From positions 70,392,176 to 70,456,175 of the forward strand of contig CM049316.1 in NCBI GenBank assembly GCA_026874595.1: a stretch of 64,000 nucleotides of DNA. Direction: 5' to 3'. Source of the stretch: Sipunculus nudus. Taxonomy: Eukaryota > Annelida > Sipuncula > Golfingiida > Sipunculidae. The translations under genes and the position numbers were made by a program. The notes under the pieces are model-generated. The model was not told where the DNA came from. It did not search any database and saw nothing but the letters and a program-made list of their open reading frames with translations. This document shows, in pieces, positions 1 through 64,000 of the stretch; positions within the stretch are counted from its first letter, which is position 1; the number at the start of each line of letters is the position of its first letter.

Positions 1-1435
1 GTCAAGATCCCCCCCCCCCCCCTCACTGATTCATCTATTGATAAATTCCTATGCTTTTAACTTATGATATATTATTTCAATAAACCAATTGAAAGATTCG
101 AGGTTCAACAGATGGCATCAATCTATAAAACATTAAATTGTAGTAAATGTTAATTATTTTGTTAATTATACTTATATTGACTATTACACTTCACCAAAGC
201 GCATTACACATAACATACAGCATAAGTTTACAAAGATTTAAACTAATTTAATAAATCAAGAAAAAAAATAGATTATAAGACCTTTAAGTAAATATAAACA
301 TAAAGAATTATAAACCATTCTTTTGAAGGAGTACTCTGCATCAAGGTTAATCTGAAATGGCTATAACGGTATCAGTACTCGCTATATAATAGCTGTACTT
401 TCAACATTATTAAGCGTCCTTACGCTGAATTTGATCTTTCAGCGAACAGGACAGGCCACACAAGCACAATGGTTGGGGCCGTAATACCAGTATATAGACA
501 AGCAGAGTCATGTGCTTTATTAAACTTTTACATTTGGGACTGAATATTTGTCCTTAGTACTTCTTTGTACTGAGTAAAATACGTGAAGAAATATTAATTA
601 TAATATAAATATTTCAAAAGGAGAACAAGAACAAAACGACATTGGAAGCCGAGTACAACAAGGTTAAAATTGATAAAACGTTTACGAGGTAAGCTTGGGA
701 AAATGACAAGAATATTTACGATATGCTAATAGTAATCTTTATTCACATTTGTTAATCATTGTCATCAACTTATAATGATCTTGATATAATTAAAAAAAAA
801 TAAATCAGTTACAGAAAATCGAATGGATATATGCTTCGACCTGATTATTAAAATAATGAAAAAAGATTAAATTAAAAAATAAGTTGAAATACAAAAATAA
901 CTGTAACACCAATTTTTCTATCTAAGCCTGAACTTCACACTCGAATTTGACCTTTCCAGTGTATAATGTATATTTTGGAAAAAAAGCTCTGTTTTTAAAT
1001 CGACTTTAATTGTCTTTGGCGTTTTGTTTCACGTTAACTCTCCCGTTGCTCTGTCGAGCTGTGTTAGCTATCAAACACTTGATTGTTTTAGTCGAGTTCC
1101 CTCGTTTTTGAGCCAGATTGGCGCCTCCAGATGACCCGGCGGGACTCCGTTCGCTTAGGCACAGAAAGTAAGTCGAGAGTAGGGGAGTAGAACTGGGACA
1201 CAAGTACTATAAAAATGCCCAAATACATGTACCTGCAGGACGACTTCATTATTACTCTCTATTTACCCATAAATCCTTTGACAGAACAAGGATATGAAAC
1301 ATTTATGGCAGACCCAGGAACACAATTAACGATTTGTGTACCTTAGATGAGCATCAACAAATAAGGAAACATTGGTGAACATTAAAACAAATGCCCGTAT
1401 TGAAATTTAACATAGATAATAAGATAAAAAAGACC
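1..1435. other. AT-rich non-coding sequence, no gene seen
   Basis: It begins with a run of 14 C (9-22). The rest is AT-rich with frequent stops in all frames. No convincing coding region, tRNA or mobile-element terminus was recognised. Confidence 0.6.
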
Positions 1436-1439
1436 GGCT

Positions 1440-1690
1440 TCCGCGGCCCAGGAGTAGAGTACAAGGCTAAAAACCGGGAGATCGTGAGTTCTAATCTCAG
1501 CCGATCGGCATCCACCCTTGGTGAGTGTTCTGCAGGCTTAATGGGGAAACTGTACCCCACAGTCACGTTTCACAGAGAAGCGAGTGCGTCTTTCCAGGGT
1601 TCCTAGGAGTCCAGTGCGGCACACAGAGCCTGATTGTGTTTCACCCTGTCACGAAGTCCGAAACTGGATGGAATTCTTTAGATCCGCCCA
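1440..1690 (+). mobile_element. tRNA-derived SINE copy, family A (decayed)
   Basis: The copy contains a B-box-like GTGAGTTCTAATCTCA (1484-1500 region) preceded by CCGGGAGATC, then GTTCTGCAGGCTTAATG, GAGTGCGTCTTTCCAGGGTTCC and AGTCCGAAACTGGATGGAATTC. The same ordered blocks occur on the opposite strand at about 55975-56305. Two dispersed copies with a shared tRNA-like head identify it as a SINE. The short open frames here (1391-1606 and 1584-1826) are products of the repeat. A-rich sequence follows at 1696-1705. Boundaries are approximate. Confidence 0.6.
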
Positions 1691-1699
1691 TCTGAAAAA

Positions 1700-2814
1700 A
1701 AAAACAGAATTTAAAAAGGCACTATGGACGGTAAAGCTTGAAACTATAATGTGCCCGTATAAATGCGTATATGGCAGTAAGAAATGCTACAAAATCATTT
1801 TTTGCGTATATGCGTGTATACCTTAATTGGCAGAAGTATGCAGTGCTAACAAAATAAGATGCCGGGTTGACATTATGTCATATCATTTCGTTAGTGCAGG
1901 CACACATTAAGCGAGAAAATCCCATGTGGCCATTTCTTCTCACGTCACTATGAGACTTGTATGAAAAAAGTGAGAAAATATATTTATTTCATACTTATTT
2001 ATATGATCTTAAATCGCCACATTACCTTGTGTGACAAAAGCTGCGTTGTTGTAACCAGCGAAATTAATGTCTATATTCAAATGAAAATAAATAAATAAAA
2101 ATAATAGGAGGAGCGGTGCTGATGCAGAGTATCGAAATATATGAATACTGATAATAGGTAGTAGATTAACATTAAATGAATATCTTCTGATGACTGTTAT
2201 GGGGGGTCACATGTATTTTGGTAAACGAAGAAAAGCTCCTTTCAGAAAGATCGCAAATGATTTAAAAACGAACTTCTCCAGACTGCTATCGTACACATAA
2301 TATCCGAACGTCAACTCTTGCATATTTACCCATTTACCCAAGTTGTTCTAAAAAGACAAACGAATAAGCCTAGTTCCGATTTACACAAACTTTCATCAAA
2401 CTCATCCCGAATTTAACGCTTGACGAATGGGCACCTGCGGATCTTATGATCTCACTAATAAATAAAATTATTATGCCCGTGTGTATTTTGATGGACTTCC
2501 TAAGCTTGCTTAACATCCTGAAGGACATTGCTTCGAAAGCTTCGCGATAATTAAACCATCACTACACGTCTCCAACAAAATATCTGCGACATTTTACAAA
2601 GTGGTCACGAATAAAAGTGGCCCATGGGCCATGACGCTCAGCTGAATTTGACATACATGTGATGTATGTATTTATTATTAATGTTATGATATGGTGAAAA
2701 ATATTTGTTAAGGAACCTTGAACAATGGATAGAATGACTTCCAGAGTGCTCAAACTGGCGTTTTGACCATAGGCCTTAGAAAATAGGATGCAGCAAACTT
2801 ATTAAGGGTTTCCG
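1700..2814. other. AT-rich non-coding sequence
   Basis: No gene or repeat terminus was recognised. Stops are frequent in all frames. Confidence 0.5.
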
Positions 2815-4380
2815 ACGAGATTCGACAAAGAAATCCCTAGATGTTATTCTATGTCAAACTGCTACAATATATGTCCATCTAACTCATCTGGTGCTAATTC
2901 CATACAGAATATGGGTCAAAGTGATTTTATTTAGGGATTCTAAGAATATTTTACAGGGGGCTCCCTGGATCATCATTTAATTAGAATAAAGATTACAGGA
3001 AAAAGTCACAGTGACCCATCACGTTTCTGGATCCAACGTATAAATTTATGTGTACGTTTGACTTTCTGGTGCTCAAAGTTAGGTGTTCTGCTCGTATCTA
3101 ATAGAATAAAGGGCATCTTGAGCTAATATGAGGCTTTGAAGGAGATTTGCTCGAGGCCTCCTTGAATTTTAAGTTAGAAGGTTCTAGAAATAACTGTTAT
3201 GATTTGTGCCCATCAAACTTTCACAGTATTATTTTTTTTTGCTGTAGCTCACAGAATATATGTGACAGTGACCTTATTTCAAGATCCAATGGAGACTTTC
3301 CAAGTATCTCCCGGGATTTTACAATGGAATGTTCTAGGTCCAACAGTGAAGATTTGTGCCCATGCATTTGACTCTCAGGGTGTTTAAATGAGGCATTTTG
3401 CCGATAGCTCAGAGAAAATAGGTCACAGTGAACTAATTTCATGTTTCCATGGACATTTGCCCAGGATCTTTCTTAAAGTTACACAAGAAGATTCTTAACC
3501 TGACAGATACAATTTGTGTCCCGTCTGACTGTCTGGGTGCTAAAAATTATGTTTTTTTGGCCTACAGGTCGCATAATATAGGTCACCTTGACCTAATTTC
3601 AAGTTTCCAAAGAGATTTTCCCAGAATGTCCCCGGGTGTTGCGTTAACAGATTCTCGGCTGCACACATATGATTTGTGCTCATCTTACATTTAGGGTGCT
3701 CATATGACATCTTTTTCCTATAGGTCTAAGAAAAAAGGTCACGGTGACCTAAAGGACAAAAATTTGCCAAGGATATCCCTGAATGTTATGTTAAAAAAAT
3801 TGTAGGGCTAATGGATGCAGTTTTTTGCTCCGTCTTACTGTCTGGGTGCTCAAAATCATGTTTTCGGCCTAAGGGTCGCAGAATATAGGTCATCATGACC
3901 TTATTTAAAATTTCCAAGAATATCCCCGAACCCCCCTTGATGTTGCATTAGAAGAATCTAGGTCTAACATACTATTTGTGCCCATCTGACATTCAAGATG
4001 TTCATATGATATCTTTTTCCTATAGGTCTCAGAATATAGGTCATGGTGACTTTGTTTCATGCTTCCAAGGACGTTTGCCTAAGACCTCCCTGAATGTTAC
4101 GTTAGAATATTCTAGTCCTATTAGATACAATTTGTGTTCCGATTGACTGTCTGGGTGCTCAATATGATGTTTTCGGCCCATAGGGCGCAGAATATAGGTC
4201 ACCATGACCTAATTTCAGGTTTCCGAGATTTGACTAAGACCTTCCTGGATGTACAGTTAGAAATTTCTAGATCTAAAGGTTACGATTTGTGAACTGTTAA
4301 CGGACGGAAGGACGCCGGACAATAAGTAATCGCTATAGCTCGGATGAATTTCAGTCAGCTTAGCTGCTAAAAAAATGATA
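2815..4380 (+). repeat. Tandem array of ~155-bp units carrying GGTCAnnnTGACC palindromes
   Basis: About nine to ten diverged units follow each other. Each has the order TTTGTGCCCATCTGAC, CTGGGTGCTCA, CGCAGAATATAGGTCA and TTTCCAAGGA...GATTTGCC. Palindromes start at 3421, 3581, 3737, 3888, 4039 and 4197, giving a spacing of 150-160 bp. Four are perfect GGTCAnnnTGACC. After the last unit comes a tail (about 4290-4375) with GTTAACGGACGGAAGGACG and ATCGCTATAGCTCGG. Related sequence in reverse orientation occurs at about 42596-42730. A single decayed unit lies at about 29505-29610. The array looks like part of a dispersed element with internal tandem amplification. Confidence 0.75.
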
Positions 4381-4392
4381 ATAATAAACTTA

Positions 4393-5130
4393 AGGGGCGT
4401 TCCCACTTCCACGAAATGATCCCCGATGCGCTTCGATTTTGATGTTTTTTCTTGGCTCTTCCTTGGCGTAGACCGCGATTTTTGTTTAAAGGCGAATCAA
4501 AACTACGCCTCGGCACGATTCATCAAATTTCATAGGCCAGATGTAGATCTTATTTACGCTTCCTTGCAGATGGTAGGTACTTTGTTGTAAGTTATATAGT
4601 AAGGTATCATCGGCGCTAATCATGTCGCTAAGTAGGCTTTTAGCCACTGTGGTATCACTACGTAAATGCCAAGAAGTTCTAAGTAACCTTTGAAAAAATG
4701 GCCTCAAACCGGCTAATAAGTATCTGAGCCGTACTTTAGAGTAATCAATAAATAACTAAGATTCATTAAACTTACTATGAATTAATCCAAATTACTTACG
4801 CTACAACGAGATGCATTACCGACACCGTTATGACGTAATAGTAATGTCTAGAGTACATTACAAAGCTGTTATCAAGCGCTAAGGGGAAAAAAACTTTTAT
4901 GAAGTAGTTTTGGCTATTAAAAGTTTCAGTGGCCTATGAACTGTCAAAGAGTTAGTTCTGTGTGTATAGAGAGAGTCAAATTTTATTGATTCCATAAAAC
5001 GTAAGGGACGTTTGACGCAACAAGGGAGAGATCAGGCCAGCCGTAATTCTTGGAGATATCAGCATACGACCTTCCGCGAAGCACCTACAGGTGTTACCGG
5101 GAGATCTTTCGCGGAAGTTGGAACGCCCCT
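4393..5130. mobile_element. Non-autonomous TIR transposon, PIF/Harbinger-like (738 bp)
   Basis: The left end AGGGGCGTTCCCACTTCC matches the reverse complement of the right end (GGAAGTTGGAACGCCCCT) with one mismatch in 18, and the similarity continues inward (CACGAAATGATC versus GCGAAAGATCT). Identical TTA trinucleotides flank it (4390-4392 and 5131-5133), which fits the 3-bp TWA duplication of PIF/Harbinger. No transposase is encoded, so it is a MITE-like derivative. The class is inferred from TSD length and the G-rich terminus. Confidence 0.65.
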
Positions 5131-5133
5131 TTA

Positions 5134-7849
5134 CGATACAGTTATGCCATGCTAATGAGAGCCACGGTACAGCTACAAAAGCGGTAGCCAGGTGCTACGA
5201 AAATAGTTATGTCCCTTTTTTTTAGTTTAAATAAGCCCAATTTGCGGTGAAGTGTCAGTAAAAAAGAAAAGTGTAGGAGGAGACGGACATTTTTCAGTAG
5301 CCAGGTCACGTGGAGTAATGAAAATTATAGAGGCTGACATCAAAGCTTCTGAAAAAATTACTAGTCTTCTCATCTCTTGTTCCAGCCCTCGCAAGTATTT
5401 CTTGAAACATCACAGGGTCAGATATCAGGATGTTCGTAACTCTCAAAACGTCCTTAGCTTTCTATTCCCTCATATCATTCGTCATGTCCAAGTAGGGTCT
5501 TCTCAGTATCCTAAACGTATCGTAGCGTTATGAAGTGTCGCTAATTTTTAGTGAATCATAAAGGATTTCTGATTCGTAGCTACTCATATGTATTCGTAAC
5601 AACATTTAGTTCTATATCTATTAAGTTCTAGTTTTATGTTTTTGGTCTATCGCTACCATTTCTCTCTGAATACCAATCCAGCATCAGGAACCTCATACGC
5701 TCTTGTGTTAGCTCGTCCATTTTCTGCCGTATAAAGTACAAGAATCTGACTCTAAATGATGCAAACTAGTCATTCCTCATTTTTAATAAGTTCGCCCCAG
5801 CTGATCGTTGTGCATATGAAGCGTAGCAGCTTCCTAGTGAATCGCAAGAAAGCTTTCTGGTGTGTAGCCAGTCGCAGGGGGCGTTCGTTGCACATAACAG
5901 GAGCACAGATGTTTCTTCTTATTCGCAGTGACTAGTTCCTACGACACACACTACAGATTTATTGTAGGGATTACGAACTAGCTGCGCAGTACTTCGTACT
6001 TTATTCGAAACAGCATCGTATATTTTGGGAGTGTCTTAATCCTTATGATGTCATCAGGGCCGAATTACCCGAAATGTCTTATTCATAGATTTCTGTTCGT
6101 TTCGTAGCGAATCGAGAGATCCGTTTGTGAAAGTGAGAACCCCCTTGGTCCCAAAATGCCACGACCTTTGACGACCCCTAGCGAGTACTAATGATTGGGA
6201 GGATGTATGAGGGGAGGCGGAACTTGGAGGCATTTATCATTCAATGTTATTCTCTCGAACTGCCCACACAGTGCTTCAATAAGGATGGACTACCGAACTG
6301 ACCAAGAACTTCGTGATCTACTTCTGATGGTAAAACTTGAAACGCCGCCAAAACTCGAATCGAAAGATGGTATGATTGACGTGCAGTGAGTATAGAACTG
6401 TACAGCGGAGTGGCAAAAAGCTCGACTCTCTCCGCGTGATTCCAATTTATTCCACCTCTAAAGATTACCATACACCACGATAAGATTTTATGATTTACAC
6501 CATTTCTGAATGAGAGTAAATGTTTCGATTTTTAGACATGTTGCCAAATTTAACGTATGATGTCTCGGCAGGTAAAAAAAGGCCAAAAAAATACCCCGCT
6601 TCGCACCTACATAAGTTCCCAGAGGCTGCAGAAAAACATTAATTGTGTGGCCTAAGGACCGCCTTTTTAAGACAACGTTTTGGATAATATGTCAATGTCT
6701 TCCGAATTATTCTGAAAAAGTGACACGCATCAATGTAAACTGGGCTTAATTGACAGTCGGCCTCGTGTCGCCCCACCCTGGCAAAGGGATAGGAAAAAAA
6801 AACATACTGTCACACTGACCGAAAACATATAAGTCGAATTCATTAGCGAAAAGCGAAAGAAAAAATATTATATGTGAAATGTTGTCCGCTGAATCAACAC
6901 ATCGTTGTTTTCCTATACTTGTCTACGCAGGAACTTACTAGCAGCTTTTTCGGAAACGTGTAAAGTACACTTTTTTTTTATCTTTTAACTGTCTTAGGTT
7001 TCTCATCCACCCAAGTCCCAAGGCGATTTGTCTTAACTTTCTAACTTTTTATTTTCTGGCTGGCTTCATTTCGGGAGGTGCCATTTTGGCGCCAATTTAA
7101 GAGGTTACTGATAAAAAAGTAGAGGTCCAGGGAAGCTTAACCCAAAATCTGAGATAGGGAGAATACATATTATTGTTAAAGTATTACTCTTGCTGCACAT
7201 TTGTTCATCTGTTCCAGGGTGTTGAGACCCCCCCCCCCCCCACCCACACACACATACACTTCCGAATCCCTATATCTCCTTTGGATAGTATGTAGTTCTA
7301 CTGATCTTGCCGCGAAAAAAAAAATATTTCTTTTCAAATACGCTTCCTCCATCAATTCAGTGTCATAATATACGCTGTAAAACGTGCCACTGACCAAGAA
7401 TCAGGAGAGAATCCTTTTATTGAGAGCATGTCACAGTAATTGGTTCTCTCCCTTGCGATTACAGAATGTTAACATTTCCCGTGGGTCTCAACAGTATTCA
7501 TCACTTTCCCTTTCATCACTTTCTCTTTAGTTTAAATTCCATCATTACGAGGTTTGATTTGATTACACTAGAACCGGACGACCGATTTAAAAGCAGCATG
7601 TAAAATAACACTGTCCCTTTTAAGAAAATGAGCCAAAATCATCATTCAAATCGGCCGTAATGTCTCTTTAATGAAATCACCAGTAAACACAGGGTAAGCC
7701 ACATGTAATTGTGTGAAATCTGTTTATTAATGAAGCAGACGTTTAAAAACATCAAAACCATTAAGGAACTGAACTGCTCTAGTGGGTGCAGCTTTAGTTA
7801 AGTTTTGATAAAGTAGTTTACGTTCAAGTAATTAAATCCCAGGAGTTAT
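5134..7849. other. Non-coding; 5150-6180 rich in TTCGTA/TCGTAGC motifs
   Basis: The first kilobase carries many copies of short motifs such as TCGTAGC, TTCGTA and GAATCG. This pattern is seen inside decayed non-autonomous transposons, but no termini were found. A C14 tract lies at 7228-7241. The 93-codon open frame at 5252-5533 has no recognisable domain. No gene is called. Confidence 0.4.
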
Positions 7850-7889
7850 CACGTGCAGCTATCTGACGTCACAAACAGGTCAAAGGTCA
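7850..7889. promoter_or_regulatory. Clustered E-box, CRE and DR1 consensus sites
   Basis: Three consensus motifs lie within 40 bp: CACGTG (7850-7855), the palindromic TGACGTCA (7864-7871), and AGGTCA-A-AGGTCA (7877-7889), a perfect DR1 nuclear-receptor half-site pair. Known binders of such sites are bHLH, CREB/ATF and RXR/HNF4-type factors. Regulation of the gene 9 kb downstream is speculative. Confidence 0.35.
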
Positions 7890-9156
7890 CATAATTGTAT
7901 CAACGTTGGTGTAAAGATTATTTAGAATGATTTATAGAATCATGATCTGAATGCTAGTGATATTGCTTAAAAACTACGTATAATTGCCTCATTAAATCAT
8001 GGCTTTCTAGAAGAAGTCTATTCTGTAGACTTGGAACCTCCTCCATTTGAATGAATTATGGAAGGATCACGTTAAACTTGTCATCCCTATTTTCACATTT
8101 TCGTCGGGATTACGGGAAAGAGTTAGTGGTAGTATTCGTCCTAATTGGATCGTTACTTTCATAAAATGGTATCATAATGTAATTTTGGCGTCCGAGGATT
8201 TGTAGACTCCACATGAGCCATGCGTCCGCCTGTCGTAAAAGAGAGGATTATGGGGAGGTAAAAGAGGGTCTTATGGGAAGAGGAGTTATCGGAAACGCGC
8301 GGGATTAGATGCCAGGGTAACTGGTAAAGTGACAAATCGCAATTATGCAGTGTTTCTTTTTAACGAGATACTCCATTTAAACTATTGATATAAGAATGGA
8401 AATGTATGACACTTTTATGTATTGAAACAGTTTTCTCTTACGAAGCGGTGACATTTATAACAATATTTTTCTACATATATATGATACCTCTGATTTTATG
8501 CCATCTGTAATTGTGTCATAAATTTTCCTATAATGTATTCACAACTGCCGTTATTCAGTATAATTCTTGATTCGATAAGTTTTGAACACGCAAATAATGA
8601 TAAATTTTGTTGAGTGTCTCAGAACACCACAGCCCACAGCTAATGCGAAAGTCAGTAACTTTTCTGAAAGAGGACTTTACTGGAGTGAAAGCATTTAGAA
8701 AGTATTTCAAATTTTAAACATTATCTCTCAATTAGACTAATTGTGTTAACATGCAGATTGGTTGCTTTAAAAAGACAAATTTCCGAAAAAGGTTTGAAAT
8801 ATCACATATTCAGCACGTTGATTATGTAAAACGTTCAAAAATATATTTATGGATAATGATAGGAAAACATGAGTTTGTAACAAATTTGAAATCAACGCTA
8901 GACTTCACTCAGCCTTCCGCGATTGCCTAATTAACGACAGCAAATTGTCAAATAAGCATCCGGATCTAAATCCAGATCATATCAAAATTTAATTGTAACC
9001 CAAAATTAAACTGAAACCCAAGGTATAATTGTAATCCAAAATACAACAGTAATCCCAAAACTTATTTATAACTCAAACTTTAATTGTAAAACCATTCCTT
9101 TTATCAATACATAAATATCTTAAATTTCGTTAACGCCATTTTAGATCACACACTCA

Positions 9157-9624
9157 TTAAAGGGGCCCAATCACCTATCTGACCTTTAAAAGAAAAGGTA
9201 ATCCCTTTGAGCTTTTATAAAAATAGGCAGGGAAACGTATTTTTCAACGTATACAGGCTGCTTGTATTATTTATATCAATGTGTTTATAATATGTGGGGG
9301 CCCACCAAAATAATCCCCCCAAAAATAAGAAGGGTATCTGACGCAAGTTAGATAAGCCAGAGCTTTGCAAATAGCGTTTTGCAGCAAGTGACCTTTCTAC
9401 ATCCGCATATCTGCAACTTTCCACCTTAAGTTCTATGTTTTCCCATTTGTCAACAAAGCTTTGTTTACAAACACGTAGATAAACAGGTCCATACATCCTT
9501 CACGGAGGCGTTATAACAACTTTTCATAACCATAATTACCTTTAGATCATTTATATATATATATACAGAAATCCAGAAATCACATAAATTCTTTTTCAAT
9601 AGGTGGGTGAATGTGCACCTTTAA
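9157..9624 (-). mobile_element. TTAA-flanked MITE, copy 1
   Basis: The element starts TTAA-AGGGGCCCAATCACC and ends GGTGGGTGAATGTGCACCT-TTAA, with inverted termini. Its reverse complement matches the element at 15727-16169 along most of its length; shared blocks include CGCCTCCGTGAAGGATGTATGG, AAACAAAGCTTTGTTGACAAA and GCAAAACGCTATTTGCAAAG. TTAA at both ends fits a piggyBac-like 4-bp duplication, but TA (mariner-like) duplication cannot be excluded. The open frame at 9215-9496 is internal and matches no known transposase. Confidence 0.75.
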
Positions 9625-12352
9625 GTTACACTTTGTAATCACTGCTAAATTGGGAATGCAATTAAAAGTTAAAAATGTAATTAGTGTTTAGTATCTCTGA
9701 TCTTAGATAATTCAATGATGATAGATAATATTTTGCATTATTCTAAGCTTGTGAAAAGTACACTTTGTAATCCAGAAGGTAAATAAACACATATAATTAC
9801 AATAAGTAATATACAAGACTACTCGTTATCACCGAAGAAGCTTTAGCAAGATACAAAATAGTTTAATTGTTGAAAAGGACATGTATATATAATTTCATTC
9901 TCATTAAACTCGAACAAAGGATATACAGAATGAACTACAAAGGAAATGCAAATGAACTTGAAAGGGCAACCAACACTTTGTGAAATAGACTTGTGCGCCT
10001 TCTTTCATGAGTCTATTCAGATGGAATAGTTGTGGTTATAAGTAAGTGCTTCTAGGTTTACTAAACTTGTGTGTAAGATTAAAATACTCAATGATCATGC
10101 TTCCGAGCAAAGAAACCAGCGTCTCCATTTCCCTGCCTTATTTCATATTGCAGCATCTTGCATCTTTAAGCTTCCGTCTCAGTTGTCCCATAAGCTTGGT
10201 TTCCATGTTTGATACACTGCTATCCTTACTCTATTTCTGGATATTCACCTGATGCGGAGTTGCCGGAAACTAAACTGACTCCGCCAGGAGAGTATGCGTT
10301 TATTCCCGTTCGTGTATGTGTTTGTGTGTTTGTCAACAACATAACTCGCGCAATCATGAAATTTCGGAAGAAATTTGAATAATCCATGGAAAGCCATGAA
10401 AGAATCGATAAGATTAAGGTGTTTGCCCAGCCTCTTCTCCGGATTCTGGAGCTTTATCAAAGAATATTCACAAATAAATGGTCACACTTATACACGAGAA
10501 AACTGGGAAATGAGCCAAATATTATGTGAATGCTCAGGAGGTTAAGACTCATTGGGTTGGCCCGGTCCCCTGTTCAGGTCACGGTCGAGCGCACAGCACC
10601 TCGGCGTTTTGGTGTCCAGTGTGTTTGCATAGCGTTTTTTAAACTTGTGCTCCCATGGCGTCGGCATGTATCCATCGGCATGCACATGCCTTGAATGTTC
10701 AGTTTTATATCTCGAAGCAAAACAGGTATTGTCTCCCTTTTGGTTTCGTCTTCAAGACTAAATAAAATTTAGGTTTTATTAAATATGGTGAGCTGCTCTC
10801 TATTAAATATTTTCCATCCCAAACAAAAGAGGTTATATCAAACCGCTCGTAGAAATATAACAACTTCTCATGGAGCATTTCACACTTTTGTTAGAACACT
10901 CACTCAGGGATAAGTATGGGCTCCTCGGTCGCGGATCTTTAATACTCAGCTTTGGCCTCGGTCTCGATTCTACTGCCTCGGTCTCGGTTCATACAATCTC
11001 GGTCTTGGATCCCACTTCCTTGGTCTCCGATCCCATTCTCTCGGCATTGGTCTCCAATTTGCCGGTCTTGATTATGTGATCCATATATACCCTGTCACTA
11101 AAATTTAATTGGAAAAATTGGGAAAACGTTCCCTTTCCGGCCACAAAGCGATGGGAACTCGGGCACTTTTTTATGAATCGGTGCAGGAACGCGACTATTT
11201 TTTTTTTTTTTAATTTGCAAATCTTATTCCATGGCCTTAATTACAAGCAACAACGTAACCTTATTTTCTTTACATTAGCAACACAAATTAAGAGGGATTA
11301 GATAGTTTCGTTCATCATAATTTTTATTAAATAATCATATAGCTCTATCATTAAATTGATGATAATATGATTGATTTGATAAACAGAAGAAAAAAAATCA
11401 GTCATTGCAAAACGAATATCATCGAAATTTATTATTCAATTTTGTTGAAAGATTTCAATGTCCGGAGAAAAAAAATCAGTAAATTTCTACTGAAATCAAA
11501 ATAAACATTTTCGAAGCAGTTAATCAAATTGATGCACGCGGTACTTGAGAAACCAAACTTAGCCTTAATTAATTTGCGTATTGTTTATTGGGTACTTTAC
11601 AGGTTAAATTGCAAGCCCAATAAATGGGATGGACTCGGCATTTGGAGGCATAGAAGTGCCCTGATGAGAATCCCAGATCCGATATTTCACTGGCGACGCA
11701 GATGTATTGAAGTTCAGACTAACAAAAAGTATTAGCCAGAAAATCTGGATGTAATAAGTTGGCAAATGTTAAATATAAAACGCAACATCTGTTGTAGACG
11801 ACTCTTTTAACTGATGCAGTCTGTCTGAAGAGTTCATTATTAATATTAGAGCTATATGATTTTTTTAATAACAATTATCATGAGTGCAACTATTTAAGTC
11901 CTCTTAATTTGTATTGCTGATGTAAAGGAAATAAGGTTACGTTGTGGTTTGTAATTAAGGTCACGGAATTTAAGTTTTGTATCATGTGTAGTTTCAATTT
12001 TGAAAATAACAGCCTTTATCCGCTTTCTCAAATTTCCAAGAGCTGCATTCACCAAAAGCGCAGTATTTGTCGTTCTTTTAAGACACTTTCTTCTCCCGCT
12101 GTGACACAAAAGAAAACCTCCAGGCGAACATCAAGTCAAACGGAACGGCAATACAGGGTTTAATTGTACTTTTGAGTACAATTCGGCATTATCATCTTTA
12201 AGCAGTTATTGAGTATGACGACCAAGGGATTAATGACGTTGAGTTCGCCTGATTTATTCTCGATTTATATCAGAAAAGACCAAGCTGAGAAAATATCATA
12301 GTTTACTAGTGTACTCACTGCACGGTTCATAAACATCACGTACCAGTGTATG

Positions 12353-12355
<3 letters not shown>
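9625..12355. other. AT-rich non-coding; CTCGGTCTCGG-type degenerate repeat at 10915-11075
   Basis: Within 10915-11075 the words CTCGGTCTCG, CTTGGTCTC and CTCGGCATTGG recur every 10-20 bp, a degenerate short-period repeat. A segment with tRNA-like words at about 10545-10710 might be a further SINE relic. No gene was recognised. Confidence 0.4.

Positions 12356-12411
<56 letters not shown>
12356..12411. repeat. (TA)n microsatellite
   Basis: 56 bp of uninterrupted TA dinucleotides. Confidence 0.95.
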
Positions 12412-12412
<1 letters not shown>

Positions 12413-14558
12413 TCGGGGTCATAAGAATCTAGCTTTATGATGGAGGAAGGGTCCCTTTAAATGGATAAAACAAAAAATACAGTTGTTTCTAGCTCACGTA
12501 ATATATGTTTACGTAGCATTATTTGTAGCAAAATGTGCTGTGACGTTTCAACAAACATGTGGCGCCACAAGATCATGTGTGTGTATGGCCAGCTTCAATA
12601 CAAGGTTTTCTAATGTACTTGTTGAGACCGTGTGTCTTGAATTTTGCTGTTCCCATTAGGATCAGGTTAGAGAGTGATACAGACACGTAAATACTTATCC
12701 GCATCCGTAAAACCGGCTCGCCACTAACAGACTAGCACCTGTTGCTTTATTGCCCCCTTCTTGCGGCAGCAGTCATAAAAATACACTAATGGTGAACAAG
12801 CTGTTAGCCATTAGTGTACAGTTGTCTGTCGCAGCTTTGTATTGTCTAGAGAGCCTTTCATACTCACCTCAATCCATTTATGATTCATGAGGAAGCGAGA
12901 CCCTGGCTTCGTTTGAATGCGGCTCAAACATTGTCGCTGTCAGGTTGTTTTATGATGTTTTCAAATTGTTGAGAACACGGCCGCCTTAACACAAATGCAA
13001 TGCAACAATTCGGACCTGTAAACTACCCCGAGAATTTTACTGCTCATTTGTTTCGCTGCAAATGCCTATCATTAGGAAACTGTAGTTAATGGACATGTTG
13101 CCAAAGCCAATCGATAGCGGTAATTACCGAACCGCCGAGATTGCCCCTCGCTCCGCCGGTTTTGCTTTGGATATAAGGTCACTGGTAATTGCTTGACTCA
13201 ATACTAAACACAATACAGCAGTATCTGTATCTCCTCGACCGAAAATCTGTTAATCAGCAAATCAAAGTAAGGGCCCGAACATTTTCTCGTTTACACTCTT
13301 AATGATGTATATCCATACTTGTGGAGAAGAAAACTATCCATATATCCTTTAACACTGTAAAAGTATTAATCTTTCTGTGATTTTTATGTTTTATTTTGTA
13401 TAGCCGACGTGATTTGGGTTTTACTTATTTTTTCTGTAGTTGTTACAGATATGCTGTAATAAATAAGGTACATTTTGGAAGGTCTATTAACAGTTTTGAA
13501 GGTTTTTTAGCAGTTTTGTTGTAATACTCCCGCTCCTAATCAAGCCACAAATTGGTGAGCCCGATATAATCGGACTCAATATTATTAGATCAACTCATAT
13601 ATTCCATATACAACAGGATCTCATATTATTGGGTCCGGTTAAATCAGGCTACAGATTGATCTAGCTCCCTTTTAACTGCATGTGTGCGGCGTATAGGATC
13701 CTAAATATACCGCTGCATAATTAGGTTAAGAAAACGCTTGAATCGCATAAAAAATCGTTAAAAAATAGATATTGTGTTTTTGACAGAGAAATCTATGTAA
13801 TCTTTCTAAAAAACTAAATTATTTGTATGAAAAGGACAGTTAGCCTGTATAAGTGTATATGAATAAAAACATTACGAGTATAACTGCAACAACGCCATTT
13901 GAAAATGTCTCCCGATCAGACTCCGAATCAGACTCCCAGATCTGAGTGGCCATTCCCAGAGTGCTGTGCCGCTGGCAGTTGATACATTGTAACAAGTTTA
14001 CCCTAGAGGCTGCCGTCTCGATGTTGCTGGTGGGAACTCGGAGCAGATGCTTTTGCCGCTTATCGCCACTGGTCATTCCTTATCACTGCTTAAAAAGACA
14101 ATATATTTATAATCGATATATAAAGTGAAAATCCCTGCATGTATTTAACATATAGGCTTTTGAGGAATATGACACTTTTAGCCGAGATATCATAATTTTT
14201 ATCATTAAATGGATTGTCTTTAGTTTTCTTAAAGGATCTTTCAGAGCTCTCGTACAGCGTAGCGTAATTAGACAGCACGTGAGCTAGCTAGGGCTAGCGC
14301 TCGCTCCGTCTCAGTGAATGATAGCCTATGATTTACCAAAAGTCTCTCCCGGTAAGCTATGAATGTGTTGCCAGGACAGAAAAAGGGGCCGGGGGAGTTA
14401 TGATGCTAACCATAACAAACCAAGTGTGATCCTTAATTGGAAACTGTCCTACAAGTAACTTGCTCCAGAGCTAGCTGTCATTCAAGTGGATTTGGACGTA
14501 CAATTAGAACAAAGGAAACACACGCAGCGGGTGGGAATACATATATGTACATATAAGC
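12412..14558. other. Non-coding, nothing recognised
   Basis: Mixed-composition sequence without long open frames, RNA-gene signatures or element termini that I could recognise. Confidence 0.45.
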
Positions 14559-14605
14559 ATACATACATACATACATACATATGTATGTATACATACATAC
14601 AAACA
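14559..14605. repeat. Palindromic (CATA)n/(TATG)n microsatellite
   Basis: A CATA tetranucleotide run changes to ATGTATGT and back to ACATACATAC, giving a self-complementary repeat able to form a hairpin. Confidence 0.85.
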
Positions 14606-15726
14606 TAAAAGTTGACCGTCACAAGTCACTAGACGTTTCGTCGGTGCGGGCCGCCATATATGAAAGTTCAAATAAAAGTAGAGTAAAGACAAACGTAGAG
14701 GTATCACTATAAGCTTTCCGGCAGAGTATTTTTTTCGGTTTGCTTATTTGCCTTTTGCCCAATGAAAATCATGAACATCGTTCAACGGTGGCAGGACGTG
14801 TATATTAAATGGTGTTCGTGGCGTTGCTGGTCCGGTTTGGTTTCGCTCGGCCCTCAAGACGACAAAAAATGGTTACAATCCGAATAAAATTAAATTCTAA
14901 ATATAAAACAAAAATTAAAAACCTGATTATAACAGTAATGTCATTCTTATCGCGTGATTACCTTCAACCTTATTCAATAGACAGTGTTAGTAAATAGGCC
15001 AGTCCAATAGAATGAAAATAACGTCCATTGTGATGCAGGCACAAGTAATCCGATCATTGTCCCAAACAACGGTTGAATATGAACATCTATACTTAAGTAT
15101 CAAATTCGATCAATATGTTAAAATGTTGATTTTCTTTCTCTGCTCTGCTGGTGTTTTGACTATGCACTTTAAAAGGTTAATATCCAGACACAGTATTTGA
15201 GATTTTTTATGGATGAAAGCAAAAGCGAAAGACGAACGAGAGCGAAAATGAAAATAAAAAAGAGATATTAAAATACATGTTTCGTATTCTCCTTATTAAC
15301 ACTGATATCGTGTCTTCCGCTTTCCTGAAATCTTGGGCAGAGGGATATTTGTTATTGTCACCCTTTTTTATAAAAAGGGGGATTTTTTTTTATTAATCTG
15401 ATAGTAATAATGATTCCTGTATTATGCACGTTTGTTGTTTAATATATTTATATTTGTGCTTTACTTTTTTAATTTCATACGTGATGATGTGTATAGGGCA
15501 TTAAAATGATTTAAATAAATGTATAATATTTAATTTTACATGAAATTAATTTAATGATTTAATTTATATAATAAAATGAACAAAGGTCATTTGAAGATGA
15601 GCAAGAGGAACATTTAAGATTAACTCCTAGAAGGTCTTCATTTTGACAGAATAAATACTTACCAGTAATTACATATGGAGTGTAAGAAATCGTCAAAAAT
15701 TCAAAATTTCTCTGAGCACCAAAGAA
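14606..15726. other. AT-rich non-coding
   Basis: Short open frames at 14809-14997 and 15012-15200 show no domain and have AT-driven composition. No gene is called. Confidence 0.45.
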
Positions 15727-16169
15727 TTAAAGGGGTCCATTCACCCACCTATTGAAAAAGAATTTATGTGATTGCTGGCTTCCTCTGTATATATCTCAAT
15801 GATCTAAGGGTAATAATGGTAATGAAAAGGTCTTTTAACGCCTCCGTGAAGGATGTATGGACTTGTTAATCAACATCGCGTTTGTAAACACAGCTTTGTT
15901 GACAAAAGAGAAAACATGTAACCTAAGGTGGTACGTTGCATATATGCAGAGGTGGAAAAGTCACTTTTTGCAAAACGCCATTTGCAAAGTTCTGACCCTT
16001 GATGAATTTGTTTTAATGAATTTGGCCCCACATATCATTAACAAGTTGATATGAACAAATAAAGCAGCCTGTGCGTAGTGATATCCACGTTTTCTGGCCT
16101 ATTTTAATGAAAGCTCTAAGGGATTATCTTAAGTTAATAAAGTTCAGATAGTTGATTGGGCCCCTTTAA
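15727..16169 (+). mobile_element. TTAA-flanked MITE, copy 2
   Basis: It begins TTAA-AGGGGTCCATTCACC and ends GGGCCCCT-TTAA, and is related along its length to the reverse complement of the copy at 9157-9624. Similarity starts and stops at the TTAA-bounded termini in both copies, which defines the element. The open frame at 15857-16054 is part of the repeat. Confidence 0.75.
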
Positions 16170-16865
16170 AACTACTGTATTGTCCGTGGATTGACCACAC
16201 GTTTGTGGTCATACCAGTCAAATCAGGAAGTTGGTGTTCATGTTAATCCTCCATGTCATCCCGTGTCTGGTGAATTTATTATACCGCCTGAATGCGTTAT
16301 TGACAGTCAGTGCGGGAAAAAAATGCATGGACCTATATGGTGTCACAACATTTCGACAGGGGCTGTCAACATGTATATCGCCAAGGGATATGACTCCTAT
16401 GTATAATTCAATAGCATGCGCTGACAGATAAGTCAAATAGTCTCACTTTCACCGTCTATCAGAAAACAGTGGTTTACGGAATCCAATTTACCTCTCATCA
16501 TCTCTAAATAAGAAAAGTCAGCGGAATCATCCACTAGCATTCGGGACGCTTTGATTCCATCCGGTGAACATCCTGGCACGCTCGCCAAACTATTGCTCTC
16601 TCGGATTTCTCCGATTCCCGTTCCATGTTATATTTGAATGCATCCCTGATTTCAATATTGGTGCGCTTTGTTCAACGGACAGGCAAATAACAATAACCTA
16701 TTCTCTTGCAAAACGATACTTGCTAACTTTTTCAAAGCTTTCCACCGAATTTAAATTAGATTAATCTCATAACTGATTTTTTTTACATTATCAGTTTCAA
16801 AATAATTTTTATTTAGTATTAATATATATAATTTTTTACTTCTATAACTATAAATCACCTTATCA

Positions 16866-16883
16866 TCTATTTTATTCTTTCAG
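16866..16883 (+). promoter_or_regulatory. Probable 3' splice site of a 5'-UTR intron
   Basis: A pyrimidine-rich run ending TTTATTCTTTCAG|GTTTAAG lies 21 bases before the start codon, and an in-frame stop follows it directly. This is how a non-coding first exon spliced to exon 2 of a transcript would look. I could not identify the upstream exon or a promoter. Inferred from sequence alone. Confidence 0.55.
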
Positions 16884-16904
16884 GTTTAAGAAAAGGGAAG
16901 AAAT

Positions 16905-17398
16905 ATGAAAGAACGCAGAAGCTCCTTTATTAGCCAGATTCCCTCGGGGCATATTTTATTTCTACTATGCCTACATTGGTGTGCGCAAAGTGTGTACGGA
17001 ACTGGATGCCAGATTAAAAGGCAGATTCGACCAGGGGATACGGTCAACTCACTGGGAGAACAATTTTCCCATCGAGGAATGAAACGGTTGTACCGCATTC
17101 ATATACCAAAGAAATATAACCCGCTGGCCGACCCACCGTCGCCGCTTGTGTTGTTTCTACACGGAAACGCAGGGAGTGCGCGCAAAGCCGCAAGAAATTC
17201 TGGCTTCTTGGATAAAAGCGAAGCTGAGGGATTTATGCTTGTGTTTCCTGAGGGCATTCACAATTATGAGATTGCGTACTCCCCCGGTGCTTCGCGGATT
17301 TGTTCCTGGAACGCCGGGACTTGCTGCTCCACGGCTCATAAAGAACAAGTGAACGACGTGGCGTATATTGAAGAAGTCATTTCTGACGTCCAAAGAAG
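16905..17398 (+). CDS. Coding exon 1 of a secreted PHB-depolymerase/feruloyl-esterase-like hydrolase (N-terminal 164 residues)
   Basis: This exon encodes the N-terminal half of an alpha/beta-hydrolase of the PHB-depolymerase / LpqC / CE1 esterase group. ATG 16905 has A at -3, and an in-frame TAA at 16887-16889 rules out a longer start in this exon. Residues about 16-32 (HILFLLCLHWCAQSVYG) form a signal-peptide core with likely cleavage after VYG (32). The oxyanion-hole strand is LVLFLHGNAGSA (81-92), followed by GFMLVFPEGI (109-118) and the family block SWNAGTCC (134-141), then VNDVAYIEEVI (149-159), where the family usually has V-D-D-V. The exon ends GAAG|GTAACA with a codon split after two bases; reading on gives an immediate stop, so splicing is required. 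Known for the family: hydrolysis of ester bonds in polymers or feruloylated polysaccharide. For this protein activity is doubtful, because exon 2 lacks the catalytic serine. Codon use and GC are clearly higher than the surrounding AT-rich sequence. Confidence 0.93.
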
Positions 17399-17708
17399 GT
17401 AACACAATTTATGTATTGTGCACTTGTATGTTTAAGGTATTTAGAAAAAAAAATTAGCTTTTGTGGGGCTTATCTTTTTTAATTTAAATTTACAAAGAAT
17501 ATGCATCATTAGAAGTAGGAGTCAAGATGCACTAACTGAACTTAATTTTTATATGAGGTTACATAATAACGCCCTAAATCGATATGGTCAACCAACGGAG
17601 GTGACAGCATATTTAGCTCTTGTTTAAAACCTTGGGCTTAACAGACATTGAAAGTGTTGCCGAGGGGATAATGATATTAAAAACGTAATTACCCCTCTGC
17701 CAGATCCT

Positions 17709-17740
17709 TCTCTCTCTCTCTCTCTCTCTTTTTCTCTCTC
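17709..17740. repeat. (TC)n microsatellite
   Basis: A CT/TC dinucleotide tract with a short T interruption, in the 5' part of the intron. Confidence 0.9.
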
Positions 17741-17851
17741 GACAATTTTCGTTATGTAGGAAAGTTTCAAAGTCAAATTTTGAGCTAATATTAATTAATT
17801 AAATGGCTAGGTTGCGCCGATAAGTTTGATTGGCAGAGCGCTGTGCCCATG

Positions 17852-19975
17852 ATCCATGACAGGTTAATAGCGAGCCTAGTGCTAACACTAACCAAAAGAT
17901 GTTAGTAGCGAGCCTAGTTCTGACACTAACCATAACAGGTTAGTCGCGATTCTAGAGCTGACATTAACCATAACAGGTTAGTAGCGAGCCTAGGGCTGAC
18001 ACTAACCATAACAGGTAAGTAGCGAGCCTAGTGCTGACACTAACCATAACAGGGTGGTACCGAACCTAGTGCTGACTCAACCATAACAGGTTAGCAGCGA
18101 GCCTAGTGCTGACACAAGTCATAACAGGTTAGCAGCGAGCCTAGTGCTGACACAAGTCATAACAGGTTAGCAGCGAGCCTAGTGCTGACACAAGTCATAA
18201 CAGGTTAGCAGCGAGCCTAGTGCTGACACAAGTCATAACAGGTTAGCAGCGAGCCTAGTGCTGACACAAGTCATAACAGGTTAGCAGCGAGCCTAGTGCT
18301 GACACAAGTCATAACAGGTTAGCAGCGAGCCTAGTGCTGACACAAGTCATAACAGGTTAGCAGCGAGCCTAGTGCTGACACTAATCATAACAGATTAGCA
18401 GCGAGCCTAGTTCTAACACGGTCGATAACAGTCAAGTAGCGAGCACATGACAATTCATTGCCGAACCTAGTGCCAAAACGGCCATAACATGAGAGGTTAG
18501 GGGCGCGCCCAGTCTTAACTCGACCCATGTTAGGTTAGTGGCGAGCCTCGTGCTAACTCGGCCTATGCTAGGTTACTGGCAAGCCCAATTCTAACACAAG
18601 TGCTAATGCTAAACGGTCACAACAGGATAGTGGCAAGCCTAGTTACTAGCTTTGTGCTAACCTAGCCCGTGTCAGGTTAGTGGCGAGCCTAGTGCTAATT
18701 CGGTCTAAGTCAGATTAGCGGTAAGCCTAGTGCTAACTTGACCTATGTCAGGTTAGTGGCCAGCCTAGTGTTAACTCGATCTATGTCTGGTTAGCGGCGA
18801 GCCTAGTGCTAACTTCGCCTATGTCAGGTTAGTAGCGAGCCTAGTGTTAACTCGGTCTATGTCAGGTTAGCGGGGAGCCTAGTGCCAACTTGACCTATAT
18901 CAGGTTAGCGGCGAGCCTAGTGCTAACTTTGCCTGTGTCAGGGTAGTGGCGAGCCTAGTGTTAACTCGCTGTATGTCAGGTTACCGGCGAGCCTAGTGCT
19001 AACTTGACCTATGTCAGGTTAGTAGCGAGCCTAGTGTTAACTCGGTCTATGTCAGGTTACCGGCGAGCCTAGTGCTAACTTGACCTATGTCAGGTTAGTT
19101 GCGAGCCTAGTGTTAACTCGGTCTTTGTCAGGTTAGAGGCGAGTCCAGTACTAACTTGACCTATGTCAGGTTAGGGACGAGCCTAGTGTTAACTCGATGT
19201 ATGTTAGGTTACCGGCGAGCCTCGTGCTAACTTGGCTTATGTCAGGTTAGGGGCAAGCCTAGTGTTAACTCGGTCTATGTCAGGTTAGCATCGAGCCTAG
19301 TGTTAACTCGTCTTTGTCAGGTTAGTGGAGAGCCAAGTGTTAACTCGCTGTATGTCAGGTTACCGGCGAGCCTAGTGTTAACTTGGCCTATGTCAGGTTA
19401 GTGGAGAGCCTAGTGTTAACTTGGTCTATGTCAGGTTACCGGCGAACCTAGTGCTAATTTGGCCTATGTCAGGTTGGTGGCGAGCCTAGTGCTAACACTA
19501 TTGCTGTTGCTAAAACGACCATAATATGATAGTGGCGATCCTAGTCACTAGCCTAGTGCTAACACTAGTGGTATTGCTAAAACGACCATAATATGATAGT
19601 TGCGAGCCTAGTGCTAACCCAGTCTATGCCAACTTAGGAGCGAGCCTAGTGCTAACTCGGCCTAATTCGGGTTAGGTGTTAACAGTACCCATGACAGAGG
19701 AGAGGCGAGCCCAGTGCTAACTCAGCTATTGCCCGGTCATTAGCTAGCCTAGTGTTACCACTTCTCCTAACAGTGGCGAGCTTATTGCTTACGCGGCCCG
19801 TGACACGTGTTAGTGGCGAGCCTTGTGCTAACATCAATCAAGACATGTTAGTAGTAGCGAGCCAGATATCATCATCACCACAGGTCAGTAAGAAGCCCAG
19901 TGTTAACCGCCACGTTTACAAGTCAGTTACGAGTCTAGCCAGTGCAAACATGAACCATGACACGTAAGCGGTGAG
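17852..19975 (+). repeat. Satellite/minisatellite, 38-bp unit, about 55 copies
   Basis: The unit core is GGTTAGYGGCGAGCCTAGTG followed by YTAACTCGGCCTATGTCA. Units at 18083-18348 are seven identical 38-mers (ATAACAGG...ACAAGTC), pointing to recent local amplification; the flanking units are diverged. From about 18700 to 19480 two unit types alternate (GTGCTAACTTGACC and GTGTTAACTCGGTC), forming a 76-bp higher-order repeat. Each unit contains GTTAGC...GCTAAC or a close variant, so it can fold into a small hairpin. GC content is well above the surrounding intron. The open frame at 19752-19967 lies in the array and is not a gene. Confidence 0.93.
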
Positions 19976-22699
19976 TTTATTACTCTCATTTCGAAGAAAA
20001 TTTTGTTTCGAGTTTTTTTTTCCAATTCAAGTTTATCATCAGAATTTCTTAATGTAGGATATACACTCCTAATTCAAAACACCGGACTAAGCTGGAATGA
20101 ACCAAACACAAAATATACCGAGTGGCCTTAAGAGAGAAAGAGAAACAAAACTGTGTAACTTGTTACCTAATCGGCACAGGGAGAACACTTTGACGTCATC
20201 TCGAATGCAGCTTCCGCTGGTGCAAAACAAGGATGTCAATTTCTTCATTTTCCTCGGCTGCACAAGGCAGCTGGGTTTCATTTTGGTTCTATGACCAAAA
20301 AGAAAATCTTATTTATTATTTTCCAAATATAAACAATGGCGCCACCGATAGTTTAACTATTGTATTTTTTAACTTAGATTCTGGTTAGTTGCAGTTTTAT
20401 ACACACAGCAAAGATTAAAAAAATTATGACACTATGTACTGTGCAGATTCAATTAGTTATAATGTAAGTAAAAATCAAGCTCATAATGCAGGAAACAAAC
20501 ATGTTGTGTTTTCTCCAAAGAACTCTCAATTTTTCCTCTGTTGTTGAAGATAGTTCCCAAAGAACACAGAATTTATACCGTGAGCTACACTCCTAACTGT
20601 GTGGTTTACACACTGCAGTCGGTCAATATCATTAAGCTTACGTTAAGCCTGATTCTTGGCATGTGCAAGAACCGGAGCAATAAGACCAACGAAAGTGGGC
20701 TGTCATGGGGTTAAACGTTGGGCTGGATGCAAAATGAAATACCACGACTCATTGGTCTGATTACGATTCTTTGCTCTGTGTAAGCCCTGGTGGTGAAACC
20801 CGGAAAATTTTGCTATTCATATCAGCCGTTATACCGAAGGGAGATGTATAACCTTTAGCAACTTGTGATCTTCAAAACATTGAAGAAATTTAAATTGCAT
20901 GCAGCTTAACCGAAGTACTAACGCTGATTGTAAACTGCATTCAATGTCCATCATTTTAAAATTAATGAAATCCCCTAATCTTATACCGGTCATAAAATAA
21001 ACACATAAGTTATCACTCTGGTTATAAACTTTATTTCGTTGCAAGTTTTATTACATGGAATACAGATATAAGGCAGAAGGATGGGTTGCTTAAAATGCAT
21101 GATATGCCAAGTAAAATCAAGATCCAATGTAGGGAAAGGGTCTTTATAATTCACAACGAAACGCGTTTACCCCCAAAACACACATACTCAAATACATTTT
21201 AAACACAAGCATGTTAATTTGGGAACACCCCTCAGACATTGAAAAGATGGGATAAAAACACACCACAGTTCTTTCTAAAAGCTTGGCTTTACGTAGCCTG
21301 ACATATAAACATGAAATAATTATCGCCATCGCACGACATATATTTCTTTTTCTTTTTTCACAAGGGGGGGGGGGTAGGGATCCCCGAAAGGCGCACCAAT
21401 TTATGAGTGAAATTCGATCGTGGGACATATGCCGCCTTTCCAATAATACTGCACAGTGCACATCCTGGTTGGGGACCGACCATGAAAATTCCCAACTGAA
21501 ATTTTAACTAACGATCTGTCCTGAGCTCTAAACCCCATTCCATCGATGCCGATGATAACAAAAAGCCGTTGATGGCACAGAAAGAAAGTTATTTTTTTTT
21601 CAAAGGATCCCTTGAGAGAAACATAAAATATTGTCTTTTTATTTCACGATTTGCACGGCTTAAAGATTATGAAAAAGATGTAGAATATTTTTATTTATAT
21701 ATATACTTAACATGGAATATAGCCTGTTTTAATTAAAGGGTTTTATGTGACCGAGAGCGAAAATGGTCCTCAATACCATCGTGAATAATGATACGTCATT
21801 TATCTAGCCCAATTTTATCGGCAGGCCTAATTTATCTGTCAAAGAGACTTAATTTGTTGATCCGAAACCATATATTTAATTCCTGTAATTAAAAAAAAAA
21901 TTAGAAGTTTATTCCAAAAGTTTGAACAAATCAGCATCACTGACTATATCTATTGGGTTACAAATCATGATAGCAGGAAGTATTTCTTGATATCATTGGT
22001 TAGTTTCGCATGTTTTTTTTAAATTAAGCTTTTACAAAATAGCTCTGTGCGCGACAACGTTAGATGAAATTATAATAGTTGTTAATCGGATTGATAGTTA
22101 ATAGTTTCTCTCTGAATTAGTAAGGAAATATGCCCGTAGATGGCAGTAAAGTGGCTCCAGTTAGGCGGTGGACTGGCCCAGTTCCGAGTCAGTGATGTCA
22201 ATCAATGTGTTTTTACCCATTTTACTGCACATTAAATTTAGAAACCACCTAGCAGGAAATTAAGGAGCACTTAGACATTAATGTCGCCCAACGTTCCTGT
22301 CATTAACTTCCCTTTAACCGGAAATGATTTACGAGACACTGAAACTTATATTGGCTATTTAGATTCATAATCATAATCAAAAACGGGCCGTAAAAATACC
22401 GATTAATTTAGGTCATACCTGAGGAACGATACATGTCACGGCTGACCACATGAATCATACATCAACTGATAAAGGACTGTTTATCAATTTTTATTTGTGT
22501 TCACTTTACTCCTACCCAATGGTGTTTATATAGGACCTCAGCTATGCAATAGTTTACATGCAATACATGAAGGTAGCGTCATCATTACACGTTTAATATT
22601 TAGTGATAAAATCATTGGCTCCTCATGCAAAAGTGTATGTTGTTTCTATACATATGCAAATTCTTTAAGGTTGAAATAAATTTGTAAGGAGGGACAGAG
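19976..22699. other. Intronic AT-rich sequence; SINE-A fragment at about 21380-21440
   Basis: A short segment CCGAAAGGCGCACCAATTTATGAGTG (about 21386-21411) resembles the minus-strand end of SINE family A (compare 56118-56137). A G10 tract is at about 21364-21373. No gene was recognised. Confidence 0.4.
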
Positions 22700-23040
22700 T
22701 ATTGTTCCAATTCTCTTCGTCTCTTACATTAACAAACACATTTTTGCAATAAGAAAAAACGCGCATTCTCATGGACTATAGCACACTGTGACGCGCCGAT
22801 TTGCAATGACACAGACAAACGTATTTTTGCACCTTCATAGACACGCATTTTGCACTAGCAAAACCCAGCATTTTTCAATGACAAAGACACCCTGTGAAAG
22901 ATAAAGATAAAAGTATTTTTGAACTTTCAAAGAAACGCATTTAGCACAAACTAAAACATACATTTTGGTCTTTGAAAGTCAAACATTTTCCAAAAACAAA
23001 AACGCATGCATTTTTCCTCTATAAGAGACGCGTTTTGAAC
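22700..23040. repeat. Degenerate tandem repeat of ACGCATTTTTGCA-type words
   Basis: The words ACGCATTTTGCAC, GTATTTTTGCACC, AGCATTTTTCAATG, ACGCATTTAGCAC and ACGCATGCATTTTTCC recur roughly every 30-40 bp, linked by CAAAGACA-like segments. An old, diverged tandem repeat is the simplest reading. Confidence 0.55.
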
Positions 23041-26000
23041 AGATCACAATGCGTTACATTTATGTATATTTTGACAATTTTTAAGTAATTGGGGTAATTG
23101 TTAGTGTTATTCAACTGAAAATGTGATATACTTTAACAGGATTTTGCAAAGAGAGTAATGCCCTACATTTGTCACTAAAAGTCATTATTCAGATCTTAAA
23201 ACAAAATAAAATGGTAAAATTCCTTGTAAATTACCTTTAGCCTGAAAAAAAGGAAAAAGTTCCATCGTTTATCCCATTTCATAATTCCCCTATTATATTC
23301 TGTGACCGTCTTCAAAGAAATATTTTGGTAAAATTTATTAGAAATTTATTAGAAGTCTTCTTCTCGCCTCATAGACAATAACTACTAAACTAATATTAAA
23401 TTTATAGCGTTGATACGAACTTTGCTGTTCTAGAAAGTTTGCAGTTTCTCATCATCGATCAAACAGATTTGTCATTGACACAGAAAGAGAAATCAGAAAT
23501 GTTCGTGTCACCACATATCCGCGAGATTCCCCAAGATGTAATCTGTCCCTGTTGTCTTTACAAAGCAATCCAACTCCTCTTAAAAGACCATCAGCTCCAA
23601 AAATAAACTTTTGTTGGTAATAGAAACAAATCATTCACCTATAAGTAAAAACCAGTCGCTTTATTCGGGAAAGGTAAAATACTTCCAAATCTGCCAGTCG
23701 GTAAAAGCTAGCCGTAAATCATTTGTTCAAGTTTACCGTAAAGATAGAAGCGTGGCCCTGTGAAATAGTTTCTTATCACAGAATGTTTGAGTGTGATGGA
23801 TGGGTTACTGCGGGCTGAACTTGGAGCTTTGGTAAATGTGATCTATTGCTGAGCTGGCGGTCTGTTTAGAATTTGAGAACAGTTACTGATGATGGTAGTG
23901 TTGTCCAAAACTTTAAACTAGTGGAAATCTTACAAGAAATGTTTTTATTAGGACAGAACCTCAGTTAACCGTAAACGGGGTGCAGAAGTATGGACGTATA
24001 AATATTTATTATACACATATAACGTATGAGCGCGGACTAGTATTGTTTGCTCTCCATGTGTATGTGCGTGTATTTTAAAAAAATCATCTCAAGTGCGGGG
24101 ATTAATGCCCCAGCTGAATGTAAAGTGTCACATAATCATGCTTTTACTAAAACTGTTTACATTTAACAAATATTTTTCACATTTCTATATACCTGACCAA
24201 AATAAAGACCAAAAGAATAATGCAAAAATTCTCATTTCTCAGCTTGAAAATTAATAATAAACTAGATGCAGCCGTGGAAAATGTACGGTTCTATATGATA
24301 AATACTTCTGTAATGAGCTTGTAAGGACTGAATGTCGCATATTTTTATCCTGTGCTTTTCGCAGGGACTGTTGATCATGATTTAAAGATCACATGGACTA
24401 GGATTCTCCAGGAAACCCCCCTCCCTTAAAATGTCAGCAAAAATATCAAATTATGCTATTCAAGAAATCAAATAAAGTAGTAGACATGTATACAGTATGT
24501 GAATTTTGAGGGGTTTTCTTGTCCGATAAACAAACATGGGCATGACATCATCATTGCCCGGAGTAATGGGGATTGTATATAAAAGCCATATATACTGTGA
24601 AAACAATTTGAAGCAATACTGTGACTATACATTGAAAAGTGAAACTTTATGAAAAATAATTTGTATAAACTAAATCTCAAAAGACATCACGAAAAACGCT
24701 GCTTTTAGTTATCAATAGATGTAAGTCTTGGGTATGATAAAAACACATACAAAATTCATTAAAGGCTCTTGCACACGAAAATGCTACTTAAAGCTGATTA
24801 AGTGGCAACACAGGCTCAGGCAAATAGATTTCTTCAATATTATCAAATGCTTGTCCTGGGTTTTGTTGATTGTCCTCTGGCTGATCGGAAACTGATGATG
24901 CTCCCAGGAAAACGACAGGTTTACCTCTTTCGGTGTAACTACGTGGCAAAAAAAAATAACTTCAGCCATGGTTCGTTGCTTTATCGTGAGTAAAACAAAT
25001 GCAAAAAGGTATACCCGGATTTTTATAGAAAATTTGCAAAGGGTTAACGCCAAACCCGTTTGAACAATCCATTAAATTTTGCAGGTTATCAGATTCAACA
25101 TAATATATTTTTCACTTGTGCCATATGACAAAAGAAGAATTCCATTGTCCCCACGTAGGAGCCACCCATTCGTATGCATTCGTTCTTCCACTCGCTAGGC
25201 GAAAAAGGGTCACTGAAGCGTGACAATGTTTTCATGAAAAGTGTACACTTGAACACATGAGTGATAAGTGTTTTAGGCTCCGACTGCGGAATTTAGTTTT
25301 GTAGTAGATTCCCATTCAGTTTAAAGATCTACTTGTAATATAGTTTGATGTTTCAAAGTCCCTGGAGCTAGCGGATCCTGAAGTAATATATGTGCATCCT
25401 CTAAGTTTAAGTTGTAGAGCTTTGAACAAATGGTTTTTCAAACCACCCTTAAATTGAAACCATTGTCTTAAAGGAAAGATATTTATGTTTTGAACGAAAA
25501 AGCTTTAATTCCTGTGCAGGGAAGTGCAGGGAAGTATTGGGATCAATTGGGATATGAGTTGACCTGTGACCACGAATTGCCTCCTTAAAAAAGAAAACGT
25601 GACAGGCATGAAGGACTTAAAGCAAAAAAGAAACAGGGGCACATAAGGGGGGGGGATATTTTTATGTGATATGGGCATTATAAAGTATGTACCTTAATGA
25701 CATTATCCCGCAAAATAAAACTTGTCCTAGAAAGAGCGCACCGCCGATACGTTTGCCGAATTTCGAAGGCTCAAATCAGAACGGAAGCAGGTAAACCATT
25801 GTCTAGAAAAAAACAGCTGCGTATTTATTATAAGGATGACTAATATCGAAGGCTTCATGTCATATATTTCTTCTTTCTAGTGGATGTACAAATAGGAAAG
25901 CCTTTCGATATTATCATTGGGATTGTATCCAATGATAAGGGTGTAAATATAAGACTTTCGCTCCAGAGAAAGTGCGAACTCCAGTCGCTTGGTACAAGTA

Positions 26001-29000
26001 CATTATTTTGTGATTGAGTAGGCTTAGTCGCTCGTTTTCTCATTTGGACCCGAGCCCGGTCTCGCTGGTATTGTTTTCCCATTACCATAATACCCGCGGT
26101 AAATTAAGGGTTCATTTGCAGCTGAGGTTCCTGTCGCCTCCCCGACCGATCTATTTACTTCGTGATTAAACATGTATTGTCAATCGTGACCTGTTATCGG
26201 TTCCTCACGTGATAAAAACCCGTTTTATACTCACGATATCTGGGTGTTTACTGTTATACCTTTATATCTGTTATACCACTTTCCCCCTGGGTCCAAACGT
26301 CAAGCTTGTCAGAGACGATGCAATAAATTTCGGTTTAAAATCAATTCTTGTATTGCATGATCATTTTGCAGGATTATGCATGACTTTATAAATCCCCATT
26401 AAGTGCATATGCTGCAAGAACGCAATTCATGTAAATAAATAAACATAAGGAAACGACTTTTTAAGGGGTAATCTGAAACCGTAGTTGGTAATCGGAATTC
26501 GATTTCAAGTTTCTGGGTGAAAATCAGAGGTCGGTTTCAGATCAAGTCTGTGAGAGATAAAGTCAAATGTAAAGGTAAAGTTTGCTTTAGTGCATGTGAG
26601 GTAAAAGAAAAGGGGGACTGAGTGGTATTTAGAGAAGAAGACGCATGTCATTTTGATTTGCCCCTCCAAAAGAAGATTTAATACTCCGGCCATCGAAAGC
26701 AAACACTAGGGTAATATTTTCTGTAGTTACCAATATGTTAATTTTTATTCGTCTTACTACTTGATAAAAAAAGTATTTGCTATGCATTGGCAACATGAAT
26801 TAGATAAATGCAGGCCGCCGTAAACGGACAAAACAGCTTAACATATTTCAAACAATGATTTTAATATATTGATTATCTAATGATGGCAAATGGCAAATGC
26901 ACCAGTCATACGATATTTAAAATAGTTTTTATCGTGCACCATAGAAATGAATCCCTAATTCAGAAATTCCATTATAATAAAAATGCGGCCATGTTTAATA
27001 AATATTTAAAACTACACTACGTCTGTGCACCTTAAAAAAAGTTTCAACCCTGTGGGGATCCAGCTTTTCAATGCAATACTCAACCACTTCTGTTATTTGA
27101 CATCAAATTGTATTAGTTTAATGAAACACTCTCATATTGTTAAATTAATAATAAAGAGATAATACGTAACAGTAAGCTTATGGTAGTTAGAGACGGGTTT
27201 TTTTTTTATCAAAATGGTTGTACTTTACCTTACCCCACTGATTGGATTTGACAGATATCAATATGTAATAGTACGAATAAATAAGGCTTTTTGTTAGGAA
27301 TATGATTAATACATGAAGCATGTCGTGTATTTTTTTACGGAATTCAAGGAAAAGTTCCACAAATACCCACATGGACTGACCAAGTCGAAAGGCTTTTTCT
27401 GGCACTTTTTTTCTACACTTAGGACAGGTAGTGTCATCTAGCGGCAAGTTATATGACTAATTCATAGTACATAGACATAGTACCCTTGTCCATTTGACTT
27501 AAAATCCGGACTTTGTTACGTTTGCGAGGTATAGAAACAAGTTTTATCTTACATTATGTTTGAGGTAAACAAAATTACTACCTGCCAATACTTAACCAAA
27601 AATCTACATGGTCCGTAAATCTATATATCCTTGACAAAAACCATCGTACATTGAAATGAGTCAAACTAATAAGATAATAACATTAAAAAAAATATCAAGA
27701 AAAGGTCCACCGATACCTGATCATGGTATATAAATAGGTAAAATATAACCTCAATAATGTTAACTAGTGCAAAGATAAGGGAACGTTGAAACACTCCCAC
27801 CATAATAGCCTTATCCATTGGCGACTACGAACACGAAAGATGAGAATGGGTTTCTCACTTTTAGTTTGAATCATATGGGAAAAAGATTTTTTGTTGTCAA
27901 TATAACGACCGAGCACTCGGCCAGCTGAATGTTACGCCGATTTTGACTCATGAAAAATAACGTAGTTTTTTCGATATGAGGCATGACACAGTTTGTTCCA
28001 TACGATTTTTCTTTTTCACTATCAGCGAATTTTCAACAAAAGCATACGACAAGTCAGCGTCAAAATAGAATATTCACAGGAAAGACATTTTCTAGACATA
28101 TCTTTCACCCAATCATTTTGGCCATGAGATCCCGCAAAAGTGCGCAGTTGCTCCAGATCCGATGATCGCGAGGAGAAAACATATAAATCGGGAACAATAT
28201 GGGATATCCTGAACCGCCGACGTCATGTCCCCATTTATATGTTCTAATGCCGATAAATTTCCTTCGACAAAATATGCGGCAAAATATGTGCCTGGCTTTC
28301 AGGATGCTGTTGCTGTCAGCACTTTTTGCCTTGAATCTTGATATATACAAAACTGGTATTGTGTGAACACAGCAGACGATGATTTGCGATATATCATGAC
28401 CTTAACTGCACTGTCTGACAAGGCAAACGACGAATCATTCGTATTCCGTGAGTCATATTGTCAGATAATTTACAAATCCGAAATGACGTTTCTGTACCTT
28501 GGTAACCGTTGCTAAGGAACAATCATATGCACATCAAGCCGCAACGGGTGCAACAGGCCAATGGTTTTAACACATTCTACCGTAAAGTATAATATAAGAA
28601 AAAAAACTGGAGCAAACACACTAAAATAAAAGTGTTTGTTTTTGCTGAATTTATTAATAAATTGAACCTCCTGAGCACAGCACATCGATTTATTTTCACA
28701 AGACGGCGTTAGTTCTTTTGCTGTAATCGGATTGGTCAATAAACTTGGTTCGTTTGTCAATAATCTAACGTTATTCTGACCCTGTATAAACACGGGAAAG
28801 TTTATCACTTTCTGTTCAATAATAAATAAACATTTTAAAGGTAAGCTTGACCCTGTAACGGCGACGCTTATTCTGTAACTATTGGTCCGTACGCCATTAT
28901 TAAAGGTTAATGTCCCGTTGCTTTGTTTGGTTTGGTGGCTTTAATTTGATTGTTTAACAGACCATGAAATTATCACTCGGCTCACTAGACCGGCTCCCTG

Positions 29001-29504
29001 CTCACATGTATCCCCTAGAGGCCCAGGGCAACGTACAGACGGGCACTAGACTACTGTCATACCAAGGTTTTAGATGATGCAAAATACCATCCTAAAGCTA
29101 TTATAGTTGTCGTAAATCTGTATGCATCTGTATACATATGACGTTTGCGTGTTCAGTGGTGCGACATAAGGCTTAAGGCACAAAGAAAACATGAAGGCAA
29201 TGTTTTTAGGCGGGGACGCCAGGAAATATAAATTTAAATCCTTGACCCAAAATATGGTAATTTTTTATACATATTCTAACATTTAATGAGAGGAGATTTT
29301 GAAAAAAATGGTTTCGTATGGCAGCCATTTGAAATCCAAGATGGCCAAATGCAAGGATGGAAACAGCAGTATTCTTTTTCTCCACGTATTGAAGTGGTAA
29401 ATCATACCGGTTTCTAAATTCTACCAAAAAAGGTTTAGGATCATGACTAAAAAAAATCAATTTTATGGCAAACTGCCACCTGACATTCATTGACCAAACG
29501 CATG
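23041..29504. other. Intronic AT-rich sequence, no gene recognised
   Basis: The short open frames in both strands here lack recognisable domains or compositional contrast. A G9 tract occurs near 25649. The frame on the minus strand at 27187-27447 contains one CPKC pair but no second zinc-binding pair. Confidence 0.45.
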
Positions 29505-29610
29505 TTTTAGCTGTTAGTTCGTAGAATAAAGGTCATTTTTAGCAAATAAAAAGTTTCCATGGAGATATGACCAGGAACTATTTGAATGTTAAGCAATAAC
29601 TGTATAACGG
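29505..29610 (+). repeat. Single decayed copy of the ~155-bp array unit
   Basis: The blocks AGAATAAAGGTCA, AAGTTTCCATGGAGAT and TTTGAATGTTA appear in the same order as in the array at 2815-4380. The TGACC arm of the palindrome is lost. Confidence 0.5.
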
Positions 29611-29818
29611 TTATTTTATTTATTTACATTATGTGCCGTGACGGAAGTATCTATCACTATATCTATCAGCTGAGCTTAAAATCTTTCACAATGTTCTTAT
29701 TTGAGGTCAGATTAATCACTATAATATTCTTAGCAATTTCCCAATTAATAAATATACAGATGAGATAACAATTTTCAAATTGATTTTAAACAATAATGTG
29801 GTTTAAGTCAGCCCACAG

Positions 29819-29838
29819 CCCCCCCCCCCCCCCCCCCC
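29819..29838. repeat. Poly-C tract
   Basis: 20 consecutive C. Similar tracts are at 9-22, 7228-7241, 39981-39993 and 47250-47271. Confidence 0.95.
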
Positions 29839-32062
29839 AGTACATTGGTCAGGTAACCTTGTACATACTATTTGATATAATTAACCGTCTCAGTGACCTA
29901 TATAAGGTCTGGTCGCCTTGGATATTACACCTGCAGGTGCCCGTCGCCCTCCGTCCCCTGTATGTCGTACAGATCACAGATCAATGCTTAATCTGCCCTT
30001 GAAATGTCTAGGTTCTACTGAAATGACGGAAAAGCCGTTTCGAGCCTTTATTCGGCTATTTCCAGTCGCCCCATTGTCTCTAAAGAAATAGACCTATGCT
30101 GGTTGAATAATTGACATAGTGAATATGTAGACGGCTCGGAGCGGTGTGCCCGGGGGATGGCATTAGTTGCCGAGGTCAGCCTCCTCTGCCCGCTGAGGTT
30201 AAATAAAGCCACGTCAATTATACTAAAGCCTATAAGGTGCGCGACACCACGAGAAAATCGTCCAGCCAATATGTATTAGGGTGTTATGTGACCTTATGAA
30301 AAGTGACTTGAAATGCCTACCTCTTGTTTATCTCCTTCAGCTTTTGCTATTGAGGTTAGGCATGTGGCTGGGTCATTACACGCATGTTTTTTTTATTCAG
30401 ATGGAGTGTTTATAAAACAAAAATAAACAAAGTACAGTGGCTTATTAATAAATTGTACATTACATATATAAATTAAATACATTCTTAACAAGAAGGCATT
30501 AATAGAGTGCATGTCTTCGCCAATGTCTTAACTGATACACATCAAGAACTCGGATCATCCCAAAATTTAACTTTATTGATATGCTTTTAAAAGCTATAGT
30601 CGATTTTGCTCCGTAACCCTTGACTCCTTCTAAAAAATATTGTCTAATAGAATTCCCCTTATGAACATTGTGGAAATAGAATGGGACCGTTTGCTAGTGG
30701 GCACCCCTTGCCAATACCTGATAACTTGCATCATCTAAATTTATATTGTTTATTGTTCGAGGCGAAAGGGCCTGTTAATTTTAAACGAAAAAAAGGAAAC
30801 CTCATTAAGTGAATGTAGGTCTTTTAAATTTCACTTATAATGACGTCTTTGCGATGAGCTGATGGATGCATTACTCTTCCCTTATAAGGACGTAACCATG
30901 ACGACGTTAACGACTATTCCTTGGCCCATATTTATATTTTCTGAAAAAAAAAAAATCATCTTAATGCATTTATAATATATTCGAGATATTGCTTTGACAA
31001 ACACACATACATACATAAACCACCCAGAATACGTGCTCCTCTGCCTCCTTCGTTTGCGTCGGTAATGATTAGCTCTTGGAATATTTCACATTTTGGCCAG
31101 TAATCTGTGCAAGGCTGTGTTTAAAATAAGAATGTAGCGCAATTATGAACACCTATCGATTGATTTCACGCATATTACTTTGGTTTATAGACGATGCTGC
31201 CGGCAGACTGAAGCTTACTTTGTGAATAACTGGTCCTGCATGTTTAACGTGTGAAAATGGGTGAAAGTGCCTTTGAATCCTGAACACAGGCATTTGTCGT
31301 GATCTGAAACTTTATAAAATGCTCGAATCGTTCACGTCTTTTAATATTAGCTGCGCTTAAGTCCTTTTCTAGAAAGTATTAAAGAAGTTTTAATATAATC
31401 TAACAGCAATCAACTTGATTTATCAAAATATTTCTTTTTTATTCATGTAGTTTCGAAACCAACCACAAACAAAATGAGAAAATTAGTAATTTTGGGTACA
31501 TTACCGCACTGGCCTTTAAACGGTTTTTCCTTAACGCTAGACCATAGTTTACAAATATTTAGTTTATGTTTTCCCGGAGACTGGCCCAGTCGGTACCGCT
31601 GATAAGACTGTAATGTTCCCGCTTACTGAGCCATAAAGACTTGCTATCTGCCATGGCCTGATACTGCCATCTTGCGGCCAATTATATTACGGTTCTCCGA
31701 CCGAACTGATATATCGTCTGTGTTTATTTCGCTTTGTTCTACACATTTTATAAACGACATTAAATACTAACAGTCTGGAAAGGCTTGTTCTCCTGAAATG
31801 ACGGTCAGAGAGACAAACACCAATCATTTTCTCTTAACGGCAGATGACATTCAATGACCATGTTTTTTATCGTTCTAAGTCTCGTCAAGGCATTCATTGT
31901 AAATTAAAAAGGTAAACTTTTCGTATAATTTGTTTCATGATTTCACAAAAGTATTTACAAATATTCCCTTCACGCCTTTGCAACAATATTTTTGGTTAAT
32001 TTTTATAATTATGATCGCATAAATAGAAAATGGTATACAATACAGACAATTCTTCTTTGCCT

Positions 32063-32108
<46 letters not shown>

Positions 32109-35100
32109 ACCCCCTTTAACATATTTATATAATTAATAAAGCTAAAAATGCATTTTATCATTTAAATCCCTTGACATATTTATACAACTGACCATTATAT
32201 TTTCGAAAACTAGATAGAACACACGTGCAGATTAAATGAAAGAGTTCTACGCACAGTACGTTATAACAGCTCCGCTAATGAGGTTTGCGACACCCATTGA
32301 TAATAGACAAATTATTTTTATTACCAATTAATAATAGTTAAAACGAAAGTTAATAAACAAGATGTAATTAGGGAATGATATGCCTTTAATGATGTAACAT
32401 GGTGTAAGATTAAGCACATTATCATTCAAACTGAAAGCATGGGTAATTAGTAGTCACTGAAACCGGGGAATATGCGTCATAATATTTACGAAACTGAAAT
32501 ACGATTTGATTCCATGACAACAGGTATTTTTTTTTAAAGTGATATATCTTAGATATTGATATCATCACTTCACTCTAAATATGTAGATCGAGTTCACTAT
32601 CTGGATACCGGTTCGACGACTATATCTTTATTGCAGAAAGTATTGTCAGTTCAAGGATTAACGGAGATGGGCAATTCGCGACCAAATTGTGGTCGAACAA
32701 AATATCTGATGTTCCCAGCATTAAATATTCATTCTATATTTTAACAAAATATACCCAGTGACTAATATATATTTTTTAATTGTTGCATGATTATTTGAGC
32801 TCTAGCATTAGTTTTAGTTGTACGACATTTGATCTTTACTAACCGCATTCCGTTATCCTGGAAGGAAAGTCAATGATATGGTCTATTCGATAGTTTGACT
32901 TCATATTCTTTTATTTTTTAAATTTACAATTGTATGCCCAGACTTTACCTTGATAAACATTTCTAAAAAAAACGTTCAAGTCGTACTTACCAAGGGGTTC
33001 CAAATTACCCTAGGGTCTTCAAATCATCTCAAACTTACAGGAATTCTGTATTTATACTTTATCATGGGGGTTTTTAAGCTGTTTTGTCATTGGTTCTTAA
33101 TTAAAAGTAACGGATGACAATTCCTATGTAAAATATTACTCATAATTGAAATAGATTTGAATTTGTCGAGAAAGACGAGTAGAGAATAACTGCGAGTGGA
33201 TTCCATTCTGCTTAGCTTCCTTTCTTTGGAAGAATACCGAAGAGTCACTGGTATTCGTTATATTAACGTTTGTTATCGGAAAAACAACCATTTATATTTT
33301 CAAGGTATTGTCAGTATTGTCACTCAGTCAACTGTGTAAGAAAAAAGTCTACCTATTTCACTACTTCAAGTTTGATATGTGTGTAATCTTTAAAAGGTGC
33401 CATGTGATATTGTGTCACATTGTTTGTGTTTGTTCACTACATTCATAATGCATACCAGTATATCAACTGGTTAATTCAAAAGCGAAATCTAGGTATCTGA
33501 ATACTAAAGTCGGAGTTTGAATATAACCCACAATGAAACAGTCAATATTACTCTACATTCAAAAAGTACATGGTTGTCATATCCAGACACTGTAAGATTA
33601 AAACACACATACAAGAGGGGTTCGTCCGTGTTCGTCCGGACGGGTTTCCCATTGGTTGGGTTCAACCGCTGGATCCAGTTGCGTAGTTTCTAATGGGTAT
33701 TGCTGCGATAGACTATTCACGAAATGTCAGATTTAATATCAGAATTGTCAAGTTTCTGTAGACCAGAACGGGAGTGTACGAGTCGTGGTCATTGTATGTT
33801 TTCCTGGCTACCATTTCTTGCCCCTGCCAGTTATAATATTGATGAACGAAGTCCTACAAAAATGTTCCTAAAAAAAAATAACCATCAAAAGCTTAATAAA
33901 ATTATCTTTTATATTAACATGTTTTGATACAAAGCCTTTTATAACTTCTCTTTCTGAAACCTAAGAATCGAGCTTTCCCTGCCGGTCCCCTCCTTTACTT
34001 ATTAAAACTGCTTTAAATTACATTTGAAATTTTATGTTATACTTTTTTCAATATTTTGCGGTAAGCCTGTGAAGTCCCCGAAAAAGAATATTTATATGAG
34101 GAAAATTATACTCAAACAAGGCGTATAATGAAGACTAATATTTCCTGGATCAATTTAAGCTTCTGATTATACCACTGGATTTCTGGTAATCATGTTTTAT
34201 TAGGATCGTTTTACTCAGTACTTCATAAATCACGTTAATTACTTTAATTACTACAGTATAAATGTTGGTTTCCCTTCATTAAGTAGAATGTTTGAAATAT
34301 CCATCGCTAAATTTGGCCAATTGTTCCTCAGTTGTTTGTTTTGAGGAATTGTCTGGGAAACATAATAACATCACGTGATTTAGCTTCTTGCCCGATGAGA
34401 GTCAGTGACTCTGAGGTCCAGTAAAGATAATAAAACTAATTTGCGTTATGGGACGGAACGGATTGAGCAAGGGTGATAGTCAGAGTAAATACTTCATTCT
34501 TCAGATGCTGTATATGAACTAATGAATTTTTTTTTCGTGATAACGAATATATAAATATATATAAATATATATATATATGCCATACCTTACACTGTTCGTG
34601 AATTGTTAGCTCAAGGTACAGATTTCCTGTCGTCTGCGATTCCAGTTAAAATCTGATCAAGGTTTGTTTGTTGGTCTCCCCTTTGGCATTCACCCTTCCG
34701 CGATTGTAAATGGCAAAGGAAGCCTGAAAGCCGGACAGTTAGCGGTTCTGTCTGAAGAATCAGTATTTTGCCATAGTGATGTCTGCCCTCCTACAAAAAC
34801 CGCAGACTTTGGTTTGCATTTTATGATATATCGACAATTGAACAGTGAAGTCCATGAACAGCTCAGTTCAGCTCGCGATATATCAGAAATAGTGGTGAGT
34901 GTGAAGCGGTAGATGGGCCGGGTGGAAGAGATCTGTTCGAAATAAGAACAATCCAAATCTTCTGTAAGAATTTCCTACTGGTACTGCTTGCGTTCTGTTC
35001 AAACCAGGAATGGCTTGCCCCCCTGGTGTAGTAATTTAATATGGCCCAGTTTATATTTCAGGTGGGGGGGGGGGGAGGGGATCTGAAATCGATTTATCAA

Positions 35101-38100
35101 ATTTGTCCAGATCTTTGAATACCTTATATTTCCATGTAATGTGCTGCTTTTGTGAATGTTATAAGTCGATATAAATATAATTTACAATATATAAAACATT
35201 TTCAAATACTTTATTTTCATAGATTTTAATTGAACTTTTAATTAAAATCTGGTGTCTTGCACGTGGTTTATTGAAATAAAATATTGAGTTAAGGGCAAAG
35301 AAATTATGATATAGTTATATCAGCGCGGAGATAATCTGAATTATGCAAAAGTAACCTTGAAATGGGCGGAACTATCCCGAGGGGTACTATGAAATCGGTT
35401 TCAGTTTACTGAGGGGAAACTGAAATTGGTCCGGATCAGTAGGCGCTCGCAGTTTTGCAGATGATGCAGAAAACTGCCGGGTCTGGTTGTAAAATTACCA
35501 ATGTCATCATTCATTAGTCGCTTTTACTGGTGTTCTCTTGTTAACTCTTTATCTCGGCTGCATGACGACACCGCGGATACCCACACCTCGGTGGCTTTCC
35601 ATCAACTGGTTCTTCTTGTGGGATGCATGTCGCGTTTGCAGACATCCGTGAAAACCAGTGTTGCTATTCAAACACGGCCCTTGCTCGGCGCAAGCTCACT
35701 ATATTGTTTTTCTTTGAGTAACCGACCATCCTGTTGGTCGCCTGGCAGACAAACTCATGCGCTCGTATTCAAGCGTGAAGAAACACTTTTGGACTTGAGC
35801 CATTTCAAAGAACGTTCTGGTTTCGGATGTTTCCTGCAAAACCGTTCGAAGATTTCTCCTGAGACAATACACAAGAAAAAAAAGTTCAAAACTTATATTT
35901 AATACACTGCCTCTGCATGTATCACAGTTCGGTGGAGGTCCAATCCAATCAGAATGAGACGCCTCCTGAGTGCCGGAATTCTCCATTTTTATTTATTTTA
36001 AAATTTGAAATGTGAAATTTCAATTTGACATTATGACACTTTAGAAAATGTTCATAAGGTCCAAGGAAAGTTAGGAATTTTATTTCTTATGCCTTTTACG
36101 TATTCTTGTTTTGTTTCATTTAATTGTAAATTCATTAGAGACTTAAATGAAAGACTTAAAAATGCTTAAGGATTCAAGGTACACAACAGTCTACACAACA
36201 TACGAAATATATAAATTTGGATTTGTGTTTTTGAAGATGACAGATTACAGCCGTTGGTCTGAACTGAAGCAAGGTACTTTTCATATCAGTTAAACCCAAG
36301 TTCTCCTCACTTAAGAAGCTTGCTAACATCTGACAGAAAAACTATAGATTAGGTCACTGTAATTCTCCGAGTAACAAATCTAAAAAAGGTGTTTCAACAC
36401 CCACCGAAGTTAAGAATTGTAACCGGTTGTAAAAATACATGCAATACCCAGGAACTGCCGGACTAATTGTCATGACGTTAGGTGAGCTAATCGGGCTAAA
36501 CAAAATGACATTTGGAAAAGACGGTGCGAGCCACCTGCATATTTTCAGTTTTAATCACTTGTATTTCTTTAAGTATAACTTTGGTTTGTCCTTCACAAAG
36601 ACAAAAATCATAGCCGTTGGATACAAATGATGAGATTTCTCAGGAGCCCTAAATATAGATTGCTTTTGCCTTTATTTTCTACATGAAAAGAGGTGCAAAG
36701 ATATAAGTATTAGTGTTTCAGGTGCTATTCAATCTAATCCTTAGCAGGGCATTCACTCTAACCACTAGACTTCAAGCTTTTACACGCAGAAATAAAATGA
36801 TAAATTGTTTCCAACTTTTATTAAATCACTATATTTATGCCCTTTTTCATCGGTAAATTTGTTTTAACTGCTGAATGTCATGGTCAATGGGCCACTTATT
36901 TGATAAAATACTAGTTACAAAGCCATGAAGTACTAATTTTTAGGAGATCAAAGTGTCGGATAATAAAGTAGTAACGATTTTTTTCTCACTCAGCATTGGA
37001 TATTTCTGTAAAATTGAAAGCATGGAAATGCAAACAATGATTTGTTATGCACTGTATTACAAAAATAACATATTGTCATATAAACCTGATGAAATAAGCA
37101 GTGTACAATATGGTACAACAATAAACAATACACTTTACAACAAACTGTATGGCGTCTTAAATCCTGTTTACTGCCTTCTGCGTGACAGTTAATGGTCGTA
37201 GGAAGACAAACAGTAGTGTTCAAAATGAGTTAGAACAAATTCCATAGACCAAGACAAGACAAGTAAATATGAGTGTCTTCTTAACAAATGAATCCTGGAA
37301 TGAATTATGCATTCAACCGAACAAGTAGAAATGTGAAGTATAGACAATAGTATAAATAATTGACCTTAGGCCATCATGATTTTAATTGAATTATTCATTT
37401 CCCCCAAAGTAGAAATTTGAGGCCGTCAGACCTGAGTGACGCATTGTCATGAGCGATGTGAAAAGAGACTTGTCATTTATCAATACATCCAGTCTCTCGA
37501 TAGCTACAGTGCCCGAGGAGTGGTAACTATGACAATGATTATACAAATTGACATCAAATATCAATTAACCTTTAATGCTTTCATTATTGAATTGAAAGAG
37601 CTCATCCGCGGGTTAACATTTCATAAGTGCCAATTATAATCCCTATAATGAATTTTAAATGAATGATTTCATGTCCATTCATAAGAAAACTGAACAAAGG
37701 ATTTGAGTGCCTTCAGTCCAAACATAAACAGCCAATCAGCGCAAGCGAAGGCATAATTTTTTGATAATATACGGCTCTTATAAATTCTCAAGTTTGACGT
37801 TTCATTTATGAAATTTCAAAGATGAAACAATTACACTCATTAGTCATAATATAAATATGTTATAATCTATCATAACTTACACTGTTCTGATATAAACTTG
37901 TTTCACTGGCTGACTCATTCCGGTCTTTGTTAGCATCCAGGTCTAAGCCAGTAAGGCCCCTGCAAGTAAATGTTCGCTGCTCACTTTTATTAAACAGCAT
38001 CCGAAAAACCCTTTTAATGAAATCTTTTTGTAATATTGAAAAGTCACATTTTATTTCAAGACCTGCGTTAGTAGAAAAAAAATCTTTGCGAGTACTCATA

Positions 38101-38585
38101 AATTAAGAATTTTTTTAAAACAAAATACAACTTTAGAATGTACGGTTTGATAATGAAGCATATACCAACCGGTGTGACAGGCTGACTGTAGAAACCACTT
38201 GACAAAAGAAATAAAACACTCGATCGGTATTACCCGACTGACACTCGACAGGTCGTTACTGTGGTAGCACTAAATAAGGAAGGATTTCAATTCGAAAAAA
38301 TCATCAAATCCGATTACCATATTATTTGCAAGGTACACGTGCTGCTAGCGCATAGGAGTCTTTAACGGTTTTACATCTCAGGTGATATGCAAGTGAAGGG
38401 GCGCTAAGAAACCGTAATGCGGTGTTTCTACTGACCAGAAACAAAATGATTTCACAAGTATAGTTAACTACATGAATCATTGCTTTAAAGGCCAAAATGC
38501 AAACATTTATATGAGTATTCGAGTCCTTAATCTGGACGCGAGGACTCGGCTAGAATTATTACTAATGAGGTACTTCAGTATACAT
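29839..38585. other. Intronic AT-rich sequence with (TA)n at 32067-32109 and 34549-34577
   Basis: Microsatellites and a G-rich tract near 35064-35080 are present. A 133-codon open frame at 35501-35902 (+) overlaps a 95-codon frame on the other strand; neither has a recognisable domain, signal peptide or supporting splice signals. No gene is called. Confidence 0.45.
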
Positions 38586-38830
38586 TCTAAGAATCCGGGT
38601 TCTTCGCAGTGGACTGAGTGGGAAACCTTTTTGGTTCCAACTTGAACCCTAAGTACATGGTTCCTATTAGAACCTTCCAAGGGTTCTTGTATGGAATCTA
38701 ACGGGTTCCATCCATAACCCCTTTAATTAGAATTTTAAAAGTGGACTGACTAGTGAAACTCTGAAGTTTCTTTGTGGACCCCTTCTATAGGGTGGTTATG
38801 GAACCTTCATAGAAAACGTTGTCCAGACCG
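38586..38830. repeat. GGTTC/GAACC-rich degenerate palindromic repeat
   Basis: GGTTC and its complement GAACC occur about ten times in this stretch (GGGTTCTT, TTGGTTCC, TGAACCC, TGGTTCC, AGAACC, GGGTTCTTG, GGGTTCC, GGAACC). This resembles the inner part of palindromic MITEs. Termini were not determined. Confidence 0.45.
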
Positions 38831-39071
38831 TCATATAAAACAGTAAAGATCAATTATACAGATTTTTTTCTTTTTCCTTAAAGTATACTACCTTCAACAC
38901 TTATTATCTTTTAATAACACGCATTTATATACATGTATGAACCGACCAATGAAAGAAACCAAGTAAGGCTAAAAAGATAATGCAAGTGCGAAATAGTAAA
39001 ATAAAGAGTCAAAAGGATACAAAATACATGATTGTTCATTAATCTGGTATTTTTTTAATTTTCTCCTGCAG

Positions 39072-39876
39072 GTATTGCGTCTCCCAAGATAACGTCTTCA
39101 TCGCCGGATTTGCCAACGGAGGGATGATGGCGTATCGTCTGGCATGTGAAATCGGACACCGGATCAAGGCCATCAGTGTCTACGCAGGCGCACTGCTGTT
39201 CCGCGACACGCGGGAATGCACAGTCGAGTGCATGGGATACCCAACGACACAGAATAAGTGCTTTAATACACTCAAATGTAACAGGGAAAATATTGAAAAC
39301 TTACCGCCGATTTTCGAGTGCCACAATGACCAACATCCAGTGTCGGTTTTACATATGCACGGCCTGAAGGACCCAAGAACGCCATTCAAGGGAGGCATTG
39401 GTAAAAAGAATATTGAGGAGGTAAACTATTTACCCGTGGAACTGACACTTGATTACTTGGCCAGTAAAAGCGGGTGTTCTGTAAGTAAAAAGGATATATT
39501 CCGAAATCGCACCAAGAATCGGGAGCAAGCGGTATGCATTGAGTATTTGGGATGTCCTCATAAAAGTTATCGTTTCGTTTTGTGTAAACTAACCAATGGT
39601 GGTCACTATTTACCTGGTATATCGTCGCCATTTTGCAATCCCAGGGATTCCCGCCGAAATGTGGATCGCTGCCGCGTAGCGGAACAGGAAATGGGGCCAA
39701 CGTCTGATAGCTTAGATTTCACTCAGATGTCTTGGGTTTTTTTTCGGAGGGCCATGGAGAATTCCCGGACCCCTCAGTGGGCTGCAAGAAACAATCATGC
39801 TTCTGTTGTTAACCTAATAACAACTTGGCACCTATGTCTAGCTATAATCTGGACAGTTGTTAAACTTTCCTTGTGA
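39072..39876 (+). CDS. Terminal coding exon 2 of the same hydrolase; catalytic Ser replaced by Ala; hydrophobic C-tail
   Basis: The acceptor TTTTCTCCTGCAG ends at 39071. The first G completes Arg165, and the reading continues YCVSQDNVFIAGFANGGMMAYRLAC without a gap relative to the family, so no exon appears to be missing. The nucleophile elbow, normally G-x-S-N-G-G, is GFANGG with Ala179 encoded by GCC at 39112-39114. The acid candidate D265 (HGLKDP) and histidine H343 (NGGHYLPG) are conserved, as is the late W-x-F-F (385-388). A cysteine-rich insertion holds C214, C218, C228, C234 and C248. N310-R-T is a possible N-glycosylation site. The last ~23 residues (VVNLITTWHLCLAIIWTVVKLSL) are hydrophobic and follow small or polar residues, which fits a GPI signal or a tail anchor; the lysine inside the tail is atypical for GPI. 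Total protein is 432 residues. No AATAAA was noticed within several hundred bases after the stop; ATTAAA at 40541 is a weak candidate. I infer a secreted or surface pseudoesterase, with A179 as sequencing error or family norm still open. Confidence 0.93.
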
Positions 39877-41337
39877 TACATTATAATTTAAACTACCCAT
39901 ATGAGCAGATATCTTGCATGTCAGGCATAATCCGCAAGTGACCTTCATAACTAATGTCTCCTTCATGTGACTTAAATCAGCCCCCCCCCCCCCTTTCCCA
40001 GTCACAGTCGCTAAAGAATGCATTTTTGAACACGACTCTTGGTTAATTTTCGTAAAAACTATAAATTTAATTAATATAAGTCTACTTTTTTTACCAATAG
40101 CCCTATTGACTTTACATGATAATTCAAATTAATCTTCTTCTACTGCATGTTATAACATTTAAAATCAAGGACTGAACGAAAGGGGAAGTGCTCCTACCTA
40201 GCACTTTTTGCTTTTTTGACTCAAAAGTCTGAACTTAACCTTTATAATTTCCCGTAGTCACTTCTGTTATCTTTTTTAAATAACGCAAATGTCCAAGGTA
40301 TACTTTATACAGTTGATCCCTATTTGTGCAGTGGATAAGGAAAAATATGCAAAGTAATTCTGAAGTTGTGCATTTTTTTAATCTAATGTTCTTTACCCGT
40401 CTCAGAATGTAAAAGCCAGATCCACGCCTATGTAACGAGTAAATAATTGAATTGATCCATCACTCATATCAAACCTGTTTACCATGTAACTTAATGTGGT
40501 ATGAGCGAGTATGCAAACATTCTGTTATATTTCTATAATAATTAAATATACATTGTAATATTTCTTCATAACTCATTCTTAATTTATGAATTTATTAATA
40601 TGTGATACATACAAATTCAAGATGTTTACACCTTAATTTTAAATTGTGGCAGTTATTGAGCACCCTCTTGAGCTAAATTTTCCGAACCCAAAAGTGAAAC
40701 CAGCGTTATTGTTCCTCATGTAATATTGCTACCGCTCAACCATTCGGGCCACCCTTCTGCCGTTTCTACTCAAATCAACCTCTTCCAGTTTTAGAATTTT
40801 TGGGCTGACAGTGCTACTTCCCATTTGTAACACTTACAATCAATCTTTTTACATTTTTAGGAAACACCTATTCACATTTCACGCTCGCATGCTTTCAAAA
40901 TAATACTTATTCCGAAAAACACCCAGAATTAAGTAATTTGCTTGGAAACAACATTCGAACAGACCACATTGTCATTTAACTACATACGCCGCTGTATGAT
41001 GAAGCCCCGCTGCATTGTGGGGCTTGGATTTCGATGCCCACAAACCTTAACGGGTAGAGTCGAACCTTTGTGAATCGGATTCTGAGCAATGTGCCATCCA
41101 GTTTTCATGGTGCAATGGTTTATAACAAACCGAACTCTGCCAGTCTTTAATGGCGAGAGAAACTGTCATCTGATTGGCCGTGGTTTCCTTGACTGACAGT
41201 ACAAAGCGCAAGACTTTTGGCTAGGAGTGATTACATTTTTAATGATGTCAGGTATGATCGCGCTCCACAGAAATACCTTAAAGGTAACATTTTGCGTTAT
41301 TTCATAAAAAGTCACCAGGGTTGACAGCCTTTGATCG
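39877..41337. other. Downstream region, likely containing the 3' UTR
   Basis: After the stop codon no AATAAA was noticed in the next several hundred bases; ATTAAA at 40541-40546 is a possible polyadenylation signal. A C13 tract lies at 39981-39993. No other gene was seen. Confidence 0.4.
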
Positions 41338-41465
41338 GGTATCCTTGCAATAGTATCCATCTTAATTTACTGATTTTTTTTATCCTTGCAAAAGTAGCCA
41401 TCTTAATTGACTGATTATTTTTAATCCTCGCAGTAGTAGCCATCTCGATTGACTGTTTATTTTAA
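41338..41465 (+). repeat. Three tandem ~42-bp units
   Basis: Successive units read ATCCTTGCAATAGTATCC, ATCCTTGCAAAAGTAGCC and ATCCTCGCAGTAGTAGCC, each followed by ATCTTAATT(G)ACTGATT or a close variant. Confidence 0.8.
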
Positions 41466-42595
41466 CGTTCCAGCATACAGCCGGCAGCAGTCAAGGTTGG
41501 CTGTTTTGCATCAAACCACTGACCTTGACTGACAATTGCGGGGCTGAAGTATTGTCATTTTTCGAATTTGAATGAATGTGATCGCTTATGTATTGTCAAA
41601 GGTAGGTATTTTGTTAGTTTGTGGTATGCTAAGTTCAGGGTACCCCAGTGAGATTACTTTTTAAGATATGCCTAAAAGTTAAAAAAAAAAATTAAATTAC
41701 TTTTTTATATATCTCTGTACTTCCTTTCTATGCTGAAATACGTTTCAAATGTATTTCATTCCCATGAGGTAGATTTCAGGTTCATTTATATGTAAATTCT
41801 AAGAGACGCCTACGAGTTAATATTTGCAGTGTCCAGTGTTTATATGCGTAACAGATTTTAATGTACACAGTGGTAAAAATATTTTTTAATGTTTATTTAA
41901 TTCTAAACCAATATTTCATATCATTTAAATACACTCCGGCTAAGGACACTCGAATTCTACGTCTTAGGCCACACTCCCAAAAATATTAAAATTCCCCACA
42001 AACTAAAAAACTTTGGAGCAAGCTTTTTTTCTGTTTGTCTGTTTGTGAAATTTGCCACTTTGTAAAAAGCATATGAAAAAGTGTCACCAGTTTTAAATAG
42101 TATGATTATGTAATGTATTTTATAGTAGGGTTTTACGGATAAAGCAACAGCTGCATTATGAACACATTAAAAACAAATGTTAATTGGCGGAAGATAGGAG
42201 CTACGGTTCCGTAGAACCGTTATTTTTGGTGTAGCCTTGCCAAAGGTGACCTAATGCCATGTTGTATGCTATTTGTTTTTGTGAGCCGTATGTTTCGCAC
42301 AAAAATACTGAAGGAAAAAAGTGTAATGTTACGAAATATAACAACATTATGATAAGGGTATACTTAAATAAGTACTTGTTCTTTAAACAACCGCTCTTGA
42401 ATCCAGAATTAAAATGATTAAGAATCTTTGCTTTGATGTGATTGATTTTTGTACTGCTGCAAATATATTTACATCCTAAAAGACATACTTTTCGTGTTAT
42501 ATTTATTCTCACGGACCGATTTATTCTCGTGCATGTGTGTTTGTGTATTTTCTGCACAATTATCATGAATTATCATAGTCACTACAATTGTTGAA

Positions 42596-42730
42596 GCAAC
42601 TTTTCACGATATTTTAGTTCAGCTGACTTTCAGTCATCCTGAGCTGTATCACCCTTTGTCTTTCCGTTGGCCGTCTGACAGTCCGTTAGCAGGGCACAAA
42701 CCGTAACCGTTAGTCCTAGACATCAAGGGA
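42596..42730 (-). repeat. Dispersed-repeat end related to the tail of the 2815-4380 array
   Basis: Its reverse complement reads TCTAGGACTAACGGTTACGG, then CTAACGGACTG...GACGG and GCTCAGGATGACTGAAAGTCAGCTGA. This parallels about 4268-4375, including the AGCTCGG-ATGA-TTCAGTCAGCT block. It shows that the tail belongs to a dispersed family. Confidence 0.6.
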
Positions 42731-42879
42731 GGTCACATAAACAGTATCCATGGACACCTGAAATTTGATCACTGCGACGTATATCCACCGAGCTATAAGG
42801 ATCGTTTATGCACCAAGAATAATTAACTATATATGATACACTATCTCTAGTATAATTAATGCATGAAATTCCATGATGT

Positions 42880-43390
42880 TTGCTTGTTTTATTGATCAAG
42901 GACAATTCCATCAGTTGCTTGAGACTAGTGGCGCAACCTATATTTTCTTTTTAATTTTTTTTACGGTTTATTTTTCTATTTTTTGTACCGTCATATTCCA
43001 GCAATCGTTTCAGTTGCTTAGCTATGGTTTCATTTGTTTCCCTAAAACGTTGTTTATTTATTGATCATGACTAGTTTATCAATTCCCGAAGACTTTTTTT
43101 CTATTTTATAAAATATTTCCTCTTTTTTGTAGCTGCCACATTACATCAATGGTATCTGTTTCTCACCTGTAGTTCCATCTAGTGGCCCGAAACCTGGTGT
43201 GTTTATGATCATGACTAGGTTTGTTAGGTCCTAATGATGGATGGAGCACCGGTTTTTTAAAGCTATGTTTTATTTTAATTTTAAAGCAGCCAAATAACAT
43301 TGATGGTATCAGTTTAGCATTTTTGGTTTAATCTTGTATTCTGAAACCTGGTGTATTTATTTTCCGTTAATTTCTGGGCTAAACATCCAG
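42880..43390 (+). repeat. Diverged ~150-bp tandem repeat, 3-4 units
   Basis: Blocks such as CATTACATCAATGGTATCTG / ATAACATTGATGGTATCAG, GAAACCTGGTGT and GATCATGACTAG recur at about 150-bp spacing. The open frame at 42873-43064 is T-rich repeat sequence. Confidence 0.55.
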
Positions 43391-44279
43391 CCGTTGCGCT
43401 CATCTTATTCTGAACAGCAGAATTTGCTTTTGGTCTTGTTCTGAGGTTTTTTTTATCTTTTCCTCTGTATATAGACAAGCCTTGTTTCGTTCTTTTTTTT
43501 TATTAATCAAGATTGACCTGTGCTGTTTTGTCAATTGCTTATTGGGCTTGTTTTATTTTGCTTGTTTAAATATATAACTGTCCGATTACGGCAAAATCTG
43601 TTTAATGCAACATAGGTTTTGTCAATGAATGTTGGGACTTGAAAACATTCCTGTTAGTAAATGTCCAGTTATGATTAATGATTTTACTTCTCTTCAGAAG
43701 ACTGTTTAACAGAGTCAAGTATAACGTAAGACACAGCAAGTCAACATGTGTCTTGTAATTTGGAGTCATCGGAACCATCCTTAGCTGCTAATTGAGGGAT
43801 TTGATATTTTTCAGTCTAGACATATATTTTATGTGGGACCATATAACTGGTAAAAGTCGGTCTCCCTCTAGACTTAATTTATCAGGGCTACCCAATCACT
43901 ATTCACAAATAGCCGCTTAATAAATTTCCGTTAACCATGTTCCGAGAAATCGAATGAATTAATTTAAAAGGTTTTTTTTTTTCTTTTTACCTTTTTTTTT
44001 TGTTTCGGTTAAGCACTTGAACGCTGTTTATATGTTTCTTGTTTTAGTTTTCCAATATTACTTCAGTGACTTCTAGTCATTCGGCTAACTAAAGAAACCG
44101 ACAACTCTTACGCAATATCATTTTAAAAGAAATATTTCTTCCTGTTTGTCAATACGAATTCCTTTCACACAAAATACATATATCAACAAAGGCTTCATTC
44201 ACAAAATTTTCTATCGGCAAGATTATGTGCGTTTGTAAGAGCTTAAATCAATATATCTTTTTTAAGTAGAGGACGTAAG

Positions 44280-44460
44280 AGAGCATACATCATAAAATGC
44301 AAACAAACATGTACACAAATCCTTTGAGAGAAGACCTTTGACAGAAAAATTTTGACAACAAAAGTTTCACAACACAAATCTTACAGATGAACTTTGACAG
44401 GTGAATTTTGACATAAGAACTTGACAGCAGAATTTTGACAGCTGCTTTGCGTCAAAAGAC
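44280..44460 (+). repeat. Degenerate TTTGACAG-word tandem repeat
   Basis: TTTGACAGAAAAA, TTTGACAACAAAA, TTTGACAGGTGAA, TTTGACATAAGAA, CTTGACAGCAGAA and TTTGACAGCTG follow in a roughly 15-20 bp rhythm. Confidence 0.6.
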
Positions 44461-44612
44461 CCACTAGAAAGTTCTCTCCTCCCCGGCGGTCAAGCTAAAG
44501 TTATCATTTAATAGACTCCGTTTCCTTACCTGTATTGTTGTTCCCTCAGATAGGCTACATCTCCTTTTTAAACTTATTTATGGAATCGATAATTCATCCT
44601 TCTTGAACAACT

Positions 44613-44946
44613 TAAGGGCGTAGGCAGAATTTATGGAAGCGGGGGGGGGGGAGGGGGAGGGGAGGGGGGTGCCAGGATGCAGCAGCATCTCTGCTGGACA
44701 GAGTGCATACAAACACGACACACATACATACAAACAGACAAATAATCAATCATTTGTTGCCTACAGATGAAAGTGTACAGTAATGAAAGATAATGTAAAC
44801 AAAACTGCTATTTTTACATATTTAAGATTACTTTTATACTTTACTTTTCTTGGCAGATGATTAATGTCTGGAAAGTTTTCCTCAGTATTATATGCAACGT
44901 AAGATAGGGGCGTTACACCTGCGGCACTCCCCTGGCTACGCCCCTG
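44613..44946. mobile_element. hAT-like MITE, decayed left end
   Basis: The right end GGCTACGCCCCTG is the complement of the hAT-type terminus CAGGGGCGTAGCC. The left end TAAGGGCGTAGGCAG matches it with a few changes. No clear 8-bp duplication remains. Inside lies a long interrupted G tract (44641-44669). Confidence 0.5.
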
Positions 44947-47619
44947 CGACTTCCGTTCTTTGATGTTCTTAAATATTTATCAACACAGCTATCCCTTTGG
45001 TGGCGTGGTCAGCTTGCATAACAGAAATTAGAGTTAACAGGTCAAAATCACGCTTAAAACACTTGCCTGGCTACAGGGCATACATAACAAAGTGGGAGCA
45101 CTCAAATGTGCTTACCGTTATTTAATTCCATTGTTTTACCCCAAACAAAACCAGTCTCAGGGGATCGCGGGTAAAAATGTGTTTATTATGAAAGATTAAT
45201 TATTTTTAATCTATAGTTTTATGTTACAAATTATGTTAAGGAAACGATAGTATTACTATTTAAGTTACTTCCAAATGTACAAAATTAAGGGTTTAGTTTT
45301 TCGCTGTTCAATTATACAGATTTTCAAGAAAATGTCGATAAAAGTTTTTATTGTTATCACTTTATTAACTTTGTAATGCCCAAATGTATTCATATAAATG
45401 GAACTTTTTTATAAATCGCCAAAGTTGTGTTGAGAAACAACATCGGCGTTTTTAAGTGGTCTCATAAAATTAACTATACAATTCTCGATAATACCCTAAA
45501 TACTCCTCATAATGTTTCATTTCAGCAAATGGGTGTGAAAAAATAGTTCTGTGATTAAATATGTCACGGTAAAAAATATATCCCCTAATGTGCTCTCCTT
45601 GTTTCGCAATGTGAAAAATAAAATGTTTAGTGATGTTTATTGCACATATAAAAAGTGAATCTTCGTTTTATATATGAAATAACTTTCATGTATATAAAAT
45701 GTAGCGTGGGGGTAAATACAAATTTATTGTCGATTGGTCTCCTAAAAATCCGTTTCTTGTAGTCTTGTAGTTTCATCATTGCCTTATTTTTTGTAAAACA
45801 AATGAAAATAAATCTCGGAGATTGAAAAAAAAATGTTACGATTTGAAGCACTGTGATATTACATGTTGCACCAGCGTGGCAGCGCCGGCTGACACATGCC
45901 AGGGAGATGAAATGGACGTGCCGTGGTAAGATGTACACGGCGGTCCCATTGGAAAGAAAAGTAAATAAAACCCCGATTTTACCGTCCTGTGGACTTGATC
46001 TACGCCACCCGTGAGAATTCTAAAAGTATATTTGCTATGTCTGCGTACACTTTTTCTCCCGTACTGAATTACTGGATAATTCAGAAAACAAACAGCGGGA
46101 TGTTTATAGACCAGTGCGACTGCGACAGTCGATTTGGAGATGTTCATGTAGATTTAGTATTATGCCAGGCACGACCTTGTAACGGCTAAAGCTCCCTGGA
46201 GTCGTGAGAGTAGTCACTATATGGATGTTAAAATGACACCAAAGGCCTTCAAATCACTCTTTAAAAGACGGCTCCGTGTTACGCGTTATAAAAATACGAG
46301 AGCTGTGCCATTCATTAAAATACGGAAATGGGACATTTTTTTAAAGTTCTTTCGAGGGATTATGATGGTGTATAGTTTTGATGTATGCTGGTAGTTTCGG
46401 ATTTTTGGTTGTCGTAAAGTTGAATTGCCACTGTATAAAGACAAGTGACAATATACATGGTGTTTTATGAATGAACGCCTTCAGGGAAATTTCTCTCCGT
46501 GCGTGAACCACGTCAACTCAAACTAATGGTTCAATAAAATGTAAACATCCGGAAGATGAACCATGATCTTGACACGGTTCCTGGATAAAAAAAAAATATG
46601 CGGCAATATGATGACGCTATTTGTAGGCATTGGATTAAGAGTGGAAACATCATTGTGACAAACATTTTTGTACCTGGAGGAGTAAAAAATATATAAATTA
46701 TTGATGTTCTATGAGTATGACGTTTGAGAAAAAAAAAACGTATTTTGTATTCCAGAGGACATATTTAAAGCTTAATTATTCCATGGACTTTAAGACACCA
46801 TAATACGGATTTAAGGGGTCCTTTTGCCTGCCTTATATATAGGCTTATGGACTATTGTGGCCTACCTGGCCGCCTGGCCGGCGTCTCGGCGTTCACAGGT
46901 TACCTAAAAAATGAACTAAACTTAGATACATGTACTTCATATCTTCAGGACAGATTTATATAAACTATTGCTTAGATTAAAAAATGTGTCACTTGACCTA
47001 CTTCTCAAGGTCACAGAGCTATATCTAGAAATAAAAAATTGTGACCTTATTTCTGAGGAACCTTCGACTTGATCGTTATGAAATATAAGATGTTTATTGG
47101 GCTTGACAGCTTTACAGCCTGGAGGCTTAATTTATACCTATATTTATCCCCTATTTTTAATTTTTGACTAGTAAGCAGAAAATTAAAAAAAAAATAATTA
47201 AACATAAATACTTAACTTCTGGCAGGGGCATGGGCAAGGGCGCGGCAGACCCCCCCCCCCCCCCCCCCCCCACCGCTATCCAGTACTCCCAGTCCTCGTG
47301 AAATTTTACTTATCTTATTTCAATATAAAAGTGTGCACATGTAATTAATATGTTGTTTATTGATAATTTTATATTTCATTAGGTTTCATCCTGTAAATAT
47401 AATATTTTTAAATATCTTCTACAATTAATATTTCAAATAACAATTAAAACTTGAGGTTTAATATAGGTTTAATATGTTTATATATACTTGAACAAATCAA
47501 ATACATTTGCAGTAAAGGTTTTATTCATGTATTTTGCCACATTCTTAAGAACCAAATGTAACTATTCAACAATAAACATACCATGAAGAGGCCCGAAAAG
47601 ATCAGAATATTTTTGCACG
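44947..47619. other. Non-coding, repeat fragments only
   Basis: A fragment near 46985-47070 contains CAAGGTCACAGAGCTATAT and GTGACCTTATTTC, words shared with the 155-bp unit family. CAGGGGCATGGGCAAGGGCG next to a C22 tract at 47223-47271 looks like a hAT end without a found partner. The minus-strand frames at 45627-46147 have no recognised domain. Confidence 0.4.
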
Positions 47620-48015
47620 TCGGCGTACGGACTTGAGTCTGGTTTCGAGTCCAACATTTTAGGGACTTGTACTTGCTCTAGACAATCCTGGACTGGGACT
47701 TGTTTTCAGAAGGAAGGACTCGAGAAAAAGCTCCGTGTCCGGTAGGGAAAAGCTCTGTCAGATACTTTAAAGACACGCACATGAGGACTATATTTACCAA
47801 GTTTTAGGGCGGCATCCGGAGCTTGAGTAATTTAACATTCAAGTAAATACTACGTGTAAACTTAGAAATAAATGCACATGATAATCACAAATTTCCTTTT
47901 GAAGTTTCTTTAAAAGAGGGGATTTAACTCGGACTCGGGTTCAATGTGACTTGTACTCGAAGAAGGTGGATTTGGAATCGAACCTTAAGGACTCGGACTT
48001 CATCACCGGTACTGT
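47620..48015. mobile_element. Decayed relative of the 53690-54050 hAT MITE
   Basis: It carries the same distinctive blocks: GACTTGTACTCGAAGAAGGTGGA, GGACTCGGACTT and GACTTGAGTC. Its right end TTCATCACCGGTACTG parallels CTACATCACTGGTATGG. The left terminus is eroded. Confidence 0.5.
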
Positions 48016-48692
48016 GGTAGACCGATACTTTGAAGACGTGCTTATAAAACTTAAAAACATTTTTTGTCTAGATTTTAATATAATATATAAGCAAATCTTA
48101 ATTTTTCTAACGTACAGTTTCCTAGTAATGTACATGAGAACTAGAGAACAGAAAAAAATAATAAAATTCTTGTTTCCTTTTAATTGTCTCTATCATTTTA
48201 AAAAATATACTTACTTTTTACCTCTGCATTTTCATATGTCTAAGTCACCCTGCTCGAGTGTTGAATTCTGTGAATAATGATTGAGAATACTTTTATCGAA
48301 CATTAATATGATTATGAGACTGTGCTAGAAATCCTCAAAAGCTGGAAAACTTACTTTGCGAAAGTCCAATAATTAACCTGATATGTCCGTGCTATATTAG
48401 CTGAGCAGGCACAAAATAAAGAGGATCATTTTTCTAACTTGATATGTAGCCAGATTTAATTGAAAGCGTCTGCCCTTTAATGGGAAAAGTTATCCTTTAT
48501 TTCACTTACGCTAAAATTAGACAAGATGGCCAAATCAAAGTACATTAAGACCAAACAGAACCAGGTACGCTGTACTTGACCTAATACAGAAACCAAAAGT
48601 AAAGTCTGGGAGGTAATTATAGAACATTAAAGCAATTTATCCAACACAGGTAAAAGGTCTGGAGCGTAATCTACAAGAACATTTACCTTAAT

Positions 48693-49025
48693 GTGAAAAT
48701 TGGTATTGTGTACTTTAGTAATGAGGATCTACAAGGCAGGGATTCTGTGATCCCGGGTCCTCTGTCACGTTCCTGTCCTTATTCGGCCCATCAAGAGTCG
48801 ACGATTAACGCGCTTATCGTGTTGTCCCGCTTGCTGGCTTCCGCTGGCCAGCCGCCCTCCAGGAAATCATGCTAATCCTGACCCGGCCACAACCAGGCGG
48901 CCTTCAGTGAAGCGGAATCGAAATGGATGCTCTGTCTGATAATACGCTCACTTGACACGAGATGTGACTGTGTAAGACTTTGTATATACATACATACATA
49001 CAAACATACATACACACACATTTAT
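48693..49025. other. GC-richer non-coding stretch ending in (CATA)n
   Basis: The 60-codon open frame at 48693-48875 has no recognised domain. A TACATACATACATACA tract lies at about 48986-49015. Confidence 0.4.
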
Positions 49026-49029
49026 ATAT

Positions 49030-49759
49030 TGTTACAGATGTCTGTGTGCAGGGATGTTCCATGTGTTGTTGACATTTGGTTCGTGTAGCAAGCATAGCTC
49101 GTTGCCATGACAGCATCACCTGGCCGAGCCGGGCCGGCCCACAGATGAACCCTGACATGTAGAAACAAAGCATTCTTGTTCTAGATGTTTCCTGTAACGC
49201 GTGTGTTCTGTGTAATATGTATTGTTCTTTAGATTGTTCGGGAAATGGAAAGTTCTCGGCTTGAGATTAGAAGCTATAAATAGGGGCTGGGTTTTAGAGC
49301 CGAGAGGGAGGTGAGAGAATATTTCAGCGGACACACAAAAGAGTGAACCTTTTCCTAATATTGCGGCAGTTACAGCTTTTCTTCTAAATTTGTGACCGAT
49401 TTTGTATGGTCTTCAGTCTTCACTGCCGAGATTTCACTTTGGATTACAGTGGAATGATTTTGTGATTACATTGGGCTGTTGTTCTCTGGAAAGATTTGTG
49501 TGAACCGTTCATCCGGTTTATACATTTTAAAGGACTTGTCGATGTGGAAGTGGTGGAATCCAGGTGCTGTGCACTTTGTTTATTTTGCTGTGTGATTACA
49601 TTGATTTGCTGTTATATTGTTGTTGTACTGTGTATTGTATTGATTTAGTGTATGGTAATGTTAGGGATGTTTTAAGAATAAATAATAGTTATTTGTTAAC
49701 ATAAAACCACTGACTTCTTTGTTCATTCCCCTAGACATTTCACGCTGTATAGTGTTACA
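49030..49759 (+). mobile_element. Solo-LTR-like element, copy 1
   Basis: It begins TGTTACAGATGTCT and ends GTGTTACA, so has TG...CA termini. It carries TATAAATA at 49275-49282 followed by GGGGCTGGG, and AATAAA at 49677-49682, as in an LTR promoter and polyadenylation region. A diverged copy in opposite orientation lies at 59425-60232, sharing GAGAATATTTCAGCGGACAC, TTGTTCTAGATGTTTC and GTAATGTTAG..TGTTTTAAGAATAAAT. No gag or pol sequence is attached. A 5-bp duplication is not evident, and a shared GAATCT after the 3' end leaves that boundary uncertain. Confidence 0.55.
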
Positions 49760-49854
49760 GAATCTGATTTATTTATCTCCATTACCAAATGTATGTTCGT
49801 CACGACTACGTGATCTGTTAATATTAGGTTCCGTAACAATATATATATATATAT

Positions 49855-49990
49855 ATCGCTGGCGACCCGGGTTCGATTCCCGGTGTGGCTTTGAGAGTTG
49901 GTTGTAGTTGCCCGTCCAAGGTTTCTCCGGGTCCTCCAAATTCCTCCACCCTTACTGACTACCGAGCTCAAACATCCGAGACATTAGTTA
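49855..49990 (+). mobile_element. tRNA-derived SINE copy, family B (5' part replaced by (AT)n)
   Basis: CGCTGGCGACCCGGGTTCGATTCCCGG holds a perfect T-arm (CCGGG-TTCGATT-CCCGG) and B box. It continues into GCCCGTCCAAGGTTTCTCCGGG and CCTCCAAATTCCTCC. The same order occurs on the opposite strand at 56405-56600. The tRNA 5' half with the A box is absent here, next to an (AT)n run. Confidence 0.65.
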
Positions 49991-51129
49991 TTATAATTAG
50001 TGTAAAGTAAATAAAGTTTATTTTTAATCAGTCAGTTCTACGTAGTCAGAATTTTGCAAAACTGATGTCAGAATGCTCGGTGGTTTGACAAAGTCGTTCT
50101 TAGATAATGAAGAATGTTTTTTTTTATACAAGGATTGTACACATTTTAATTCAGATGAGTGTTATTTGAAATTGGAAACACGGGTTTTATCTATTAATAT
50201 AAGTTTATCACAGGTCCATAATGCTGTATGATAAACAGTTCTTTGTCCTGTGCTATTCAGTTTGTAGAAATCCCGGAACTTGCTATACAAAGCAGCGGTT
50301 AGTGCGAAGGAGACGTGGAACGACTGCAGGGTATAACAGCCGTGTGAGGGAGTGTAAAAAAAGATGAAATTGCAGTTCAATCTTCACTTATCAGATGACA
50401 CCAGGGCTTGGATCCTAATTATCTGTATATGTTACAACGCCTAAGGACACGTACTTAATTTAGCCTCAGTTATCATAACGAAATTCTAGAACTTCCAGCA
50501 ACTTAAAGACGTGTCTTACCATATTGTGTTGGTGTGCTGGCTTAGGATATTTTCATATGTGAACATACGGTCAAACTTGTTCATCCGACTTTAAATAAAT
50601 GATAATAAATAATATTAATTATTTATCATGGGACTCCGTGAACTTACACAGGTTGACGGAAATTCAGTGATAACTACTGACACCAAGTAAGAAAAGACGA
50701 AGTAAAACTGCCTATTTGCCTTTAACTAAGATCATCGTAATTGTTTTGACTTACGGAAAAGCTTTATAAAACGTAAGTAAAAGACCCTTGTTGTAGAGGC
50801 AGACTAATGCTGCGTTTTAACGATGCCATACAAAAAAAAATTGTTCTGCATATTGGATTCTCTTTTTTCTTAAGTTTTTTTTATATTTGCAAATAAAGAA
50901 CAGGTCCATAATATTGTTGCTCGAATTCCCTAAAACGATTCCTAATTGTATGAAAAACGGAATAAATTTCAAGAGTTCGTAGAACATTTATTTGTGTGTG
51001 TGTATGTGTGTGTTTAGCTGGAATAAATCCGGCTTTAAATAACTGCAGACAGTATTAAGATCAAGCGCAACTATTAAAAGAGGGATATATTAACAACATT
51101 AGTGCCGTTCACTCTGAATCACAACAAGC
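49991..51129. other. Non-coding, nothing recognised
   Basis: AT-rich sequence with a short GT tract near 50994-51014. No gene was seen. Confidence 0.45.

Positions 51130-51197
<68 letters not shown>
51130..51197. repeat. (TA)n microsatellite
   Basis: TA repeats with one AAA interruption at about 51138-51140. Confidence 0.95.
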
Positions 51198-51199
<2 letters not shown>

Positions 51200-51847
51200 T
51201 TAAAAATGTGAGCATATGGTTTTATTCAGAAAGGTGTATCATTTTGAATATGAAGATGTATTCTAAGTTACCATGATCGTAAATGCGGGACCAGGAAAAG
51301 CGTGGCAATTGTTAGGTGGTCTCAAGGCGGGGTTCCACTGTATTAACGAATCATATTAAATATAATGACCCAGTACAAGTTTATGCAAATCAGTTTATTT
51401 TAGACACGAAATACGGCAACATAACTGACTAATGTACCATTCACAGCGCCAAAATCATTTATAATCAGTCTTTTCAGGTCTTAGACGTGCAAACAACTTG
51501 GCAATAACAGAATTCTTAACGGTGGTTTAGCACAAAGATGGATAGATGATGCGCACAATTACAGCCGTTTTATACCACAGAGCACGGCTGCCATACTTAA
51601 ATAATTATACTGTCCAGTTTACACTTGATCTTCCTGTAGATATCATCAGATGTGAGCAGAGAATATTAATAAAAGATTAATCATTATTCAGTACTTATCA
51701 TATATATATATTTATCATATACCAATAAGTCATCGGGCAGACATGCAAGTTCCTTGGTATATCAGACCTACTTTAAAAGTTTCCTTCTAAACGCCTAAAG
51801 ACACGGTAGAGGCATTCAATTTAAACCCGTCATTAATCCCAACCCGG

Positions 51848-52119
51848 CAGGGGCGTCAATACAGGGAGGGGATGGGGGTATACTTTTTAGCAAGGGGGGG
51901 GGGATGGTCAATGTAATCATCCCCCTGATATTCAGAGAATAATATTCATATATTGGAAATGGAATATTTAAAACTAGAATTATAGACTTTGGTTACATTT
52001 ATGAGTTTAATATGAAATATTATATATCTTAACCTGATTAAGAATTAACATACATACCTTATATTTTAAAAGCTTATACTTAATTGTTTTTTATTTGAAA
52101 ATTTTATACAGACATACAG

Positions 52120-52181
<62 letters not shown>

Positions 52182-52255
52182 TTGTGTTGGTGCGTGTATA
52201 AAAAAAAACTCGGAGTCATCCGCCTCCCACCCTTGAAGAAAAATTAACGCCACTG
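51848..52255. mobile_element. hAT-like MITE with 8-bp target duplication (408 bp)
   Basis: The left end CAGGGGCGTCAA and right end TTAACGCCACTG (complement CAGTGGCGTTAA) are inverted, with two differences in 12. The flanks CAACCCGG (51840-51847) and CAACCCAG (52256-52263) agree in 7 of 8 positions, the 8-bp duplication expected of hAT. The interior carries a G9 tract near 51895 and a (TA)n tract at 52123-52180; no coding sequence. Confidence 0.72.
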
Positions 52256-52950
52256 CAACCCAGTTTTATCTAAATTTGGAACAGAAACGTGTTTTAGGCA
52301 AGTTAACATAATATCGAAAAATATTGATCCTTGAAAATTGTATCGCGATACGCAATATGCAAATCGCGATATACCGATATATCGATAATATCACGCAGCC
52401 CTACTTAACATTTTAGCATGGCCAGCATGAACATTTGAACCAATCTACAAAAAAAAAATGTTGACGGCTAGGAAATGCCCATTGTCTCGACAAATTGGTG
52501 GATTTGATGGAGTTGTTTTGCCTTTGCTGATGTAATTGAGCACAATTCTAGCTCTATATGTGACGCAAGGGATTTGATTGGAACGTGACGGTATAATATC
52601 ATTTGGCAATTTAGCACCAGACTGTTGCTCCCGTTAAACAAACAGCCAATAAGACCAATACTACCTCCGAATGCCATCAGCCAAATTAAAGTCTGAAACA
52701 TGATACCTTGTTCGCTGTTAATTCGTTTAGTTTTAGGGAGAGCCTGTGACATAAAAGATTTCCCGCCAAATTAACCGTACACACCAGTTGTTTGTTCGGA
52801 CCTTTAAATTATTCAGGAGGGAACAAGTGCGGTGTTACAATTTCCTCCGCTCGGATTCCTGGCGACCCCTAACGTGTGCTACGGGACTAATCACTGTGCT
52901 CGCGTCGCCTTCTCTCACAGGCTGGCAGCATTAATTATTTAGGTCGGGAC

Positions 52951-53047
52951 TTCTGTCTCTCTCTCTCTTTCTCTCTCTGTCTTTCTGTATCTGTCTGTCT
53001 TTCTGTCTCTGTCTGTCTCTGTCTCTGTCTCTGTCTCTCTCTCTCAC
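52951..53047. repeat. (TCTG/TC)n microsatellite
   Basis: About 97 bp of CT and CTGT repeats. The minus-strand open frame over it is the RDRDRD/ERER-type artefact of this tract. Confidence 0.95.
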
Positions 53048-53689
53048 AGATCCATAACTCGGATAAAATACTTTACTGGATGATTTGGTCAAAGGGTAAG
53101 TAAACTGAATCGGTTCGTATGTACCATTATCCATAAAGAATATTAAAACTCTATAGGTCGCAAACGTTGTATACACTTAACATCAACATCTTTCAATTTA
53201 GCGTTTATCGTCCGCACAACCATGTTTTGTAATATGGTTCCTTTTTTTCTAATTGAGTTGCCTCGTTTTGAGTTAAGTCTAGCCGTGGATACACGACTCA
53301 GTAGGTAATTATATTGGGCTGGTCGTCGACTCTCTAATGAAAGAGGGCCGAAATGGCGCTAACGTTGGTCATATAATAAATATTCGAAAATACTGTTTTT
53401 TTACTGCAGCCCGGGTGTATTCTGGGTAGAGCATCGAAAGACCAGATTAGCCCTACCGACTAAATCTAATTTGTAATGACAGGGAAGACCTTTAACGAAG
53501 TTTCGTTAAGCTTCCCTGGAATTTTCTTGTGCTAATAGTATATTGCAGGAGGTAGGGATGTTCAAGCGTTCGTCAACGAGTGGGTGTGGGTGCAGCTGTT
53601 CCACTAGCTCCCCAGTACTTGTGTGTGTATGTGTGTGTGTGGGGGGGGGGGGGTGTCTTGGATACCTCTGCGCTGGCCTTGGTGTTGCA

Positions 53690-54050
53690 CAGTGATGTAG
53701 GACTGGAGTCCGAACTTGGACTCGGGTCCTGGACTCGGGCTTGTACTCGGACTCGGAGGTAAGGACTGGATAAATCAGGCCGAGCACATCTCTAGTCCTA
53801 TAGAATATTCTGTCACATAATATAAAGGTTTATGTATATGTGTATACGTACTAACAGAATAAAATTAAAATTCACATGATAATCTTAAAAACTTCCAATT
53901 TATTTTTTTTTATATATATTTGTACTGGACTCGTACTCGGACTTGCGTTCTTTATGACTCAGACTCGAAGAAGGTGGACCTGGACTCGTACCTCATGGTT
54001 TCGGACTTAGTCTTGGATTCGGATGAAGGGACTTACTAGCTACATCACTG
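53690..54050. mobile_element. hAT-like MITE with CAGTGATGTAG termini (361 bp)
   Basis: Perfect 11-bp terminal inverted repeats CAGTGATGTAG / CTACATCACTG bound the element. Flanking octamers GTGTTGCA and GTATGGCA agree at 6 of 8 positions. The interior consists of GGACTCGGACTTG-type words, in one orientation near the left and right ends. A related decayed copy is at 47620-48015. No transposase. Confidence 0.72.
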
Positions 54051-54889
54051 GTATGGCACATACAGAAGTATAGCTTAGGCGCAAGACCTCTCAACTTATA
54101 TATAGTGAATCCAAATACCAACAGATGGCGCTTGATACCAGCATTTTCACCGCTTCCTCTTTTTCGATTCGTCACACTTCCTGTGGCTGTATCATAATAA
54201 AACAAGCTATCACGTACACATTGTTATCTGTACTTGTGTATACCTTTCAGTGATGTAATGTACAAAAAAAACTGCCTAACCAACCTAGCGGTAAGTATAT
54301 AAGTTTGCAAATATTTTAGAACCGACAATGATAATACGTCTCTAACTCTCCTTCTGTTTGAATAACCAATAGTATGGTTCACAGCCTGCGCCAATACTGG
54401 CTGGGAACCAAGCTTAATAACCAATGGCTATAACAACTTATTTATATTTCCCACTTATCACAGTAATTCATTAACGAAAGGTAAAAACTTAATTCTCATA
54501 TTTTCTATCCCGAACGGCTTGGCCGAATTTTCGTATGAGAAACTTTCACATTTCAAATTTCATATGTTGTATATTGTCGGTGAATTAACCAATTACGTGT
54601 CCCGAAAAAGTCATAAAAATAATACAAGTCTTTTGCCAAAGCATGCTCCTTATTGTTGATATTTTATATGAAATAGTTTATCTATATTTCCTCGCTTTTC
54701 TAATCAGTTTTATTCAACTGTATGTGAACAATAAAGTAGGAATAGGCTACCTTTATTGTGATTTAAAAGACAGAAACGAAGGCTGCTCTGGTACACGAAC
54801 AACGCCAGATATTTAACGCTTGGTTGGTCACTTGAGGATGCGTAACTCTTTAACCTGAGCGCGCGTTCATTTCAATAACAGCGGGTCGG

Positions 54890-55102
54890 ACGGGACTGAA
54901 GTTGGACCGATATCCGAAATTCACTCAAATCAGGGATAATCGATATTCGCATGCGAATATTGAATATCATTCATATCATGCGAATATTGGATATTGGATA
55001 TTCGATATTCGCATGCGAATATCGAATATCCCTGATTTGTGTGATATTCGATATTCGCAGGCGAATATCGAATTTCGAATATCGGTCCAACTTCAGTCCC
55101 GT
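54890..55102. mobile_element. Self-complementary (foldback) MITE, 213 bp, with 8-bp duplication
   Basis: The terminal inverted repeat ACGGGACTGAAGTTGGACCG continues as GATATYCGAAATTC, over 30 bp per side with about one mismatch. The interior is built from GATATTCGCATGCGAATATC and variants, so nearly the whole element can fold on itself. Flanks CGGGTCGG (54882-54889) and CGGGTCAG (55103-55110) match in 7 of 8 bases, fitting an 8-bp duplication (hAT or P superfamily). Overlapping open frames (54902-55165, 54951-55292) arise from it. Confidence 0.75.
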
Positions 55103-55157
55103 CGGGTCAGTTGGTTTCTGGCCTGGGCCTCGTGCGGGACTTTTAACTTATTATTTA

Positions 55158-55292
55158 ATGTCTGAAAGTAAAAATAACAAGAGGGGTAGAAAAAGACCGT
55201 CGATGACCGAACAGGTTCTCGATTTCTTTACGGAGAAAATGTGTGGGGAGGGATTCCAGCCAGAGACGGTTAACATATTGGTGAACAATTGA
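55158..55292 (+). other. Short open frame, basic N-terminus, possible gene or transposon relic
   Basis: From ATG 55158 a 44-residue reading starts MSESKNNKRGRKRPSMTEQV and continues with a helix-like LDFFTEKMCGEGF. The basic cluster resembles a nuclear-localisation or AT-hook-like patch. It directly follows the foldback MITE. The frame ends at 55290-55292, and downstream GC-richer sequence to about 55650 carries stops in each frame. It could be a decayed exon or a transposon ORF; not recognised. Confidence 0.2.
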
Positions 55293-55974
55293 TTTTCGGA
55301 CGTGAATTCCTTCAAGTTTGCTGGCGGGCGATTCGGATGCTCCTAAGGAACTGAAACTGTAGATAATTTTTGGCAGGACTTCTGCGATTAGAAACGTTTT
55401 TGAAGTCCATCTATAAAATTCTTCAGGAACAGAGCATTCCTCCCACCAAAACCTTTGGGAAGGATTGTACTGAACTTCTAACCTCGATAGCAGGAGACGT
55501 ACCAACTCAATCCATGGCAGATGGACTCGCAAGAGTCACAAGCCGATTCTTGTCACTGGTCAAGCCACCATTTTGGACCCACAGGTGTACCTGCGGGGTC
55601 ATAAGAAGACAGGTGAGAGGGAATGAGTGTACGGCATTGTTGACTATGTCAGCTTAGTTCCATCTGTGTTTGAACATCATGTATTAAATGCCAGTAATGG
55701 CAACCAGCCGTTAGGGAGAGGCACAACGCGAAAACCATAGATAGAATCTCATACGATTGAAGATTAAATTCGAGAATCATGAATATGGTGATATTTAATG
55801 GAAAATATAAGAAAAATTAATAAACATCTATTTTTTATGTTATACGAAAAATTACCACGGCCGGGTAAAGGGACAAATTACTTGAGAGTTGGTACTCGAG
55901 TACTTCTTTTTTTCAGTTTTCAAGTTGTTTTGTTGGAGGTAACTGACCACATTTTAATGCTAGCTCATCGTTTG

Positions 55975-56305
55975 TACATCTGCAGAATTCCATTCCGGTT
56001 TCGGACTGCGAGACAGGGCAGCAGCACGCGCGTCCTCTCATTTGATATGGTGACCCCTGCACCCGCCCTGGATGTGTAATCTTCCCCATTGCCGGGTCAC
56101 ATAATCCAGGAACCCTCGAAAGGCGCACTCATTTGAAAATCAAACGCGGCCATTGTGCACGACCTTTACATTAAGCCTGCAGAGCATTCACTGAGGGGTG
56201 AGAGGGGACCCATGAAAGTCTTACCGCCTCAGATGAGATTCAAACTCAAGATCTCCCGGCACTGAGTTCGGTGCTCGACCCCTAAACAAGAGAATCGGTC
56301 TCAAG
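55975..56305 (-). mobile_element. tRNA-derived SINE copy, family A
   Basis: Read on the minus strand: TTTAGGGGTCGAGCACC, CCGGGAGATCTTGAGTTTGAATCTCA (B box), GCTCTGCAGGCTTAATG, GAGTGCGCCTTTCGAGGGTTCC and AGTCCGAAACCGGAATGGAATTC. All blocks match the copy at 1440-1690 in order. The open frames here are repeat-derived. Confidence 0.65.
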
Positions 56306-56404
56306 TAATTATTTTGATATAATGACAAGAATACAGGATTTAAAACTTAAAGTTTTTACATGGATTGTAAAATTTGTTATTCTTACTAATCGTTATTGTT
56401 ACTC

Positions 56405-56600
56405 TCCATGACTCGGGCGGTGGTATTCGGTAGTGTCTACAGGTGGAAGAAACCAGAGAACCCGAGAAAACCACCGTCCTTGGACGGGTCACTTCAACCC
56501 ACTCTCATGGCCAAGCTGGGAAACGATCCCTGGTCGCCAGCGGAGAGAGCCGAGCGTTTCACACCTCAGCATTCCAGTTATCCAGTACATCGTTCAAGGT
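56405..56600 (-). mobile_element. tRNA-derived SINE copy, family B
   Basis: On the minus strand it reads GAAACGCTCGGCTCTCTCCGCTGGCGACCAGGGATCGTTTCCC (tRNA-like head), then GACCCGTCCAAGGACGG, TTTTCTCGGGTTCTCTGG and TTTCTTCCACC. It matches 49855-49990 from the anticodon region onward and keeps more of the 5' tRNA part. Confidence 0.65.
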
Positions 56601-57371
56601 GTGTAATTAATATTAATAAAAAATGATAAAATAAAATATTGATTAAATCAATATTAATTAGGGTAGCGTTTTATGTATAAAACATTAGTGACCGATGAAA
56701 AGTAAAAAGGAAATAAAAGCAAAAAGTGTTTTATTCCGTGTAACAATGTATCTGTATTCTTTTCGCATAACCTGAAATCAAAATTGAAAGTAATATACAA
56801 TTTTATCTCAGAAATCCATGGTGGTTATGCGATACTGCCATCTGGGGAGAACACATCGAACTAACAACCAAAATAAAATTGCTCATTTAACACATGTGAA
56901 AAATAAATATTTGCACAAATGTCAATTAACTTAAAATATTTTAATACTATACATGTGGTTATTTTATTTTTTATCTCAAAAGAACGCTTGTTTAACACCT
57001 TTTATTAGTATGAGTACTCGAGTGGCCAATTCGAATCTGACTAATTCTATCACGTAAACGAGTACACAAATCCAAATGAAGACTGGAGCCCTGGTACAGA
57101 CCTGCATTTTCGACATTTAAATGGTTTTCATGTATTCATGCATTGGTATATTCTAATATTTTCGGACCAATGTAAATACCCATGAGGTAGGTACCCGGTG
57201 AGGCAAGTAAAACCTAAGTCGCACATAGTTTACGACCAACAAAGGTCGTCAGTGTTTTTCACACATCTATATTCTGTTGAAAATGAATGGGCGACCGTTC
57301 GCCGATTGGTCCCAAAATGATTGCCGCAAGTCGCCGAACACTTTTTTTCTCTGCTACCACTCTGTGACCTG

Positions 57372-57376
<5 letters not shown>

Positions 57377-57462
<86 letters not shown>
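57377..57462. repeat. (AT)43 microsatellite
   Basis: 86 bp of uninterrupted AT. The poly-(Ile-Tyr) open frames on the minus strand come from it. Confidence 0.97.
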
Positions 57463-57467
<5 letters not shown>

Positions 57468-57639
57468 GGTAACAACAAAACACTGACAGAAATTTCAAAA
57501 GGAGTCTCAAAGAAGACAAGGATAAGGTACTTGTAAAGTTGCTATACATGACAGAAAACGATACTGACTCCATGGTAGCCGTCACATAGCTGGTGAGGAG
57601 GAGAGAAAGCACCAGATCCAGGCCCCATGATGTTATGCC

Positions 57640-58600
57640 TGAATCCAACTGGGGTATTGGCCTCTTGCGATGTTCGGCGAAAATAATTTTGGGAAGAGTT
57701 GAGACTGCTCACATGAAAAATGTTGAATCATACGGAGCAGTCAAATTACAAACTGACTTGTGATTGTTCTAAGTTCAGGCTGATACGCTGCGATTGGTTG
57801 GTGATACTTCGGCTATGGTCGGCGAGGTTCTTCGACTAAACTCCTTTCCATGCGGCGATGTTCAGCGAAGCTCCGTGATAATTCGGCAAAATGTTTGCTT
57901 ATGCATCGGTGAAGTTTGCCGAATGTTCACAGATGGCTTGTCAGCATCTGCTGAGCGTCCCAGCACTGTGGCAGATGCATTGCCGAATACTGCCGAACAA
58001 TCACAAATGTATCGGAGATGCCTGATGGGTGGTCTAGAAATATTAATATTTCCAGATCCAGCCTTATTATCTTTTTCTGGCAGTTGAGGTTGCACATCTA
58101 CAGCAAGAGCTGAAAATCGGAACATGCAGTCATTCTTGAACAATTAGAAGAACAGCAAAACACATCGATGAACAAATGGAAATTATACTTATCGGCGGAA
58201 GGACACCGATGTTTCGGTGACCTTCTGATGGTATTATCTACTGATCACCGAAGTTTCGTAGAACAAAAAAACACATCAAAGAAACTTTGCAGATACGTAG
58301 GTGTCTTATCGCAGACCCAGAGCAGATGCTTTGAGATATAAAAAAAATGTCTAGGATGCTTTGCCGGGGGCTGGGGATGAATTTCCGAAGCTTATGCGAG
58401 GTTCGCTGATATTTCGTCGCTATTACTTGCGACAAAACTGCACGACCCAATTTGAATGCAACCATTGTAATTTTGACGATCTGGCGGAGCGAGGCAGTGT
58501 ACACGTTCCCGATACCCTTTGATGCTCGGCGAACTTTTTTGAGAGGTTTTGCGATAATCCAATTTTTCTAACGCAAATGCTTCGCCAGTCGTAGCGAGTG
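57640..58600. repeat. TTCGGC/GCCGAA-motif-rich region, probable decayed element
   Basis: Words such as TTCGGCGAAA, CTTCGGCTATGG, TCGGCGAGG, TTGCCGAATG, CTGCCGAAC, TATCGGCGG, CACCGAAG and TCGGCGAACTT recur on both strands at intervals of tens of bases. Such interspersed inverted words are typical of interiors of non-autonomous transposons. Termini are uncertain. Confidence 0.4.
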
Positions 58601-58951
58601 TCGGTGGGACAGAGGCATTACATATCGGCGTTCTCTCTTTTATGTGGTGAAGAAAGATAGTCAGTGCAGAACCGTTTTCCTCCTAATGCCAATTTCCAGC
58701 TTCTGGAGGTGATTTTGAGCTGAAATTGGAAGAGCCACCCCGTTGGACCGTTTGACGATCGTCCGTGACTTATCACGACTGCAGGGGGTGATTAAGTCGC
58801 AGCTGGTCGTGTTTTTATGTCTTTTCTTTTTCTTAAATGTCACTATGCATTAAAAGGTTTTAGCTTGCATGTCATCCGCGTAGGGGTCATACTAGAAAAA
58901 GACATTAAATTTCCTGTTCATACCATTATTATCATTACTATGATGATTTTG

Positions 58952-59022
<71 letters not shown>
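58952..59022. repeat. (ATT)n microsatellite
   Basis: 71 bp of ATT trinucleotides. The poly-Ile open frame here is an artefact. Confidence 0.97.
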
Positions 59023-59024
<2 letters not shown>

Positions 59025-59424
59025 TTAAAACGTAACCCGCTAACGGGCACGCAAGTTCATGTGTAGTTATAGCTACCGAGTGTTCGAATCCAAAATGTGC
59101 TACATGTTTCAGTAAGACCTCGTTGGACCAGTCGGTTGATTATTCCGTATTACATCAACAGCTAAATATAAACAGTAAAACGAAATTGACGACCATACAC
59201 CAAGTCAGGTTTGTTCCATATTTTTGGGTCTTCAAAGGGACTTAAGTGTTATCTGTTTTGTATTTTAACGGCAGTGATTTGATGATTTTCACTATACAGA
59301 TGTGCGGTTGCTCATGATTGTATCATGTAATTATTTATCAATCGTAATAGCCTTAATTTGACCTCTATCTCGTGTACTTAATATAGCGGGAACTTAGCGT
59401 CGTACCCTAATTAGGTGAAGATTC

Positions 59425-60232
59425 TGTAACACTAGGCAGCGTGAAATGTCAGAGGAATGAATAATGTTGTCACTGTTTTTTTTGTTAACAAATAATTATA
59501 ATTTATTCTTAAAACAATTCTAACATTACAATACACTAAATTAATACGATTATACAGTAGAACAACAGTATAAAAGTAAATCAATACAATTAAACGGTAT
59601 AATAAATAAAGTGTAATGTACCATTGTGTCCGGATCCCAGGCTTTGATTCTGGATACCACCACTGTCACAGCTCAACAAGTCCTTTAAAACAAATAATCC
59701 AGATGAACAGTTCACATAAATCTTCTCAGAGAATAATAGTCCAATTCAATCCCGAAATCAATCTGTTGTAATCCAAAAGTGAAGTTCTGGTAATAGTCTC
59801 AAAGGCAAACTGAAGACTAAATAAAATCTGTTACAAAGTTCGAAGAATATCTATAAGTGCTGCAATTATCGGAAAGGTCCACAATCTGACTCACACTCTT
59901 CCGTGTCCGCTGAAATATTTCTCTCTCCCCTCCCCTCGGCTCTAAACACAGATATTAATAACTTTTTCATCCGAAAATTCTAGAAATGGTAAACTCCATA
60001 GAACAATACACACGTTACAGGAACAGACTTGAAACATCTAGAACAAAGAACGCTGTGTTTCTACACTTCAGACCCCACACTAAGGCCATGTCAACTCACA
60101 CGTCTCCCATGGCAACGAACTATGCTTGCGCTACACGAATCAGAATGTGACACTGCTGTGCACAATAAACCAGGGCCAACCAAACACTAATAAGAAAGTC
60201 AACAGCGCACAATAAAAGAGACACCTGTGACA
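59425..60232 (-). mobile_element. Solo-LTR-like element, copy 2 (inverted)
   Basis: On the minus strand it runs from TGTCACAGGTGTCTC to GTGTTACA and parallels copy 1 (49030-49759) throughout, with AGAAATATTTCAGCGGACAC, GTTCTAGATGTTTCAAG and TTTTAAGAATAAATTATAAT. The TATAAATA of copy 1 is degraded here, but the AATAAA remains. No internal retrotransposon genes adjoin it. Flanking pentamers do not form an exact duplication. Confidence 0.55.
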
Positions 60233-63200
60233 TATTTTACAATGCTGTGGAAAAAAATATACTATCCTTCGTTTTTGGAATACGGTATGATGATGAGGCC
60301 AATGATGACCTGGGATGATCGATGATATTTCAAGATTAATAGGTTCATAAGGTTAAATATAGCAATCAACCTGTGTGAATTCAATGCATCGTAGAAATCA
60401 AGCTGAAGTCGACTGATTGTCACTGTTTGCTCTGTATCTGTATCACTCGTTCTCGATTCAATAAATAGTCATCTTGGCAGCTTTTGGAACCTAAATGTAT
60501 TGCTTCAGACCTCATCTTTGCTTAAGCTTTCACGAAATCATTTTTGTTCTTGGGCCGCTGGAGAGATGACAAAAGTATCCTAAGGGGGCCCTTTTACTAA
60601 TACATCCTTAGTAATTTGACGAAGAGTCTATCGTGGCGCCACCTGTCAAAAATACGAACTCGACCCAGCGAAAATCCGTCCCCCGGTGAAGTCACACGGA
60701 CCTATCGCATCAGAAGGACGATAAATGGACATAATTATTGAATTGTATAATGGACATTCAAATAAAATGATCGTAAGTTTACTATCCAATTAAATATATT
60801 CGTGTGCACTAGAAAGTTTGGAGTTAAGTAGTTTGTGAATAACTTTAAAAACTTTGTCTTGTTTGCTATGGATAATCAGTCATCGCCCTATAAACCTCTC
60901 CTTGACACATTCACTTGTTTATCATGCTGTCATAGACATATTCAGCGGTTCATCATAAATCGTGATGATGTACTTATTGATAAACTGTGGGTTTTCCTAA
61001 TTTAATCAATCCTTTGTTTCTTCCATATTCATTTTAAGCCTTGAGTGCCACTTACCTAATTGGTAGAACTCACAATTATGGAAACAAAGCAGGCGTGGTA
61101 TTAGTACGTATTACTCCAACAGATGGCAGCACTGGCGAGAAAGCGTGGGTGTTTGTGCATTCATTTGAAATAATCTCAATAATCTGGAAATAATCAAAAT
61201 ATGATCTGGAGTTTCTGGCTCGCGCTTTATGCATTGCTGACTCCAACACAACAGACGTGCACAGACGGGCACAGAAAGAAACAATTCAGTGTTATCACTG
61301 AACATTTGTCACGCATCTCTTCCATTGCCACGCCTGGTATTTAGGTTTTTAATTTTGAAATGTCGGGAGTGAAGCAAAATGTGTCCTAAGGGGGGGGGGG
61401 CTATTCCCTTATTTATCCATATATCTAAAGATATCTCAATTTATATTCAAACGGGGTGATCGCAGCGCCACCTATGTGTATCTACCTGGGATGTGTAATC
61501 GTGTTATGTTTGAATATGAAAATAGTTAAGCCAGTCTTAATTATACAATAGCGCCAAATGTAGTATTTGGAATTAAAATGGTGCAAAAGTTGGGAATAAT
61601 GAACCGATGGGGCAGGCTAGTAATATTTAAAGCGAAATCGTACAGTAAATAATAGTTTAGTTACATTTATACCATAACGTTGTTGGATTCCTTAGTTGAT
61701 ATGCTCGGTCAGCAACTGAGAATAAGAACCATATTGATCCATAAGCCGTATTTATCGCACAAATAACAGTCTCCGGTCCATAGTGATGGATCAACCCACT
61801 ACCCCAAGTAATATCAGGTCTTGCGACCCACACCCAATAGTACCGTGTTCTTACCATCAATATTCAATAGTTTATAGCGCTTAAAGTAGGAACACGTTAT
61901 TAAGGCTAATTAATATTACATTAGGGAATACATTTTAAATTTTAATCAGATTTACATTTTTTTACTTTTTTCACTAAAATGGCTCTGGCGTGACATCGTT
62001 AACAGTACCACGTACCACTCAATATTTATAAGTGAGACACTGCAAGTCCAAATTCTGGTGTAGAAAAGAATGAGGTCGGATGCATAGCGCCATCAACAGA
62101 GCTGCTCTACTCAACTACACATTTTGGCGTTGGCTGGTCTTACATAACAGGACTTATGACACAAGGCAGTGATACCCCTTAAATGGAAAAAGTACAAGGC
62201 CGAATTCCATTCAAGGCAAAAAACATCATTGAAATATCGAATATTAGGAGTTTCAATGAAGAAGGTGGAAACCACCTCGATTCAATTGTTAAGACTGGGC
62301 AAAGATGGACGTATTTTGAGAACCATTACCAGGTTGTTTTCATGCAGAATTAAGAACGTGGCCAGAAGCGGAGGCAGGGTCTTCATTGACGATTATCTTT
62401 ATCAGTGTTCGGCATTAATAGGGTGGACTGGATCTTGATTCTTACTTTTCCTTTTAAATTTTCATAGAAATAACTAAAATAACGTTAATTTCTTTCAATT
62501 GAAACAAGAAAAACACCAATGCTGTTTATGTTTACGAATAATCATTAATATTTAATTAACTGTTAAAAAGCTTCATCCCTTATTTTATATTCGCCTTTGG
62601 ACATATGAAGCGGCCAGGTCCATACAGAATTCACTTCGAGGTTAGTAACCCTTGATTTCACGAGACGTTGTCCTACAAAGAAGGCTTTCGGGGTTTTATC
62701 TTGGCAGAAAAAAAATATTAACTACATTTTCAAAGCGAAAGTAATGCAAGATTGAAAAACATGCGGAGAATATGGTAAAATAACATGTAGCCACCCGCAA
62801 TGAAAATATAATACACAGCCATCTCAAGTACTGCAATAATATAAGTACAAAAGATTTGTGGCGCTCCACAGCAGACGACACATCCGAGTCACGTGGTATA
62901 TGCCATTTAAGGTCATCTGAATCACATGTTATGTGCCATATAAGGTGTTGCATGACTGCGCCGTAAACGTTTATGCCGGGACGCGAGGAATGAGAAATCG
63001 ATGATTTCATGGTCGGCCTTGTGTGATATATTTCATATATACGGCCTGGCCGAGTGCCTGGTCAGGGAAATACCCCAATCTTATGTTGGTGTGTAGGCCG
63101 GGTTCGCAATCTGTCATGTTTCTTTAATGCCAATCAAACCTTCTTTTCGGCAGCCCTGGCATCTCTGATATATTGAGCTGAGGTCAAGTTGGTCGTCCAT

Positions 63201-64000
63201 TTTGTTTTCCTTCCCCAGGAAACTCCTTGGAGGTGGGCCTAGAAGTTTTAATGACACATAGGGATATACCACTGCCCCAGTTCTAGCGCAAATTCAGCCA
63301 AGTTCCCGGCGCACATTTAAGTGTGGTTTTGGACAATATCCTATGACTTTTCAAAACAATGCCGCTAAATTCTAGCTTTGGCTTGGGGTAATCCCCATTT
63401 AACAGACAAGCCAACGTCACATTGGAATAATTTTTTTTTCTATCCATTTTCCTTATATATGTGAAGAATGTGCGGTTTATTTTTTGGACTTGGCTTTAAT
63501 GTTTATATTCACCAAAAGGCGAGGTGGATATTTTAAACAAACCTTATATTTTACTGAAAAAAAAGAGAAAATGTCTTCATCAAGTCATATTTATTGAGCT
63601 GTTGTTACCAAATTTACAGAACTCAAAAGTTATTACCGTATTGTGTTAACTATATGTTGCTGACTATGATAATACACAGGGACCAGCCATTCACATCATG
63701 TGTATGACTCCTTGTGATCAATAAGAAGCTTGTGCGGGTTTTGGTTTGGATTCAGCACGTGATCCGTTTTCAGGAATAGGATCAAGGAATATTCCTAAAT
63801 GTATAGTCACTTATGCACGAAAGAACGTGGGAATCTGGTGAATGCAAACGCGGTTTTGGGAAAATCACTCAATAGGGATGGCGGAAGATTTTGTTCCTAA
63901 ATAATGAAGATTTCTAGTTAAGTAAAACCATACCTTCCTCAAACTGTACTCCAATGGATACAAATCATCTCGGGGGGTACACATCCATCTTAAATAAAAC
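60233..64000. other. Non-coding 3' end of the window, nothing recognised
   Basis: Contains a G10 tract at about 61389-61398. The 89-codon (62169-62438) and 104-codon (62696-63010) open frames have no recognised domains. No RNA gene or element terminus was recognised. Confidence 0.45.

Follow-up and report, generated by a model that had tools for sequence, protein, structure and literature searches.

A Serine-Less Family of Esterase-Like Genes in Sipunculus nudus: Candidate Cell-Surface Pseudoesterases Related to PHA Depolymerases

The loss of the nucleophile usually abolishes the activity of a serine hydrolase. What, then, is the role of a gene in the sipunculan Sipunculus nudus that encodes an esterase-like protein with an Ala where the nucleophilic Ser is expected? 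The gene may be decaying or misread, its product may have taken up another chemistry, or the old fold may serve without hydrolysis. In the following, “the window” is the whole 64-kb stretch of DNA that was analysed (C11:70392176-70456175 of a 1.43-Gb genome), and the coordinates of the gene are positions in this window.

Gene model and relationship to known esterases

The gene consists of two coding exons on the + strand, 16905..17398 and 39072..39876, whose predicted splice join gives a protein of 432 aa; these exons are the sole start-codon frames of at least 150 aa within the 64-kb window. The upstream exon, defined by its open reading frame and the donor AG/GTAACA, encodes aa 1-165 with the last codon split, and contains a hydrophobic N-terminus, the oxyanion-loop motif, and the motif WNAGTCC. 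The downstream exon, which starts with the G that follows the acceptor tttctcctgcag, encodes aa 165-432 and the stop, and contains the nucleophile elbow, the Asp, the His, and the C-terminal tail. The predicted junction, from the split codon at the donor to position 39072, restores Arg165 in frame. The predicted intron between them (17399..39071, + strand) is 21.7 kb long and contains a minisatellite with units of ~38 bp at 17855-19612.

A preliminary description of this DNA had reported an Ala in the elbow, an intact oxyanion motif and acid and histidine positions, and an open frame. All of these were found, with the residue numbers as first given, and all of them lie on the + strand: the oxyanion-loop motif H86-G-N-A-G-S at 17160..17177; the elbow GFANGG (G177-F-A179-N-G-G; GGA TTT GCC AAC GGA GGG) at 39106..39123, in which the GCC at 39112-39114 is the codon of Ala179; the catalytic-acid position Asp265 (GAC) at 39370..39372; and the catalytic-histidine position His343 (CAC) at 39604..39606. 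No stop codon precedes the TGA at 39874-39876 in the spliced model.

The window protein is matched by the NCBIfam model NF050058 (e_dPHAscl_type1, extracellular type-1 short-chain-length PHA depolymerase) with an E value of 1.3e-35 and 123.2 bits, below the curated cut-off of 150, and the whole profile (1-276 of 276) aligns to aa 54-389. The Asp, the His, the oxyanion His-Gly, WN-G-CC, and NGG are common to both; the protein differs from the model in the absence of the Ser nucleophile, a four-Cys insertion, a hydrophobic C-terminal tail, and the loss of Trp345. Pfam gives chiefly general hydrolase families. The best three profile matches in the PDB, 9j07, 8jh8, and 8daj (E values of 5e-21, 1.4e-12, and 7.8e-12), are solved structures of feruloyl esterases and of one PHB-depolymerase-family esterase; their elbows, GKSNGG, GFSFGG, and GLSAGG, carry a Ser where the window family has Ala or Gly. 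NF050058 also matches all seven members of the family described below, two of which are recognized by Esterase_PHB. Judged by profiles and motifs, these paralogues share descent with the extracellular type-1 short-chain PHA depolymerases and CE1-like esterases.

The nucleophile position in seven paralogues and in bacterial relatives

Each of the two exons is found at seven places in the genome, and these places pair in order and strand to give seven paralogues. This number should be read as at least seven genes, because only the best-scoring candidates of the genome search were evaluated, and a divergent member or one with a different intron could escape. Three of them lie within about 0.41 Mb on contig C11, the contig of the window gene, while contig C1 carries two at about 5.9-6.1 Mb and two more at about 94 Mb. 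The translations are 413-432 aa long without an internal stop, they are 33-61% identical to one another, and the position and phase of the intron, with its split codon, are the same in all seven.

No paralogue has a Ser in the elbow: six have Ala and one has Gly. The elbows read GFANGG in the window gene, GYANGG in two copies, GHANGG in three, and GHGNGG in one, and the codons in the nucleophile column are GCC (three copies), GCA (two), GCT, and GGG. The Gly copy, with the codon GGG, is L012:1500-2316 on contig C1 near 6.14 Mb. Asp265 and His343 are both kept in all seven, and so are H86, WN, CC, and NGG. Because the loss of the Ser is common to the whole set and is written in four codons, it most likely predates the expansion of the family. 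By parsimony, it would have preceded the split into three and four copies, with the Gly derived later in one of them. The preliminary description had explained Ala179 by a single change from TCC to GCC in the window gene, an explanation that is too narrow for a loss shared by seven genes with different codons.

Among the paralogues, pN is 0.27-0.48 versus a pS of 0.74-0.90, and pN is below pS in all 21 pairs. Since the silent sites are saturated, omega is not quoted. The low pN and the open frames indicate that the family is maintained by purifying selection. Most motifs of the pocket are likewise conserved, as judged from the alignments, in which constraint on the pocket is not separated from constraint on folding.

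A scan of genome contigs gave 423 bacterial relatives, and the 80 best of them served for comparison. Nothing in this procedure favoured Ser: the two scan patterns either ignored the elbow or accepted S and A alike, and the ranking went by how closely a relative resembled a query with Ala. With the residue taken from the alignment column, the nucleophile is Ser in 79 of the 80 bacterial rows and Asp in one. The columns of Asp265 and H86 hold Asp and His, respectively, in every bacterial row (H86 thus being constant in bacteria and paralogues alike), and the column of His343 holds His in 79. Five further bacterial relatives from plasmid records, at 20-27% identity, all have the elbow G-x-S. In a tree, one branch with support of 100/100 separates the seven paralogues, themselves divided into groups of three and four, from the 80 bacterial rows (the midpoint root serves for drawing only). 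The one bacterial row with Asp is L075, from a bacterial MAG contig (JANXRZ010000116), with the elbow GFDNGA; its neighbour in the tree, L041, has GLSNGA.

The preliminary description had held that only the nucleophile was lost, and this has to be widened. Of 43 columns in which at least 90% of the bacteria have one residue, 31 (the start Met included) are kept in all seven paralogues, seven are kept in some, and five, F154, S179, W294, W345, and A381, are kept in none. Two bacterial-conserved Trp columns are therefore gone from the whole family, one of them two residues after the catalytic His, and hence the pocket itself has been altered. There has also been a gain. The distance from the elbow to the Asp is 86-87 residues in the paralogues versus 46-49 (median 48) in the 80 bacteria, owing to an insertion of ~38 residues, approximately aa 207-248 in the window protein (39196..39321, + strand, placed by this distance), which brings four extra Cys and is not present in the bacterial rows. 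In total, 15 Cys columns are invariant among the seven in the paralogue-only alignment and 16 in the combined alignment, where C35 is also aligned.

Both ends of the protein are hydrophobic in all seven paralogues, as judged by hydropathy. The same measure points to a putative signal peptide at about aa 1-32 of the window protein (16905..17000, + strand) and to a GPI-signal-like C-terminal tail at aa 409-432 (39802..39873, + strand). The C-terminal Kyte-Doolittle maxima are 1.53-2.89 in the paralogues versus at most 1.21 in the 54 bacterial rows shorter than 360 aa. The sequence of the tail is variable, none of the 37 columns from aa 396 onwards being invariant across the paralogues, and a tail that is hydrophobic yet not conserved in sequence would fit the expectation for a GPI signal.

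Possible roles of a pocket without its nucleophile

An essential catalytic residue is lost here, by sequence, from an otherwise conserved enzyme domain, which is what marks a pseudoenzyme. We consider it fairly probable that these proteins are secreted, GPI-anchored pseudoesterases that lost the Ser in an ancestor and bind a ligand in or over the old pocket without hydrolysis. In this proposal, we infer a single ancestral loss, absent hydrolase activity, ligand binding, and GPI anchoring. An ancestral gene would have exchanged the Ser nucleophile for Ala (now Gly in one copy) before the copies on contigs C11 and C1 separated, after which constraint would have preserved the Asp, the His, the oxyanion His-Gly, and the majority of the other motifs of the pocket. 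Export and stabilisation by disulfides are probable, and a GPI anchor, suggested by hydropathy, probably holds the proteins at the outside of the plasma membrane. There, a ligand of ester, acyl, or acylated-glycan type, or else a partner protein, may sit in the old active site or over it without being hydrolysed. The opinion of the preliminary description that the gene has a non-catalytic role rather than being in decay agrees with genes that are intact, constrained, and probably secreted, and that have kept the Asp and the His with the Ser gone.

The alternatives differ widely in weight. For a decaying gene or a one-base sequencing error, nothing speaks except the missing Ser itself, and we have rejected both: because seven paralogues are open and intact, none with a Ser and with differing codons, because the Asp and the His are kept, and because pN lies far below a saturated pS, such an origin is very unlikely, its chance being close to negligible. 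In another reading, the fold has been retained for adhesion or as a structural scaffold, in the manner of neuroligin, with the old pocket unused and the Asp and the His serving as stabilisers of the fold. Cholinesterase-like adhesion molecules have the alpha/beta-hydrolase fold. The insertion with its extra Cys would provide a new surface, and the loss of the two Trp columns points in the same direction; on the other hand, most of the columns of the active-site motifs are invariant, including both remaining residues of the triad. There is also precedent in inactive carboxyl/cholinesterases such as the neuroligins, which act in cell-cell contact (PMC3017765): neuroligin, neurotactin, and gliotactin are described there as cholinesterase-like adhesion molecules that persist after the loss of catalysis, as do carboxylesterases of the silkworm that lack the catalytic Ser. 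All of these proteins belong to the carboxyl/cholinesterase family, whereas the window family lost its Ser in another branch of the fold, and no carboxylesterase type-B domain is among the eight Pfam families listed for the window protein at E values up to 1. We regard a pure scaffold as possible but doubtful.

Another possibility is that the proteins are still enzymes, with an altered chemistry in which the Asp-His pair activates water or the nucleophile has been relocated, for example to Ser142 or Thr143, which follow the CC motif (17328..17333, + strand). Both of these residues are invariant in the seven paralogues, while in the bacterial rows Ser142 never occurs and Thr143 is rare (about 4%). 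The constancy of the Asp and the His would suit this idea too, and the bacterial relative with an Asp in its elbow indicates that residues other than Ser can stand there. Nevertheless, the proximity of Ser142/Thr143 to His343 would be hypothetical, and the general expectation that a serine hydrolase ends with its nucleophile weighs on the other side, so we judge an altered chemistry to be quite improbable.

Returning to the pseudoesterases that bind without hydrolysis, we can speculate more broadly. It is conceivable, and we offer it tentatively, that this is an old multigene animal family of PHA-depolymerase-like proteins, rich in disulfides and anchored at the surface, in which the nucleophile was exchanged once for Ala or Gly, giving receptors for ester signals, acylated glycans, or polyesters of microbial or environmental origin, or else in which the nucleophile moved to the lineage-specific Ser142/Thr143 loop. 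The cholinesterase branch already provides examples of pseudoenzymes of the alpha/beta-hydrolase fold; the window family appears to have taken this step in the PHA-depolymerase/CE1-like branch, with the loss shared by seven genes and constraint acting on all of them. If the binding is real, the family would represent a surface receptor of animals whose ancestral class of substrates can be identified, and a clean case of a nucleophile lost from an active site that is otherwise mostly intact. Among the titles and abstract openings listed, our literature search (depolymerases in mollusc, Crassostrea, and metazoa, and broader topics) found no description of this animal family, which does not imply that it is absent from print.

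Relatives on viral contigs and other hydrolases in the genome

Neither the single window protein nor the seven-gene alignment matched a relative on viral contigs; a wider alignment (A2) matched one, L006. This is a PHA-depolymerase-type esterase with an intact elbow, GMSNGG, at L006:2432-3337 on a contig classed as viral (IMG/VR contig IMGVR_UViG_3300038309_000228). Our impression from the translations is that the neighbouring frames resemble phage genes, and this phage-borne sequence is outside the 80-row bacterial count. Used as a Ser-bearing query against the genome, L006 matched 14 places, all of which are exons of the seven genes, and no Ser-bearing member of the family was found by it.

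A genome search with NF050058 at E values up to 1 gave 28 places, of which 14 belong to the seven genes and none reaches the cut-off. At the same E value, the model has matches in 13 of 14 well-known control genomes, none over the cut-off; because it is so unspecific at this level, its weak matches say little. Of the 14 places outside the family, the six stronger ones were fetched; in one of them, L134, no frame passed the filter. L129 (G000 C115:65557-66222) is an unbroken S-formylglutathione hydrolase frame (NCBIfam, 403.5 bits) with the elbow GHSMGG, and its contig, C115, could be bacterial sequence within the assembly. L132, with the elbow GFSMGG, presumably resembles dienelactone hydrolase.

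The same genome also contains elbow exons akin to the fungal PHB depolymerases of the 2d80 type. The three that were read, L130, L131, and L133, keep the Ser (GLSSGG, GLSAGA, and GISSGG, respectively) and are best matched by NF050059 (e_dPHAscl_type2), with 48-51 bits on fragments of 52-87 aa against a cut-off of 280, and the one exon that was compared with the PDB has 2d80 as its best match. They are located on C2 near 4.1 Mb and on C11 near 16.4 Mb, and such type-2 exons may be arranged as local clusters.
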